From the IMG/VR virus record IMGVR_UViG_3300022745_000083, positions 1 through 39,234 of that record: a stretch of 39,234 nucleotides of DNA. One strand, 5' to 3'. A program made the translations under genes and the position numbers. Positions within the stretch are counted from its first letter, which is position 1, and each line of letters starts with the position of its first letter. The stretch comes from a virus. The notes beneath the pieces are model-generated. The model ran no database searches, had not been told where the DNA came from, and saw only the letters and a list, made by a program, of their open reading frames with translations. This document shows, piece by piece, positions 1-39,234 of this stretch.

Positions 1-10
1 CGCGCGGACC
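1..10. other. Left terminal 10-bp repeat, candidate cohesive end
   Basis: The first ten bases, CGCGCGGACC, occur again at 39224-39233, one base before the right end. A lambda-like GpA terminase is encoded, and that family makes short 5' staggered cuts at cos. Fill-in of a 10-nt 5' overhang at both ends would give exactly such a direct terminal repeat. The extra A at the far right could be a library A-tail. The repeat is seen directly; the cos reading is inference. Confidence 0.55.
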
Positions 11-63
11 CCCGGGATTTTGCACATATGACATAGGACCCGATCCGGGGGGGTGGGGGGTGC

Positions 64-204
64 TTTGTGTCGATTTTGACACAAAAACGTGTGTTTTTTG
101 ACACAAAAACGTGTGTTTTTTGACACAAAACGCGATCGTGTGTCATTTTGTCGTGTCGATTTTGACACACGTTTCGATCGTGTCGATTTTGACACTAAAA
201 AACG
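64..204. repeat. Array of GTGTC-N6-GACAC dyads near the left end
   Basis: Three 22-bp units in direct tandem start at 67, 89 and 111. The core GTGTCGATTTTGACAC is complete at 67-82, 153-168 and 180-195. The middle tandem units keep the GACAC half and a degenerate left arm. At 64-85 the arms extend to 8 bp (TTTGTGTC and GACACAAA). The array is non-coding and lies within about 200 bp of the end. Similar dyads occur near the other end. A terminase-binding (cosB-like) or replication/partition protein array is the best reading; direct evidence for a ligand is absent. The rest of 1-281 shows no gene. Confidence 0.7.
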
Positions 205-281
205 GGCTACAAACAGCACTGTGCTATCTACAACGCACGTTTGCGTGCTCCGTTTTTCGCCCTGTTTTTTTCGTGTGCAGT

Positions 282-596
282 TCATACCGTAATCAGTGCT
301 CCGTTATTCCATTCGAGCGTTACAACCGAACCCGTCAACCGGGATCCCCTTGCAGCCTGGATCACTGCTTGCTGTGCTTCGATTGCTTTTGTGCGAGCCC
401 ATACGCAACGTTCGGGCCAGTCTTTGCCGTTGCCCCTGATCGGCTTGATTGCTCCAATCTCCCGAGCGATCCGCGCTTGCGTTGCCGTTCGCACATAAAC
501 GATCACGACATACGCTTGCCTGCCTTCTAGCCAATGGACGGAGCACTTTTGAAACTGCCCCTCTATTACGGGATCAACCCCGATGATGCGAATCAT
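282..596 (-). CDS. Hypothetical protein, 104 aa
   Basis: I do not recognise this protein. It starts at an ATG that overlaps the stop of the upstream VRR-NUC gene as ATGA, so translation is probably coupled. The N-terminal half alternates hydrophobic and charged residues as in a small alpha/beta fold; the C-terminal half is Ala/Arg rich, followed by a short beta-like tail. No signal peptide or membrane segment is visible. It is the last leftward gene before the left-end dyad array, in a block with the primase and nuclease, so a replication or packaging accessory role is possible but unproven. Confidence 0.65.
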   Translation of the reverse strand: MIRIIGVDPVIEGQFQKCSVHWLEGRQAYVVIVYVRTATQARIAREIGAIKPIRGNGKDWPERCVWARTKAIEAQQAVIQAARGSRLTGSVVTLEWNNGALITV

Positions 597-970
597 ACCA
601 ACGCCCCCTGCGGTCTATCGAAAAGCGAAACGAGCGTGCTAATCGCTGCGTCAGCCCCTTGCGCTGTGATCACGTACCATCCCCGCGCACTTAGCGCGCT
701 GTGCCACTCGGCTTGCTCGGGACTAATCGATCCCCCTGCTCCACGTTTCATTTCGATCGCTACTCCCCGAACGAACGGCAAATGAAACGGCCGATCAAAG
801 ATCAATATATCCGGCACTCCCGGGGATACCCCCTCCGCCCACAGCCTACGTGCTACGCTTTTCGAGCGCTTGCCCCCGTTTGGAACCGCGCAAAACAGCA
901 ACCGTTTTTTCCGTAGCCACAAAATGACCCGTTTTTGCTCGTCATGTTCCGATTTTCCAGCGTTTCGCAT
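593..970 (-). CDS. VRR-NUC domain nuclease
   Basis: A 125-aa protein of the VRR-NUC (virus-type replication-repair nuclease) family, a compact PD-(D/E)XK fold. The family signature is visible: the NGGKRS stretch, then GVPDILIF with the catalytic Asp, then the EMK motif, and a later SPEQAEWHSAL helix. Known relatives act as structure-specific nucleases and often sit in phage replication modules with a primase-helicase. The ATG at 970 is preferred over the upstream TTG at 991 because GGAAGGA precedes it at good spacing. It overlaps the next gene by ATGA. The length is normal for a single-domain phage member. Confidence 0.9.
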   Translation of the reverse strand: MRNAGKSEHDEQKRVILWLRKKRLLFCAVPNGGKRSKSVARRLWAEGVSPGVPDILIFDRPFHLPFVRGVAIEMKRGAGGSISPEQAEWHSALSARGWYVITAQGADAAISTLVSLFDRPQGALV

Positions 971-1027
971 CCCCGTTTTCCTTCCGATCAAGAAATCGAC
1001 CCCGTTTTTCTGCCCTAGCCGCCCCCG

Positions 1028-1315
1028 TGTGTAGGCTTGCCTACATAAACCCCTTCAACCCTACACACCCCTTTTGGTCAATGATCCCGAGCACTTGCGC
1101 TCCGTTGTTCTATGGTTGTGTAGGGGTGTAGGCTTTTTGGGTTCATTGGTTTGATTCCATCCTACACACTACCCAGATCCCCCTCCTATATACCCATGCG
1201 GTCCAAAACCCTACACCCCTACACAACCATAGGAAAGTGGCGTGCAACTCACTGATATCATTGATCAAAAAAGGTGTGTAGGGTTTGGCCCCAGCCCTAC
1301 ACAACCCTACACACT
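1028..1315. repeat. TGTAGG iteron region, candidate replication origin or control site
   Basis: Eleven copies of TGTAGG or its complement CCTACA lie between the nuclease and the primase-helicase gene, mostly within TGTGTAGGG. They include a compact palindrome at 1030-1045 (TGTAGGC-TT-GCCTACA). They also include a perfect 23-bp inverted repeat whose arms are 1110-1132 and 1210-1232. P4-type primase-helicases bind short iterons at an origin and at a second site through their C-terminal domain, and such a protein is encoded next door. Open reading frames here look like byproducts of the repeats. The gene-free stretch 971-1417 holds nothing else I can identify. Confidence 0.6.
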
Positions 1316-1417
1316 TATCCACAGCCCCCAAATATGCCCCCTTTTTCGGGGGTACACCCTCTAATCCGGGGGTATTTGTGTTGTACGCTGTGCATTTTAC
1401 TGTGTTTTTCCGCATTT

Positions 1418-3898
1418 TCAGCCCCCCGAAACCGAGAAAATAGCACCCCAAAAAACCCCCGTGCGATCCCTGCCCTTGGAAAACCCGAGTTTTTCGAGCC
1501 TATCCGAAAACTTGGGCATACTGACGGGTTCGTTTCCCTGATCGTGGCACCACACTTGAAAGTTGGCGTAAAGCCCCTGAGCACGAATCTGGCCCGATTC
1601 TGACGGCTGTAAACGCTCGCTCGCAAAACGGGCTACCGTATCGGTGCTAAGTCGCCATTCTTGCAACGCCAAATCCGAGGATTCTGGCAAGCGGTACCGC
1701 CCCCTCCCGAGCAAGTTGACCGCACCCTCTATCGTCCAACTAGCGATCTGTGCGATCTCAGATCCGATGATGCGATCGGCAATGTACGGATCTTGCTCCG
1801 AATCCGAGTAAATGCGCTCAAACCGTAGCATAACCCAACGTCGCCAAAAACCGTGCGATTGGTCCCGAACGTTCGGCACTCGGTTAGCCGCAAATACGTG
1901 TGCAGCTATCGGGCGAAACTTGAACGGATCCTGACGTATGTGGCGAGCATCGATCGAGTCTCCCACAATGATGCTCTTTACCGTTTCGCTATCCAAAATA
2001 TCGGTGCTTGGCATTTCGGAAACCACGTTCCAACGCGAGGTTGCCAATAATGCCCTACGGTATTCGTTCCCGAACAACTGAGGGGCCAGCGCAGTTTGAG
2101 CGCTTGCAGGGAAAAGAGCGCTCAATATCTTGATCAGTACGCTTTTGCCGTTTGCCCCCTCGCCAAGTAGCAACGCTCCCCGTTGAAATACGGTAGCGAT
2201 CCCGAGCAACGCAGCCCCCGTAAACTCCCGGATGAAACTGATCCGAGTCTCGAGATCCGCAGCCCCTCGCCATACGTCCCGAAGAAACGCGATAAACCGC
2301 ATAGGTACAGCCCCGGGGGTGTACGGATACGGAAGTGCTGTAATAGCGCGATTTTTTGGATCGTGTGCCCTTCGCTCAATCCCGCTAGGGCTTGCGGCTA
2401 CGTATGAATCCGCAAACGCCACCCCCCCGCTATCGGTGCTAAACCAATCCGGCAACGCTCGGGAATCGTGGATCCGCCTTGTCACGTTTTCGGGGGTGCT
2501 TCCGCTGATCTTGATCCGCCTACATTCGGGTTTACCGTCAGCCCTGATCTTGCCGGTAGCGCACCACTCCCCGTCAAACGACGAAACGAGATCCCGCAAT
2601 ACGTGTGCTCCGATAGGTTCCCAGATCCCGGTTTTCGCCACGTAGCCCCACAACGACCCACGATCAAACACGCAACGCGGCCCCCCTGCGGTTTCGATTT
2701 GGTTGCATACCTCCCGGGCTAGTTCGGGATCACTACCCAAACTAAACCGAACGTCAGCGTCTAACAGCGGTTCCGGGGGTAGCGCTTTTCGAGGGTTTGC
2801 GTCAGATCCGAGTAACTCGGATTTGGTTGCGTAACTTCCGATGGATTCCGCGATCCGCGTTACTTCCGCGATATCGAGCGGGGGATCGCATCGTTGTTCG
2901 TTTGTGCTGATCAGGGTTGAAAGTATCTCAGCCTCCCCTAGCCCCATGTTTCGGAGCCTACCGGCAAGGCTTGTAAGTACGCTGTTACGGTTTTCCGAGA
3001 TCCGCGCAGCGACACCCCCTATCGAGTCAATGCCGGCATAGGGATCAAGCCCCGCAGCACCCCCCGGTGTAGCCCTATGCGGCTGACGGGCCAGCATTGC
3101 CCCATAGATGCTACTCCCGAGCGGGAACGCGAGCCCTTGCACGCCCTGGGGCCGCTCCTGACGCTTGCCGTCCCTGAGCACTCGCGGAAGGCGGAAGCAA
3201 CGGGTTGGATCGGAGCATCGTTCGTCAGCCTGGATCCCGTGCTCCCCCAGGAACGTCAGCGCCCTACTATATAGATCCTGATATTGGTCGGCAGACAACG
3301 GGGAGGGGAGCACAGCGGCTAGCCGGTACCCCCCTCGCGTTTCGTACCATGCGAGCGAGCGGATCAGACCAGGGGGCAGTTGCTTGTACCGCTCAATAAA
3401 ACCGGATCGCCATTCCGGGCTAGCTGACGACTTGATCGAGGATCCCGCTGCTTCCGCTGCTTTGTTCGCTGCGTGGGCTTGCAGATCGTCAACATCCCAG
3501 ATTATCGCGCTAAACCGAACGGGCCAACGCACAGCCTCTAGCCGATCGAACGCTGCTTTTTTCAAGCGGGGGCAACTCGGATGGATCTGGCCCGTTGTCG
3601 CGTGCTGCATTGCGTAGGGCACAAAATGCGCGTCCGTCGAATGCAGCGCCCCCAGGGCTGACGCAAGATCTACGGTAGGGTACCAACCTACCGGATTGCC
3701 GTTCTTGTCCAGCCCCTGCGGGTTGCCATCCCAGCCCATAACCAAGGGGTTCGGCCAGATCGTAACGGGGATCAAGATCGTCCCCCTTTCGGGGCTCGGG
3801 CTACTGCCCCGAACGATCGTGCGGTCAACAACCCGCCGCTGAGCAAATCGAGCGCCCCCAGCCGATCCGCAGTCGGGGCAGTTTCTCCCCGTTGCCAT
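1418..3898 (-). CDS. D5/P4-type primase-helicase
   Basis: An 826-aa replicative primase-helicase. Near residue 130 an acidic IIWDVDDL strand resembles the catalytic region of archaeo-eukaryotic-type primases. The C-terminal half is a D5/P4-like superfamily 3 helicase: Walker A GEGANGKS at about 579-586, a following SRWNVVSEM strand in the Walker B position, and HVFAANRVPN (sensor region) near 660-670. The final 70 residues fit a winged-helix DNA-binding tail. An N-terminal CPDC is too short to prove a zinc ribbon. The ATG at 3898 lacks a clear ribosome-binding site and overlaps the upstream regulator gene by 127 bp, so a later start is possible. Origin-like iterons lie just beyond its 3' end. 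Confidence 0.9.
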   Translation of the reverse strand: MATGRNCPDCGSAGGARFAQRRVVDRTIVRGSSPSPERGTILIPVTIWPNPLVMGWDGNPQGLDKNGNPVGWYPTVDLASALGALHSTDAHFVPYAMQHATTGQIHPSCPRLKKAAFDRLEAVRWPVRFSAIIWDVDDLQAHAANKAAEAAGSSIKSSASPEWRSGFIERYKQLPPGLIRSLAWYETRGGYRLAAVLPSPLSADQYQDLYSRALTFLGEHGIQADERCSDPTRCFRLPRVLRDGKRQERPQGVQGLAFPLGSSIYGAMLARQPHRATPGGAAGLDPYAGIDSIGGVAARISENRNSVLTSLAGRLRNMGLGEAEILSTLISTNEQRCDPPLDIAEVTRIAESIGSYATKSELLGSDANPRKALPPEPLLDADVRFSLGSDPELAREVCNQIETAGGPRCVFDRGSLWGYVAKTGIWEPIGAHVLRDLVSSFDGEWCATGKIRADGKPECRRIKISGSTPENVTRRIHDSRALPDWFSTDSGGVAFADSYVAASPSGIERRAHDPKNRAITALPYPYTPGAVPMRFIAFLRDVWRGAADLETRISFIREFTGAALLGIATVFQRGALLLGEGANGKSVLIKILSALFPASAQTALAPQLFGNEYRRALLATSRWNVVSEMPSTDILDSETVKSIIVGDSIDARHIRQDPFKFRPIAAHVFAANRVPNVRDQSHGFWRRWVMLRFERIYSDSEQDPYIADRIIGSEIAQIASWTIEGAVNLLGRGRYRLPESSDLALQEWRLSTDTVARFASERLQPSESGQIRAQGLYANFQVWCHDQGNEPVSMPKFSDRLEKLGFSKGRDRTGVFWGAIFSVSGG

Positions 3899-4002
3899 CG
3901 GCTAACCGCAGCACGGGAGGTTTTGAAGCCTTGATCGGTCAGCCAACGCGCGACCTGAGCGCAAGATTGACGGGAACGGAGCAGATAATCAGCGAAACTC
4001 AT
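3772..4002 (-). CDS. Small helix-turn-helix regulator
   Basis: A 76-aa protein with a Cro/XRE-like helix-turn-helix: QVARWLTDQGFKTSRAAVSR followed by WQRGETAPTADRLGALDLLSG, the usual recognition helix and stabilising segment. The ATG at 4002 is preferred to a TTG at 4059 because the extra residues look unstructured. It is the first leftward gene of the divergent control region and overlaps the primase gene in another frame. By position it could regulate both leftward and rightward transcription, as a repressor or an early/late switch. The long overlap makes the real start of this gene or of the primase uncertain. Confidence 0.65.
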   Translation of the reverse strand: MSFADYLLRSRQSCAQVARWLTDQGFKTSRAAVSRWQRGETAPTADRLGALDLLSGGLLTARSFGAVARAPKGGRS

Positions 4003-4241
4003 GGGGGCAGAACTACGCCCCTCCCACCCCTCGTGTAAACCTGGGGTTGCCAACGTCAAAGGGTTGTGTCTGGTAAGTGGCTGATTTCATTAGGTGGTTG
4101 ACGGTTGATCCGAAAAAACGACAAGGGGACGAAAAAAAAATCGTCTTTGCCCCCCTTTTGTTGTTGTGTTCTTTTTCCACCTGGACGATAACCAACGTGG
4201 TGCCGGTGTTGAACGAAACGAAAACGAACGGAGCAACGAAC
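4003..4241. promoter_or_regulatory. Divergent control region
   Basis: This gap separates the leftward regulator gene from the rightward small-gene island and is the only divergent gene boundary in the window. It holds most of the first copy of the 146-bp leader, including a GACGA-A-run-TCGTC hairpin flanked by C and T runs. A weak sigma70-like pair, TTGTGT and GATAAC with 17-bp spacing at about 4164-4192, can be proposed. No strong consensus promoter is visible, so the start sites are unknown. Confidence 0.5.
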
Positions 4242-4252
4242 ATGAGCAACGA
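4107..4252 (+). repeat. 146-bp leader repeat, copy 1
   Basis: This segment is almost identical to 5378-5522: one base is substituted (CCGG versus CTGG) and an A run is 9 versus 8 long. It starts with GATCCGAAAAAACGACAAGG, has a hairpin with an A-rich loop, a CCCCCC-TTTT tract, then a spacer rich in AACGAAACG and the start codon ATGAGCAACGA. Both copies end inside a small gene encoding MSN. It probably works as terminator plus promoter plus translation leader. Confidence 0.9.
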
Positions 4253-4520
4253 ATGGACCGCTGATACCTCTACTCGCGTTTTCGAGGCTGAGTTTGTCCG
4301 TGTTTTCGGATCGGCGCATTACTCAGGGGTGGACTGCTACCACGCTTCGGGGTGGAGTCACTGCATTCTTATAGATCCTACCGCTCATGCGAAAACGCTT
4401 GCGCGTTTCGCGGGGGGCTACGGGTGCGCTTCGGAAGCTGGTGAAAATGAAGTGCTTTCGGCGCTTTACGCTGACGGAGCGCTTGCCCTTGCGTTTCCGA
4501 CTGCGGGAATGCTGCGCTAA
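4242..4520 (+). CDS. Hypothetical small protein in leader cassette 1, 92 aa
   Basis: I do not recognise this protein. Its start ATG lies at the end of the first 146-bp leader, and its first residues (MSN) are shared with the gene after the second leader; after that the two proteins differ. It has a mixed composition with aromatic and Cys residues (a GVDCYHASGW segment) and an Ala/Gly-rich C-terminal half. No membrane segment is visible. The gene is followed by the GGGGGCA-GGA-TGCCCCC hairpin. As the first rightward gene it is a likely early gene; takeover or anti-defence roles are speculation. Confidence 0.7.
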   Translation: MSNEWTADTSTRVFEAEFVRVFGSAHYSGVDCYHASGWSHCILIDPTAHAKTLARFAGGYGCASEAGENEVLSALYADGALALAFPTAGMLR

Positions 4521-4541
4521 AGGGTTCAAGAAACCGAAACG

Positions 4542-4558
4542 GGGGGCAGGATGCCCCC
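4542..4558 (+). promoter_or_regulatory. Hairpin GGGGGCA-GGA-TGCCCCC, copy 1
   Basis: A perfect 7-bp stem with a 3-nt loop lies 21 bp after the first cassette gene. It is followed shortly by ACAACCCAACCC. The same hairpin and a similar tail occur at 5734-5750. No T run follows, so a processing, stability or protein-binding element is more likely than a simple terminator. Confidence 0.7.
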
Positions 4559-4591
4559 GAAACAACCCAACCCCTCGAACGGAACCAACTA

Positions 4592-4996
4592 ATGCGAACC
4601 GCGATCCAAGTGCTAGAGGGGCTGCTAGCCAAACAGAGGCTGCTAGCTTGCAGCACGACCAACAACCCCGAAGCGGTGACACGATCCCAAACGCTCGAAA
4701 ACGCGATCAACGCGTTGAAAGGGGAGGGGCACCCCGCAGCACACGATCAACTCGGCTGGATCCATGAGTACGTGCCTAGCTATCCTGCTCAGCGGATAGA
4801 CCTGGAGATCATGCGAGAAATCGCGATCTCCTATGAAACGCACGTAAACGATGCGCTTCAATCCATGGATCGTGCTGACGCATGCCGGATCCGGTTTCAA
4901 CGATTGGATCAGGATCCCAGCGTTTCGCTCAACAATGAATCCCGCGTTGAAGCCAAAGCGAACTGGGCAAAGCTCAAAGCCAAGCAGGGGGAGTAA
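4592..4996 (+). CDS. Hypothetical protein, 134 aa
   Basis: I do not recognise this protein. It is predicted to be mostly helical: repeated Leu/Ala/Lys-rich stretches near residues 5-45, a central segment with HEYVPSYPAQR, then a long amphipathic helix rich in Arg, Asp and Gln ending in a Lys/Ala-rich tail. It has no signal peptide or membrane segment. It begins 34 bp after the first hairpin and is followed after 6 bp by the next small gene, suggesting a co-transcribed early unit. Confidence 0.7.
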   Translation: MRTAIQVLEGLLAKQRLLACSTTNNPEAVTRSQTLENAINALKGEGHPAAHDQLGWIHEYVPSYPAQRIDLEIMREIAISYETHVNDALQSMDRADACRIRFQRLDQDPSVSLNNESRVEAKANWAKLKAKQGE

Positions 4997-5002
4997 CACA
5001 CT

Positions 5003-5200
5003 ATGGAAACGGACGATCTTGAAACGCTTGAAACTGCACTTACGCACCTTGCCAATGCGATCCGAATGCTCGAATCGCACACGGCCAAGGGGTTCGCTAC
5101 CGCTGTGGATAAAGACGACTTGACCCGTCAGATACGGATCGCATACGGCAAGGTGAACGCGGTTTGGGGGCGTAACATGCCTGACGAGGATCCATCGTGA
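5003..5200 (+). CDS. Hypothetical small helical protein, 65 aa
   Basis: A small acidic protein, not recognised. Residues 1-30 (METDDLETLETALTHLANAI and on) form a clear amphipathic helix, and a second helix contains DKDDLTRQIRIAYGKVNAV. It may dimerise through the helices. Its stop codon overlaps the GTG start of the next gene, so the two are probably translationally coupled. Confidence 0.65.
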   Translation: METDDLETLETALTHLANAIRMLESHTAKGFATAVDKDDLTRQIRIAYGKVNAVWGRNMPDEDPS

Positions 5201-5370
5201 GAAACTTTCTCGCTTGTACCGTGCTGACGGCTGCAATCCCCCTTGTGCTCGTGTTGACCACGATCGCTTGGGTGTGCCTACTCCCGTCACTGCTAGGATC
5301 ACTGGCCCAAACCGCAGCGGATTGGACGGTTGACCTAGCCTCCCGACTCGCGGAACGGATTGACCCCTAA
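5197..5370 (+). CDS. Small membrane protein, 57 aa
   Basis: A GTG start overlaps the upstream TGA (GTGA). The frame reads MRNFLACTVLTAAIPLVLVL and continues through TTIAWVCLLPSLLGSLA, a strongly hydrophobic segment of about 30 residues, then an amphipathic acidic/basic tail ending at TAA. This is one membrane helix or a hairpin of two short ones, with a cytoplasmic or periplasmic tail. Family unknown. Its position among early small genes rather than in the lysis cassette argues against a holin and suggests a membrane-directed accessory function. Confidence 0.6.
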   Translation: MRNFLACTVLTAAIPLVLVLTTIAWVCLLPSLLGSLAQTAADWTVDLASRLAERIDP

Positions 5371-5377
5371 ACAGGCC

Positions 5378-5522
5378 GATCCGAAAAAACGACAAGGGGA
5401 CGAAAAAAAATCGTCTTTGCCCCCCTTTTGTTGTTGTGTTCTTTTTCCACCTGGACGATAACCAACGTGGTGCTGGTGTTGAACGAAACGAAAACGAACG
5501 GAGCAACGAACATGAGCAACGA
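5378..5522 (+). repeat. 146-bp leader repeat, copy 2
   Basis: This is the near-identical second copy of 4107-4252. Here it lies between two rightward genes, 7 bp after the small membrane protein, so its hairpin and T-rich tract would end the upstream message and the rest would restart expression of the next gene. High identity in a non-coding segment points to recent duplication, strong selection or gene conversion. Confidence 0.9.
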
Positions 5523-5721
5523 CACGAGCGAAACGCAAGAGATCAGCAACTTCAAACTGGGTTTTATTCATGGTTTGAAGGGGTATGCCGGCAAGGGTCG
5601 CACGAGCGCTTTTTATGATCTCGGGTTCGTTCGTGGGCTGCGTGCACAACCATACGACAAAACCCCCGAAGATAGGGATCGGCTGATCTCGCACGCTGTT
5701 GCCGATTTCATCGGTAACTAG
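5512..5721 (+). CDS. Hypothetical small protein in leader cassette 2, 69 aa
   Basis: The ATG lies at the end of the second leader copy and the protein begins MSN like the first cassette gene, but the rest is unrelated. The core has two similar segments, NFKLGFIHGLKGYAGKG and YDLGFVRGLRAQPYDK, that look like an internal repeat of an LGF-(I/V)-x-GL motif, each a short helix followed by a basic turn. It has no membrane segment. It is followed by the second GGGGGCA-GGA-TGCCCCC hairpin. Function is unknown. Confidence 0.7.
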   Translation: MSNDTSETQEISNFKLGFIHGLKGYAGKGRTSAFYDLGFVRGLRAQPYDKTPEDRDRLISHAVADFIGN

Positions 5722-5733
5722 AAACGACAACGG

Positions 5734-5750
5734 GGGGGCAGGATGCCCCC
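5734..5750 (+). promoter_or_regulatory. Hairpin GGGGGCA-GGA-TGCCCCC, copy 2
   Basis: Same stem, loop and AACAACCCAACCC tail as at 4542. Together with the leader it frames the small gene between, so leader-gene-hairpin forms a unit present twice. Confidence 0.7.
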
Positions 5751-5794
5751 TCAACAACCCAACCCACAGCTTCATAGCCCCGAAAGGGCAAAGG

Positions 5795-6064
5795 ATGGAA
5801 CCAATGGAAAGCAATGTTACCCAGGATACGATTGTTGTGGGGCTCAACCCCGAAACCCCAGCGTCAGCGGCTGCACACCGTATGCAGGGGGAGATCCGCG
5901 CGTTTCAGGATGACAAGGGGGTGCATATGACGTTCTGGATCGGGAACACCCCCCACAACATGGCCCCCTCGGATCCGAAACCGATGATCGTGGCGAACAT
6001 GGATCACGCTCGATGGTGGCACGAACGCTATGGGCGCGGTCACTTGTTCGTGACCACGAACTAG
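5795..6064 (+). CDS. Hypothetical protein, 89 aa
   Basis: I do not recognise this protein. The start at 5795 (MEPMES) follows an AAAGGGCAAAGG stretch; the ATG at 5804 is an alternative. The middle carries MTFWIGNTPHNMAPSDPKPM and the end has HARWWHERYGRGHLFV, an aromatic and His-rich region. It has no signal peptide. It follows the second hairpin at short distance, as the 134-aa gene follows the first. Confidence 0.65.
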   Translation: MEPMESNVTQDTIVVGLNPETPASAAAHRMQGEIRAFQDDKGVHMTFWIGNTPHNMAPSDPKPMIVANMDHARWWHERYGRGHLFVTTN

Positions 6065-6073
6065 AAAAAAGTC

Positions 6074-6120
6074 GTTCCCGTGCGTTTTCTCCGTTGACAG
6101 ACAACGAACGCACGTGGAAC
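6074..6120 (+). promoter_or_regulatory. Long intergenic hairpin
   Basis: GTTCCCGTGCGTT pairs with AACGCACG-T-GGAAC (8 plus 5 bp with one bulge) around a 20-nt loop, directly after the 89-aa gene. Two more G/C hairpins follow before the next gene (GGGGC-AAGGTA-GCCCC near 6137 and GCCCC-TGA-GGGGC near 6165). No T run follows any of them. They may be mRNA processing or attenuation elements. Confidence 0.55.
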
Positions 6121-6195
6121 GGTTCCGACTGCAAAGGGGCAAGGTAGCCCCAACGAACACAACGCCCCCTGAGGGGCATGAAAGTAGGCTCCCCG

Positions 6196-6561
6196 ATGAA
6201 TGACACACTCGATACCCGTTCCACTCTCAAAACCGCGATGGTCGCGTTCCTCGTCACGCTCGACAAGTTTGAATCCGCTGCGTTCTTGGCCGAATGCTCA
6301 ACGGGGGCTGACGACATCCGCGCGCAGTCCAAGATCAGCAAGCAACTCGACCGGAACGCAGCGAGGCTCGCAAAGGTCAACGCAAAGCTCGACGCCAAGC
6401 GTCAGAAAGCCGCAATCGCGGCTGAGAATCGAGCCAAGTTGCTCGCAGATCGCAAGGCTGAGCGAGCGGCGTTGAAGGCGACGGATCAGGTTCCCGCTCC
6501 GGTTCCCGTTCCGGTTCCGGTTCCCGCTCCCGTTCCGAACAAGCCCAACGTTCGGAAGTAA
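6196..6561 (+). CDS. Coiled-coil protein with Pro-Val repeat tail, 121 aa
   Basis: The N-terminal 45 residues look globular. Residues 45-100 are a charged Ala/Lys/Arg coiled coil (ARLAKVNAKLDAKRQKAAIA is typical). The C-terminus is a PAPVPVPVPVPAPVP tract and a short basic end. The Pro-Val tail probably forms a stiff extended linker. The start at 6196 has AGG at 7-nt spacing; an in-frame ATG at 6178 would add six residues. Function unknown; a scaffold or nucleic-acid-bridging role would fit but is a guess. Confidence 0.65.
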   Translation: MNDTLDTRSTLKTAMVAFLVTLDKFESAAFLAECSTGADDIRAQSKISKQLDRNAARLAKVNAKLDAKRQKAAIAAENRAKLLADRKAERAALKATDQVPAPVPVPVPVPAPVPNKPNVRK

Positions 6562-6567
6562 CCGGGT

Positions 6568-6807
6568 ATGCTGACTCTCGTGTTGCTGGTAGGGGTTGCG
6601 ATCGTGATCTGGGCACTCTCCCAGGTAGAAGCGTCGCAAACAACCCGCCGCAATGCGCTAGCGGGATCTGTGCTCAAAGCAGTGCGCACACGACGACGAT
6701 CCGCGCGATCGATGAATAATCGTTGTGACTTGATCCCGAAACCCTTCGTGGCAAAAGTTGAGCAGCGCCAGTTTGGTAGGACTGGCAAGCTGCAAGGCGA
6801 TCCCTAG
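6568..6807 (+). CDS. Single-pass membrane protein with basic tail, 79 aa
   Basis: Residues 2-17 (LTLVLLVGVAIVIWAL) form an N-terminal membrane helix, followed by a strongly basic stretch (TRRRSARS) that should stay in the cytoplasm. The C-terminal part is hydrophilic. The gene ends just inside the first 122-bp tandem repeat. It starts 6 bp after the preceding gene, so they are likely co-expressed. No family recognised. Confidence 0.6.
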   Translation: MLTLVLLVGVAIVIWALSQVEASQTTRRNALAGSVLKAVRTRRRSARSMNNRCDLIPKPFVAKVEQRQFGRTGKLQGDP

Positions 6808-7044
6808 CCGTAACGAGGGGAATAACTAGCGAAAATCGGCTGATCTAACCGGAACGGGGAATCAGCTAGGCGGAGTGCAGAAACCGCTACAACAAACGCA
6901 ACTATCCCCCGAAAAATGGCAATCCCTAGCCGTAACGAGGGGAATAACTAGCGAAAATCGGCTGATCTAACCGGAACGGGGAATCAGCTAGGCGGAGTGC
7001 AGAAACCGCTACAACAAACGCAACTATCCCCCGAAAAATGGCAA
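6801..7044 (+). repeat. Perfect 122-bp tandem duplication
   Basis: Two identical units, 6801-6922 and 6923-7044, with a third beginning (TCCCT) at 7045 that diverges at once. Each unit contains a GCTGAT/ATCAGC stem, two related segments (CCGTAACGAGGGGAATA and CCGGAACGGGGAATCA), a CGG/CCG hairpin around GTGCAGAAA, and CCCCCGAAAAATGGCAA. That last motif is the 5' part of the tRNA-like element after unit 2. Perfect identity suggests recent duplication or active homogenisation. I see no convincing coding sequence. Confidence 0.95.
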
Positions 7045-7096
7045 TCCCTGCGGTTTGTCCGTAACGCAGGGCAAGGTTCGATCCCTTGTCGGGGGA
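7028..7096 (+). tRNA. tRNA-like element, unusual or degenerate
   Basis: The 3' part is a canonical T-arm: CAAGG-TTCGATC-CCTTG at 7072-7088, followed by TCGGGGG and a discriminator-like A. TCGGGGG pairs perfectly with CCCCCGA at 7028-7034, making a 7-bp acceptor stem. Between them there is no normal D stem, only AAAAATGGCAAT. The anticodon position is an over-long hairpin (CCCTGC, bulged G, GTT; loop TGTCCGT; AAC, GCAGGG). Position 33 is not U, so I assign no anticodon. At 69 nt it is short. It could be a decayed tRNA, a tRNA mimic or a minimal tmRNA-like fold; no CCA is encoded. Confidence 0.45.
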
Positions 7097-7099
7097 CTA

Positions 7100-7188
7100 G
7101 CGATCCAGTGCGAGTTATGGTGTTTGTGCGGTTGCTCCACACTTCCGAAACGAGCGGAGGGGTCCACCGTAACGCCACGCTGGATCGC
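7100..7188 (+). ncRNA. Candidate structured RNA next to the tRNA-like element
   Basis: A 9-bp inverted repeat, GCGATCCAG at 7100-7108 and CTGGATCGC at 7180-7188, encloses 71 nt with further possible stems: GGTG with CACC, and CTTCCG with CGGAGG around a 7-nt loop. It starts four bases after the tRNA-like acceptor. There is no good reading frame. This could be an independent small RNA or a 5' leader structure for the gene at 7239. The stems are visible by eye only; no folding was computed. Confidence 0.35.
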
Positions 7189-7238
7189 AACTTTCATCGT
7201 ATACGTGCCCAGTGACATAACCAACCGGAGATCAGCCT

Positions 7239-7715
7239 ATGCAGCTTCAAGCCAACCGATCCCGCAGTTTCTCCCCCCAGTTTGGGATCCCCGGTGTTCC
7301 GGGTAAGGGCAGGTGTAACCGCCGAAACAAGGGCAAGCGTATCAATCAAAGCGGAAGCACTAACCGTGCTGTAAACCGTCCCGCAGCGGTACAGGATTCG
7401 ATTCCCGAGCCGAACGATCACCCTGAGATCCCCGTTTTGCATGATTTCGGATGCGCTTGTCCGCTGTGTGTGGAGGGGCAACCCGAGCCCCCGATTCTGC
7501 GGGATATCGTTCCCGAGATCGCTAACGAAGGAAATGCAAAGATCCCCACCACGTTATTCGGCAATGTGATCAACTGGGGTGACCTGGAATCCCACACGAT
7601 CCCCGAACTAAGGACCATTGCAGCGAACTGCATTCCTCCGATCAAGGTTCCGCGAGTCGGGAAACCGGCAATCATTGCAGCGATCCAGGCTGCGTTGGGG
7701 AGCATGGATCTGTGA
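7239..7715 (+). CDS. Hypothetical protein with possible SAP-like C-terminus, 158 aa
   Basis: The N-terminal 60 residues are basic and low in complexity (GRCNRRNKGKR region). The middle contains FGCACPLCVEG, a CxCPxC cluster that may bind metal. The C-terminal 35 residues, HTIPELRTIAANC then KVPRVGKPAIIAAIQAAL, resemble a SAP-type helix-extension-helix DNA-binding motif. A DNA-binding role would suit its place at the head of the replication module. Its stop overlaps the GTG start of the next gene. Family assignment is tentative. Confidence 0.65.
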   Translation: MQLQANRSRSFSPQFGIPGVPGKGRCNRRNKGKRINQSGSTNRAVNRPAAVQDSIPEPNDHPEIPVLHDFGCACPLCVEGQPEPPILRDIVPEIANEGNAKIPTTLFGNVINWGDLESHTIPELRTIAANCIPPIKVPRVGKPAIIAAIQAALGSMDL

Positions 7716-8047
7716 AACACTACCCACACCGTTACAGCCTGAGCGTGGAGATCCAAGCGCTCGCAATGCAGCGGATCACCGATACTCGAGATCCCGGGGA
7801 CGAAACCGCAGGAACGTTGGAAGATATGGCGGAACGCATCGCTGGGCTAGAAGACTCGGCTAAAGCGCTCGCCACGATCGGATCCTTACTCGGGATTCCC
7901 CGTTGCGAAAAGGGCACGATCGTAGCCCCCGAACGCGCGGAGGGGGGGCTAATCGTGTCTCCCGAGTGGATCGCCAAAATCGTGGGCAAGGTCCGCGCAA
8001 TGACGCAACCGGCAACCAAAACCGAAGCAAAGGGGGCTAAGTCGTGA
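7712..8047 (+). CDS. Hypothetical protein, 111 aa
   Basis: I do not recognise this protein. It has a GTG start overlapping the preceding stop (GTGA) and itself ends in a GTGA overlap with the exonuclease gene, so three genes are tightly coupled. It begins with a basic/aromatic MKHYPHRYSL, has an acidic helix near ETAGTLEDMAERIAGLEDSA, and ends with a Lys/Thr-rich tail. Probably helical and cytoplasmic. Context suggests a replication accessory. Confidence 0.65.
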   Translation: MKHYPHRYSLSVEIQALAMQRITDTRDPGDETAGTLEDMAERIAGLEDSAKALATIGSLLGIPRCEKGTIVAPERAEGGLIVSPEWIAKIVGKVRAMTQPATKTEAKGAKS

Positions 8048-8763
8048 TTTACTACGCACTCGATATCGAAACGACTGGACTGGATCCGGAAACATGCCAG
8101 ATCCTTTCAATCGCAATGGTCCGGGAGGATACGGAACAAGCGCACAAGTGTGCTGTGGACGATCTCCCCTGGATCCACGTTGGGATCAGCCATCGGCTTA
8201 TCAAAGGGGAACCGTACGCGTTGCAAATGAACGCACCCCTGATCAAGTCGCTGATCCCTGAGTCTGGATATCAAGGGTTGATCTGGGATCGCAACGGTAT
8301 GCACGTTCACCGCACCCCCTATAGTGCAGTTCGTCAACTGCTTGCGTGGATCTGTGACGATGGCCGGATAAACGTGGCCGGCAAGAACGCAGCGGGGTTC
8401 GATATCCCGTTTCTGGCATCCCACGGGCTACACGAACTAACCGCACGTTTTCGCCACCGTGTCATTGACGCGGGATCGGCGTTTGTGGATTGGAGCGCTC
8501 AAACGCTCCCCGATCTGCAAACCTGCAAGAAAATCGCGAATGTTCCAGGGGACGTTGCCCACAACGCACTAGAGGATGCTAGGGACGTGATCCGCGTGCT
8601 TCGGGCTAAGTACGCTCCGAACGCTGACAAGATCCGCGAAACGATCCGCCCGTACGGGTTGGAAGGCGTAAACGCGCCAACTTACACCCCCTGCGGTCAG
8701 TTCGTAAACCGATACAGCGAACCGTGTAAGTGCAGCATTTGCGTAGCTTCACGACACGGCTAG
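8044..8763 (+). CDS. DEDDh 3'-5' exonuclease
   Basis: A 239-aa DnaQ/RNase T-type exonuclease. Exo I is DIETTG with D7 and E9. Exo II is NAAGFDIPFL near residues 115-124. Exo III is HNALEDAR with His173 and Asp178, so all four acidic residues and the DEDDh His are in place. A 30-residue C-terminal extension carries four Cys (PCGQF, then EPCKCSIC), possibly a zinc site. Because the phage polymerase has its own proofreading domain, this enzyme more likely trims ends, degrades host DNA or RNA, or repairs. GTG start with GTGA overlap. Confidence 0.88.
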   Translation: MIYYALDIETTGLDPETCQILSIAMVREDTEQAHKCAVDDLPWIHVGISHRLIKGEPYALQMNAPLIKSLIPESGYQGLIWDRNGMHVHRTPYSAVRQLLAWICDDGRINVAGKNAAGFDIPFLASHGLHELTARFRHRVIDAGSAFVDWSAQTLPDLQTCKKIANVPGDVAHNALEDARDVIRVLRAKYAPNADKIRETIRPYGLEGVNAPTYTPCGQFVNRYSEPCKCSICVASRHG

Positions 8764-8767
8764 AAGT

Positions 8768-8953
8768 ATGCCAACCATTTCGGAACAACTAGAGATCCGA
8801 TGGTTGAATGTCAAAACCGCAGCGACTAACCTAGTTGGCAAGCTCGAAAAAGAGCGGGGGCAACTCCCCGTTAGCGTTCAAGCAGCGGCTAGTATCTTAC
8901 AGCGTAGACTTGACGAACTAGCGAAGGAACTAGCGAAGGAATCAACCAAGTGA
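8768..8953 (+). CDS. Small helical protein, 61 aa
   Basis: A short protein that should be nearly all helix; the last 20 residues repeat a Leu-Ala-Lys-Glu pattern (LDELAKELAKESTK). No family recognised. It sits between the exonuclease and the Cas4-like nuclease and its stop overlaps the nuclease GTG start, so it is probably made in step with it and could be a partner subunit. Confidence 0.6.
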   Translation: MPTISEQLEIRWLNVKTAATNLVGKLEKERGQLPVSVQAAASILQRRLDELAKELAKESTK

Positions 8954-10752
8954 CGCACCCAGCCGATCGAATGTTTGCGCCGAACAAGCGCAAAGCCTGG
9001 AAACATGCGAGCGCATCGCAGTTACAGACATTCGATCGTTGCCCCCGTCGCTGGTACCTAAGCAAGATCCTGGGGGTGTGGGAGTTAGAGGGGGCATGGT
9101 TGAAAGTGGGTAAGGATGCGCACAGCCGTATCGAAAACTACCTGCTAAATGATACCGCCCCCGATCCTATGATCTCCCCGGGGATCGTGTTCCTTCCGCG
9201 CCCTAGGCTTCCGCGCTTGCTAGTAGAGCGAAGAATCGCGATCCGAGATCCGCAATGGGAAGTGCCGATCGTTGCGGTTATTGACCTATTTCGACCTAAT
9301 GACACACCCCCGGGGGTTACCGATCACAAGTCAGTTGGTAACGTCAAAGCCCCCCAAAAAAGGGGGCAACCCGCGCACTATACGGATCAGTTTCCAAAGG
9401 GTGCCGAAACTACCGCGATCGAACGGTTCGATGATATCCAGGCAACGATCTACACGGTACACTTGCACGCTGTAAAAAAGGGCTTGCCGTGGGTTTTTGA
9501 GTACACCGATTCTCACGGGACGCATTACCGGGGGCACGATTTGCCAACCGTCAGCGATGCCCCCCAAAACGGGTATAGTTACCGATGGTTACAGTTTTTG
9601 AGCAAGCCCCCGTATCGGGCCAGACTGATAGAGGTTATACTAACCCCCCTTGCCCTGACGCTGGGGCTTGCAAGGGTTCACGAACTAATGCGCGCAATGG
9701 CGATTGCAGCCAAAGCCGAGCACGAAACGCAAGTCGCTGCAAACCCGAGCGCTTGCGACGATTACGGGGGTTGTTCCTTCCGATCGCGCTGTGCGATCTA
9801 TGGTGCGATCCCGTTTGGTAGACCACGAAAGGATAAAAGGACCATGAGTTACCCACAGCCACCTATGCCCACAATGCAGGGGGAGATCCTGCAAGCGCTC
9901 GCTACTTCACAACCCGTGATTTCACCCCAGATTCAAGCGATCATGGATCAGATCAAGGCAAGCGCTCAGGGGTTCAAGACGGCGGGACATACGCTGGAAT
10001 CCGCCACCCCTCAGCTTACCCAATGGGGGCAGTCGCAAGGGCTGACGTATGAGGCTGCGCGGGACGCGGTTTTTATGGGCTATGGGATTCCCGTCAGCGC
10101 CCCCCAGCCTGCCCCCGTGCCTATGGCCCCGCAAGCTCCCCAGGGTGCTCCGATGGCCCCTCAGGGTGCTCCGAACCCGTATCAAGTGCAGGTTAACCCG
10201 GCAACTGCTCCGGCAATCGATCCGAACCCCCCTGACGGTGCCGATCTCGATAGTGACGACACTCAGGAGCCGATCAAGGGGCTTGCCAAGAATCCGAAAA
10301 TCCCCGCTTGGCAAGGGATCACGTTCGGGGGTCAGCAACTCGGCTCAATCAAAGCAGCCGAAATGACCGTACTACATACCCAGTTGTACGTGATCACTTG
10401 CAGCCAACCGATCTGGAAAACCGCTTACGATGCGCTGAGCACTCGTAACGGATCCAGCAAGCGCACTGATATGAAACGCGATTGCGCGCTTATGCTCGGG
10501 ATTGTGGAAGGCAAGATCGGCCCAGGGGACGCTAGCCCCGTCACTGCCCCGAACAAGCCGATCGCAAACCCCCCGCAGCAAACCCTTGCTAGCCCTTCCG
10601 CTACTTCAACGCTGCAAGGGGCGTTCAACTCGGGATCGGAACCCGTGATCGTGATCCTGATCACGGATCCAGCAAAAGCGGTACAGTTCACGTTCAACGC
10701 TGCACTTGCTGCAAAGCTGCACTCGCAAGGGTGCGCGTTGATCAAGGTCTAA
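8950..10752 (+). CDS. Cas4/RecB-like PD-(D/E)XK nuclease fused to a C-terminal domain
   Basis: A 600-aa protein. Residues 1-290 are a RecB/Cas4-type nuclease: ASQLQTFDRCPRRWYL with Cys31, KDAH (His58), the VIDLF Asp (D112), TDHKS (D125, K127) and a QxxxY-like motif at Q164. Cys269, Cys275 and Cys281 with Cys31 would ligate an iron-sulfur cluster as in Cas4 and AddB. Residues 299-600 are different: helical, then a Pro/Gln/Ala-rich linker (APQ repeats near 385-415), then a domain not recognised. An in-frame ATG at 9844 with a strong ribosome-binding site may yield the C-terminal part alone. Comparable nucleases accompany family A polymerases in other phage replication modules. Confidence 0.85.
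   Translation: MTHPADRMFAPNKRKAWKHASASQLQTFDRCPRRWYLSKILGVWELEGAWLKVGKDAHSRIENYLLNDTAPDPMISPGIVFLPRPRLPRLLVERRIAIRDPQWEVPIVAVIDLFRPNDTPPGVTDHKSVGNVKAPQKRGQPAHYTDQFPKGAETTAIERFDDIQATIYTVHLHAVKKGLPWVFEYTDSHGTHYRGHDLPTVSDAPQNGYSYRWLQFLSKPPYRARLIEVILTPLALTLGLARVHELMRAMAIAAKAEHETQVAANPSACDDYGGCSFRSRCAIYGAIPFGRPRKDKRTMSYPQPPMPTMQGEILQALATSQPVISPQIQAIMDQIKASAQGFKTAGHTLESATPQLTQWGQSQGLTYEAARDAVFMGYGIPVSAPQPAPVPMAPQAPQGAPMAPQGAPNPYQVQVNPATAPAIDPNPPDGADLDSDDTQEPIKGLAKNPKIPAWQGITFGGQQLGSIKAAEMTVLHTQLYVITCSQPIWKTAYDALSTRNGSSKRTDMKRDCALMLGIVEGKIGPGDASPVTAPNKPIANPPQQTLASPSATSTLQGAFNSGSEPVIVILITDPAKAVQFTFNAALAAKLHSQGCALIKV
9828..9846 (+). promoter_or_regulatory. Internal ribosome-binding site and start
   Basis: AAAGGATAAAAGGACCATG inside the nuclease gene puts two purine-rich Shine-Dalgarno-like tracts before an in-frame ATG. 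The downstream residues MSYPQPPM begin the non-nuclease half just after the iron-sulfur Cys cluster. The site resembles the one before the gene at 12934 (GGAAGGATAAAACACACC). A separate product of 302 aa is inferred. Confidence 0.5.
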
Positions 10753-10757
10753 CGATT

Positions 10758-11009
10758 ATGCGAACCGTCAACGTCAACCTGGATCTTAGTCACGCAAATA
10801 TCGTCAGCACGTTGCGACGGACTAATCTAACAATGACGGCGGAAGCTATCATTGTGGAAATCGGCAAGCGCTGCGGGGTTGCGTTGGTTGACGTTGACGG
10901 CCGTATACTGCGTTGGAAACTTCGGGATCTTGTCGTTGACCGCTTGATCTACGTAGTAAATGCCCCAACTAAAAAGACACCGGCAACATATCGCGCAACA
11001 GGAACCTAG
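10758..11009 (+). CDS. Hypothetical protein, 83 aa
   Basis: I do not recognise this protein. The ATG at 10758 follows the nuclease stop by 5 bp. It looks like a small alpha/beta domain: an N-terminal strand MRTVNVNLDL, helices around residues 20-35, a second strand pair near VALVDVDGRILRWKL, and a short basic tail. No membrane segment. It lies between the nuclease and helicase genes, so a replication role is plausible. Confidence 0.65.
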   Translation: MRTVNVNLDLSHANIVSTLRRTNLTMTAEAIIVEIGKRCGVALVDVDGRILRWKLRDLVVDRLIYVVNAPTKKTPATYRATGT

Positions 11010-11012
11010 CCA

Positions 11013-11243
11013 ATGACTGACACAACCAAACCGACGATTGATATCAACCAAACCCGCGATTCGGTTGGGTTGCTGATTCGTCATTTGCGGGTTGCTAGGG
11101 CTGCATATACCAAAATCGGTAACTTGGACGAACACCCCGTTATCGCTGGCATGCTCGCTGACGCTGACGCGCAGCTTGCGACATATCAGCAAGTTTACGC
11201 ATCGTTGTGCCAAGCGACGGTTACGGAAGGAAAACCCGCGTAA
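11013..11243 (+). CDS. Small helical protein, 76 aa
   Basis: A helical protein with two predicted helices (SVGLLIRHLRVARAAYTK and ADADAQLATYQQVYASLCQA). No family recognised. Its TAA overlaps the helicase ATG as TAATG, and the helicase ribosome-binding site (GGAAGG) lies within its last codons, so helicase translation is probably coupled to it. Confidence 0.65.
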   Translation: MTDTTKPTIDINQTRDSVGLLIRHLRVARAAYTKIGNLDEHPVIAGMLADADAQLATYQQVYASLCQATVTEGKPA

Positions 11244-12925
11244 TGTCTGAAATGGCCCGCATATGCGCGATCCCGCGAGTTGAGCCGCAACCCGTGGATC
11301 TAAACCCCTACCTTCTACGCGGAACGCACGCTTACCGTTTGCGCCCCGTTCAAAGTTTGGGGCTTGCAGTGATCGCGCATATGCGGGGCTTGCTCGGCTT
11401 TATGAGGGTTGGATCTGGCAAAACGTTACTGTGCGCGCTTGCCGGAACCATGCTGCGCGCAAAGTACACAATCGTTCTAACTTCCGCCCCCTTGGTTGCG
11501 GATATGGACGCAGCCTATCGCGACGTTGCCTGTAAGTATTTCCACACGTACGGTACTACTAAGGCAATGTCTTACGATGCACTGAGCGGGGAGAATAACA
11601 GCGAAGTGCTTGATCGGTACTTGCAGCGATTCGGAAGCGAGCTAGCGATCGTGGCTGACGAATGCCATTCGTTACGCGATCTGACCCGTGCTCGCACGAT
11701 CCGACTTGGGCGCTTGCTACTTGCTAACCCAACGATTCCGTTCGTTGCCGTTTCGGGAACGATCACACGATCATCGTTGTACGAATATGCACACCTTGCA
11801 GATTGGGCGCTTAGGGCTAGCTCCCCGGTTCCACGTCCTAGCTACCCGGACTGCTTACGCAAACTAGCGGATTGCATGGATCTGAAATCAGAACCGGATT
11901 CCGAATCGTTTCGTTACGGGGAAGCGCTCGCAATGTGGGCAGGGATTCAATGGCCTTCACGGGAGGCTACAGCGGAGGATCGCAAACGTGCGACACGATC
12001 CGCCCATTTCATTCGGTTGAAATCTGCCCCGGGAGTGGTAGTAACCGAGTCAAGTGACGACTACAACGGCAAGCTGACGATTACCAAAGTCAAGCTACCG
12101 ATCCCCGAAAATGTGCAACACGCGTTAGCGGATCTGGCAATCAACGGGCTATTGCCTAACGGGGACGTTGCGGAAGATCCGCTCAGCCAATGGCGAGCGG
12201 AAATGCAGATCGCTACGGGTTTCTTCTACTTTTGGCAATGGCCAAATGGGATCAAAGATCAAGCCTGGATCGATGCTCGGCGGGAATGGCACAAGTTTGT
12301 TCGTGCGGAACTGACGAATAGTGCGAGTACTAACTATGACTCCCCTTCGCTCGTAAAACGTGCGGTTGAATCCGCTATGCAGTCGGCGGTCTGGCATCCT
12401 GGGATCCCGCTCTATCGTGCTTGGCTTCCGCATTCGGCTAAACGATGGAACGGACAAGACACCCCTCCAACCGTGGGGGTTGTGTTGTCTGATTTTCTAG
12501 TCCGGGAGGCTGTAGCCCTAACCAAGGGGCAACCCCCTACCCTGATTTGGTACGCTTCCGACGAATGCGCCGAAATGCTCAAACGACTCGGGATCGATTG
12601 CTTCGGGTCGGGATCCCACTTACCCCGAAAAGCTCGCACGATCGGGATATCGTGGCGTGTTTTCAAGCAAGGTAAGAACCTGCAAGATCGATGGTATCGC
12701 ATGATTGTTCTTGAACCCCCCGCTAGCGGGGAGCATTGGGAACAACTCATAGGACGCGTTTACCGATCGGGCCAACCATCGGATCACATTGACGTGCTAA
12801 TACCGCAGCACGCAACACCCTATATCAACGCGTTGCGTAACGCGTTGAACGAAACACGGGAGTACATGCAAACGCTAACTACCGTGCCATTGCTGTTAAC
12901 CCGCGCAACTTTTGCGGAAGGATAA
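11243..12925 (+). CDS. SNF2-type SF2 helicase/ATPase
   Basis: A 560-aa superfamily 2 ATPase. Walker A is MRVGSGKT (residues 57-61 GSGKT), motif II is DECH at 139-142, motif III is SGT at 171-173, and motif VI is QLIGRVYRSGQ at 501-511. The RxxRxGQ form is characteristic of SNF2/SWI2 proteins. Phages often carry such a helicase with a D5-type primase, VRR-NUC and family A polymerase. It may remodel forks or displace protein from DNA. The ATG at 11243 is chosen over an upstream in-frame alternative because of the TAATG overlap and GGAAGG. Confidence 0.9.
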   Translation: MSEMARICAIPRVEPQPVDLNPYLLRGTHAYRLRPVQSLGLAVIAHMRGLLGFMRVGSGKTLLCALAGTMLRAKYTIVLTSAPLVADMDAAYRDVACKYFHTYGTTKAMSYDALSGENNSEVLDRYLQRFGSELAIVADECHSLRDLTRARTIRLGRLLLANPTIPFVAVSGTITRSSLYEYAHLADWALRASSPVPRPSYPDCLRKLADCMDLKSEPDSESFRYGEALAMWAGIQWPSREATAEDRKRATRSAHFIRLKSAPGVVVTESSDDYNGKLTITKVKLPIPENVQHALADLAINGLLPNGDVAEDPLSQWRAEMQIATGFFYFWQWPNGIKDQAWIDARREWHKFVRAELTNSASTNYDSPSLVKRAVESAMQSAVWHPGIPLYRAWLPHSAKRWNGQDTPPTVGVVLSDFLVREAVALTKGQPPTLIWYASDECAEMLKRLGIDCFGSGSHLPRKARTIGISWRVFKQGKNLQDRWYRMIVLEPPASGEHWEQLIGRVYRSGQPSDHIDVLIPQHATPYINALRNALNETREYMQTLTTVPLLLTRATFAEG

Positions 12926-12933
12926 AACACACC

Positions 12934-13803
12934 ATGAATCCTAACCAACCCCCTGGATACCCTCCCCCGGGCTACGGTGCTCAAACTCCCGGGTACCCCC
13001 CGCAGGGCTATCCGAACCAACCCCCTGGATACCCTCCCCCGCAAGGCTACGGCGCTCAAACTCCCGGGTACCCCCCACAACAGGGCTATCCACAGCAAGC
13101 CCCGCAGGGCTACCCGCAACACACCCCCCCGGGCTACCCCCCGCAGGGTGCGGATCCGTACGCAAAGATCGGGGATGTTACGGTGTATCAGTCCGGGGAG
13201 TACGTAACCCCGGGGCAACACGTTTTCAAAGTGCGCAACATTTCGAGCCGTCCTAGCGACAAGAAACACGGTGTAACCGTTTTCGTTGCTGAGCTTGAAT
13301 GCGTGAAATCCATTGGGGGGCGTGCACTTGCTACCGACCCCCAAAATCAGCAACTTAGCGCACCGATCGGGATCGGGGCTATGTGCGCCCATGTTTGCAC
13401 TTCCGATTCCCAAATGTTCTTGCAGAACGTCAAGGCGTTTATGGGGGCTTTGCTCCCCGGGGGCGTGGATTCGGTAACGAATCATACCGTGATCGATGCT
13501 ACGGGGCCAAGTCAGCCGTTTGCAGGGCGTTTCGTGTATGCTGACGCTTCGATTGATCGTGCAAAGTCTACGGGTAAAGACTTCACGCGGATCAGTTGGT
13601 TTCCTGCGGAAAACGCGCCCCCGATCCCCGATCCCGTTCCGCAGCCGCCCCCGCAGGGCTACGGTGCCCCTCCCGTTCCGCAGCCGCCCCCGCAAGGCTA
13701 CGGTGCCCCTCCCGTTCCGCAGCCGCCCCCGCAAGGCTACGGTGCCCCTCCCGGATACGGAACGGGATTCCCGAGCCCCTACGCTCCCCAGCCTCCCCGC
13801 TAG
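12934..13803 (+). CDS. Putative ssDNA-binding protein with two low-complexity tails
   Basis: A 289-aa protein. Residues 1-75 are almost only Pro, Gly, Tyr and Gln, with QPPGYPPP-(Q)GYGAQTPGYPPQ repeated and PQGYPQ variants. Residues 76-230 form an ordered domain with beta-rich segments (YVTPGQHVFKVRNI, VTVFVAELECVKS). Residues 231-289 are again disordered, with PQPPPQGYGAPPV three times. The place between helicase and polymerase is where other phage modules have an ssDNA-binding protein, and the central domain has the look of such proteins; this is context-based. Strong ribosome-binding site GGAAGGA. The tails resemble those that drive self-association, and their DNA repeats are prone to slippage. 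Confidence 0.65.
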   Translation: MNPNQPPGYPPPGYGAQTPGYPPQGYPNQPPGYPPPQGYGAQTPGYPPQQGYPQQAPQGYPQHTPPGYPPQGADPYAKIGDVTVYQSGEYVTPGQHVFKVRNISSRPSDKKHGVTVFVAELECVKSIGGRALATDPQNQQLSAPIGIGAMCAHVCTSDSQMFLQNVKAFMGALLPGGVDSVTNHTVIDATGPSQPFAGRFVYADASIDRAKSTGKDFTRISWFPAENAPPIPDPVPQPPPQGYGAPPVPQPPPQGYGAPPVPQPPPQGYGAPPGYGTGFPSPYAPQPPR

Positions 13804-13819
13804 TTGTTGAGGGTACCCC

Positions 13820-15790
13820 GTGCGTTATTTCGCGTTTGACACCGAAACACACCGATTTAGACGGGGCCACAAAGCCCCTCAACTGATCTGCGTTTCGTGG
13901 GCGGATTCGGAAAAACGCACGGGGCTACATAACGCACGGGAGGGGCTAGCTCTTCTACTTTACCAGTTGCGAGATCCCGCCACGCTAATCGTGGGGCATA
14001 ACGTTGCCTATGATTTCGCTTGCGTGATCGCCACTTCGCTTGTGATCTGGCCAGAGATATCCGCCGAACTAAATCAACGGATCTGGGGTGCATACCGATC
14101 AGGGCGGGTTGTTGATACGGGAGTCGTTGCAACGCTCCGAAGGATCGAAACGGATACACTGGAATACTGCCCTGTATTGCGCCGAAAACCGGGGGTATCT
14201 CTTGCCGATACTGCGTTGACCTATGCGGGGATTGAGCTAGGCGATAAGTCAGGAACGGATCACATACGCAACCGTTACGCGGAAGTCGCGCACTTAGACG
14301 TTAGCCGGTGGCCCGCTGAGTTTCGAGACTATGCGGTAAAGGATGCGACCACAACCGCTGCGGTATGGGAATCGCTTAGCCCCACTTGTAGCCCGAACGC
14401 TCCGATCCAGTGTTTCCACGCGTGGACACTACACCTAGCGGGTTGCTGGGGGTGGCGTACCGATCCTATTGCGGTTGCCGAACTGAAAACGGAACTAGAA
14501 CGCAGGGTGAAGGGCGTTCGGTATCAGTTAGCGCAAGCGGGGATCCTATCAGTTGACGGAACCGGGTATAAAGCGAGCACTAAGACGATTCGCGATCGGA
14601 TCGTGCATGCGTACAACGCCAAAGGGCAACGCCCCCCGATAACGGAGCCAACCGGCAAGTTTCCGCAAGGGCAAGTCAAAACCGACACTGAAACCCTTTT
14701 CAACTGTGGGGATCCTGATCTTGCTGCGCTAGCGTCGATTGGGTTGGACGAAACCGAACTATCCACGTTTATCCCTTGGTTGGAGCTTGGCACAACTGGC
14801 CCAATCCATCCCGCTTGGGAAGTGCTCAAAGAAACGGGTAGGATCAGTTGTCGGGAACCGAACATAACCAACCAACCCCGACGAAAAGGGGTTAGGCGTT
14901 GCTACGTACCCCGATCGGGTTTCGTCTACTTGTGCGCGGACTATTCCGCCGCTGAGTTAGTTGCGCTCGCTCAAATATGGCTTGAGCGTTATGGATCGTC
15001 AGCACTCGCGGAAGCCTTCAAACAAGGCAAGGATCCTCACCTAATCACCGCTTCCCAACTTCGGGGGCGTTCGTACGATGCCACTCGGGAGGCTTATAAA
15101 TCGGGGGATATCGCAACGGCTGACGATCGTCAGTTGAGCAAGATCGCCAACTTCGGTTTGCCGGGGGGATTGAGCGCAAAAACGTTCGTTGACCACGTTC
15201 GGAAGCAAACACGTAAGGCTGACGGTACGTTTCCCGCGTGGGTTGCTGCGTTCGATTTGACCGAATCCCAGCGCGTTTGCTCAGCGTGGGCTAACGCATG
15301 GCCCGAATCCCGTTATTACTTCAACGATGCTAAACGGGCCACTTCGGGACGTTCGGGGCCGTACGGTGTGCAACTCACTAATCCGCGATCGGGGCGGGTT
15401 AGAGGCGGGTTGCGTTACACCACTTGGCTAAATACCCAGTTTCAGGAACGGGTGGCGGATATCACGAAACTAGCGTTTACCCGTTGCTCCGATCTAGCCC
15501 ATACTGACCCGCGTTCCGCGTTGTGGAGTAGCCACCCTATTGGCCTGATCCACGATGAAATCATTTTGGAAGTACCGGAACAACAACTAGCAGACTGTGC
15601 ACCCCTAGTGCGGGAAATCATGGTTAGCACGTTCGCTCAGTTCTGCCCCGATGTTCCCGTAAAAGTAACACCTAGCGCTTGTAGACGTTGGCATAAGGGT
15701 GCGGAACCCGTGCTAGTCAACGATCGGCTAGTTCCTTCAAAACCCGTCGTTGACGGTGAAAAGGTCAAATGGATCCATGATGAAATATAA
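13820..15790 (+). CDS. Family A DNA polymerase with 3'-5' exonuclease
   Basis: A 656-aa replicative polymerase without a 5'-3' nuclease domain. The proofreading domain has FDTET (D7, E9), GHNVAYDF (about 59-66) and RDYAVKDA (about 169-176). The polymerase domain has motif A CADYSAAEL near 374, motif B RQLSKIANFGLPGGLSAKTF near 437-456, and motif C IHDEIILEV near 577. In motif B the Arg, Lys and Phe are kept, but the Tyr usual after NFG (Klenow Tyr766 position) is Gly, in LPGG instead of LIYG. GTG start after GAGGG. Followed by, and overlapping, the HD hydrolase gene. Confidence 0.95.
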   Translation: MRYFAFDTETHRFRRGHKAPQLICVSWADSEKRTGLHNAREGLALLLYQLRDPATLIVGHNVAYDFACVIATSLVIWPEISAELNQRIWGAYRSGRVVDTGVVATLRRIETDTLEYCPVLRRKPGVSLADTALTYAGIELGDKSGTDHIRNRYAEVAHLDVSRWPAEFRDYAVKDATTTAAVWESLSPTCSPNAPIQCFHAWTLHLAGCWGWRTDPIAVAELKTELERRVKGVRYQLAQAGILSVDGTGYKASTKTIRDRIVHAYNAKGQRPPITEPTGKFPQGQVKTDTETLFNCGDPDLAALASIGLDETELSTFIPWLELGTTGPIHPAWEVLKETGRISCREPNITNQPRRKGVRRCYVPRSGFVYLCADYSAAELVALAQIWLERYGSSALAEAFKQGKDPHLITASQLRGRSYDATREAYKSGDIATADDRQLSKIANFGLPGGLSAKTFVDHVRKQTRKADGTFPAWVAAFDLTESQRVCSAWANAWPESRYYFNDAKRATSGRSGPYGVQLTNPRSGRVRGGLRYTTWLNTQFQERVADITKLAFTRCSDLAHTDPRSALWSSHPIGLIHDEIILEVPEQQLADCAPLVREIMVSTFAQFCPDVPVKVTPSACRRWHKGAEPVLVNDRLVPSKPVVDGEKVKWIHDEI

Positions 15791-16484
15791 CCCGAATATC
15801 GCGCTAGTCTGGGTGCCCCCTATGCAACGCGAAAGGGGTCCATATGTAACGATGCATAGCGGGGCTAAGGCTTTTCCGCTAAATCCCGATCGCGGTGACG
15901 TGCGTATGGCTGACGTGTGTAGGACGCTAGCTACCACTTGGCGTTGGCGAGGGGCTACGCAAGGTGGGTTGTATTCGGTAGCGGAACACTCGTTACGAGT
16001 GGCTGCGGTTTGCCGGCAAATCGCCATTGATCAAGGGCTGAATAGGTGGGGGGTGAATCTTACCCACTTGTGCGGGTTACTTCACGATTCGGGGGAATAC
16101 TTGTTCCCGGATATGCCCCGACCGATCAAGGGCGACTGTTTTGTGAAAGGGCTTGACGGTGAGCTAGTCCCCTATGATGTCGCTGAAATGAAGGTAACGC
16201 GGTCGGTTGTTGAGGCTTGCGGGGTTTCGTGGGCGGAATACGAGTCAGCGGAATCAATCGTAAAGCTAGCCGATGATGCGATCCTATACGCGGAAGCGCG
16301 GGATCTCGTGAAATCGGCGGAATGGTGGCGACAAAAGGCGAAACCCGAGCATTTGCACTATATGACCGAAACGATAACCCCCGGTCATTGGGGGGGTGTA
16401 GACGATACTGCGCTAGCCCTAGAAGTGGAGATCCAGGTAGCCGCAGCCTACGTAAAACACTTTCGGAGCAATCAATCATGCTAA
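15777..16484 (+). CDS. HD-domain nucleotide hydrolase (DatZ/YfbR-like)
   Basis: A 235-aa HD phosphohydrolase. The family pattern is clear: TMHSGAKAFPLNP near residues 25-37, DVRMADVCRTLATTWRWRG, YSVAEHS with His71, LLHDSGE with His103-Asp104, and a distal Asp in KLADDAILYAE. Relatives include YfbR 5'-nucleotidase and the phage dATP triphosphohydrolase DatZ. It likely trims a deoxynucleotide from the pool next to the polymerase. The start is ATGATG at 15777/15780, overlapping the polymerase stop. No PurZ or MazZ partner is present, so 2-aminoadenine DNA is not indicated. Which nucleotide it cleaves cannot be read from sequence. Confidence 0.85.
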   Translation: MMKYNPNIALVWVPPMQRERGPYVTMHSGAKAFPLNPDRGDVRMADVCRTLATTWRWRGATQGGLYSVAEHSLRVAAVCRQIAIDQGLNRWGVNLTHLCGLLHDSGEYLFPDMPRPIKGDCFVKGLDGELVPYDVAEMKVTRSVVEACGVSWAEYESAESIVKLADDAILYAEARDLVKSAEWWRQKAKPEHLHYMTETITPGHWGGVDDTALALEVEIQVAAAYVKHFRSNQSC

Positions 16485-17317
16485 CTGAATACCAACGCCC
16501 CCCGTTGAAGTGGGCAGGGGGCAAGTTTAGGCAACTCCCGACACTGATCCCGCTAATCGGGGAGATCAAAGGACGGTATATTGAGCCGTTTCTAGGTGGG
16601 GGTTCTGTGTTCCTAAACGTGCAAGCCCCGTTTTCGGTTGTCAGCGATGCGAACCTGGATCTAGTCAACTTCTACCGCCAAGTGCAAGCCGATCCCCGAA
16701 TAGGGGCTAGTTGGTTCAACTGTGGGCAAAATACCGAAGGAAACTACAACGCGATCCGTGCGGGGTTCAACGGTAAGCAGCACCCCCCCGCAACTCTTGC
16801 GGGTTGGTTCCTTTACCTAAACAAGCACGGTTATAACGGGTTGTACCGCGTAAATGCTGACGGGGGGTATAACGTGCCCTGGGGCAAAGCCGAGCGGGAT
16901 CCTAGCTACCCTAGTGACGCAATGTGGGCACTCCACCGTAGGTTACAAACCGCGATCGTAAGCAGTCCGTTCTACACTGCAAAGCCCTACGCAAGCACGA
17001 TTGACAACGCAACGCGGGGGGATTTCGTCTACTGTGATCCGCCTTACGTTCCACTCGATAAAGGCGGGTTCACTGCTTACACTTCCGATGGCTTTGAATG
17101 GTCGGATCAGTGCTTGCTAGCCCGTTCGGTTCAAGCTGCATTCGAGCGAGGGGCACGTTGCATAGTGCAAAATCACGATCTCCCCGCAGTTCGGCAACTA
17201 TACCACTCCCACGGCGCTACTCATTTCGCCACGATCAAAGCTAGTCGCTCAATCAACAGTGACGGGGGCAACCGTGGGGAGGTTGACGAACTAATAGCGA
17301 TCTGGGGGTTACCGTAA
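16478..17317 (+). CDS. Dam-type N6-adenine DNA methyltransferase
   Basis: A 279-aa D12-class (Dam family) enzyme. It has LKWAGGKFRQL and EPFLGGGSVF for cofactor binding, a conserved YLNKHGYNGLYRVN-type core with YNVPWG, catalytic DPPY in DFVYCDPPYVPL, and a C-terminal SRSINSDGGNR segment matching Dam proteins. GATC is the probable target by family likeness; the genome is very rich in GATC. The ATG at 16478 is used because it overlaps the HD stop by 7 bp and an upstream in-frame extension matches nothing. It protects phage DNA or marks it for regulation. Confidence 0.93.
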   Translation: MLTEYQRPPLKWAGGKFRQLPTLIPLIGEIKGRYIEPFLGGGSVFLNVQAPFSVVSDANLDLVNFYRQVQADPRIGASWFNCGQNTEGNYNAIRAGFNGKQHPPATLAGWFLYLNKHGYNGLYRVNADGGYNVPWGKAERDPSYPSDAMWALHRRLQTAIVSSPFYTAKPYASTIDNATRGDFVYCDPPYVPLDKGGFTAYTSDGFEWSDQCLLARSVQAAFERGARCIVQNHDLPAVRQLYHSHGATHFATIKASRSINSDGGNRGEVDELIAIWGLP

Positions 17318-18051
17318 TGCAGTATCTGGGGGGCAAGTTTCGGTTGCGTAAGGTGATCGCGGGATTCGTCAATGACGCGATCCGGGAGAAAGGATCCGCT
17401 TTCTATGTAGAGCCATTCGTTGGGGGCAACAATATCAGCGCCCTAGTAAACCCGACTTGTGACGGCTGGATCCCGGGGGTGCGGAAGTACCTTTTCGACG
17501 CAAACCTAGCACTGATCAACCTGTATCGTGCGATTCAATACGGCTGGGTACCCCCCGACGAAATGAGTGCTGACCAGTATGCCGTGTTGAAACGCGCAAA
17601 CGATGCGACAAATCCACTTACCGCGTTTGCTGCCGTAGGTTGCTCGTTTGGGGGTAAATGGTGGGGAGGATATGCAACCAACCAACCCCATAACGGGATA
17701 GATTACGCTAGGGCTGCTAAAAGGCGTCTAACGGAAAAACTAGCGACGGGATCTTTGTTTGCGTGCGTTCCGTTTCTGACTGTAGACCCCCACCCTAGCG
17801 CGGTTTTCTACTTGGATCCGCCTTATGACTCCACAACGGGTTACGCGGGTTGCCCCCCGTTCGATAATCGCACATTTTGGGTGCATGCTGCATACCTAGT
17901 GCGCAAGGGGGCTACCGTGCTAGTTAGCGAGTATAGACCCCCTCCCGTGCCACATACCCTTTTGCACGTTCAAGCTAAGAACATCGAAAGTTGTCTGCTA
18001 AAGCACAGGGGGCAGGATACAGCCGAAAAGTTATTCAGGCTGCTACCGTAG
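17317..18051 (+). CDS. Second D12-class adenine methyltransferase
   Basis: A 244-aa enzyme starting at a TAATG overlap with the first methyltransferase. It has MQYLGGKFRLRK and YVEPFVGGNN for S-adenosylmethionine, DANLALINLYRAIQ, and catalytic DPPY in VFYLDPPYDS. It is shorter than and clearly different from its neighbour, so probably not a recent duplicate, and its target may differ from GATC. A CSFGGKWWGGYA segment replaces the first enzyme's target-recognition stretch. It ends inside the 3' end of the convergent holin-like gene (9-bp overlap). Confidence 0.88.
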   Translation: MQYLGGKFRLRKVIAGFVNDAIREKGSAFYVEPFVGGNNISALVNPTCDGWIPGVRKYLFDANLALINLYRAIQYGWVPPDEMSADQYAVLKRANDATNPLTAFAAVGCSFGGKWWGGYATNQPHNGIDYARAAKRRLTEKLATGSLFACVPFLTVDPHPSAVFYLDPPYDSTTGYAGCPPFDNRTFWVHAAYLVRKGATVLVSEYRPPPVPHTLLHVQAKNIESCLLKHRGQDTAEKLFRLLP

Positions 18052-18255
18052 CGGCTGATCAGTCATACCTCGCAGAATGACGCCCCCGATCGCTTGTGCT
18101 GCCCCCCCGATCGCATGCAACCATTGGGCAGTGCTAGAAGACACAAGCCCCGTAAAGAACGCGACGATTACGGGAGCGTGAAGCAGCAACGCAACCCCAA
18201 TGTGAAAAAGCACCGTTCGGCTAGGATTCCCGTCAGCACGCGTAATCATATTCAT
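18043..18255 (-). CDS. Holin-like protein with two membrane helices, 70 aa
   Basis: Two hydrophobic segments, TVLFHIGVALLLHAPVIVAF and WLHAIGGAAQAIGGVIL, separated by a short loop, fit a class II holin that would permeabilise the inner membrane for the endolysin. The ATG overlaps the upstream TGA (ATGA). It is the last gene of the leftward late block and overlaps the convergent methyltransferase gene by 9 bp. The call rests on topology and the neighbouring lysin rather than on family similarity. Confidence 0.7.
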   Translation of the reverse strand: MNMITRADGNPSRTVLFHIGVALLLHAPVIVAFFTGLVSSSTAQWLHAIGGAAQAIGGVILRGMTDQPLR

Positions 18256-18479
18256 TTTGACACCCCTTCCAAACGCGTGATCCGTGCTTCCGCTACCGCG
18301 ATCCGCGTTTCGTGTTGATCGATCAAGTCAAGTTTGCGCTCTACCCTTGCTAGCACTTCCATTTTTGCGCCGAACGATAGCAGGGCACTCCCCCCCGCAA
18401 TCATGGCCCCCAACAACGCGCCCACAATCGCAATCCAGATCGGGGCTTTCTTTTCCATTGCGGTGATTAGAGCGCCCAT
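18252..18479 (-). CDS. Membrane-anchored coiled-coil lysis protein, 75 aa
   Basis: An N-terminal hydrophobic segment (APIWIAIVGALLGAMIAGGS) is followed by a coiled coil of about 35 residues (ARVERKLDLIDQHETRIAVA and on). The topology matches an inner-membrane spanin or a holin accessory. The ATG at 18479 follows the upstream lipoprotein-like gene closely; the longer frame from 18626 overlaps that gene fully and is rejected. Spanin versus second holin cannot be decided. Confidence 0.6.
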   Translation of the reverse strand: MGALITAMEKKAPIWIAIVGALLGAMIAGGSALLSFGAKMEVLARVERKLDLIDQHETRIAVAEARITRLEGVSK

Positions 18480-18480
18480 A

Positions 18481-18657
18481 TCAGTTAGCCACCCGATCCG
18501 CGATTGCGTAGCAAACACGCTGTAGAATATGCGTGATCTCGCTACCCATAGAAGACACGACAAGGCCCCCCGCAGCGTCACAACTTGCGCGCAGCACGGG
18601 AGCACACGAAAGCAAACCCAGGGCAAAGATCAGCCCTGTAACCCAACGTCTGATCAT
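18481..18657 (-). CDS. Small lipoprotein-like or secreted lysis protein, 58 aa
   Basis: The protein starts MIRRWVTGLIFALGLLSCAP: a basic start, a hydrophobic core and LLSC, a plausible though not ideal lipobox with Cys18. The rest is small with two more Cys. An outer-membrane spanin subunit is a good candidate given the neighbouring membrane coiled-coil protein. The ATG overlaps the endolysin stop (ATGA). If real, it implies a Gram-negative host envelope. Confidence 0.6.
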   Translation of the reverse strand: MIRRWVTGLIFALGLLSCAPVLRASCDAAGGLVVSSMGSEITHILQRVCYAIADRVAN

Positions 18658-19589
18658 AGTACCCCCTTCGCTTGCCGTACTTGTGCAAACTCTACCCAAA
18701 AATCCCCCAGGGGCTTAGCCGTCATTGTGCCATATGCCCAAACCCACGATTCCCCGCAATACATTGCGGATCGCTCCAACTGCACTCGGCTTGAATCGTA
18801 ATCCGTAGCCCCATAGGACGGCATACCCAGGGCAAACACGCGACCTTTTCGAGATCGTGCCACCGCTTGATAGGCGTATTTTTGCACTGCCCCAGGGGCG
18901 CTAGCCCCCTCGGCTGTTAGGGGCTTGCTGCTATAGGCTTGCACGATCGGGGCGTCCAATGTTGGCGACCAAAACGGATCGCTCGCATCATCCCCCACCC
19001 TTGCAGCGATCAACGTTGCTCGCATGCGAAGGGCGTAACTGACGATACCCGTTGCGAGCGCAGTCCACGATTCCGATCGTTGCGTATCGGTGAACCTACG
19101 GCTAAACCATGGTTCTTCGGTATCCAAGTGAAGCGCACCGAACAACGATCGAAGCGGTGAAATACCAGATAGCAGATCCTTTGCGTATTTTGCCCCAGGT
19201 ACCAGCCAAGCGAGTAGATCAGTAGCAACCCCCGCAGACCGGAAGGTTTCTAGCGCTTTTTCTACACCGGGATAGAGCGTGAACGCTTGTCCTTTGCTGG
19301 AATCGTTGGCGACTAGGGCCAACGTCAAGCCCAGTTTGCGTGCAAGATCCAGTTTAGGTTGCGCGTTGCTCCACGTACCGGGGCGAACCCAAGCACCTAG
19401 TTTGAGCGAGCGAACACGCGGGTTATCCAAGTGGGAACGCAACCCGAACGGCACCCCCGTAGCAACTTGATACAGCCGTTTTGCTTCGGTTGTCTTATCC
19501 CCTTCGATTCCGTCAATCGGTCCGGGATCAAATCCCAAACCCCTAAGAACCAACTGGGCGCGGATCGTCAACGGGTTAGCTGCACTCAT
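18654..19589 (-). CDS. Endolysin: peptidoglycan-binding domain plus putative TIM-barrel hydrolase
   Basis: A 311-aa protein. Residues 5-45 match the PG_binding_1 fold (QLVLRGLGFDPGPIDGIEGD, then TTEAKRLYQ). The rest alternates strands and helices in the style of a TIM barrel: LGAWVRP, LALVAND, LLAWLVPG, GALHLDTEEPW, ATLIAARV, PIVQAYSS and VFALGMPSYG. The DTEE pair at a strand end is a candidate glycosidase catalytic site. I do not recognise a named catalytic family. No signal peptide, so release would need the holin next door. ATGA overlaps on both sides. Confidence 0.7.
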   Translation of the reverse strand: MSAANPLTIRAQLVLRGLGFDPGPIDGIEGDKTTEAKRLYQVATGVPFGLRSHLDNPRVRSLKLGAWVRPGTWSNAQPKLDLARKLGLTLALVANDSSKGQAFTLYPGVEKALETFRSAGVATDLLAWLVPGAKYAKDLLSGISPLRSLFGALHLDTEEPWFSRRFTDTQRSESWTALATGIVSYALRMRATLIAARVGDDASDPFWSPTLDAPIVQAYSSKPLTAEGASAPGAVQKYAYQAVARSRKGRVFALGMPSYGATDYDSSRVQLERSAMYCGESWVWAYGTMTAKPLGDFWVEFAQVRQAKGVL

Positions 19590-20179
19590 TTGGATTTGCT
19601 CGCTTCCCCTTCTAGGGCTTTCATTTCGGTTTTGAGAAACGCTGGAAAGGTTCGGCTAACTGACGATTTTACCAGCTTTTCCATTGGCCAACGCGACTTG
19701 ATCCGAACGCGCTTTAGCAGGTTCCACATTGGCAAAAGCGGGCCACGCTTGTTAGTTCCGTCCCGAGCGTAAAGCGTTTTGCCATTGTCGATAAAGGCGT
19801 CTTTTTGCTTCAAGTAGCGTTTGGGCCAAGTCTTAGGGGGGGTCATTAGCGATTTAGGTTTACGTACTCTGAGCGGGACGCCGATCGCAGGGGCATCCTT
19901 TGGGGTTTTCACCCCCCCGAACGTCTGTGCGTCCATAAAGCGATCAAGGTGCCCGATCCAACCCGTCAATCCTTCCGGGCTAGCAAAACCGATCCTAAAG
20001 CCCCTTGCCGTGCGGTTGTTTCGGATCGTGAAGTAATCCGACAAATCCGCTTGAAGGTCCAAACGCGCGTTTTTCAGCGATTCGTTGATCGCACGGGATA
20101 CAGCCTTACGTGTGCCCCGATCAACTGCCCCCAGGATCAGTGCTAAACGCGTAAAGGGGAGGGGTTGAACGGTAATCAC
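19586..20179 (-). CDS. Minor tail protein, gpZ-like
   Basis: A 197-aa basic protein whose N-terminal half (KAVSRAINESLKNARLDLQA followed by a strand-rich core with NNRTARGFRIGF) resembles the minor tail protein Z family. The C-terminal half is Lys/Arg/Trp rich. GTG start preceded by GGGGAGGA. Its position after the fiber and before the lysin is unusual, since gpZ-like genes normally sit near the neck, so a baseplate or fiber accessory is an alternative. Confidence 0.5.
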   Translation of the reverse strand: MITVQPLPFTRLALILGAVDRGTRKAVSRAINESLKNARLDLQADLSDYFTIRNNRTARGFRIGFASPEGLTGWIGHLDRFMDAQTFGGVKTPKDAPAIGVPLRVRKPKSLMTPPKTWPKRYLKQKDAFIDNGKTLYARDGTNKRGPLLPMWNLLKRVRIKSRWPMEKLVKSSVSRTFPAFLKTEMKALEGEASKSK

Positions 20180-20206
20180 GGGGGGCAGTCCTCCCCCCGG
20201 ATGTTA

Positions 20207-21898
20207 TCAGGCTGCGGGGGTCACGTATACCAACCAAACGGGGCTTACCCCGTCAGTTCCACACTCCCGAAGCGCTCGCAGGTTGGTAGGGCTACCCGAC
20301 AAGCACAAGCCCCCCGGGGAAGGCTTCAAATACGCCCCAGGGGTCACGTTGCCGGCAACCCGTGCTCGCACTTGCCCCAGCAAAGCAACCCGTGTGTATT
20401 CGGAAGGGCGCTCGCTTCTAGGCACGTAAACACGACTCGGATCCCACACGGGATTTACCCGGGGGATATCAAGCATTCGGGGAGCTGCCTTACCCTGCAA
20501 GTGCTCGGGACACCGATCGAATGGCCCCTCGTACCCGGGATCCCAAGTGACGGTAACAGCCCCCGTAACGGGATCAGGTTCGGAAACGATTTTCTGCCCT
20601 TCAACCTCAATCCAAAGGGTTGGATCCGTGATCACGTTATCCCAAACATCTCGCAACCAGCGCCCCTCCCAATCGAGCGCAGCGGTATTACCCGTTACTC
20701 CAGGTTTGTTGCTGACAATGCCGAGCGTAACGTCCCCTTCCGTTGCCGGTCGGATCTTGTCCCCTTCCAACGCAATCGCAACCCCGATCGGGATTACACC
20801 GATCGTCAGATTCTCGAAATATTCCGCGTAGTCAGCCCCTCCCGTATCAAACGTGTTGCCGTAAAACACCCCCGTGTTTCCGTTGATCCGCCACGTTTGA
20901 TTTTGCTCGCTAACACCCCCCGGTGTAAGTGAAGTAACCCCGGTTTTCTTACCACCGGCAACGATATAATCTCCCGTGATCTCCACATATTTGGCTGCAA
21001 GGGCAACCGAACTGCCCCCCGCAGCCCCTTGCGAGATCGTAGTGTTTGAAGTGGCGATTGCAGCGGATACGGGTTTGCGCACTTCGCTTTGAGCAGCGCC
21101 CCCCGCTGACGCAATAACAGCACTGCAAGTCTTATCGACCTTGCCCCCGTTACATGCGAGCGATCCCGTATACCCTGCTTGCAACTCCACACCATCGGAA
21201 GCGAGCGCGATCGATTTGGCGGATACCGTTTGCGTGCAGTTGCTTGACGCAATAGCAGCCGTGTGCATTTGCGTTGAAGTGCAAGCGTCGGAAGCTGCAA
21301 ACAACTGATAAAATGCTAGATTGCTAGAGTTGTCGGAAGCGCACCCAGTTGACGCGATATGCGCGTTATTGGTTCCGCCCATTGCCCCCGTGTTACATGC
21401 AATCGCTGCACATTCATCCCCGGTAATGGTGAAAGTGTCCGTTGCGAAGGCAACGTTATGCAGCCCTGAGTTGCTAAGCGAAACCCCCGCGCCTAGAATC
21501 GACTCGGATCCTTGGTTGTAGCTAGCACTTGTAGCGATACAAACGCACCCCGAATGTGCCCCATTGACCCTAGAAGTGCTGACCGCGATCAACACACCCC
21601 CCGCGTAACTTGTGCGGGTTGTGGATCCCATATCCGTTGTGTACGCGTCAACCGCTCGTGTTCCGTTCAAGTTTTGCGCAAGTTGCGTGCTTACGGTTTT
21701 ATCGAGCGATCCACCCCGAAGCAATGCCACACCGTCAAGCTCAGCCATAACCATATTGAGCCATTCGGCAGGTAGCACGGTTCCGGGGATGGCACCCCCT
21801 GGATTGAGCGGATCACCGTCGGTAAACCATCCTGCGGTACCTGTTGCGGTAGCCCCTGGGCGAACGGATACAGCTGACGCAATGTCGATCTGATACAT
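20207..21898 (-). CDS. Tail fiber with beta-helix repeats and self-cleaving G2 domain
   Basis: A 563-aa fiber. After a particle-binding N-terminus (residues 1-90), residues about 100-330 hold ten or more repeats of 15-18 residues around (A/V)-x-I-A-(S/C/T), such as AAIACNTG, AHIASTGC, AAIASSNC, AVIASAGG and AAIATSNT. They are rich in Ser, Thr and Cys, as in a trimeric beta-helix. Near 360 the DYAEYFEN sequence begins a Peptidase_G2-type intramolecular chaperone domain (ALEGDKIRPATEGDVTLGIV, then a GNTAALDWEGRW segment), which normally cleaves itself off after trimer folding. About 12 Cys in the repeats is unusual. It would bind the host surface. Confidence 0.85.
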   Translation of the reverse strand: MYQIDIASAVSVRPGATATGTAGWFTDGDPLNPGGAIPGTVLPAEWLNMVMAELDGVALLRGGSLDKTVSTQLAQNLNGTRAVDAYTTDMGSTTRTSYAGGVLIAVSTSRVNGAHSGCVCIATSASYNQGSESILGAGVSLSNSGLHNVAFATDTFTITGDECAAIACNTGAMGGTNNAHIASTGCASDNSSNLAFYQLFAASDACTSTQMHTAAIASSNCTQTVSAKSIALASDGVELQAGYTGSLACNGGKVDKTCSAVIASAGGAAQSEVRKPVSAAIATSNTTISQGAAGGSSVALAAKYVEITGDYIVAGGKKTGVTSLTPGGVSEQNQTWRINGNTGVFYGNTFDTGGADYAEYFENLTIGVIPIGVAIALEGDKIRPATEGDVTLGIVSNKPGVTGNTAALDWEGRWLRDVWDNVITDPTLWIEVEGQKIVSEPDPVTGAVTVTWDPGYEGPFDRCPEHLQGKAAPRMLDIPRVNPVWDPSRVYVPRSERPSEYTRVALLGQVRARVAGNVTPGAYLKPSPGGLCLSGSPTNLRALRECGTDGVSPVWLVYVTPAA

Positions 21899-22521
21899 TA
21901 TGGCACCCCCTCGTTACTGTAGCCTACAGCGCAAAACGTATGTGCTGCTTTGGCTTTGTTGATCAAGCACATTAGACCGGGATATCTGTAATCGGAATGC
22001 AGCCGCTCCCCGGTTCGGTTTAGCCCTACCCGGAACGGCAATCCGAGATCCCAATCATAAATCGTCAAACGGAACGTAGCGCAAGCCCCTTGCCCTGTTA
22101 GCGCTTGTCCTGCCCTTGCCATTCCGCAACGAAACGCGGGATCTTTGGAGTAAACTACCCTGGAAACATCGATCCCTAACAGCGTGGCCACTAGCTGACG
22201 CAACCGCTCAATCGTGTTTCCCCCGCGTGCGGTCAACTGCGCTTGCAATAGGGTGCGCTGCTTTTCGAGCGTATCGGGTAGTGCTGTGCATTCATCGGGA
22301 GTGCCCACGATCGATAACCAATGACTGATCCGATCGCTGACGGTGTAGGGATCCGATTCCGCGATGATTGCTCTTACCGCTGCGCTGATAACACTCCACT
22401 CTCCCGACAACCCGCGCAGTATTTCAGTTATCGAGCTTGCATCCCACACTAACCCCCGGGGTAGCGTTTGGCGTTGCAAGTCAACGAACGTTTCCGCGCT
22501 GATTTGGGCTATGGGATCCAT
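21898..22521 (-). CDS. Baseplate protein, Mu gp48/YmfQ-like
   Basis: A 207-aa protein of the YmfQ (DUF2313, Mu gp48) family: QRQTLPRGLVWDASSITEIL at the N-terminus and a REGNTIERL-like element (RGGNTIERLRQLVATLLGI) in the middle. In Mu-like tails it joins the baseplate wedge and links to the fiber. TAATG overlap with the fiber gene and 13-bp overlap with the gp47-like gene support strict co-translation. Confidence 0.85.
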   Translation of the reverse strand: MDPIAQISAETFVDLQRQTLPRGLVWDASSITEILRGLSGEWSVISAAVRAIIAESDPYTVSDRISHWLSIVGTPDECTALPDTLEKQRTLLQAQLTARGGNTIERLRQLVATLLGIDVSRVVYSKDPAFRCGMARAGQALTGQGACATFRLTIYDWDLGLPFRVGLNRTGERLHSDYRYPGLMCLINKAKAAHTFCAVGYSNEGVP

Positions 22522-23603
22522 GTTACAGCCCCTAGCACGGCAACTTCGATCGGCGCAAGCGTTATGTCAGTGCTAGGACTGCCCCCGTTGATCGCAACCA
22601 AGTTGTGAATCCCCCCGATTGCCGTGCGGATCTGCGAATCGTATAGCGTTGCGGTTGGGGGTATTGACTCGAAAAGTGTCAACAGGCTTTGAAGTACCGC
22701 GTTGCGGTGATCTGACGTGTTCGGTTTGGGGTACAGATCGATCGATAGCGTGATCGTCCTAGCCACAGCCCCATACACGTAGACTTCACACCCCGCAGGG
22801 CAACGTGATTCGTCAGTAAGAAATGCGAGCACTTCCGTGATTTTCGCATCGTTCGGGATCACGTCCCCTGGGGCCCCGTCGCCCCTTGCTACAGTAAACA
22901 CAATCGCGACGGTACCTACCCCGTATTTGTTGGGGTACACGAACACGCGATCCACATTTTCAACCAATCTAGCGCGCTGTGCCCAATCGCTAACAGTATC
23001 CCCCTGGGGTGGCTCCCGTATCCGATCAAGCACTCGGGATCGGTAGCGTTCTAGCGTTTCAATGTCGGAACCGTCAGCTGATCCCCCGTTACAAGTACCC
23101 TCCGCGACTACTCCCACGATCGGCGTTACAAGCGTCAGCGTTACCCCGTCAGCGGTATTTTGTGCAGCCCCAAATAAAACCGATCTAACGGGTACTTCCG
23201 CTGTATCCATTGCGATCGTTTGTTCCGATGTTGACTCGTAAACAGCCCCGTCCCCGCGTGCCCATTGCTTCCCCGCTGCAATAACGGTTCCGTTCGTCCC
23301 TGATACAGTGATCGGGAACGTGGCCCGCGTAGGCTGTAGCCGCTCCACTCCCCAGATCCTACCGATTCGAGTCAAACTCGCTTCGCTGCAAACATCGGGT
23401 AGCGTTTCTTTGATCGCGCTTGCAGCTTGCAAATGCAGCAAACGGGATATAGCCCCCTGGGAATAGGCAAGCGCCCACGGTAGCGTCAACGGAACATCGG
23501 GGCTATCTTCGGGGCGTAACTCAGCGCGAATATTCGCCTTAGCCCGGTCAACCGCTTCCGCGAGTGTCGGCACTTCGATCCCGATATCTGTTAGCTCAGG
23601 CAT
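22509..23603 (-). CDS. Baseplate J-like protein, Mu gp47-like
   Basis: A 364-aa baseplate wedge protein. It starts with the typical PTLAEAVDRAKANIRAEL segment, carries IAAGKQWARGDGAVYESTSE and a later GGSADGSDIETLERYRSRVL segment, both diagnostic of the J/gp47 family. Two copies of this kind of protein and a gpI-like partner build each wedge in contractile tails. One base separates it from the gp46-like gene. Confidence 0.92.
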   Translation of the reverse strand: MPELTDIGIEVPTLAEAVDRAKANIRAELRPEDSPDVPLTLPWALAYSQGAISRLLHLQAASAIKETLPDVCSEASLTRIGRIWGVERLQPTRATFPITVSGTNGTVIAAGKQWARGDGAVYESTSEQTIAMDTAEVPVRSVLFGAAQNTADGVTLTLVTPIVGVVAEGTCNGGSADGSDIETLERYRSRVLDRIREPPQGDTVSDWAQRARLVENVDRVFVYPNKYGVGTVAIVFTVARGDGAPGDVIPNDAKITEVLAFLTDESRCPAGCEVYVYGAVARTITLSIDLYPKPNTSDHRNAVLQSLLTLFESIPPTATLYDSQIRTAIGGIHNLVAINGGSPSTDITLAPIEVAVLGAVTWIP

Positions 23604-23604
23604 A

Positions 23605-24030
23605 TTACCGCCACAAATCCGAAAGGTTAGGCAAGTTGATCCGAGTTTGCGTTGTATTCACGCCGATCGTGACACTGGCCCCGAAACCGTTAGCTGTTAT
23701 GTACGCGCTGCACTCGATAGAAGTGGCAATCTTGTCTCGAATCCACCATTCCAGCGCACCATTGATCGCTTGATTCACACGTTCAACCGTTCGGGTCGTT
23801 ATTGGCTCCCGAACTAATAGCCATAACGGAGATCGCACGTATTCCCCGCTTGGGTCACCCCAAAAACCCCTGGGGTCGTTGTCGGGGGTTTCGTCCCCCG
23901 GTTGTGCCCTGCAATCGGTCAACAGACTGCACACGAGTAGACGGGCCAGCCGTTGCAACGCGGTATCTGTAGCACGCGGGATGATATCAACCGCGATTAC
24001 TTCACCACTTGCCGAATATGCAGCGATCAC
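23605..24030 (-). CDS. Baseplate protein, Mu gp46-like
   Basis: A 141-aa protein of the Mu gp46 / gpW-T4-gp25-like baseplate type. ESD-like acidic motifs are replaced here by PGDETPDNDPRGFWGDPSGE, and the family's RGFWGD segment is evident, followed by TTRTVERVNQAINGALEWWI. GTG start overlapping the stop of the gp45-like gene (GTGA). Expected location is the baseplate inner ring. Confidence 0.85.
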   Translation of the reverse strand: MIAAYSASGEVIAVDIIPRATDTALQRLARLLVCSLLTDCRAQPGDETPDNDPRGFWGDPSGEYVRSPLWLLVREPITTRTVERVNQAINGALEWWIRDKIATSIECSAYITANGFGASVTIGVNTTQTRINLPNLSDLWR

Positions 24031-24494
24031 GGGATTGCACCCCCCGCAGCGAAAACTTTAGTGGATACCCCTACCCCGGGGATTTCCTCGAAACGTAGCG
24101 CCGTATACGGGTCTAATGTCTTGCCGGTCAATACCCCGTCCCCTGCGGTCCACCCCCCGGGGGGCTCGGGTCCAATGCGCACAATGGGCGCGTTTACCTC
24201 AATCATAGGCTGCGTCCCCCCCCGGAGCACTAGCGTAACCCCCGCAGCGTTATACAACGCTACGTCCCCCCTTGCGAGCCCCCGCAGCGTATACCTACTA
24301 TCCCCTACGGCTAGGATTACCTCGGATCCATCATCTAACGTCAGTACAAGCGCGGGGGCGTTCGTGGGGGGGCACGCTGCTAGCCCGTAAGGTTCCGCGC
24401 TGGTAGCGTTAGCGGTTTCGTCCCCCCGCGTTTTTACGGTGATCTGACGGATATTTTGCGAGTCGTCAGACTCTTTTACTGCCCCCCACTTCAT
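24027..24494 (-). CDS. Baseplate spike protein, Mu gp45-like
   Basis: A 155-aa protein with the gp45 family order: an acidic DDSQ start (ESDDSQNIRQITVKTRGDE), EPYGLAACPP, a strand-rich OB-like domain with RYTLRGLARGDVALYNAAG, and a beta-helical tail around QPMIEVNAPIVRIG. In Mu this is the membrane-piercing spike. The ATG at 24494 overlaps the hub stop (ATGA); the upstream in-frame ATG is inside the neighbour and less likely. Confidence 0.9.
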   Translation of the reverse strand: MKWGAVKESDDSQNIRQITVKTRGDETANATSAEPYGLAACPPTNAPALVLTLDDGSEVILAVGDSRYTLRGLARGDVALYNAAGVTLVLRGGTQPMIEVNAPIVRIGPEPPGGWTAGDGVLTGKTLDPYTALRFEEIPGVGVSTKVFAAGGAIP

Positions 24495-25573
24495 TTGGCC
24501 CCCTTGTCTAGTTCCGCCCAATGCTTCCCCGTTGTGTTACTGCCCTTTTTACGTTTGATCGGGGTAATCACGTCATAGGTATCAGGGTTAGCTAGCCCTA
24601 GAACGGTACGCTCAGCCTGATCCGAAGCGCAAGTAAACGTTACTTCACTTACTAGCATTGTTTCGCTAATCCCGCCGATCGGATCGTCAACGATTACAGT
24701 TTGCCCAGGTTCCCAAACCTTACCGTTGTCATTCGTCCAACTGCTTACGGTGTAGCTTGCCGTGATCGCTTTAGCCAACCGGCTAGCTGCTTCCCACTTG
24801 GCCCGGTATTCGCACCGATCCGAATCTGCCCCACTTTCGGCTGTTATGTGAAGTTTACGCCAAATCCGCGCGCCTAGCACGGGATCGTCAACCCCTCCCA
24901 GATACCCTCCCGTGGGGGCTGTAATGTTCGGATCCAACTGCCCTTTGCATACGTAACGCGCAAACACTTGCGTTGCGTCAAACTTGACTTGGCCCGCTAT
25001 GACATTTACCCCCACAATCAACTTACCTACGGGGTGGCTTTGTTTTGGTCGAAATATCCGCAATACCCCGCTAGCATCATCGCACAGCACAGCCCCCGCT
25101 AAACGCGCGGGTTTCTCGATAGCTGCATAGGCTTTATCGGTTGACTTGACGTGAACGTGCTTTAGCGTTTTGCCTTCCGCAATGATGGTTGGATCAACGA
25201 TTGCGTCGGTTCCGTACTGTTTAGCTATTAGGGGGGCTAACTGTGCAAGTGTTACCCCTTTCAGTTGTTCCCCGCTACCCGAAGAATCCACTAGGTCACA
25301 CGATCGGGATCTACCACTAACGTTTTGCGTCAATGACCCCACATCGTAACTAACTTCAGGGATTTCAGCGTACCCGGTAAGGATGCGCTGATCCCCCAAC
25401 GTAACGACACACTCAGCCCCTGCGGGGATATGGGGAAGCCTACCCGTATCAGTCAACGGAAACTTGATCCCTAGCTGAAACGTTCTACAAGCAGACTCCA
25501 GGCTAGCCGTTACGGTAACGGATTTCCAATAGGTAAACCGTTTACCGGCAACGATCAACGCTACTTCACGCAT
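24491..25573 (-). CDS. Baseplate hub, Mu gp44 (gpP)-like
   Basis: A 360-aa hub protein. N-terminal beta domain with YWKSVTVTASLESACRTFQL, then GYAEIPEVSYDVGSLTQNVS and SGRSRSCDLVDSS, a pattern shared with Mu gp44 and T4 gp27-type hubs. It forms a trimer holding the spike encoded next. ATG at 25573, overlapping the gpN-like gene by 8 bp. Confidence 0.9.
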   Translation of the reverse strand: MREVALIVAGKRFTYWKSVTVTASLESACRTFQLGIKFPLTDTGRLPHIPAGAECVVTLGDQRILTGYAEIPEVSYDVGSLTQNVSGRSRSCDLVDSSGSGEQLKGVTLAQLAPLIAKQYGTDAIVDPTIIAEGKTLKHVHVKSTDKAYAAIEKPARLAGAVLCDDASGVLRIFRPKQSHPVGKLIVGVNVIAGQVKFDATQVFARYVCKGQLDPNITAPTGGYLGGVDDPVLGARIWRKLHITAESGADSDRCEYRAKWEAASRLAKAITASYTVSSWTNDNGKVWEPGQTVIVDDPIGGISETMLVSEVTFTCASDQAERTVLGLANPDTYDVITPIKRKKGSNTTGKHWAELDKGAK

Positions 25574-26714
25574 GATCAATGACTTTGACGGTTCCGCTTA
25601 GCAAACCCGCAGCCCCATTAGCCCCATTGATTTCGTTTTCGTAATCTGTGGTGCCAAACTCCCGAAACGAAACAAGAAACGCTAGCGTAGGGGCGTCAAG
25701 CTCCACCGTTCGTGTATTGGGCAACCGCTGTGCGTATTCCCGCAGTCTAGCCGCTAGCGCAACTCGGATTGCGTCCAACTGCATAAGCACGTTTGCGGGG
25801 GTTTCGGTTTGCTCCGTTTCACGCTGTAGCGCCAAAATAGCCCGTTCATAGTCTATCGTGGCTGCGTCCACAGTCGCATATGTATTACCCACAACGCTAG
25901 CAGCAAGGGCAACCGCAGCGGAACGGGGGTAAAAATCCATTACCGTTCGGCGCACACTGCTAATCTGATCCGTCGTCGGATTGCCGGTTACTTGTCTTGC
26001 GGGGCGTTGCTCCCCTCCCCCGAAACGTGACCATAACCGCCAAAGCACGCTAAGTGGTGCTAAATCTAGCACAGCCCAAAACGCAGTTACCGACGCTTGC
26101 GGGTTGGATACTTCGGAAGTCTTAGCTAGCACGTCAACCGCTTCGGTGTACTCCCCGGACATATCATCTAGTGATCCCGGCAAACTGAGCGAGGATACTG
26201 CCGATTTAGTGAAATCGCTAATAGCGGCTAACCCTGCAATCAAAGCGAGCGGGGCTGTAGCACTTGCCAAACGATCGAAGAAATCAGCAATGACGCCTAA
26301 CCGCGCGTTGTCAATCGCACTCGTTAGCGTTCCCGCTGCGTCAGTAAGCGCGCTAGTCGGGTTGGCTAGTTCCTTCGCTTCGGTGCATGTAATCGAGAAA
26401 CGCGCGATCCACCGTTCCGCTAGCGTTTCGGTGATATCTATCGTCGCGTTCCCAACAAGCAAAACACCCCATACTGGGTGCTCCAATCGGGCCAATCCTC
26501 GCGTTTCAACCGCGTCCCTAAGTTTACGGATCTGGGTGCGCCAATCCTGCCCTTGTACGAAACCTGTTACGGTATGCACTCGGGTAAGTTTACCGAGATC
26601 AGAAATCGTCGGGGGGTTTTCGGAAAAAGGGTACTCGTCTACCGTTCCGCGTCTACCGAAGGGGGCTGATACTTGATCCGCAAAGAATGGTACTCCCCGG
26701 AATGCTGCGTTCAT
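25566..26714 (-). CDS. DNA circulation/tail protein, Mu gpN-like
   Basis: A 382-aa protein whose first 110 residues match the DNA_circ_N domain: FRGVPFFADQVSAPFGRRG, then HTVTGFVQGQDWRTQIRKLR and GLARLEHPVWG. The remainder is helical. Mu gpN is a tail/baseplate protein that was also linked to circularisation of incoming DNA. ATGA overlap with the tape measure gene. Confidence 0.9.
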   Translation of the reverse strand: MNAAFRGVPFFADQVSAPFGRRGTVDEYPFSENPPTISDLGKLTRVHTVTGFVQGQDWRTQIRKLRDAVETRGLARLEHPVWGVLLVGNATIDITETLAERWIARFSITCTEAKELANPTSALTDAAGTLTSAIDNARLGVIADFFDRLASATAPLALIAGLAAISDFTKSAVSSLSLPGSLDDMSGEYTEAVDVLAKTSEVSNPQASVTAFWAVLDLAPLSVLWRLWSRFGGGEQRPARQVTGNPTTDQISSVRRTVMDFYPRSAAVALAASVVGNTYATVDAATIDYERAILALQRETEQTETPANVLMQLDAIRVALAARLREYAQRLPNTRTVELDAPTLAFLVSFREFGTTDYENEINGANGAAGLLSGTVKVIDHA

Positions 26715-28420
26715 TGGTTCACCATTCGTGGGCCAACGTTTAGAGCGATATGCGGATTAGCCGTTGCTCCCGGTTGCTCTACTGTAACCCCCTGGGGCAT
26801 ATTGCGGAAATCAACAATCAGCTTACCTAACCCCGGGGGGGTATTCTGGGCTTGCTTGTAGTCTGCGGAACGGTTCAACGATGATACCGGAATCCCGCCT
26901 AGTGTTTGGCCCCCTTTGGGCATAGGCTCGGCTGATCCACCGATCCCGTTTTGAATCAGTCCCGTTATCACTTCATTACCGTGTGCGAGCGCAGCGTAAC
27001 CGGGGATCCATGAAACGGTGGACTGCGCTAGTTCTTTGATTCCGTTAGCCGTTGCTTTGATCTTGGCGTATGCCCAATCGAAGATCGCAACAACCCCTTC
27101 CCATAGCGATTTGAAAAACCCTGTTACGGCACTCCAGGATTCTTTCAGCTTATCGGGGGTGTAGCGATCCCAGATCGTGCCAAACCAGTCCCCTACCGCA
27201 ACGAAAATGGCTTTGATCCCTTCCCAGGTACTAGCGAAGAAATCAGCCAAACCCCCCATTACTTCGCTTAGCCCGTCAAACGCCTTACCGAAATCAAGCG
27301 TAAACACCCCAGTGACGAAATCCAGGAAACCGCTTAGAATCCGCTTGATTGAATCCCAAACCGCGATCACTGGCCCCGTAAGTGTGTTCCACAGATCGAT
27401 GATTAGCTTTATCGAGGCTTTGACGACTAGCACTATCCCCTCAAACACTTGGCCCGTGATCACTTTGATTTCGGTCCAATGCGAGCGGATCCATTCAACT
27501 ATGCCCGTAACAAGCGGTTGAACCGCGTTCCAAATCGCCTTTAGTCCGTCCACTATTTTGGACAAGTTGACCGATCTCGCTGCGGAAGCGATCCCCGCTA
27601 TCACTGCTTGAATGCGTGCCCCGATTACTTGCTTGTTAGCCGCAATCCAATCCCGCAGCCCATTGATCAGCGGGGTTATCATCGGGACAAGGCTAGCCCC
27701 CAGTTCGTTCGCAATGCCCCCGATCGATGCTTTGAAATCGGTAAACGATTTAGCGGTTACGTCTGCTTGCTGGGCTGTGGCGTCACTTACGATTCCAAAT
27801 GCCCTAGCCTGTTTTGCAGCGTCGGCAAGCCCCTGCTTACCCATAGAACCTAGCCTAACTAGACTCTCCCCCGCACCCCCGAACGCAGCGTCAGCTAGTG
27901 CAGCCTTTCGTGCACTATCGGGGAGTTGTGACATTGCTTGGGTGATTAGCTCAAACGCTTCCGCTGTAGACTTGGCCCCCTTTACCTGCTTCAACAGTGC
28001 AGGGGACACTTTCTTTAGGAACGCGTCAAGTGAGCCACTTCCGCCCCGAAGTTGCCCCATACGCTTGTCAAGCTCAGAAACCCCCTTATCCAGCGTTTCC
28101 GCGTCAACCCCGACCGATTTAGCCGCGTAGCGTAGTTCTTGAAGTTGTTCGGTGGTTACCCCAACCGACTTGGCAAATCGGTACATTTCCGCAGTAGAGT
28201 TTACGAACTGGGATCCCGCCGCTATTATCCCGCCTTGCAGCCCTGCAAGTGACGCAACTCCCCCCGCGATCCCCTTTACTAACCCTTTTGCAATCGACCC
28301 TACCGACCCGAGCACGCTAGCCGCCCCCGAAGCGGCCGATTTTACTCCCGAGATCATCCCCCGAAGTGGCCCGGTAAAATGGTCTACCGCAGAAACAACC
28401 GACTTGATCTCTATCGCCAC
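26711..28420 (-). CDS. Tail tape measure protein
   Basis: A 569-aa, mostly helical protein. The N-terminal 70 residues are Ala/Gly/Ser rich with hydrophobic helices; residues 75-240 hold the TTEQLQELRYAAKSVGVD-type segment common to tape measures; the middle has Trp-rich helical stretches (GIVEWIRSHW, DLWNTLTGPVIAVWDSI). At roughly 1.5 angstrom per residue the contractile tail would be near 80 nm. GTG start overlapping the chaperone stop by 10 bp. Confidence 0.93.
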   Translation of the reverse strand: MAIEIKSVVSAVDHFTGPLRGMISGVKSAASGAASVLGSVGSIAKGLVKGIAGGVASLAGLQGGIIAAGSQFVNSTAEMYRFAKSVGVTTEQLQELRYAAKSVGVDAETLDKGVSELDKRMGQLRGGSGSLDAFLKKVSPALLKQVKGAKSTAEAFELITQAMSQLPDSARKAALADAAFGGAGESLVRLGSMGKQGLADAAKQARAFGIVSDATAQQADVTAKSFTDFKASIGGIANELGASLVPMITPLINGLRDWIAANKQVIGARIQAVIAGIASAARSVNLSKIVDGLKAIWNAVQPLVTGIVEWIRSHWTEIKVITGQVFEGIVLVVKASIKLIIDLWNTLTGPVIAVWDSIKRILSGFLDFVTGVFTLDFGKAFDGLSEVMGGLADFFASTWEGIKAIFVAVGDWFGTIWDRYTPDKLKESWSAVTGFFKSLWEGVVAIFDWAYAKIKATANGIKELAQSTVSWIPGYAALAHGNEVITGLIQNGIGGSAEPMPKGGQTLGGIPVSSLNRSADYKQAQNTPPGLGKLIVDFRNMPQGVTVEQPGATANPHIALNVGPRMVNQ

Positions 28421-28931
28421 GGGTTGACCCCCGCTTTCAAAAACGGTTCGGATCGCGTTTTATCTACGCTTAGCAACGTATCCGCCCAAAGTGCGAAATC
28501 ATCGCACGCAAGTGCTAGTAACTCGCTAAGCGTAACCCCTCCGCGATAACTCCACAGTATGTTTGCGATCGTTTCGTCTATTTCCGCGATCTGTGCGCGG
28601 GTTAGCCCCCCCAAACCGCAAACCGCAACGATCCACGTGATCCCGTTTACGTGGACCTTGCCGGCAAAAAAGGGGCCACAGCCTCGCTCATAGTGCCAAA
28701 ATCGACAATAGAACACTGATCCAGTTCTTTTTCTGTAAGCATGAAACAGTGCTGTAACACTTCGCAAAGGAACACGTGCGAAGTGTCGTCACTGATCTTT
28801 GCTTGTGCTCGCAAAATGCCGATCGTAGGCTTGCGCATCATCGTCAGTTCGGTTTTATCCTCCCCTGCTATTCGCACGGGATCTGTCAACCGAACCTTGA
28901 TAACGTTACCCTTCAAATCCACGATCGGCAT
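28411..28931 (-). CDS. Tail assembly chaperone, frameshifted long form, 173 aa
   Basis: Two overlapping frames lie just before the tape measure gene, as in lambda gpG/gpGT and Mu gp41. The first frame begins MPIVDLKGN and reaches APFL. A -1 slip on T TTT TTG (plus-strand 28665-28671) continues as AGKVHVNGITWIVAV and ends at 28411. The second frame has no ribosome-binding site of its own at a useful start. The long form would coat the tape measure during tube assembly. The frameshift is inferred from order, overlap and slippery sequence. Confidence 0.8.
28647..28931 (-). CDS. Tail assembly chaperone, short form, 94 aa
   Basis: The unshifted product: an N-terminal beta-like segment (IVDLKGNVIKVRLTDP), then helices (MMRKPTIGILRAQAKISDDT, CEVLQHCFMLTEKEL). 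It ends at a TAA 15 bp past the slippery site. In known systems the short form outnumbers the long form by ten or more to one. Confidence 0.8.
   Translation of the reverse strand: MPIVDLKGNVIKVRLTDPVRIAGEDKTELTMMRKPTIGILRAQAKISDDTSHVFLCEVLQHCFMLTEKELDQCSIVDFGTMSEAVAPFLPARST
28665..28671 (-). promoter_or_regulatory. Slippery heptamer T TTT TTG for -1 frameshifting
   Basis: On the minus strand the codons are CCT TTT TTG in the first frame and CCC TTT TTT GCC in the second. The heptamer fits X XXY YYZ exactly and is the only place in the 121-bp overlap where both frames read Phe-Phe/Phe-Leu through a T6 run. A downstream structure was not identified with certainty. Confidence 0.75.
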
Positions 28932-28952
28932 ATGCTCCCCTTCTGTGTGTTA

Positions 28953-29330
28953 CTACGCAGGGTTAGGATCCCAGGCCCCCACCCCTTCCCAGCGTAGTTT
29001 GACAGTCCCCTTAGAACTGTCAACCTCGGAAGCGGACACTAGCAAAGCCTCCCGGAGCGTTCCGCTTCTACCACTAGCGAGCACAACTGTAATCGTTGCC
29101 CCCCTAAGTTTGTTGAGCTTTGCAAGATCCAGCGATTTCGTATGCACGAAAGTACCGTCAACGAAACCAACCGCGTATGATTCGGTTCCGTAAGGGGTAC
29201 CATCGGCTGCGCGCGCCATCGTGTGACTATACTCGTCAAACATGCACGTGATCGCACCCTCCGCCGAAATCATATCAGCGTCGCACCGAACCGTTACGTT
29301 TCCCCCTACGGGGGCAGTGTTGCTAGCCAT
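28953..29330 (-). CDS. Tail tube protein, Mu gpM-like
   Basis: A 125-aa beta-rich protein between sheath and chaperone, which is the place of the tube gene in Mu-like tails. It starts with GNVTVRCDADMISAEGAITC and has repeated beta segments to GTVKLRWEG. It would polymerise inside the sheath. Three bases separate its ATG from the sheath stop. Confidence 0.85.
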   Translation of the reverse strand: MASNTAPVGGNVTVRCDADMISAEGAITCMFDEYSHTMARAADGTPYGTESYAVGFVDGTFVHTKSLDLAKLNKLRGATITVVLASGRSGTLREALLVSASEVDSSKGTVKLRWEGVGAWDPNPA

Positions 29331-29333
29331 TGA

Positions 29334-30866
29334 TTACCCCGTGATTCCCTTGGAAAACTCGATCAACCATGCCCCGATCTTGAACTGGCCCGTCAAATCC
29401 GGAGCTAGGTACATATCAGCACGATCTTTGTTGGTTCCGTTTATTTCACACGTCAACAGACTAGCGAACGCTTCGGGATCGTTGACGATCCCATTTTCCG
29501 CCATAATCCGGTATTCCGCGATCGTGTTCGCTCGCAAGATTGACGGTGTAACTACGGGAGTACCGGGAGCAAACCGTACCCCGTCGGGGGCCAAAATGTG
29601 CTGCGGAAACCGATCCGCTACCTTTGCCGGGATCGTGGCGATTTCCTGGAGTTGCTCCACGATATTCTGACTCAGGTACGCGTCCGTTGCGGATCCTGCG
29701 TCATTTCGCTGATAGTTCGTGATTACGTCCCCGATCCGCGTAGCCCCTTGCGGGGAGTAACGCAGATAGGAACAACCCGCGTAGGCTAGCGCGTTGTGAT
29801 CCGCAAACTTCCATCGATCCAGTTCGGGAGTTGCGCGCAGCCCTTTGACCGCGAGATCACAGTAAGGGCGCGCAGCGTGGATTTCAGCCGAACGGCTGAC
29901 GACGGCTGACGCTGCGCTTGCCACTTCCCACGGGCTACAAGGGTTCCCGAGTGGCGTACCACTAGGACGGGGGTCGGGGCTACCTTCCGACACCCCAGCC
30001 CCCTCAAAAGCCCATAGGGTAAGGTGCTTATCGTTCCGGTCAGATCCCGCGCTAACGGCTGCGGTAGCACTCGCGTAGGGCGCTGCGGTGAACGCATGCC
30101 CGTAAGCCTGCACAGTCGCACCCCAACGCCGATCCATTTCCGTTGCCAGAAAATCAAGCGCTGTGGAGTTGTAGTATGGGGAGATAATCCAGCGATACGG
30201 CTGATCCCCGATCCACGTGCTGATAAGCTCCAAACTCGGATCAGTTGCGCCTCCCGAAAGCGGGGAGATCGTCAGCGAAACTCCAAAATCCAGATCGGGT
30301 TCGCCCCCCGCGTTCCCAAGATAGTTGAACCGAAGATCGATCGCGTTGCCCAGCGTGCCCTTGTGCTTTGCAGTACAAATGACGTCCAACCCGTCGGTTT
30401 CAGCCGTAACAGCACAATACTTGTCCGCCATGATAGCGGCTACGATCTTATCAGCGATTGCAGCCGCTGCATCCCCCTTTACGACCGTAAACGGAACCAA
30501 ACGGCCAGCAACGTAAAGCGCAACGGATCGCGTTTTCGTACACGTAGCGTTTGCTACGGTAATAGCTCCACTTGCTTTGTTACCGTCAGCGTCAGCAAGC
30601 CCAATGACGAAAAGATCCGCCCCTGGGTTATTGCGTCGAAACACACTCCCCATTTGCTGAGCGATGGATCCCGCCCCGAAGTAGAGATCCAAATCGGAAT
30701 CGCTCAGGATGCGGTAAGGTTGCCCAGCGTTGGCTGTACCTTCCGCGAGTTTCTGACCGATGATCAGGTTACGGGGGCGTTCCCGAGTGTTACGCCCTTT
30801 GGCGCGCATTTCGATATACTGATAGGGCACTCGCACATTCGGCGAGATTTCAGAGAAAGGCGGCAT
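29334..30866 (-). CDS. Contractile tail sheath, Mu gpL-like
   Basis: A 510-aa sheath protein. N-terminal SPNVRVPYQYIEMRAKG and LIIGQKLAEGTANAGQPYRI are typical of gpL-type sheaths; the middle domain has WIGDQPYRWIISPYYNSTAL; the C-terminal part shows VRFAPGTPVV, TICRANTIAEYR-like and TGQFKIGAWLIEFSKG segments that insert into neighbouring subunits. This gene establishes the tail as contractile. Confidence 0.95.
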   Translation of the reverse strand: MPPFSEISPNVRVPYQYIEMRAKGRNTRERPRNLIIGQKLAEGTANAGQPYRILSDSDLDLYFGAGSIAQQMGSVFRRNNPGADLFVIGLADADGNKASGAITVANATCTKTRSVALYVAGRLVPFTVVKGDAAAAIADKIVAAIMADKYCAVTAETDGLDVICTAKHKGTLGNAIDLRFNYLGNAGGEPDLDFGVSLTISPLSGGATDPSLELISTWIGDQPYRWIISPYYNSTALDFLATEMDRRWGATVQAYGHAFTAAPYASATAAVSAGSDRNDKHLTLWAFEGAGVSEGSPDPRPSGTPLGNPCSPWEVASAASAVVSRSAEIHAARPYCDLAVKGLRATPELDRWKFADHNALAYAGCSYLRYSPQGATRIGDVITNYQRNDAGSATDAYLSQNIVEQLQEIATIPAKVADRFPQHILAPDGVRFAPGTPVVTPSILRANTIAEYRIMAENGIVNDPEAFASLLTCEINGTNKDRADMYLAPDLTGQFKIGAWLIEFSKGITG

Positions 30867-31463
30867 TTATCCCCCCACATTCGCGGTTACGTCAAAACTA
30901 GGGGCTTGTGTTTCGCCCTTAGTGTGTTGAATCTGTGCATCGATCCCCGTGAAAACTTCACCCAACAACGCAGGATCAACGCCAATCAATGTATCTATGT
31001 CTACCTGAGCGGTGATCTTGACACCGGAGATCCGCGCTTCCGCCTCTTTGTCCATTCCTGACGCGTATTCCCTGCGGATATTTCCAACGCGGGTTATGTG
31101 CTTGTTCCAAGTGCTACGTGCTAGCAGCGTCAACGTTACTTCCCTAGCCATTTGGCGGATCTTGCTTGCGATCAACGCGTCAGCTTGCTCGGGAGTTTCC
31201 ACGCTGCTAATCGCGTGAACGGCTGTGCACGTTACAGTCAGATAGACGGAATCAATGAAATGGATCCCGGTTTCGTCGCGTTCTTGGTTTAGCTCCCCGG
31301 TTTCAATCGAAACGCTGATCTCGCATTTCGGAAGATCCGCAACGTCATAGCTGACCGGAACTAGCCGAGTATCGTTGATCGATCCGCTAGGCACGATCGC
31401 GGTCAACGTGGCGTCAGCACGCAACGCGTTGACTGTGCGGTCTATTAGGGCTTGATCTTCCAT
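30867..31463 (-). CDS. Tail terminator/neck protein
   Basis: A 198-aa protein. Residues 1-25 look like a helix (DQALIDRTVNALRADATL) followed by beta strands (CEISVSIETGELNQ, DSVYLTVTCTAVHA) and a second helix, in keeping with tail-terminator proteins (lambda gpU, Mu gp37-like) that sit directly before the sheath gene. Its stop directly abuts the sheath ATG. Assignment is by order and fold pattern. Confidence 0.65.
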   Translation of the reverse strand: MEDQALIDRTVNALRADATLTAIVPSGSINDTRLVPVSYDVADLPKCEISVSIETGELNQERDETGIHFIDSVYLTVTCTAVHAISSVETPEQADALIASKIRQMAREVTLTLLARSTWNKHITRVGNIRREYASGMDKEAEARISGVKITAQVDIDTLIGVDPALLGEVFTGIDAQIQHTKGETQAPSFDVTANVGG

Positions 31464-31464
31464 T

Positions 31465-31806
31465 TTAGCCCTTTTCCCGCACTAGCTTGATCAGGCTGAC
31501 GCCCCTCCCGTTTTCGCGTGGTTTACCGTCGACTTGGAACCAACCGCCCCCAATATCGTCGACGAACACGCGATCCCCCCGAACGGGTTTGATTCCGTTA
31601 GCTACTAGGTTTGCTGTAGTGATCTCGATTGTGGGCGCTTCCGTTTGCACTTGGGTGTCAACATCAATGAAAACATGGGCGGAATCAAAAACCCCCTGTA
31701 ACGGGTAATACGTGGCGTTTTGCGTCACAACGAACGTAATGGGAACGGCATACACCGAATCGATCGCATCGTTGATTATGTCGGCAAAACGCCACGTAGA
31801 CCCCAT
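31465..31806 (-). CDS. Head-tail joining protein
   Basis: A 113-aa beta-rich protein: MGSTWRFADIINDAIDSVYA at the start, then several strands (PIEITTANLVANG-like, RVFVDDIGGGWFQVDGKP). Size, order and beta pattern match head-tail attachment proteins such as lambda gpFII or Mu gp36/37-region genes. One base separates it from the terminator gene. No stronger family evidence is visible. Confidence 0.6.
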   Translation of the reverse strand: MGSTWRFADIINDAIDSVYAVPITFVVTQNATYYPLQGVFDSAHVFIDVDTQVQTEAPTIEITTANLVANGIKPVRGDRVFVDDIGGGWFQVDGKPRENGRGVSLIKLVREKG

Positions 31807-31809
31807 TTG

Positions 31810-32610
31810 TTACGCTCCCGTGGGGATCGCGATCCAATGCACGTATAGCTTGCCGGCGGTAAGTGCTTGAACCGCTACCACAGCATCGATCGTGCTTTCC
31901 CCGGCTGGGGCTGCAAGCGCACTAGCAATCGTGTTTACCGCAACGGTGGCTTTACCTAGCCCCGCATCCCAGTAGTTACTAGCGTCGCTGATAGCGAGCG
32001 CAGCCTTGATCGTAGCCCCCCCGTGGATTTTGAGTTGAATAGTCGCGGAATCGTCGCCACTCGTAAACGTGGTAAGAACGTCAACCCACGCGTACAAGAT
32101 CCGATAACCAGACGGGATCCGATCTCCGTCAATCAACGGAACCGTGCCAACCGCAACCCCTGCGGTTGCGTCGAATACCGCAACGCCTTTGAGCACTGGG
32201 CGCTCAACCACAGAATCTCCGTCCAAACTGATCAGATAGGTGTTGTCCGCGTCAAGTGCTTGACGTGCGACAACGCCGATCTTACCGGGGAAGTAAGGCG
32301 TAACAGTCGCCTTGCCGGTATTAGGATCCAGATAGAGGGGTCGCCCTACGATCGCTGCACCTGCCCCCGTTGCCTTCGCAACCTCATATTCCCCTTCAAG
32401 CGCGATCTCCCAGTTGGGTTGGGTTGCGGAATGGTCCGGGGTAAGCATAACGCCCACAACCGTCAACAATCCCGATCCATTGTCCTTTACTCGTACAAGC
32501 GAACCCCTCGAATAATACACGGGGGCTGCGTTTGCGTCGTAAAACGTGCTGCTACCCCGGAGAGTTTCACCGCTTCGGATTTGAACCCCGGTAACACTTC
32601 GATTTGCCAT
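31810..32610 (-). CDS. Capsid decoration protein, DUF2190-like
   Basis: A 266-aa protein. Residues 10-130 show the DUF2190-type pattern of a small beta barrel (GSLVRVKDNGSGLLTVVGVM, then GRPLYLDPNTGKATVTPYFP and KIGVVARQAL). The last 130 residues form an extra beta-rich domain that may project from the capsid. Decoration genes usually lie directly after the major capsid gene, as here. Confidence 0.7.
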   Translation of the reverse strand: MANRSVTGVQIRSGETLRGSSTFYDANAAPVYYSRGSLVRVKDNGSGLLTVVGVMLTPDHSATQPNWEIALEGEYEVAKATGAGAAIVGRPLYLDPNTGKATVTPYFPGKIGVVARQALDADNTYLISLDGDSVVERPVLKGVAVFDATAGVAVGTVPLIDGDRIPSGYRILYAWVDVLTTFTSGDDSATIQLKIHGGATIKAALAISDASNYWDAGLGKATVAVNTIASALAAPAGESTIDAVVAVQALTAGKLYVHWIAIPTGA

Positions 32611-32647
32611 TGTGCGATCTCCGTTCGTATCTTGTGTTCGTGTCTTG

Positions 32648-32671
32648 TTAGTCGGTTATGCTTTCGACTAA
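32648..32671 (-). promoter_or_regulatory. Hairpin between capsid and decoration genes
   Basis: TTAGTCG and CGACTAA form a perfect 7-bp stem with a 10-nt loop, starting a few bases after the capsid stop codon. No T run follows. It could slow transcription or protect mRNA ends so capsid protein is made in excess. Confidence 0.45.
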
Positions 32672-32674
32672 GGA

Positions 32675-34759
32675 TTAGTCGCGATTGATCCGCACCATTC
32701 CACGGTGCTCCGTTGCCCCCGCACCGAAGTGCAGTTCGCACTTGATTTCGAGCCCCGAAACCTCGAATCCGTCGCGTTGCGTGATTTGTGGCCCCTCAGT
32801 GCCCTGCAAGTAACCATAGGTCACGTTTGACACCCCACGCGAAGGATCCGCCGCAACATACCAAAAGTCAGTAGCCCCCGCTGCGTCAAGGTACGGCTCA
32901 ACACATGGAACGTCATACATACCAACCATTGCGGCTGGTACGACATTTGCGAGTGTAGCCGCAAACAGCTGATTGGTACTCAGCGATCGATGCGCGTCAG
33001 CCGCAAGCAACATCGGCACGATCTGCAAGCGCGGAGTCAGGTACATAGGCAAACCCGCCGTTTCGTCGGGGGATGGCTGGGTAGTCTGCGATCCCAGTAC
33101 ATAGGCGATATCGTCAAACATGCCGGTATCGGTAGGCTTGCCGGTAACGTTACCGATGTTCGCATGTGCCGAACTAAACAACGCGTGACCATCCGCCATG
33201 GTTTCGTTTGCGATAAGCGTATCGTAAACGGTTTTCGTTTCGGTGGCTCGGGCACTATTGGCCCACATTCGCGGAATATCCCCGAACGCTCCAATATCGT
33301 CATTGACGATCAACTGAGTAGTTACCCCCAGGATCTTGCCGAATGACGCAACGCGGAAACTGTTACCGCTATCCGTCATAGTTCCACGCGAAAACTCGCC
33401 ATTCTCCCCAACCTTTTCGAGACTAGGGGCAGAACTGAGTTGCACGAATGACGTATTGCGGAAGTTGGGAAGATCCCGCCGCATTGCCCAGCGTGTGTAA
33501 GTTACGGGGAATGCTGCATATTGGGCTTTGAGTACCCGTTGCACCACATTGCTAAGCACGTTGGGAAAGTTGACAGTTGCAAGCAGCCCCCCCGACGAAC
33601 GCTTTTCCAGGATCGCGGTTCGGTGAGTACCAAGCCCCATAGCCTCCCGGCAAATGTCGTGTTGCGACATTCGCGAAATGCCCGAGATCCCGGAACGGAT
33701 CAACGATGCTTCCGCAAGTCGGGGCAGTGTAAGGTTCTGATACTCGGAAACCTTGCCCCCTCGTTTCGCGTTTGCTTCTACTTCCGCGCGGATCGTAGCG
33801 TCCCCGGGATTGGCACGCTGCATAAGCGCAAGGACCATACCCTCCGCGTGCTCGGCTTCGGATCGATCCGCGCCAACTTCAACCCCCGATCCCCCGATCG
33901 GGGCTGCGGTTCGCTTTTCCGCAATCGCGAAAAACTCAGCGGTTGCTGAGTCAGTCGTTGCGGATCGCTTGACGATCTCGCTAGCGGTTTCAAACGAAAT
34001 GCCCAGCGCGTTGGCTCGCTTGATCAGTGCAAGCGTTTCGTCAGCGGTGATCCCGCGCTTATCCTCGGAATCCGTAACATCCTTACGATCAATCATTGCG
34101 ATCCCCTTTTTCGGTGAAGTCTCGATCGGAGCGTATGCCGATCGCGTGTTAGCCCCGTCGTCAGCTGCAATCGCTACGGTAGAAACTTCCATTACGATTG
34201 CTTTTGTTGTCGTCCTAAGCGCGGGTTGTCCGTCGCGTTCGGTCCAAACATCCTCTAATGGATTGAACCCCATTGATACCTTACGCAAGATCCCGTCCCG
34301 AATATCTCCCAGGGTTCCCTGGGCTGCGGGATTGTTGCTTGCTCGTACCGTACCCACACCGATCAACGTTCCGTTTTCGTCAACGACTTTTGCGGATCCG
34401 TCAACGAACGCACCGATCACGTTATCAACGGTGGACGCATCGTGGTTACGCAAAAACGGAGCACCGTTGTTGAGTCGCGACAAATCAAACCCCGCGAGAT
34501 CAACCGCGTGATCGTAGCGTTCGATTTGCCAAGTTTCGGTATTGAGTCGCATTCCCGCGACAACCCCCCCCGCACTCCAGACAACTTCAAAGGTTGGATT
34601 GCGTTTCGCTGGATCTTCGGAAGTGGGATCCCCGGGGGTCCAACTGCGGATCGTGCCCTGGGCTACCCCGGGGGACGTTCCTAGCCCCCCCGGAACGGGG
34701 GTTCCACGTGCGGCTAGCGCTGCGCGGATATCGGAAGGGTGCGTTAGGTAAGTAAGCAT
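32675..34759 (-). CDS. Prohead protease-major capsid protein fusion
   Basis: A 694-aa protein. The first 230 residues form an HK97-type prohead protease: NGAPFLRNHD with the catalytic His and KVSMGFNP with the catalytic Ser, followed by EVSTVAIAADDGA. A helical, acidic stretch (about 240-400) fits a scaffold. The last 300 residues are a Mu gpT/HK97-fold capsid protein (FPVTYTRWAMRRDLPNFRNT, GHALFSSAHANIG, YWVAADPSRG-like FWYVAADPSRG). Cleavage should release the capsid part. ATG at 34759 is preferred; another at 34834 lies inside the portal gene. Neither has a clear ribosome-binding site. Confidence 0.88.
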   Translation of the reverse strand: MLTYLTHPSDIRAALAARGTPVPGGLGTSPGVAQGTIRSWTPGDPTSEDPAKRNPTFEVVWSAGGVVAGMRLNTETWQIERYDHAVDLAGFDLSRLNNGAPFLRNHDASTVDNVIGAFVDGSAKVVDENGTLIGVGTVRASNNPAAQGTLGDIRDGILRKVSMGFNPLEDVWTERDGQPALRTTTKAIVMEVSTVAIAADDGANTRSAYAPIETSPKKGIAMIDRKDVTDSEDKRGITADETLALIKRANALGISFETASEIVKRSATTDSATAEFFAIAEKRTAAPIGGSGVEVGADRSEAEHAEGMVLALMQRANPGDATIRAEVEANAKRGGKVSEYQNLTLPRLAEASLIRSGISGISRMSQHDICREAMGLGTHRTAILEKRSSGGLLATVNFPNVLSNVVQRVLKAQYAAFPVTYTRWAMRRDLPNFRNTSFVQLSSAPSLEKVGENGEFSRGTMTDSGNSFRVASFGKILGVTTQLIVNDDIGAFGDIPRMWANSARATETKTVYDTLIANETMADGHALFSSAHANIGNVTGKPTDTGMFDDIAYVLGSQTTQPSPDETAGLPMYLTPRLQIVPMLLAADAHRSLSTNQLFAATLANVVPAAMVGMYDVPCVEPYLDAAGATDFWYVAADPSRGVSNVTYGYLQGTEGPQITQRDGFEVSGLEIKCELHFGAGATEHRGMVRINRD

Positions 34760-34769
34760 GCTCGGGAGC

Positions 34770-36278
34770 TTATAGGGGCGCTTTACCCCCGTCGCTGACT
34801 TTCGGGGGATTAGTCGTTGATTGCGCTTGCCCATTGCTAGCTATGTGAACCGCTAACGAGTCAAACGTGATCCCGTTCGCTTCGCACTCCCGGGTAAACT
34901 CAGCGGTTTCGCGGATCACTTCACGCCAATCCCGCCCCGTTTCAACTAGGATCGCATCCTGGGGAGACATTAGCCCCCCACGCATGCGTTTGATCACTTC
35001 ATCGGCACGTGTTTCGCTATCCACTTGACGCCACGGGGGCGGGATCCATCTAACGGGATACTCACGATCGGGGATCAGCCCTTGTGCGATTGCCGTGCTA
35101 AGTGCCCATTTTACGCATGGGTTACACACTTGCGGAATAAACAGTGTTGCTTGTAGCGCTTCGATCGATGTTTTGAAGCTGTTATCGCCGATTCGGATCG
35201 AACTAAAGGACGTTCCGCTAAGATCCCCGCTGACGCGTTCGTATGACATACCCAAACCCGCCGCTACTCGGGTTAGGTGTGCTTTGTCGAAATCCGCCCA
35301 ACCAAGCGCGCTGCTAGGCGTTGGAGTCGTTACCGTTTTGCCCCCGCGCAAAAACGTGATCAACCCCGGTTCCATAGTGGTAATCGGGTTACCTTCCGAA
35401 TCTTCTGAAACGGTTGGCCCGATTCCGCTTGTTTCTTCGGAAGTGACGAACGCAGTAAAACACGCTTGAACGCGCATCCTGACGCGTTCCGCGTCAGCCG
35501 CATCATCGGTATCTTTTGCCGTGATAACTACAGCTGACGCAGCGGGAATGCCCCTTACTTGTCCCCCGTCCACAGACTCGTACGCCAGAATAAGATCCGA
35601 TACGGGGACAAACTTACTCCAGGGTAGCGTCATTCCCACGGATCCCGGGCCATCCCCGGGGAATCGGGGGCGTACGTAATAACCGCGTTTGCGTCCAAGT
35701 GCGTCATACTCCACACCTAGAATAATGCGTGATCCATCCTCCCGATCAATGTTCCATGATTCGTCAACGTATTCAGCCGCCAACGTTTCGAGTTGCATAG
35801 CGATCGGCAAGTTATCCGTAAGTCGACGATATCGTCTACGGATTACGATTTCCCCGGTATCAAACAGGGTATACGCCCAGGTTCGTTGCAACGCTTCAAA
35901 CACGATCCCGCTATCGTCAGCGCTTCGGATCCGCGAATCGCACACTTTGAAAAACGCGCTAAGCAGTGATTCGACTTTGGCGTTTAGCTGTGGATCTTCG
36001 GTTTCAACCCTACACTTGATTCCGGTTCCGACTAGCGCGTTCACAAACTCGGAACGTGCTTTATGCACGTTGGGGTTGTTGGCACTCAGATCCCGGCAAC
36101 GTGCCCTAAGAATGTCGCCACCGATCCGCAAATCTTGGTTTACCGACTGGATCGGGGTACGCCACCCTGCAAGGCGATCGGTCCTAGAAGCGCCGTCAAA
36201 CTTGCGGATCTCTTTGGGTTCGATCACTGCTAACGCTGTACTGGGCTGAATATGGCGTTCTTTGTACCACGGTTGCAT
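34770..36278 (-). CDS. Portal protein, lambda gpB family
   Basis: A 502-aa portal. Diagnostic segments: RDLSANNPNVHKARSEFVNA then LVGTGIKCR, QRTWAYTLFDTGEIVIRRR, EYVDESWNIDREDGSRIILG and GVEYDALGRKRGYYV, and the C-terminal stem region with RVSGDLSGTSFSSIR. It forms the dodecameric ring at one vertex and docks the terminase. Its ATG directly abuts the gpW-like stop. Confidence 0.93.
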   Translation of the reverse strand: MQPWYKERHIQPSTALAVIEPKEIRKFDGASRTDRLAGWRTPIQSVNQDLRIGGDILRARCRDLSANNPNVHKARSEFVNALVGTGIKCRVETEDPQLNAKVESLLSAFFKVCDSRIRSADDSGIVFEALQRTWAYTLFDTGEIVIRRRYRRLTDNLPIAMQLETLAAEYVDESWNIDREDGSRIILGVEYDALGRKRGYYVRPRFPGDGPGSVGMTLPWSKFVPVSDLILAYESVDGGQVRGIPAASAVVITAKDTDDAADAERVRMRVQACFTAFVTSEETSGIGPTVSEDSEGNPITTMEPGLITFLRGGKTVTTPTPSSALGWADFDKAHLTRVAAGLGMSYERVSGDLSGTSFSSIRIGDNSFKTSIEALQATLFIPQVCNPCVKWALSTAIAQGLIPDREYPVRWIPPPWRQVDSETRADEVIKRMRGGLMSPQDAILVETGRDWREVIRETAEFTRECEANGITFDSLAVHIASNGQAQSTTNPPKVSDGGKAPL

Positions 36279-36488
36279 TTACAGCCCCTTGCTATGATTC
36301 GTTCGTGAATAGGACGGTCTATCAGTCCCGAGCGCTGCTAGAATCTGGCGTTCAAGTTTCGCCAAATCCTCGTCAGATCGAAAGGACGTTGACCGATCCT
36401 TATTCGCTGCACTAGCCACACCACTTGCGCGCATTCTGCGAACCGCTGCTAGATCGGCTTGCGTAAAGTTTCCGTTAGCGTCCGGCAT
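36279..36488 (-). CDS. Head-tail connector, gpW-like
   Basis: A 69-aa protein between terminase and portal, the exact place of lambda gpW. Two helices (FTQADLAAVRRMRASGV and SDEDLAKLERQILAAL) and a basic Ser-rich region fit the small gpW fold. Overlaps the terminase 3' end by 14 bp. Confidence 0.8.
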   Translation of the reverse strand: MPDANGNFTQADLAAVRRMRASGVASAANKDRSTSFRSDEDLAKLERQILAALGTDRPSYSRTNHSKGL

Positions 36489-38469
36489 TTATCCAACCCC
36501 TAGGTGCGCCCACAAACCCCAGGCGCGCGTTCTGAGTGTGCCCCGGGGCTTGCCTGAGCGCAAGCGTAGCCGTAAGGGTGTGCCCCTGGGATTGCCATCC
36601 CCGGAGCGCTGCAAGGGCATAACAGGCAAGGTCTAACGGTTCGTTCCGCTTGTATACCTTGCGCCACTCTCGGGTTATGGTTCTGCCCTTCATTGTTTCG
36701 ATCTTGCGCTCCGATAGCAGCCCACGAAAAAACGAATCATCGCACCATTGTGACGCAGGGAAGTGCATACAACCATCGTCGTTAGGTGATAGCTCAAACC
36801 TCCCCAGGATCAACGTTTTTGCTGCGTCAGCCCCTACGGGGTAACTAGGTATCTCCCAACGATTGCGCGCTGGACGGATCTTAGTGGGCCAAATCGGGTA
36901 TTTCGTGCCGATCTTGTCGTCAATGCCCTTTACACTCCAAATCAGTCGCCCTTTATCACGCATATAGCGCACAAACTCGTGAACCTGATCCGTCAAATAC
37001 GACTCGTCTACAGTAACCCCCGCGATCGGGATATCCCCCTTTGCTGACGAAAACTTACGATCCAGGTACTCAGCTAGCCTACGCCACACGGATCCCCGAT
37101 TACTGACCGGAACGCTTGGGTTGCCTTCCAACCTCACATAATCAATCCAGTAACTAGACTCTGTTACCGTGTATCCGATTGTGGCTACTTCTAGCCGATC
37201 CCCTTGGACGTCAATGGAAGTGAATAGCGCAGCCACCGTATCGGGGATTTCGTGCTTGGCTCCCGTTCCAACCCCAAAACCCGTTTCTGTGCGATCGTCA
37301 GCATTTATGGTAACGTGCTCGGTTCGCACGTAATCAGGGTCAAACAACTCGGCTAGATTCAAGTTTAGCCACGCTTGGATCGCTCGCTTGTCCGCTTCCG
37401 CCTTGCGAAACTCGGTTACCATTTCAGTCCACGTGAAAAACGGACTGTATAGTGTGGATAGATGAAACCCCGCAGCCCTAAGATCCCGGGGGATTTCGCG
37501 ATCCCCTATGCGGTTACTCCAACCCTCATATCCCCCCGGTACCCAAAGCCCCTTTAGCAACATATCCCCCTTCTGATCTTCGGGGGTAAGACATTTGCAA
37601 AACTCACACTGATAGTGTGGATCGGGATCGTCATTGTGCGCGTTGAAAATGACGCCCCCTGGATGTTGAACGCTAGGCGTCCACCTAAGCACTTGACGTT
37701 CGCCACAATGGGGGCAGGGCACATAGAAGAAACGTTGATCCGTGCTCGCAAACTCATACTCGATTGCTGACGCCCCTTTTATCGTCGGGGTGCCACAAAT
37801 CAGAAACTTGCGATTTGGGAACGCTTGCATGCGTCGACGCAACAACGCTAGCGGGGATCCATCCTTTCCCACGGTGTAAGGGTACCCGTCCACTTCATCG
37901 GCTAGCACCCTTCTACTAGGCGTTGAACTAAGCGGCGTTCTAGCGTGGGCGCCCACGATCTTTAGCGCCCCTCCAGGATATTCTTTGAATAGTGCGCGAT
38001 CTGCTCCCCGCTTGCCCCCTCCCCGTTGTCCGTCAGCCTCCCGGGCTAGCCGTAGTTTCGCGTGAACCGGATTAGGAACACCATTCACAATCGGTTTAGT
38101 GATATCCCCCAGCCGCTGATCAACAAACCCCATTGCAGTCTCTTTATCGGGTAGGCAAAGAATCGTTGTACCCCCCGCGCATATAGCAGCCCCGATCGCG
38201 TTTAGTAGACCGTCTGTTTTGCCTAGCTGTGCAGCCCAAAGCAACACTACCGTTTGATATCGCGGATCGGTGTCACTTAGCAGATCAAACGGTTCTTTGG
38301 CGTAGGGTGTAACGTCATAGCTCCAACGTCCTGTTATGTTAGACGTTTTGTCTGTTAGCTCCCGATATTTCACCGCCCATTGCGGGATCGTCAGCTTAGC
38401 GGGGGGTTTCAGCGTTTCGCCTAGCACGTTGCGGAATACGGTTACAGACTCCCAACTTTGATCGGTCAT
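36475..38469 (-). CDS. Terminase large subunit, GpA family
   Basis: A 664-aa lambda GpA-type packaging motor and nuclease. Residues 25-60 carry LTIPQWAVKYRELTDK, the GpA start signature. Walker A-like WAAQLGKT lies at 78-85 and Walker B RRVLADEVDG at about 187-195. Cysteine pairs (CPHCGERQVLRW, then CEFCKC) form a metal-binding insert seen in the family. The C-terminal nuclease part includes GVTVDESYLTDQVHEFVRYM. GpA terminases cut cos with staggered ends, consistent with the terminal repeat. ATGA overlap with the small subunit gene. Confidence 0.95.
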   Translation of the reverse strand: MTDQSWESVTVFRNVLGETLKPPAKLTIPQWAVKYRELTDKTSNITGRWSYDVTPYAKEPFDLLSDTDPRYQTVVLLWAAQLGKTDGLLNAIGAAICAGGTTILCLPDKETAMGFVDQRLGDITKPIVNGVPNPVHAKLRLAREADGQRGGGKRGADRALFKEYPGGALKIVGAHARTPLSSTPSRRVLADEVDGYPYTVGKDGSPLALLRRRMQAFPNRKFLICGTPTIKGASAIEYEFASTDQRFFYVPCPHCGERQVLRWTPSVQHPGGVIFNAHNDDPDPHYQCEFCKCLTPEDQKGDMLLKGLWVPGGYEGWSNRIGDREIPRDLRAAGFHLSTLYSPFFTWTEMVTEFRKAEADKRAIQAWLNLNLAELFDPDYVRTEHVTINADDRTETGFGVGTGAKHEIPDTVAALFTSIDVQGDRLEVATIGYTVTESSYWIDYVRLEGNPSVPVSNRGSVWRRLAEYLDRKFSSAKGDIPIAGVTVDESYLTDQVHEFVRYMRDKGRLIWSVKGIDDKIGTKYPIWPTKIRPARNRWEIPSYPVGADAAKTLILGRFELSPNDDGCMHFPASQWCDDSFFRGLLSERKIETMKGRTITREWRKVYKRNEPLDLACYALAALRGWQSQGHTLTATLALRQAPGHTQNARLGFVGAPRGWINAGR

Positions 38470-39005
38470 AGGTCAACCTCCCGTTTAGCCGCAATCAGCG
38501 GATCGGCTACGGAATCTAGGATATCTCTGATCTCTCGCTCCAACGTATCCCGCACTTTATCAGCGCTGCGTTCGTTGGCGAGTCTCATAGCTAGTCGATT
38601 TGGCAACCCGCTCAGCCGTTCCCGCAGCGATGCGGTAACGTCCCCGAAGATTCGGGAGGCTTCCGCTACGGGGATTAGCTCCCCTCGTTTACGTGCTAGC
38701 TCTAACTCATGTAAATCCGCTTGCGTTCGTGTTTTACGTGCACGCTGCGCGTTGTAGTCGCTTGCGTGGCCAACGTTCGGGTTGCTAATCACGCCCCCGT
38801 GTTCCGCTAATAGTGCGTCAAAACGCTCCGGGGCAACCGCTGTATTCCGAATGTAGCGATCAAACTCCCCGGGCCATTCTATCAAGCCATCCGGGGATAC
38901 TACTATCCGCCCTTCCGATACCGCTATTGATAGCGCCCCCAGCGTGATTCCGATACGATCGCGAAACTCAGCACGGGTTAGCCGTTCGGTAACTGCACCA
39001 CTCAT
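38466..39005 (-). CDS. Terminase small subunit, Nu1-like
   Basis: A 179-aa protein. Residues 8-50 look like a Nu1-type winged helix (LTRAEFRDRIGITLGALSIA then GRIVVSPDGLIEW). Residues 88-180 are a long Arg/Glu/Leu-rich helical part (KTRTQADLHELELARKRGEL, then RIFGDVTASLRERLSGLPNR) shared by small subunits of GpA terminases. It binds sites near cos and recruits the large subunit. Dyads lie just upstream of its start, as cosB lies upstream of nu1 in lambda. Confidence 0.88.
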   Translation of the reverse strand: MSGAVTERLTRAEFRDRIGITLGALSIAVSEGRIVVSPDGLIEWPGEFDRYIRNTAVAPERFDALLAEHGGVISNPNVGHASDYNAQRARKTRTQADLHELELARKRGELIPVAEASRIFGDVTASLRERLSGLPNRLAMRLANERSADKVRDTLEREIRDILDSVADPLIAAKREVDL

Positions 39006-39036
39006 GGGGCAACCCCACGATCCGGGTAAAAACGTA

Positions 39037-39106
39037 GCGTCAAAAATGACGCAAAACGTTGGCCCGATACTTGCTTTGATTTTTTCGGTGTGGCGTTTTC
39101 GCCACA
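39037..39106. repeat. Dyads upstream of terminase, related to the left-end array
   Basis: GCGTCAAAAATGACGC (39037-39052) and TGTGGCG-TTTT-CGCCACA (39089-39106) are perfect inverted repeats. Read as 16-mers they share size, spacing and a T/A-rich centre with the left-end core GTGTCGATTTTGACAC. A weaker CCCG/CGGG pair is at 39166-39180. The rest of 39006-39234 is gene-free and holds CGNTTTTCG-like repeats only. These are candidate terminase-binding or promoter elements for the late genes. Confidence 0.6.
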
Positions 39107-39223
39107 GAAGCGCCCCCGATCTGCGTTTTCGCTATGTTTTTCGCTGCACAATCCGATCACAAATACCCGAGATAAGCGGGGGTTTAGTGGATTTTCGCAG
39201 TTTGTGCGAGTATGTGCGCCGGG

Positions 39224-39233
39224 CGCGCGGACC
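39224..39233. other. Right terminal 10-bp repeat, candidate cohesive end
   Basis: CGCGCGGACC, identical to bases 1-10, followed by a single A that ends the window. See the left copy for the interpretation. Confidence 0.55.
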
Positions 39234-39234
39234 A

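Follow-up and report, generated by a model that had tools for sequence, protein, structure and literature searches.

A predicted D-armless tRNA-like RNA ahead of the replication genes of a myovirus, and elements of similar design in other phages

Introduction

What kind of RNA is specified by a phage segment that carries the acceptor stem and the T-arm of a tRNA and lacks a D-stem, and what may it do ahead of the replication genes? The segment lies at positions 7028-7096 (plus strand) of the virus record IMGVR_UViG_3300022745_000083 (positions 1 to 39,234; this whole 39,234-base stretch is hereafter called the window). A sequence-only reading had singled it out as an unusual tRNA-like RNA. This element stood, and two things had been overlooked: the larger array of structured modules in which it is set, and the presence of such elements in other phages. 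The analysis points to a real, non-decoding, D-armless tRNA-like RNA of a myovirus, presumably transcribed as part of the leader of the replication genes. Its structure is well supported; the function discussed below is a proposal. No published description of phage elements of this kind was found in the open-licence literature, which is weak evidence of absence.

Structure of the element

The element measures ~69 nt. The 7-bp acceptor stem is made by CCCCCGA (7028-7034) and TCGGGGG (7089-7095), and is followed by the discriminator A7096. An 11-nt loop without D-stem, AAAATGGCAAT (7035-7045), replaces the D-arm, and holds a GG dinucleotide comparable to G18G19. The anticodon position is occupied by a hairpin (7046-7071), in which CCCTGCG (7046-7052) and CGCAGGG (7065-7071) close the 12-nt loop GTTTGTCCGTAA (7053-7064); a few inner pairs are possible within the latter. 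The variable loop is absent, and the hairpin directly abuts the canonical T-arm CAAGG-TTCGATC-CCTTG (7072-7088; strands 7072-7076 and 7084-7088, loop 7077-7083). CCA is not encoded, the next letters being CTA.

All 12 pairs of the acceptor and T-stem are Watson-Crick, and the earlier description of both as perfect, with a D-arm reduced to a loop, is borne out. The bulged 9-bp hairpin described at the same time consists instead of 7 perfect pairs. An eighth acceptor pair, U7027-A7096, is possible (p 0.83-0.86). Pair probabilities computed in context are 0.81-1.0 for the acceptor, 0.93-0.97 for the T-stem and 0.91-0.99 for the hairpin.

A strict descriptor (TTCRANY loop, 5/5 pairs in the T-stem, 7/7 in the acceptor, Watson-Crick only) matched once in the window, and not at all in 10 Mb of sequence generated by a first-order Markov model of the same composition. 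When G-U pairs are allowed, ~0.04 matches are expected per window. Compared to dinucleotide shuffles, the minimum free energy has a z of -3.2 for the interval 7025-7100, and of -4.7 for 6740-7240. The minus strand folds about equally (z -3.55), as expected from the perfection of the stems. The T-loop consensus is found on the plus strand only, and the flanking genes are also on the plus strand.

The array and its gene neighbourhood

The element is the second-last module of a structured array of ~400 nt (about 6796-7188, plus strand), diagrammed here from left to right. Two copies of a 122-nt tandem repeat, 99% identical, span 6796-6917 and 6918-7039. The first holds the branched module G1 (6829-6899) and the start of module T1 (6905-6943), the second the branched module G2 (6951-7021) and the 5' end of the tRNA-like RNA. 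T1 is a paralogue of the 5' half of the tRNA-like RNA, devoid of T-arm. The same 5' strand, UCCCCCG, pairs with CGAGGGGA in T1 and with UCGGGGGA in the tRNA-like RNA, and this alternative complementary partner is a weak internal sign that pairing matters. Module G3 (7100-7188) begins 3 nt past the tRNA-like RNA, and features an 11-bp closing stem (GCGATCCAGTG/CGCTGGATCGC) and a branched interior (z -3.65). Modules are separated by the spacers ACTA or AACTA. A coding explanation of the array was rejected, the copies being 99% identical with a period of 122 nt; as 122 is not divisible by 3, no single frame can serve for both. The motif CCGNAACG recurs 7 times at 6808-7174 (~370 nt), across the modules, as compared to 23 occurrences over the full plus strand of the record; its count in the array results in part from the duplication, and it is possibly a shared loop or protein-binding motif.

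The host of the array is a contractile-tailed phage, a myovirus. Terminase, portal, capsid/protease fusion, sheath, tape measure and baseplate genes are located on the minus strand, the replication genes on the plus strand. A small ORF (6568-6807, plus strand, 79 aa, no family match) terminates at the start of the array; its stop codon lies 220 nt ahead of the tRNA-like RNA and does not adjoin it. The first ORF past the array (7239-7715, plus strand, 158 aa) also has no family match, and is preceded by a possible Shine-Dalgarno (SD) sequence, CCGGAGA. The replication block (8044-15790, plus strand) follows downstream, and includes genes for a DnaQ-like exonuclease (8044-8763), a PDDEXK nuclease (8950-10752), a helicase (11207-12925) and a family A DNA polymerase (13820-15790).

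The tandem repeats and strong hairpins next to the replication genes lie in non-coding DNA, and both strands fold; these traits could denote a DNA-level element, such as a replication origin or packaging hairpins, whose likeness to a tRNA is accidental. This is highly unlikely given the strand-specific T-loop consensus, the chance estimate reported above, and the orientation of the elements found in relatives, which lie on the same strand as the operon.

Other features were observed in the window. Two 120-nt copies, 99% identical (4133-4252 and 5403-5522), are located directly ahead of two small ORFs which both start with ATGAGCAACGA, and look like a duplicated promoter/5' UTR cassette. Close to the left end (67-200) there are five palindrome-like repeats of the form GTGTC..TTTTGACAC, perhaps operator or iteron sites. 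An imperfect 94-nt inverted repeat, 76% complementary, with a 41-nt spacer, is found at 1057-1285 in apparently non-coding DNA. GATC occurs 564 times in the window, versus about 153 expected from length alone, and GCGATCGC is absent; two adjacent genes (16322-17317 and 17317-18051) encode D12-class adenine methyltransferases. A tail-appendage-like protein with a Peptidase_G2 autoproteolytic domain is encoded at 20207-21898 (minus strand).

Comparison with known RNA classes

The element was not identified as a tRNA by ARAGORN at default settings, nor by the Rfam tRNA model at E<=10. With no D-stem, no 7-nt anticodon loop and no U33, it is not a decoder tRNA, as previously held. The tRNA and tmRNA covariance models, proposed at the time as a check, gave no Rfam match in the window even at E<=10.

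The acceptor, the T-arm and a D-loop without D-stem are also found in the tRNA-like domain of tmRNA. Unlike tmRNA, the element has no tag frame, no pseudoknots and no CCA, and both ARAGORN at default and Rfam (to E<=10) were negative for tmRNA in the window. Lowering the threshold of the ARAGORN tmRNA search to 50% yielded candidates all labelled 'Tag not identified'. The notion of a minimal tmRNA-like shape thus falls for want of a tag frame and of a pseudoknot domain. A bacterial Y RNA-like molecule of the YrlA type is similarly disfavoured, as Rfam gave no match at E<=10 and no Ro-like protein was found among the ORFs scanned. In neither the window nor the scanned relatives did any Rfam family reach its cut-off; matches to RNase MRP, RF_site1, DUF805 and CRISPR-DR36 were far under the cut-offs, and were taken as chance.

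The T-arm and the acceptor 3' strand resemble the 3' end of a tRNA, as would be expected of an attachment site in which the phage carries a copy of the 3' half of the host tRNA gene where it integrates. Here, in contrast, the acceptor retains its 5' strand, which is paired; the ORFs scanned revealed no integrase; and a search of the genomes of 84,980 species of bacteria and archaea gave no exact copy of the 22-nt 3' end, so that an attachment site is barely credible.

The closest known design is that of mascRNA and menRNA (RF01684), found at the 3' end of eukaryotic lncRNAs. These are L-shaped RNAs endowed with an acceptor, a T-arm, a short D region with two essential G residues, and a lengthened anticodon-side stem, without linker residues, and are processed by RNase P and RNase Z (PMC11693755). 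The same features mark the element of the window: a 7-bp acceptor, a canonical T-arm, a reduced D region with GG (the two G residues contact the T-loop in mascRNA/menRNA), a longer stem replacing the anticodon arm, no linker residues, and a size in the range of ~60-70 nt. Differences are evident as well. One design resides in animals, the other in a phage; the phage element lacks the D-stem altogether, has a hairpin loop of 12 nt, and was not matched by the RF01684 model at E<=10. Processing by RNase P and RNase Z has been shown for mascRNA, and is only surmised for the phage element. Among phages, the best near-match to RF01684 (L209) scored 26.8 bits versus a cut-off of 42.5.

A similar layout, with a long-stem module after a tRNA-like 5' module, is featured by the TMERs of gammaherpesviruses, in which a viral tRNA-like RNA precedes hairpins. 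TMERs are pol III transcripts of a eukaryotic virus with a microRNA output, and the likeness to the window is one of layout.

Elements in phages with related polymerases

No close homologue covering the region was found by using the polymerase, the DnaQ-like exonuclease, the primase and the helicase as queries. The only close relative, L002 (polymerase 97% identical), stops short of the element. Genome contigs yielded only distant polymerases (24-29%), and the exact 3' end of the element is absent from the viral and genome collections.

More distant relatives were retrieved by a hand-made degenerate DNA pattern for the polymerase motif ANFG[LF]PGG; patterns drawn from the polymerase alignment A1 were poor. 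At least 119 viral stretches were obtained. In the best 30 of these, polymerases are 28-36% identical to that of the window, and the helicase is often encoded as well; two correspond to the 97% relative (L002/L015). Longer contigs, 2.6 Mb in total, were searched by the strict descriptor, requiring in addition a G53-C61 pair. Among the matches listed, seven ARAGORN-negative elements were found on seven contigs (window, L009, L012, L024, L029, L143, L171), versus 0 in reversed or complemented controls; the same descriptor also picked eight ARAGORN tRNAs.

In five phages, checked as whole contigs or long stretches (the window, MW202816, G018, G046, G039), elements reside on the operon strand, inside or just upstream of the exonuclease-helicase-polymerase genes. 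Relatives were picked by a polymerase motif, and nearness to the polymerase in short loci is consequently in part a selection effect. In L009, L012 and L143 the element is outside the polymerase operon, or not upstream of the polymerase. Several elements are close to the preceding stop codon, at 0 nt in L171 and L009, about 5 nt in L143, and about 7 nt in MW202816. The latter is a distant relative with the same exonuclease-helicase-polymerase order and a polymerase ~25-30% identical to that of the window. Its element is slightly imperfect, and is made by GGACGAT/ATCGGCC (6/7 pairs), the linker GCAGGTTGT, a long hairpin and a 4-bp T-stem.

Among the matches listed, the plan closest to that of the window is found in L024 (G018), in which TCCGCGT is followed by TTGGCAAA, a 9-bp hairpin, the T-arm and, at once, a long-stem module. 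Branched long-stem modules are thus located within a few nt of the tRNA-like RNA both in L024 (1403-1489) and in the window (7100-7188); that of L024, which ends in TTCCTTTTT, may be a terminator. In L171 (G039) there are two 44-nt versions without hairpin, each placed after a stop codon and ahead of the next SD/start. Two copies in L143 are followed by T-runs. GG is present in the linkers of L024, MW202816, L143 and L171. The hexamer TGGCAA was considered as a common motif; this lead is partial, as beyond L024 matches in other records look like chance. Cloverleaf-like elements missed by ARAGORN were observed in L009 (4239-4319) and L029 (2384-2458, minus strand), and both have the atypical anticodon loop CCAGTA(C/A), in which position 33 is C.

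Minihelices in Gordonia phages and mycobacteriophages

When the region of the window was compared to phages by blastn, nothing beyond short matches to the T-arm emerged; these fell in tRNA-Lys genes and at sites without annotation in Gordonia phages. The genomes of these Gordonia phages, which form an unrelated group, carry elements of a simpler plan, hereafter called minihelices: an acceptor, a 9-20-nt linker with GG, a T-arm, and A or G as discriminator. The descriptor identified 9 minihelices in ObLaDi and 16 in VanLee, the latter counted in about half the genome, and 0 in reversed controls. One minihelix each was found in the mycobacteriophages MyraDee and Bactobuster. For Cafasso, VanLee and ObLaDi, a covariance model derived from the Gordonia set (R1) detected 11-17 in each genome; a single one was detected in the mycobacteriophage Superchunk, and none was found by R1 in Bachita, Stormageddon, EagleEye and the Pectobacterium phage Abuela.

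Minihelices are regularly placed. In VanLee and ObLaDi, 24 of the 28 codirectional leftward gaps of 60-700 nt hold a minihelix (25 minihelices in all). Most start 6-10 nt past the stop codon, and end 28-51 nt ahead of the next start. Linkers contain GG in 25/25; in G-rich minihelices the figure is 29/29, only mildly above the shuffle mean of 24.4. In L212 and L213, a GC hairpin and the box GGCACCCAAC usually come after the minihelix, ahead of the SD of the next gene. A tRNA-Arg gene adjoins a gene for a Ro-like RNA-binding protein in VanLee (L213, 25455-27368), and there may be a Y RNA-like RNA nearby.

Compensatory base changes are clear in the Gordonia minihelices. In a set of 16, one of which from Cafasso, 97.7% of the cells are paired, and six pairs are altered on both sides. 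The covariation score is 0.491, versus 0.123 (sd 0.026) in shuffles, and 0.08-0.16 when the alignment is slid.

The minihelices of VanLee, ObLaDi, Cafasso, Superchunk, MyraDee and Bactobuster share with the element of the window the acceptor, a GG linker without a full D-arm, the T-arm, a discriminator which is mostly A, the lack of CCA, and the location in intergenic gaps on the operon strand. They differ in having no middle hairpin, a length of about 41-52 nt, mostly 6-bp acceptors and a GC-rich composition. R1 does not match the window record at E<=0.1, and for this reason a common design is claimed, not common descent.

These data bear on the view that the element is a decayed tRNA gene, a former phage tRNA which lost the D-arm and is drifting. 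The T-arm does resemble those of phage tRNA-Lys in the blastn matches, and repeat copies are rearranged; drift, in contrast, would not preserve an acceptor, a T-stem and a hairpin all perfect. The seven elements on seven contigs which, among the matches listed, escape the tRNA model, and the compensatory changes in the Gordonia elements, similarly make decay quite improbable.

A possible role in transcript processing

Host RNase P cuts phage RNAs other than tRNAs, as the C4 antisense RNA of P1/P7, the M3 RNA and the T4 gene 32 mRNA (PMC11143913). These substrates are not described in that work as cloverleaf remnants made by an acceptor and a canonical T-arm; for the element of the window, cleavage is conjectural. 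Since bacterial RNase P accepts such RNAs, and mascRNA/menRNA are processed by RNases P and Z, the element may be a cis-acting processing signal on a polycistronic phage transcript, a form of tRNA punctuation. This is the favoured reading, at nearly an even chance. The element retains the features read by tRNA-processing enzymes, namely the 12-bp acceptor/T stack, the T-loop, and GG in the D-replacement loop. Recognition in cis by host tRNA-processing enzymes is suggested by the position of elements at stop codons and by the conserved acceptor/T-arm/GG geometry. The earlier suggestion that the RNA engages host tRNA enzymes or RNase P is accordingly favoured in terms of position, as elements of relatives reside in operons, often directly after stops.

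Starting from the computed fold, putative cleavage, enzymes and benefit can be outlined as follows. The T-loop would pack against the linker GG to form an elbow, which along with the acceptor/T-arm stack would be the part read by enzymes. Host RNase P would cut on the 5' side of C7028 or U7027; the cut after A7096 would be made by a nuclease of tRNA 3' ends, for example RNase Z. The polycistronic transcript would be severed at the element, and the upstream mRNA parted from the replication mRNA; both would gain defined ends, and the ~69-nt RNA would be freed as a by-product. The hairpin replacing the anticodon arm would act as a spacer or confer stability, and protection of the new end may fall to G3, the long-stem module next to the element. 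Several observations stand against such a role. The element is 220 nt past the stop codon, does not encode CCA, and is missed by R1; the elements of L009, L012 and L143 are outside the polymerase operon or not upstream of the polymerase; and linker GG in the G-rich minihelices is only mildly above shuffles.

The same features could serve in trans. As a free RNA, the element might titrate host tRNA enzymes or tRNA-targeting defence nucleases, since acceptor, T-arm and elbow features read by many tRNA-binding proteins are retained, and several copies reside in some phages. Such a decoy appears unlikely, as the anticodon loop, the usual target of anticodon nucleases, is absent, and Gordonia copies are found one per intergenic gap at fixed distances from stops and starts, a spacing for which a trans-acting decoy has no need. 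Alternatively, the RNA may stay uncut and work as a structural end-block, like the tRNA-like structures of plant viruses, shielding the mRNA from exonucleases or insulating the translation of neighbouring genes. The location past stop codons and ahead of a GC hairpin and SD, the long-stem module which comes next in the window and in L024, and the T-runs after two L143 copies are in keeping with an end-block. Simple hairpins would suffice for this, in contrast, and tRNA-type recognition is suggested by the invariance of the T-loop and by covariation within the acceptor/T-arm geometry; an end-block is hence considered improbable.

To return to transcript processing, it is conceivable, if somewhat short of probable, that unrelated phage groups use minimal tRNA mimics as general intergenic punctuation which recruits host tRNA-processing enzymes. 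The minimal mimic would be composed, with the same reservation, of acceptor, elbow GG, T-arm, and an optional hairpin replacing the anticodon arm. RNAs of this type are unannotated even in well-curated actinophages because programs that find tRNAs look for a D-arm and an anticodon arm; the genome paper of VanLee, for example, gives one tRNA (PMC8320454). If correct, phage punctuation would be to prokaryotes what tRNA punctuation is to mitochondria, and would likewise parallel mascRNA. If RNase P and RNase Z do cut these elements, phages would shape their own transcripts through tRNA mimicry, and minihelices would be natural minimal substrates for RNase P, the CCA-adding enzyme and T-loop modification enzymes.
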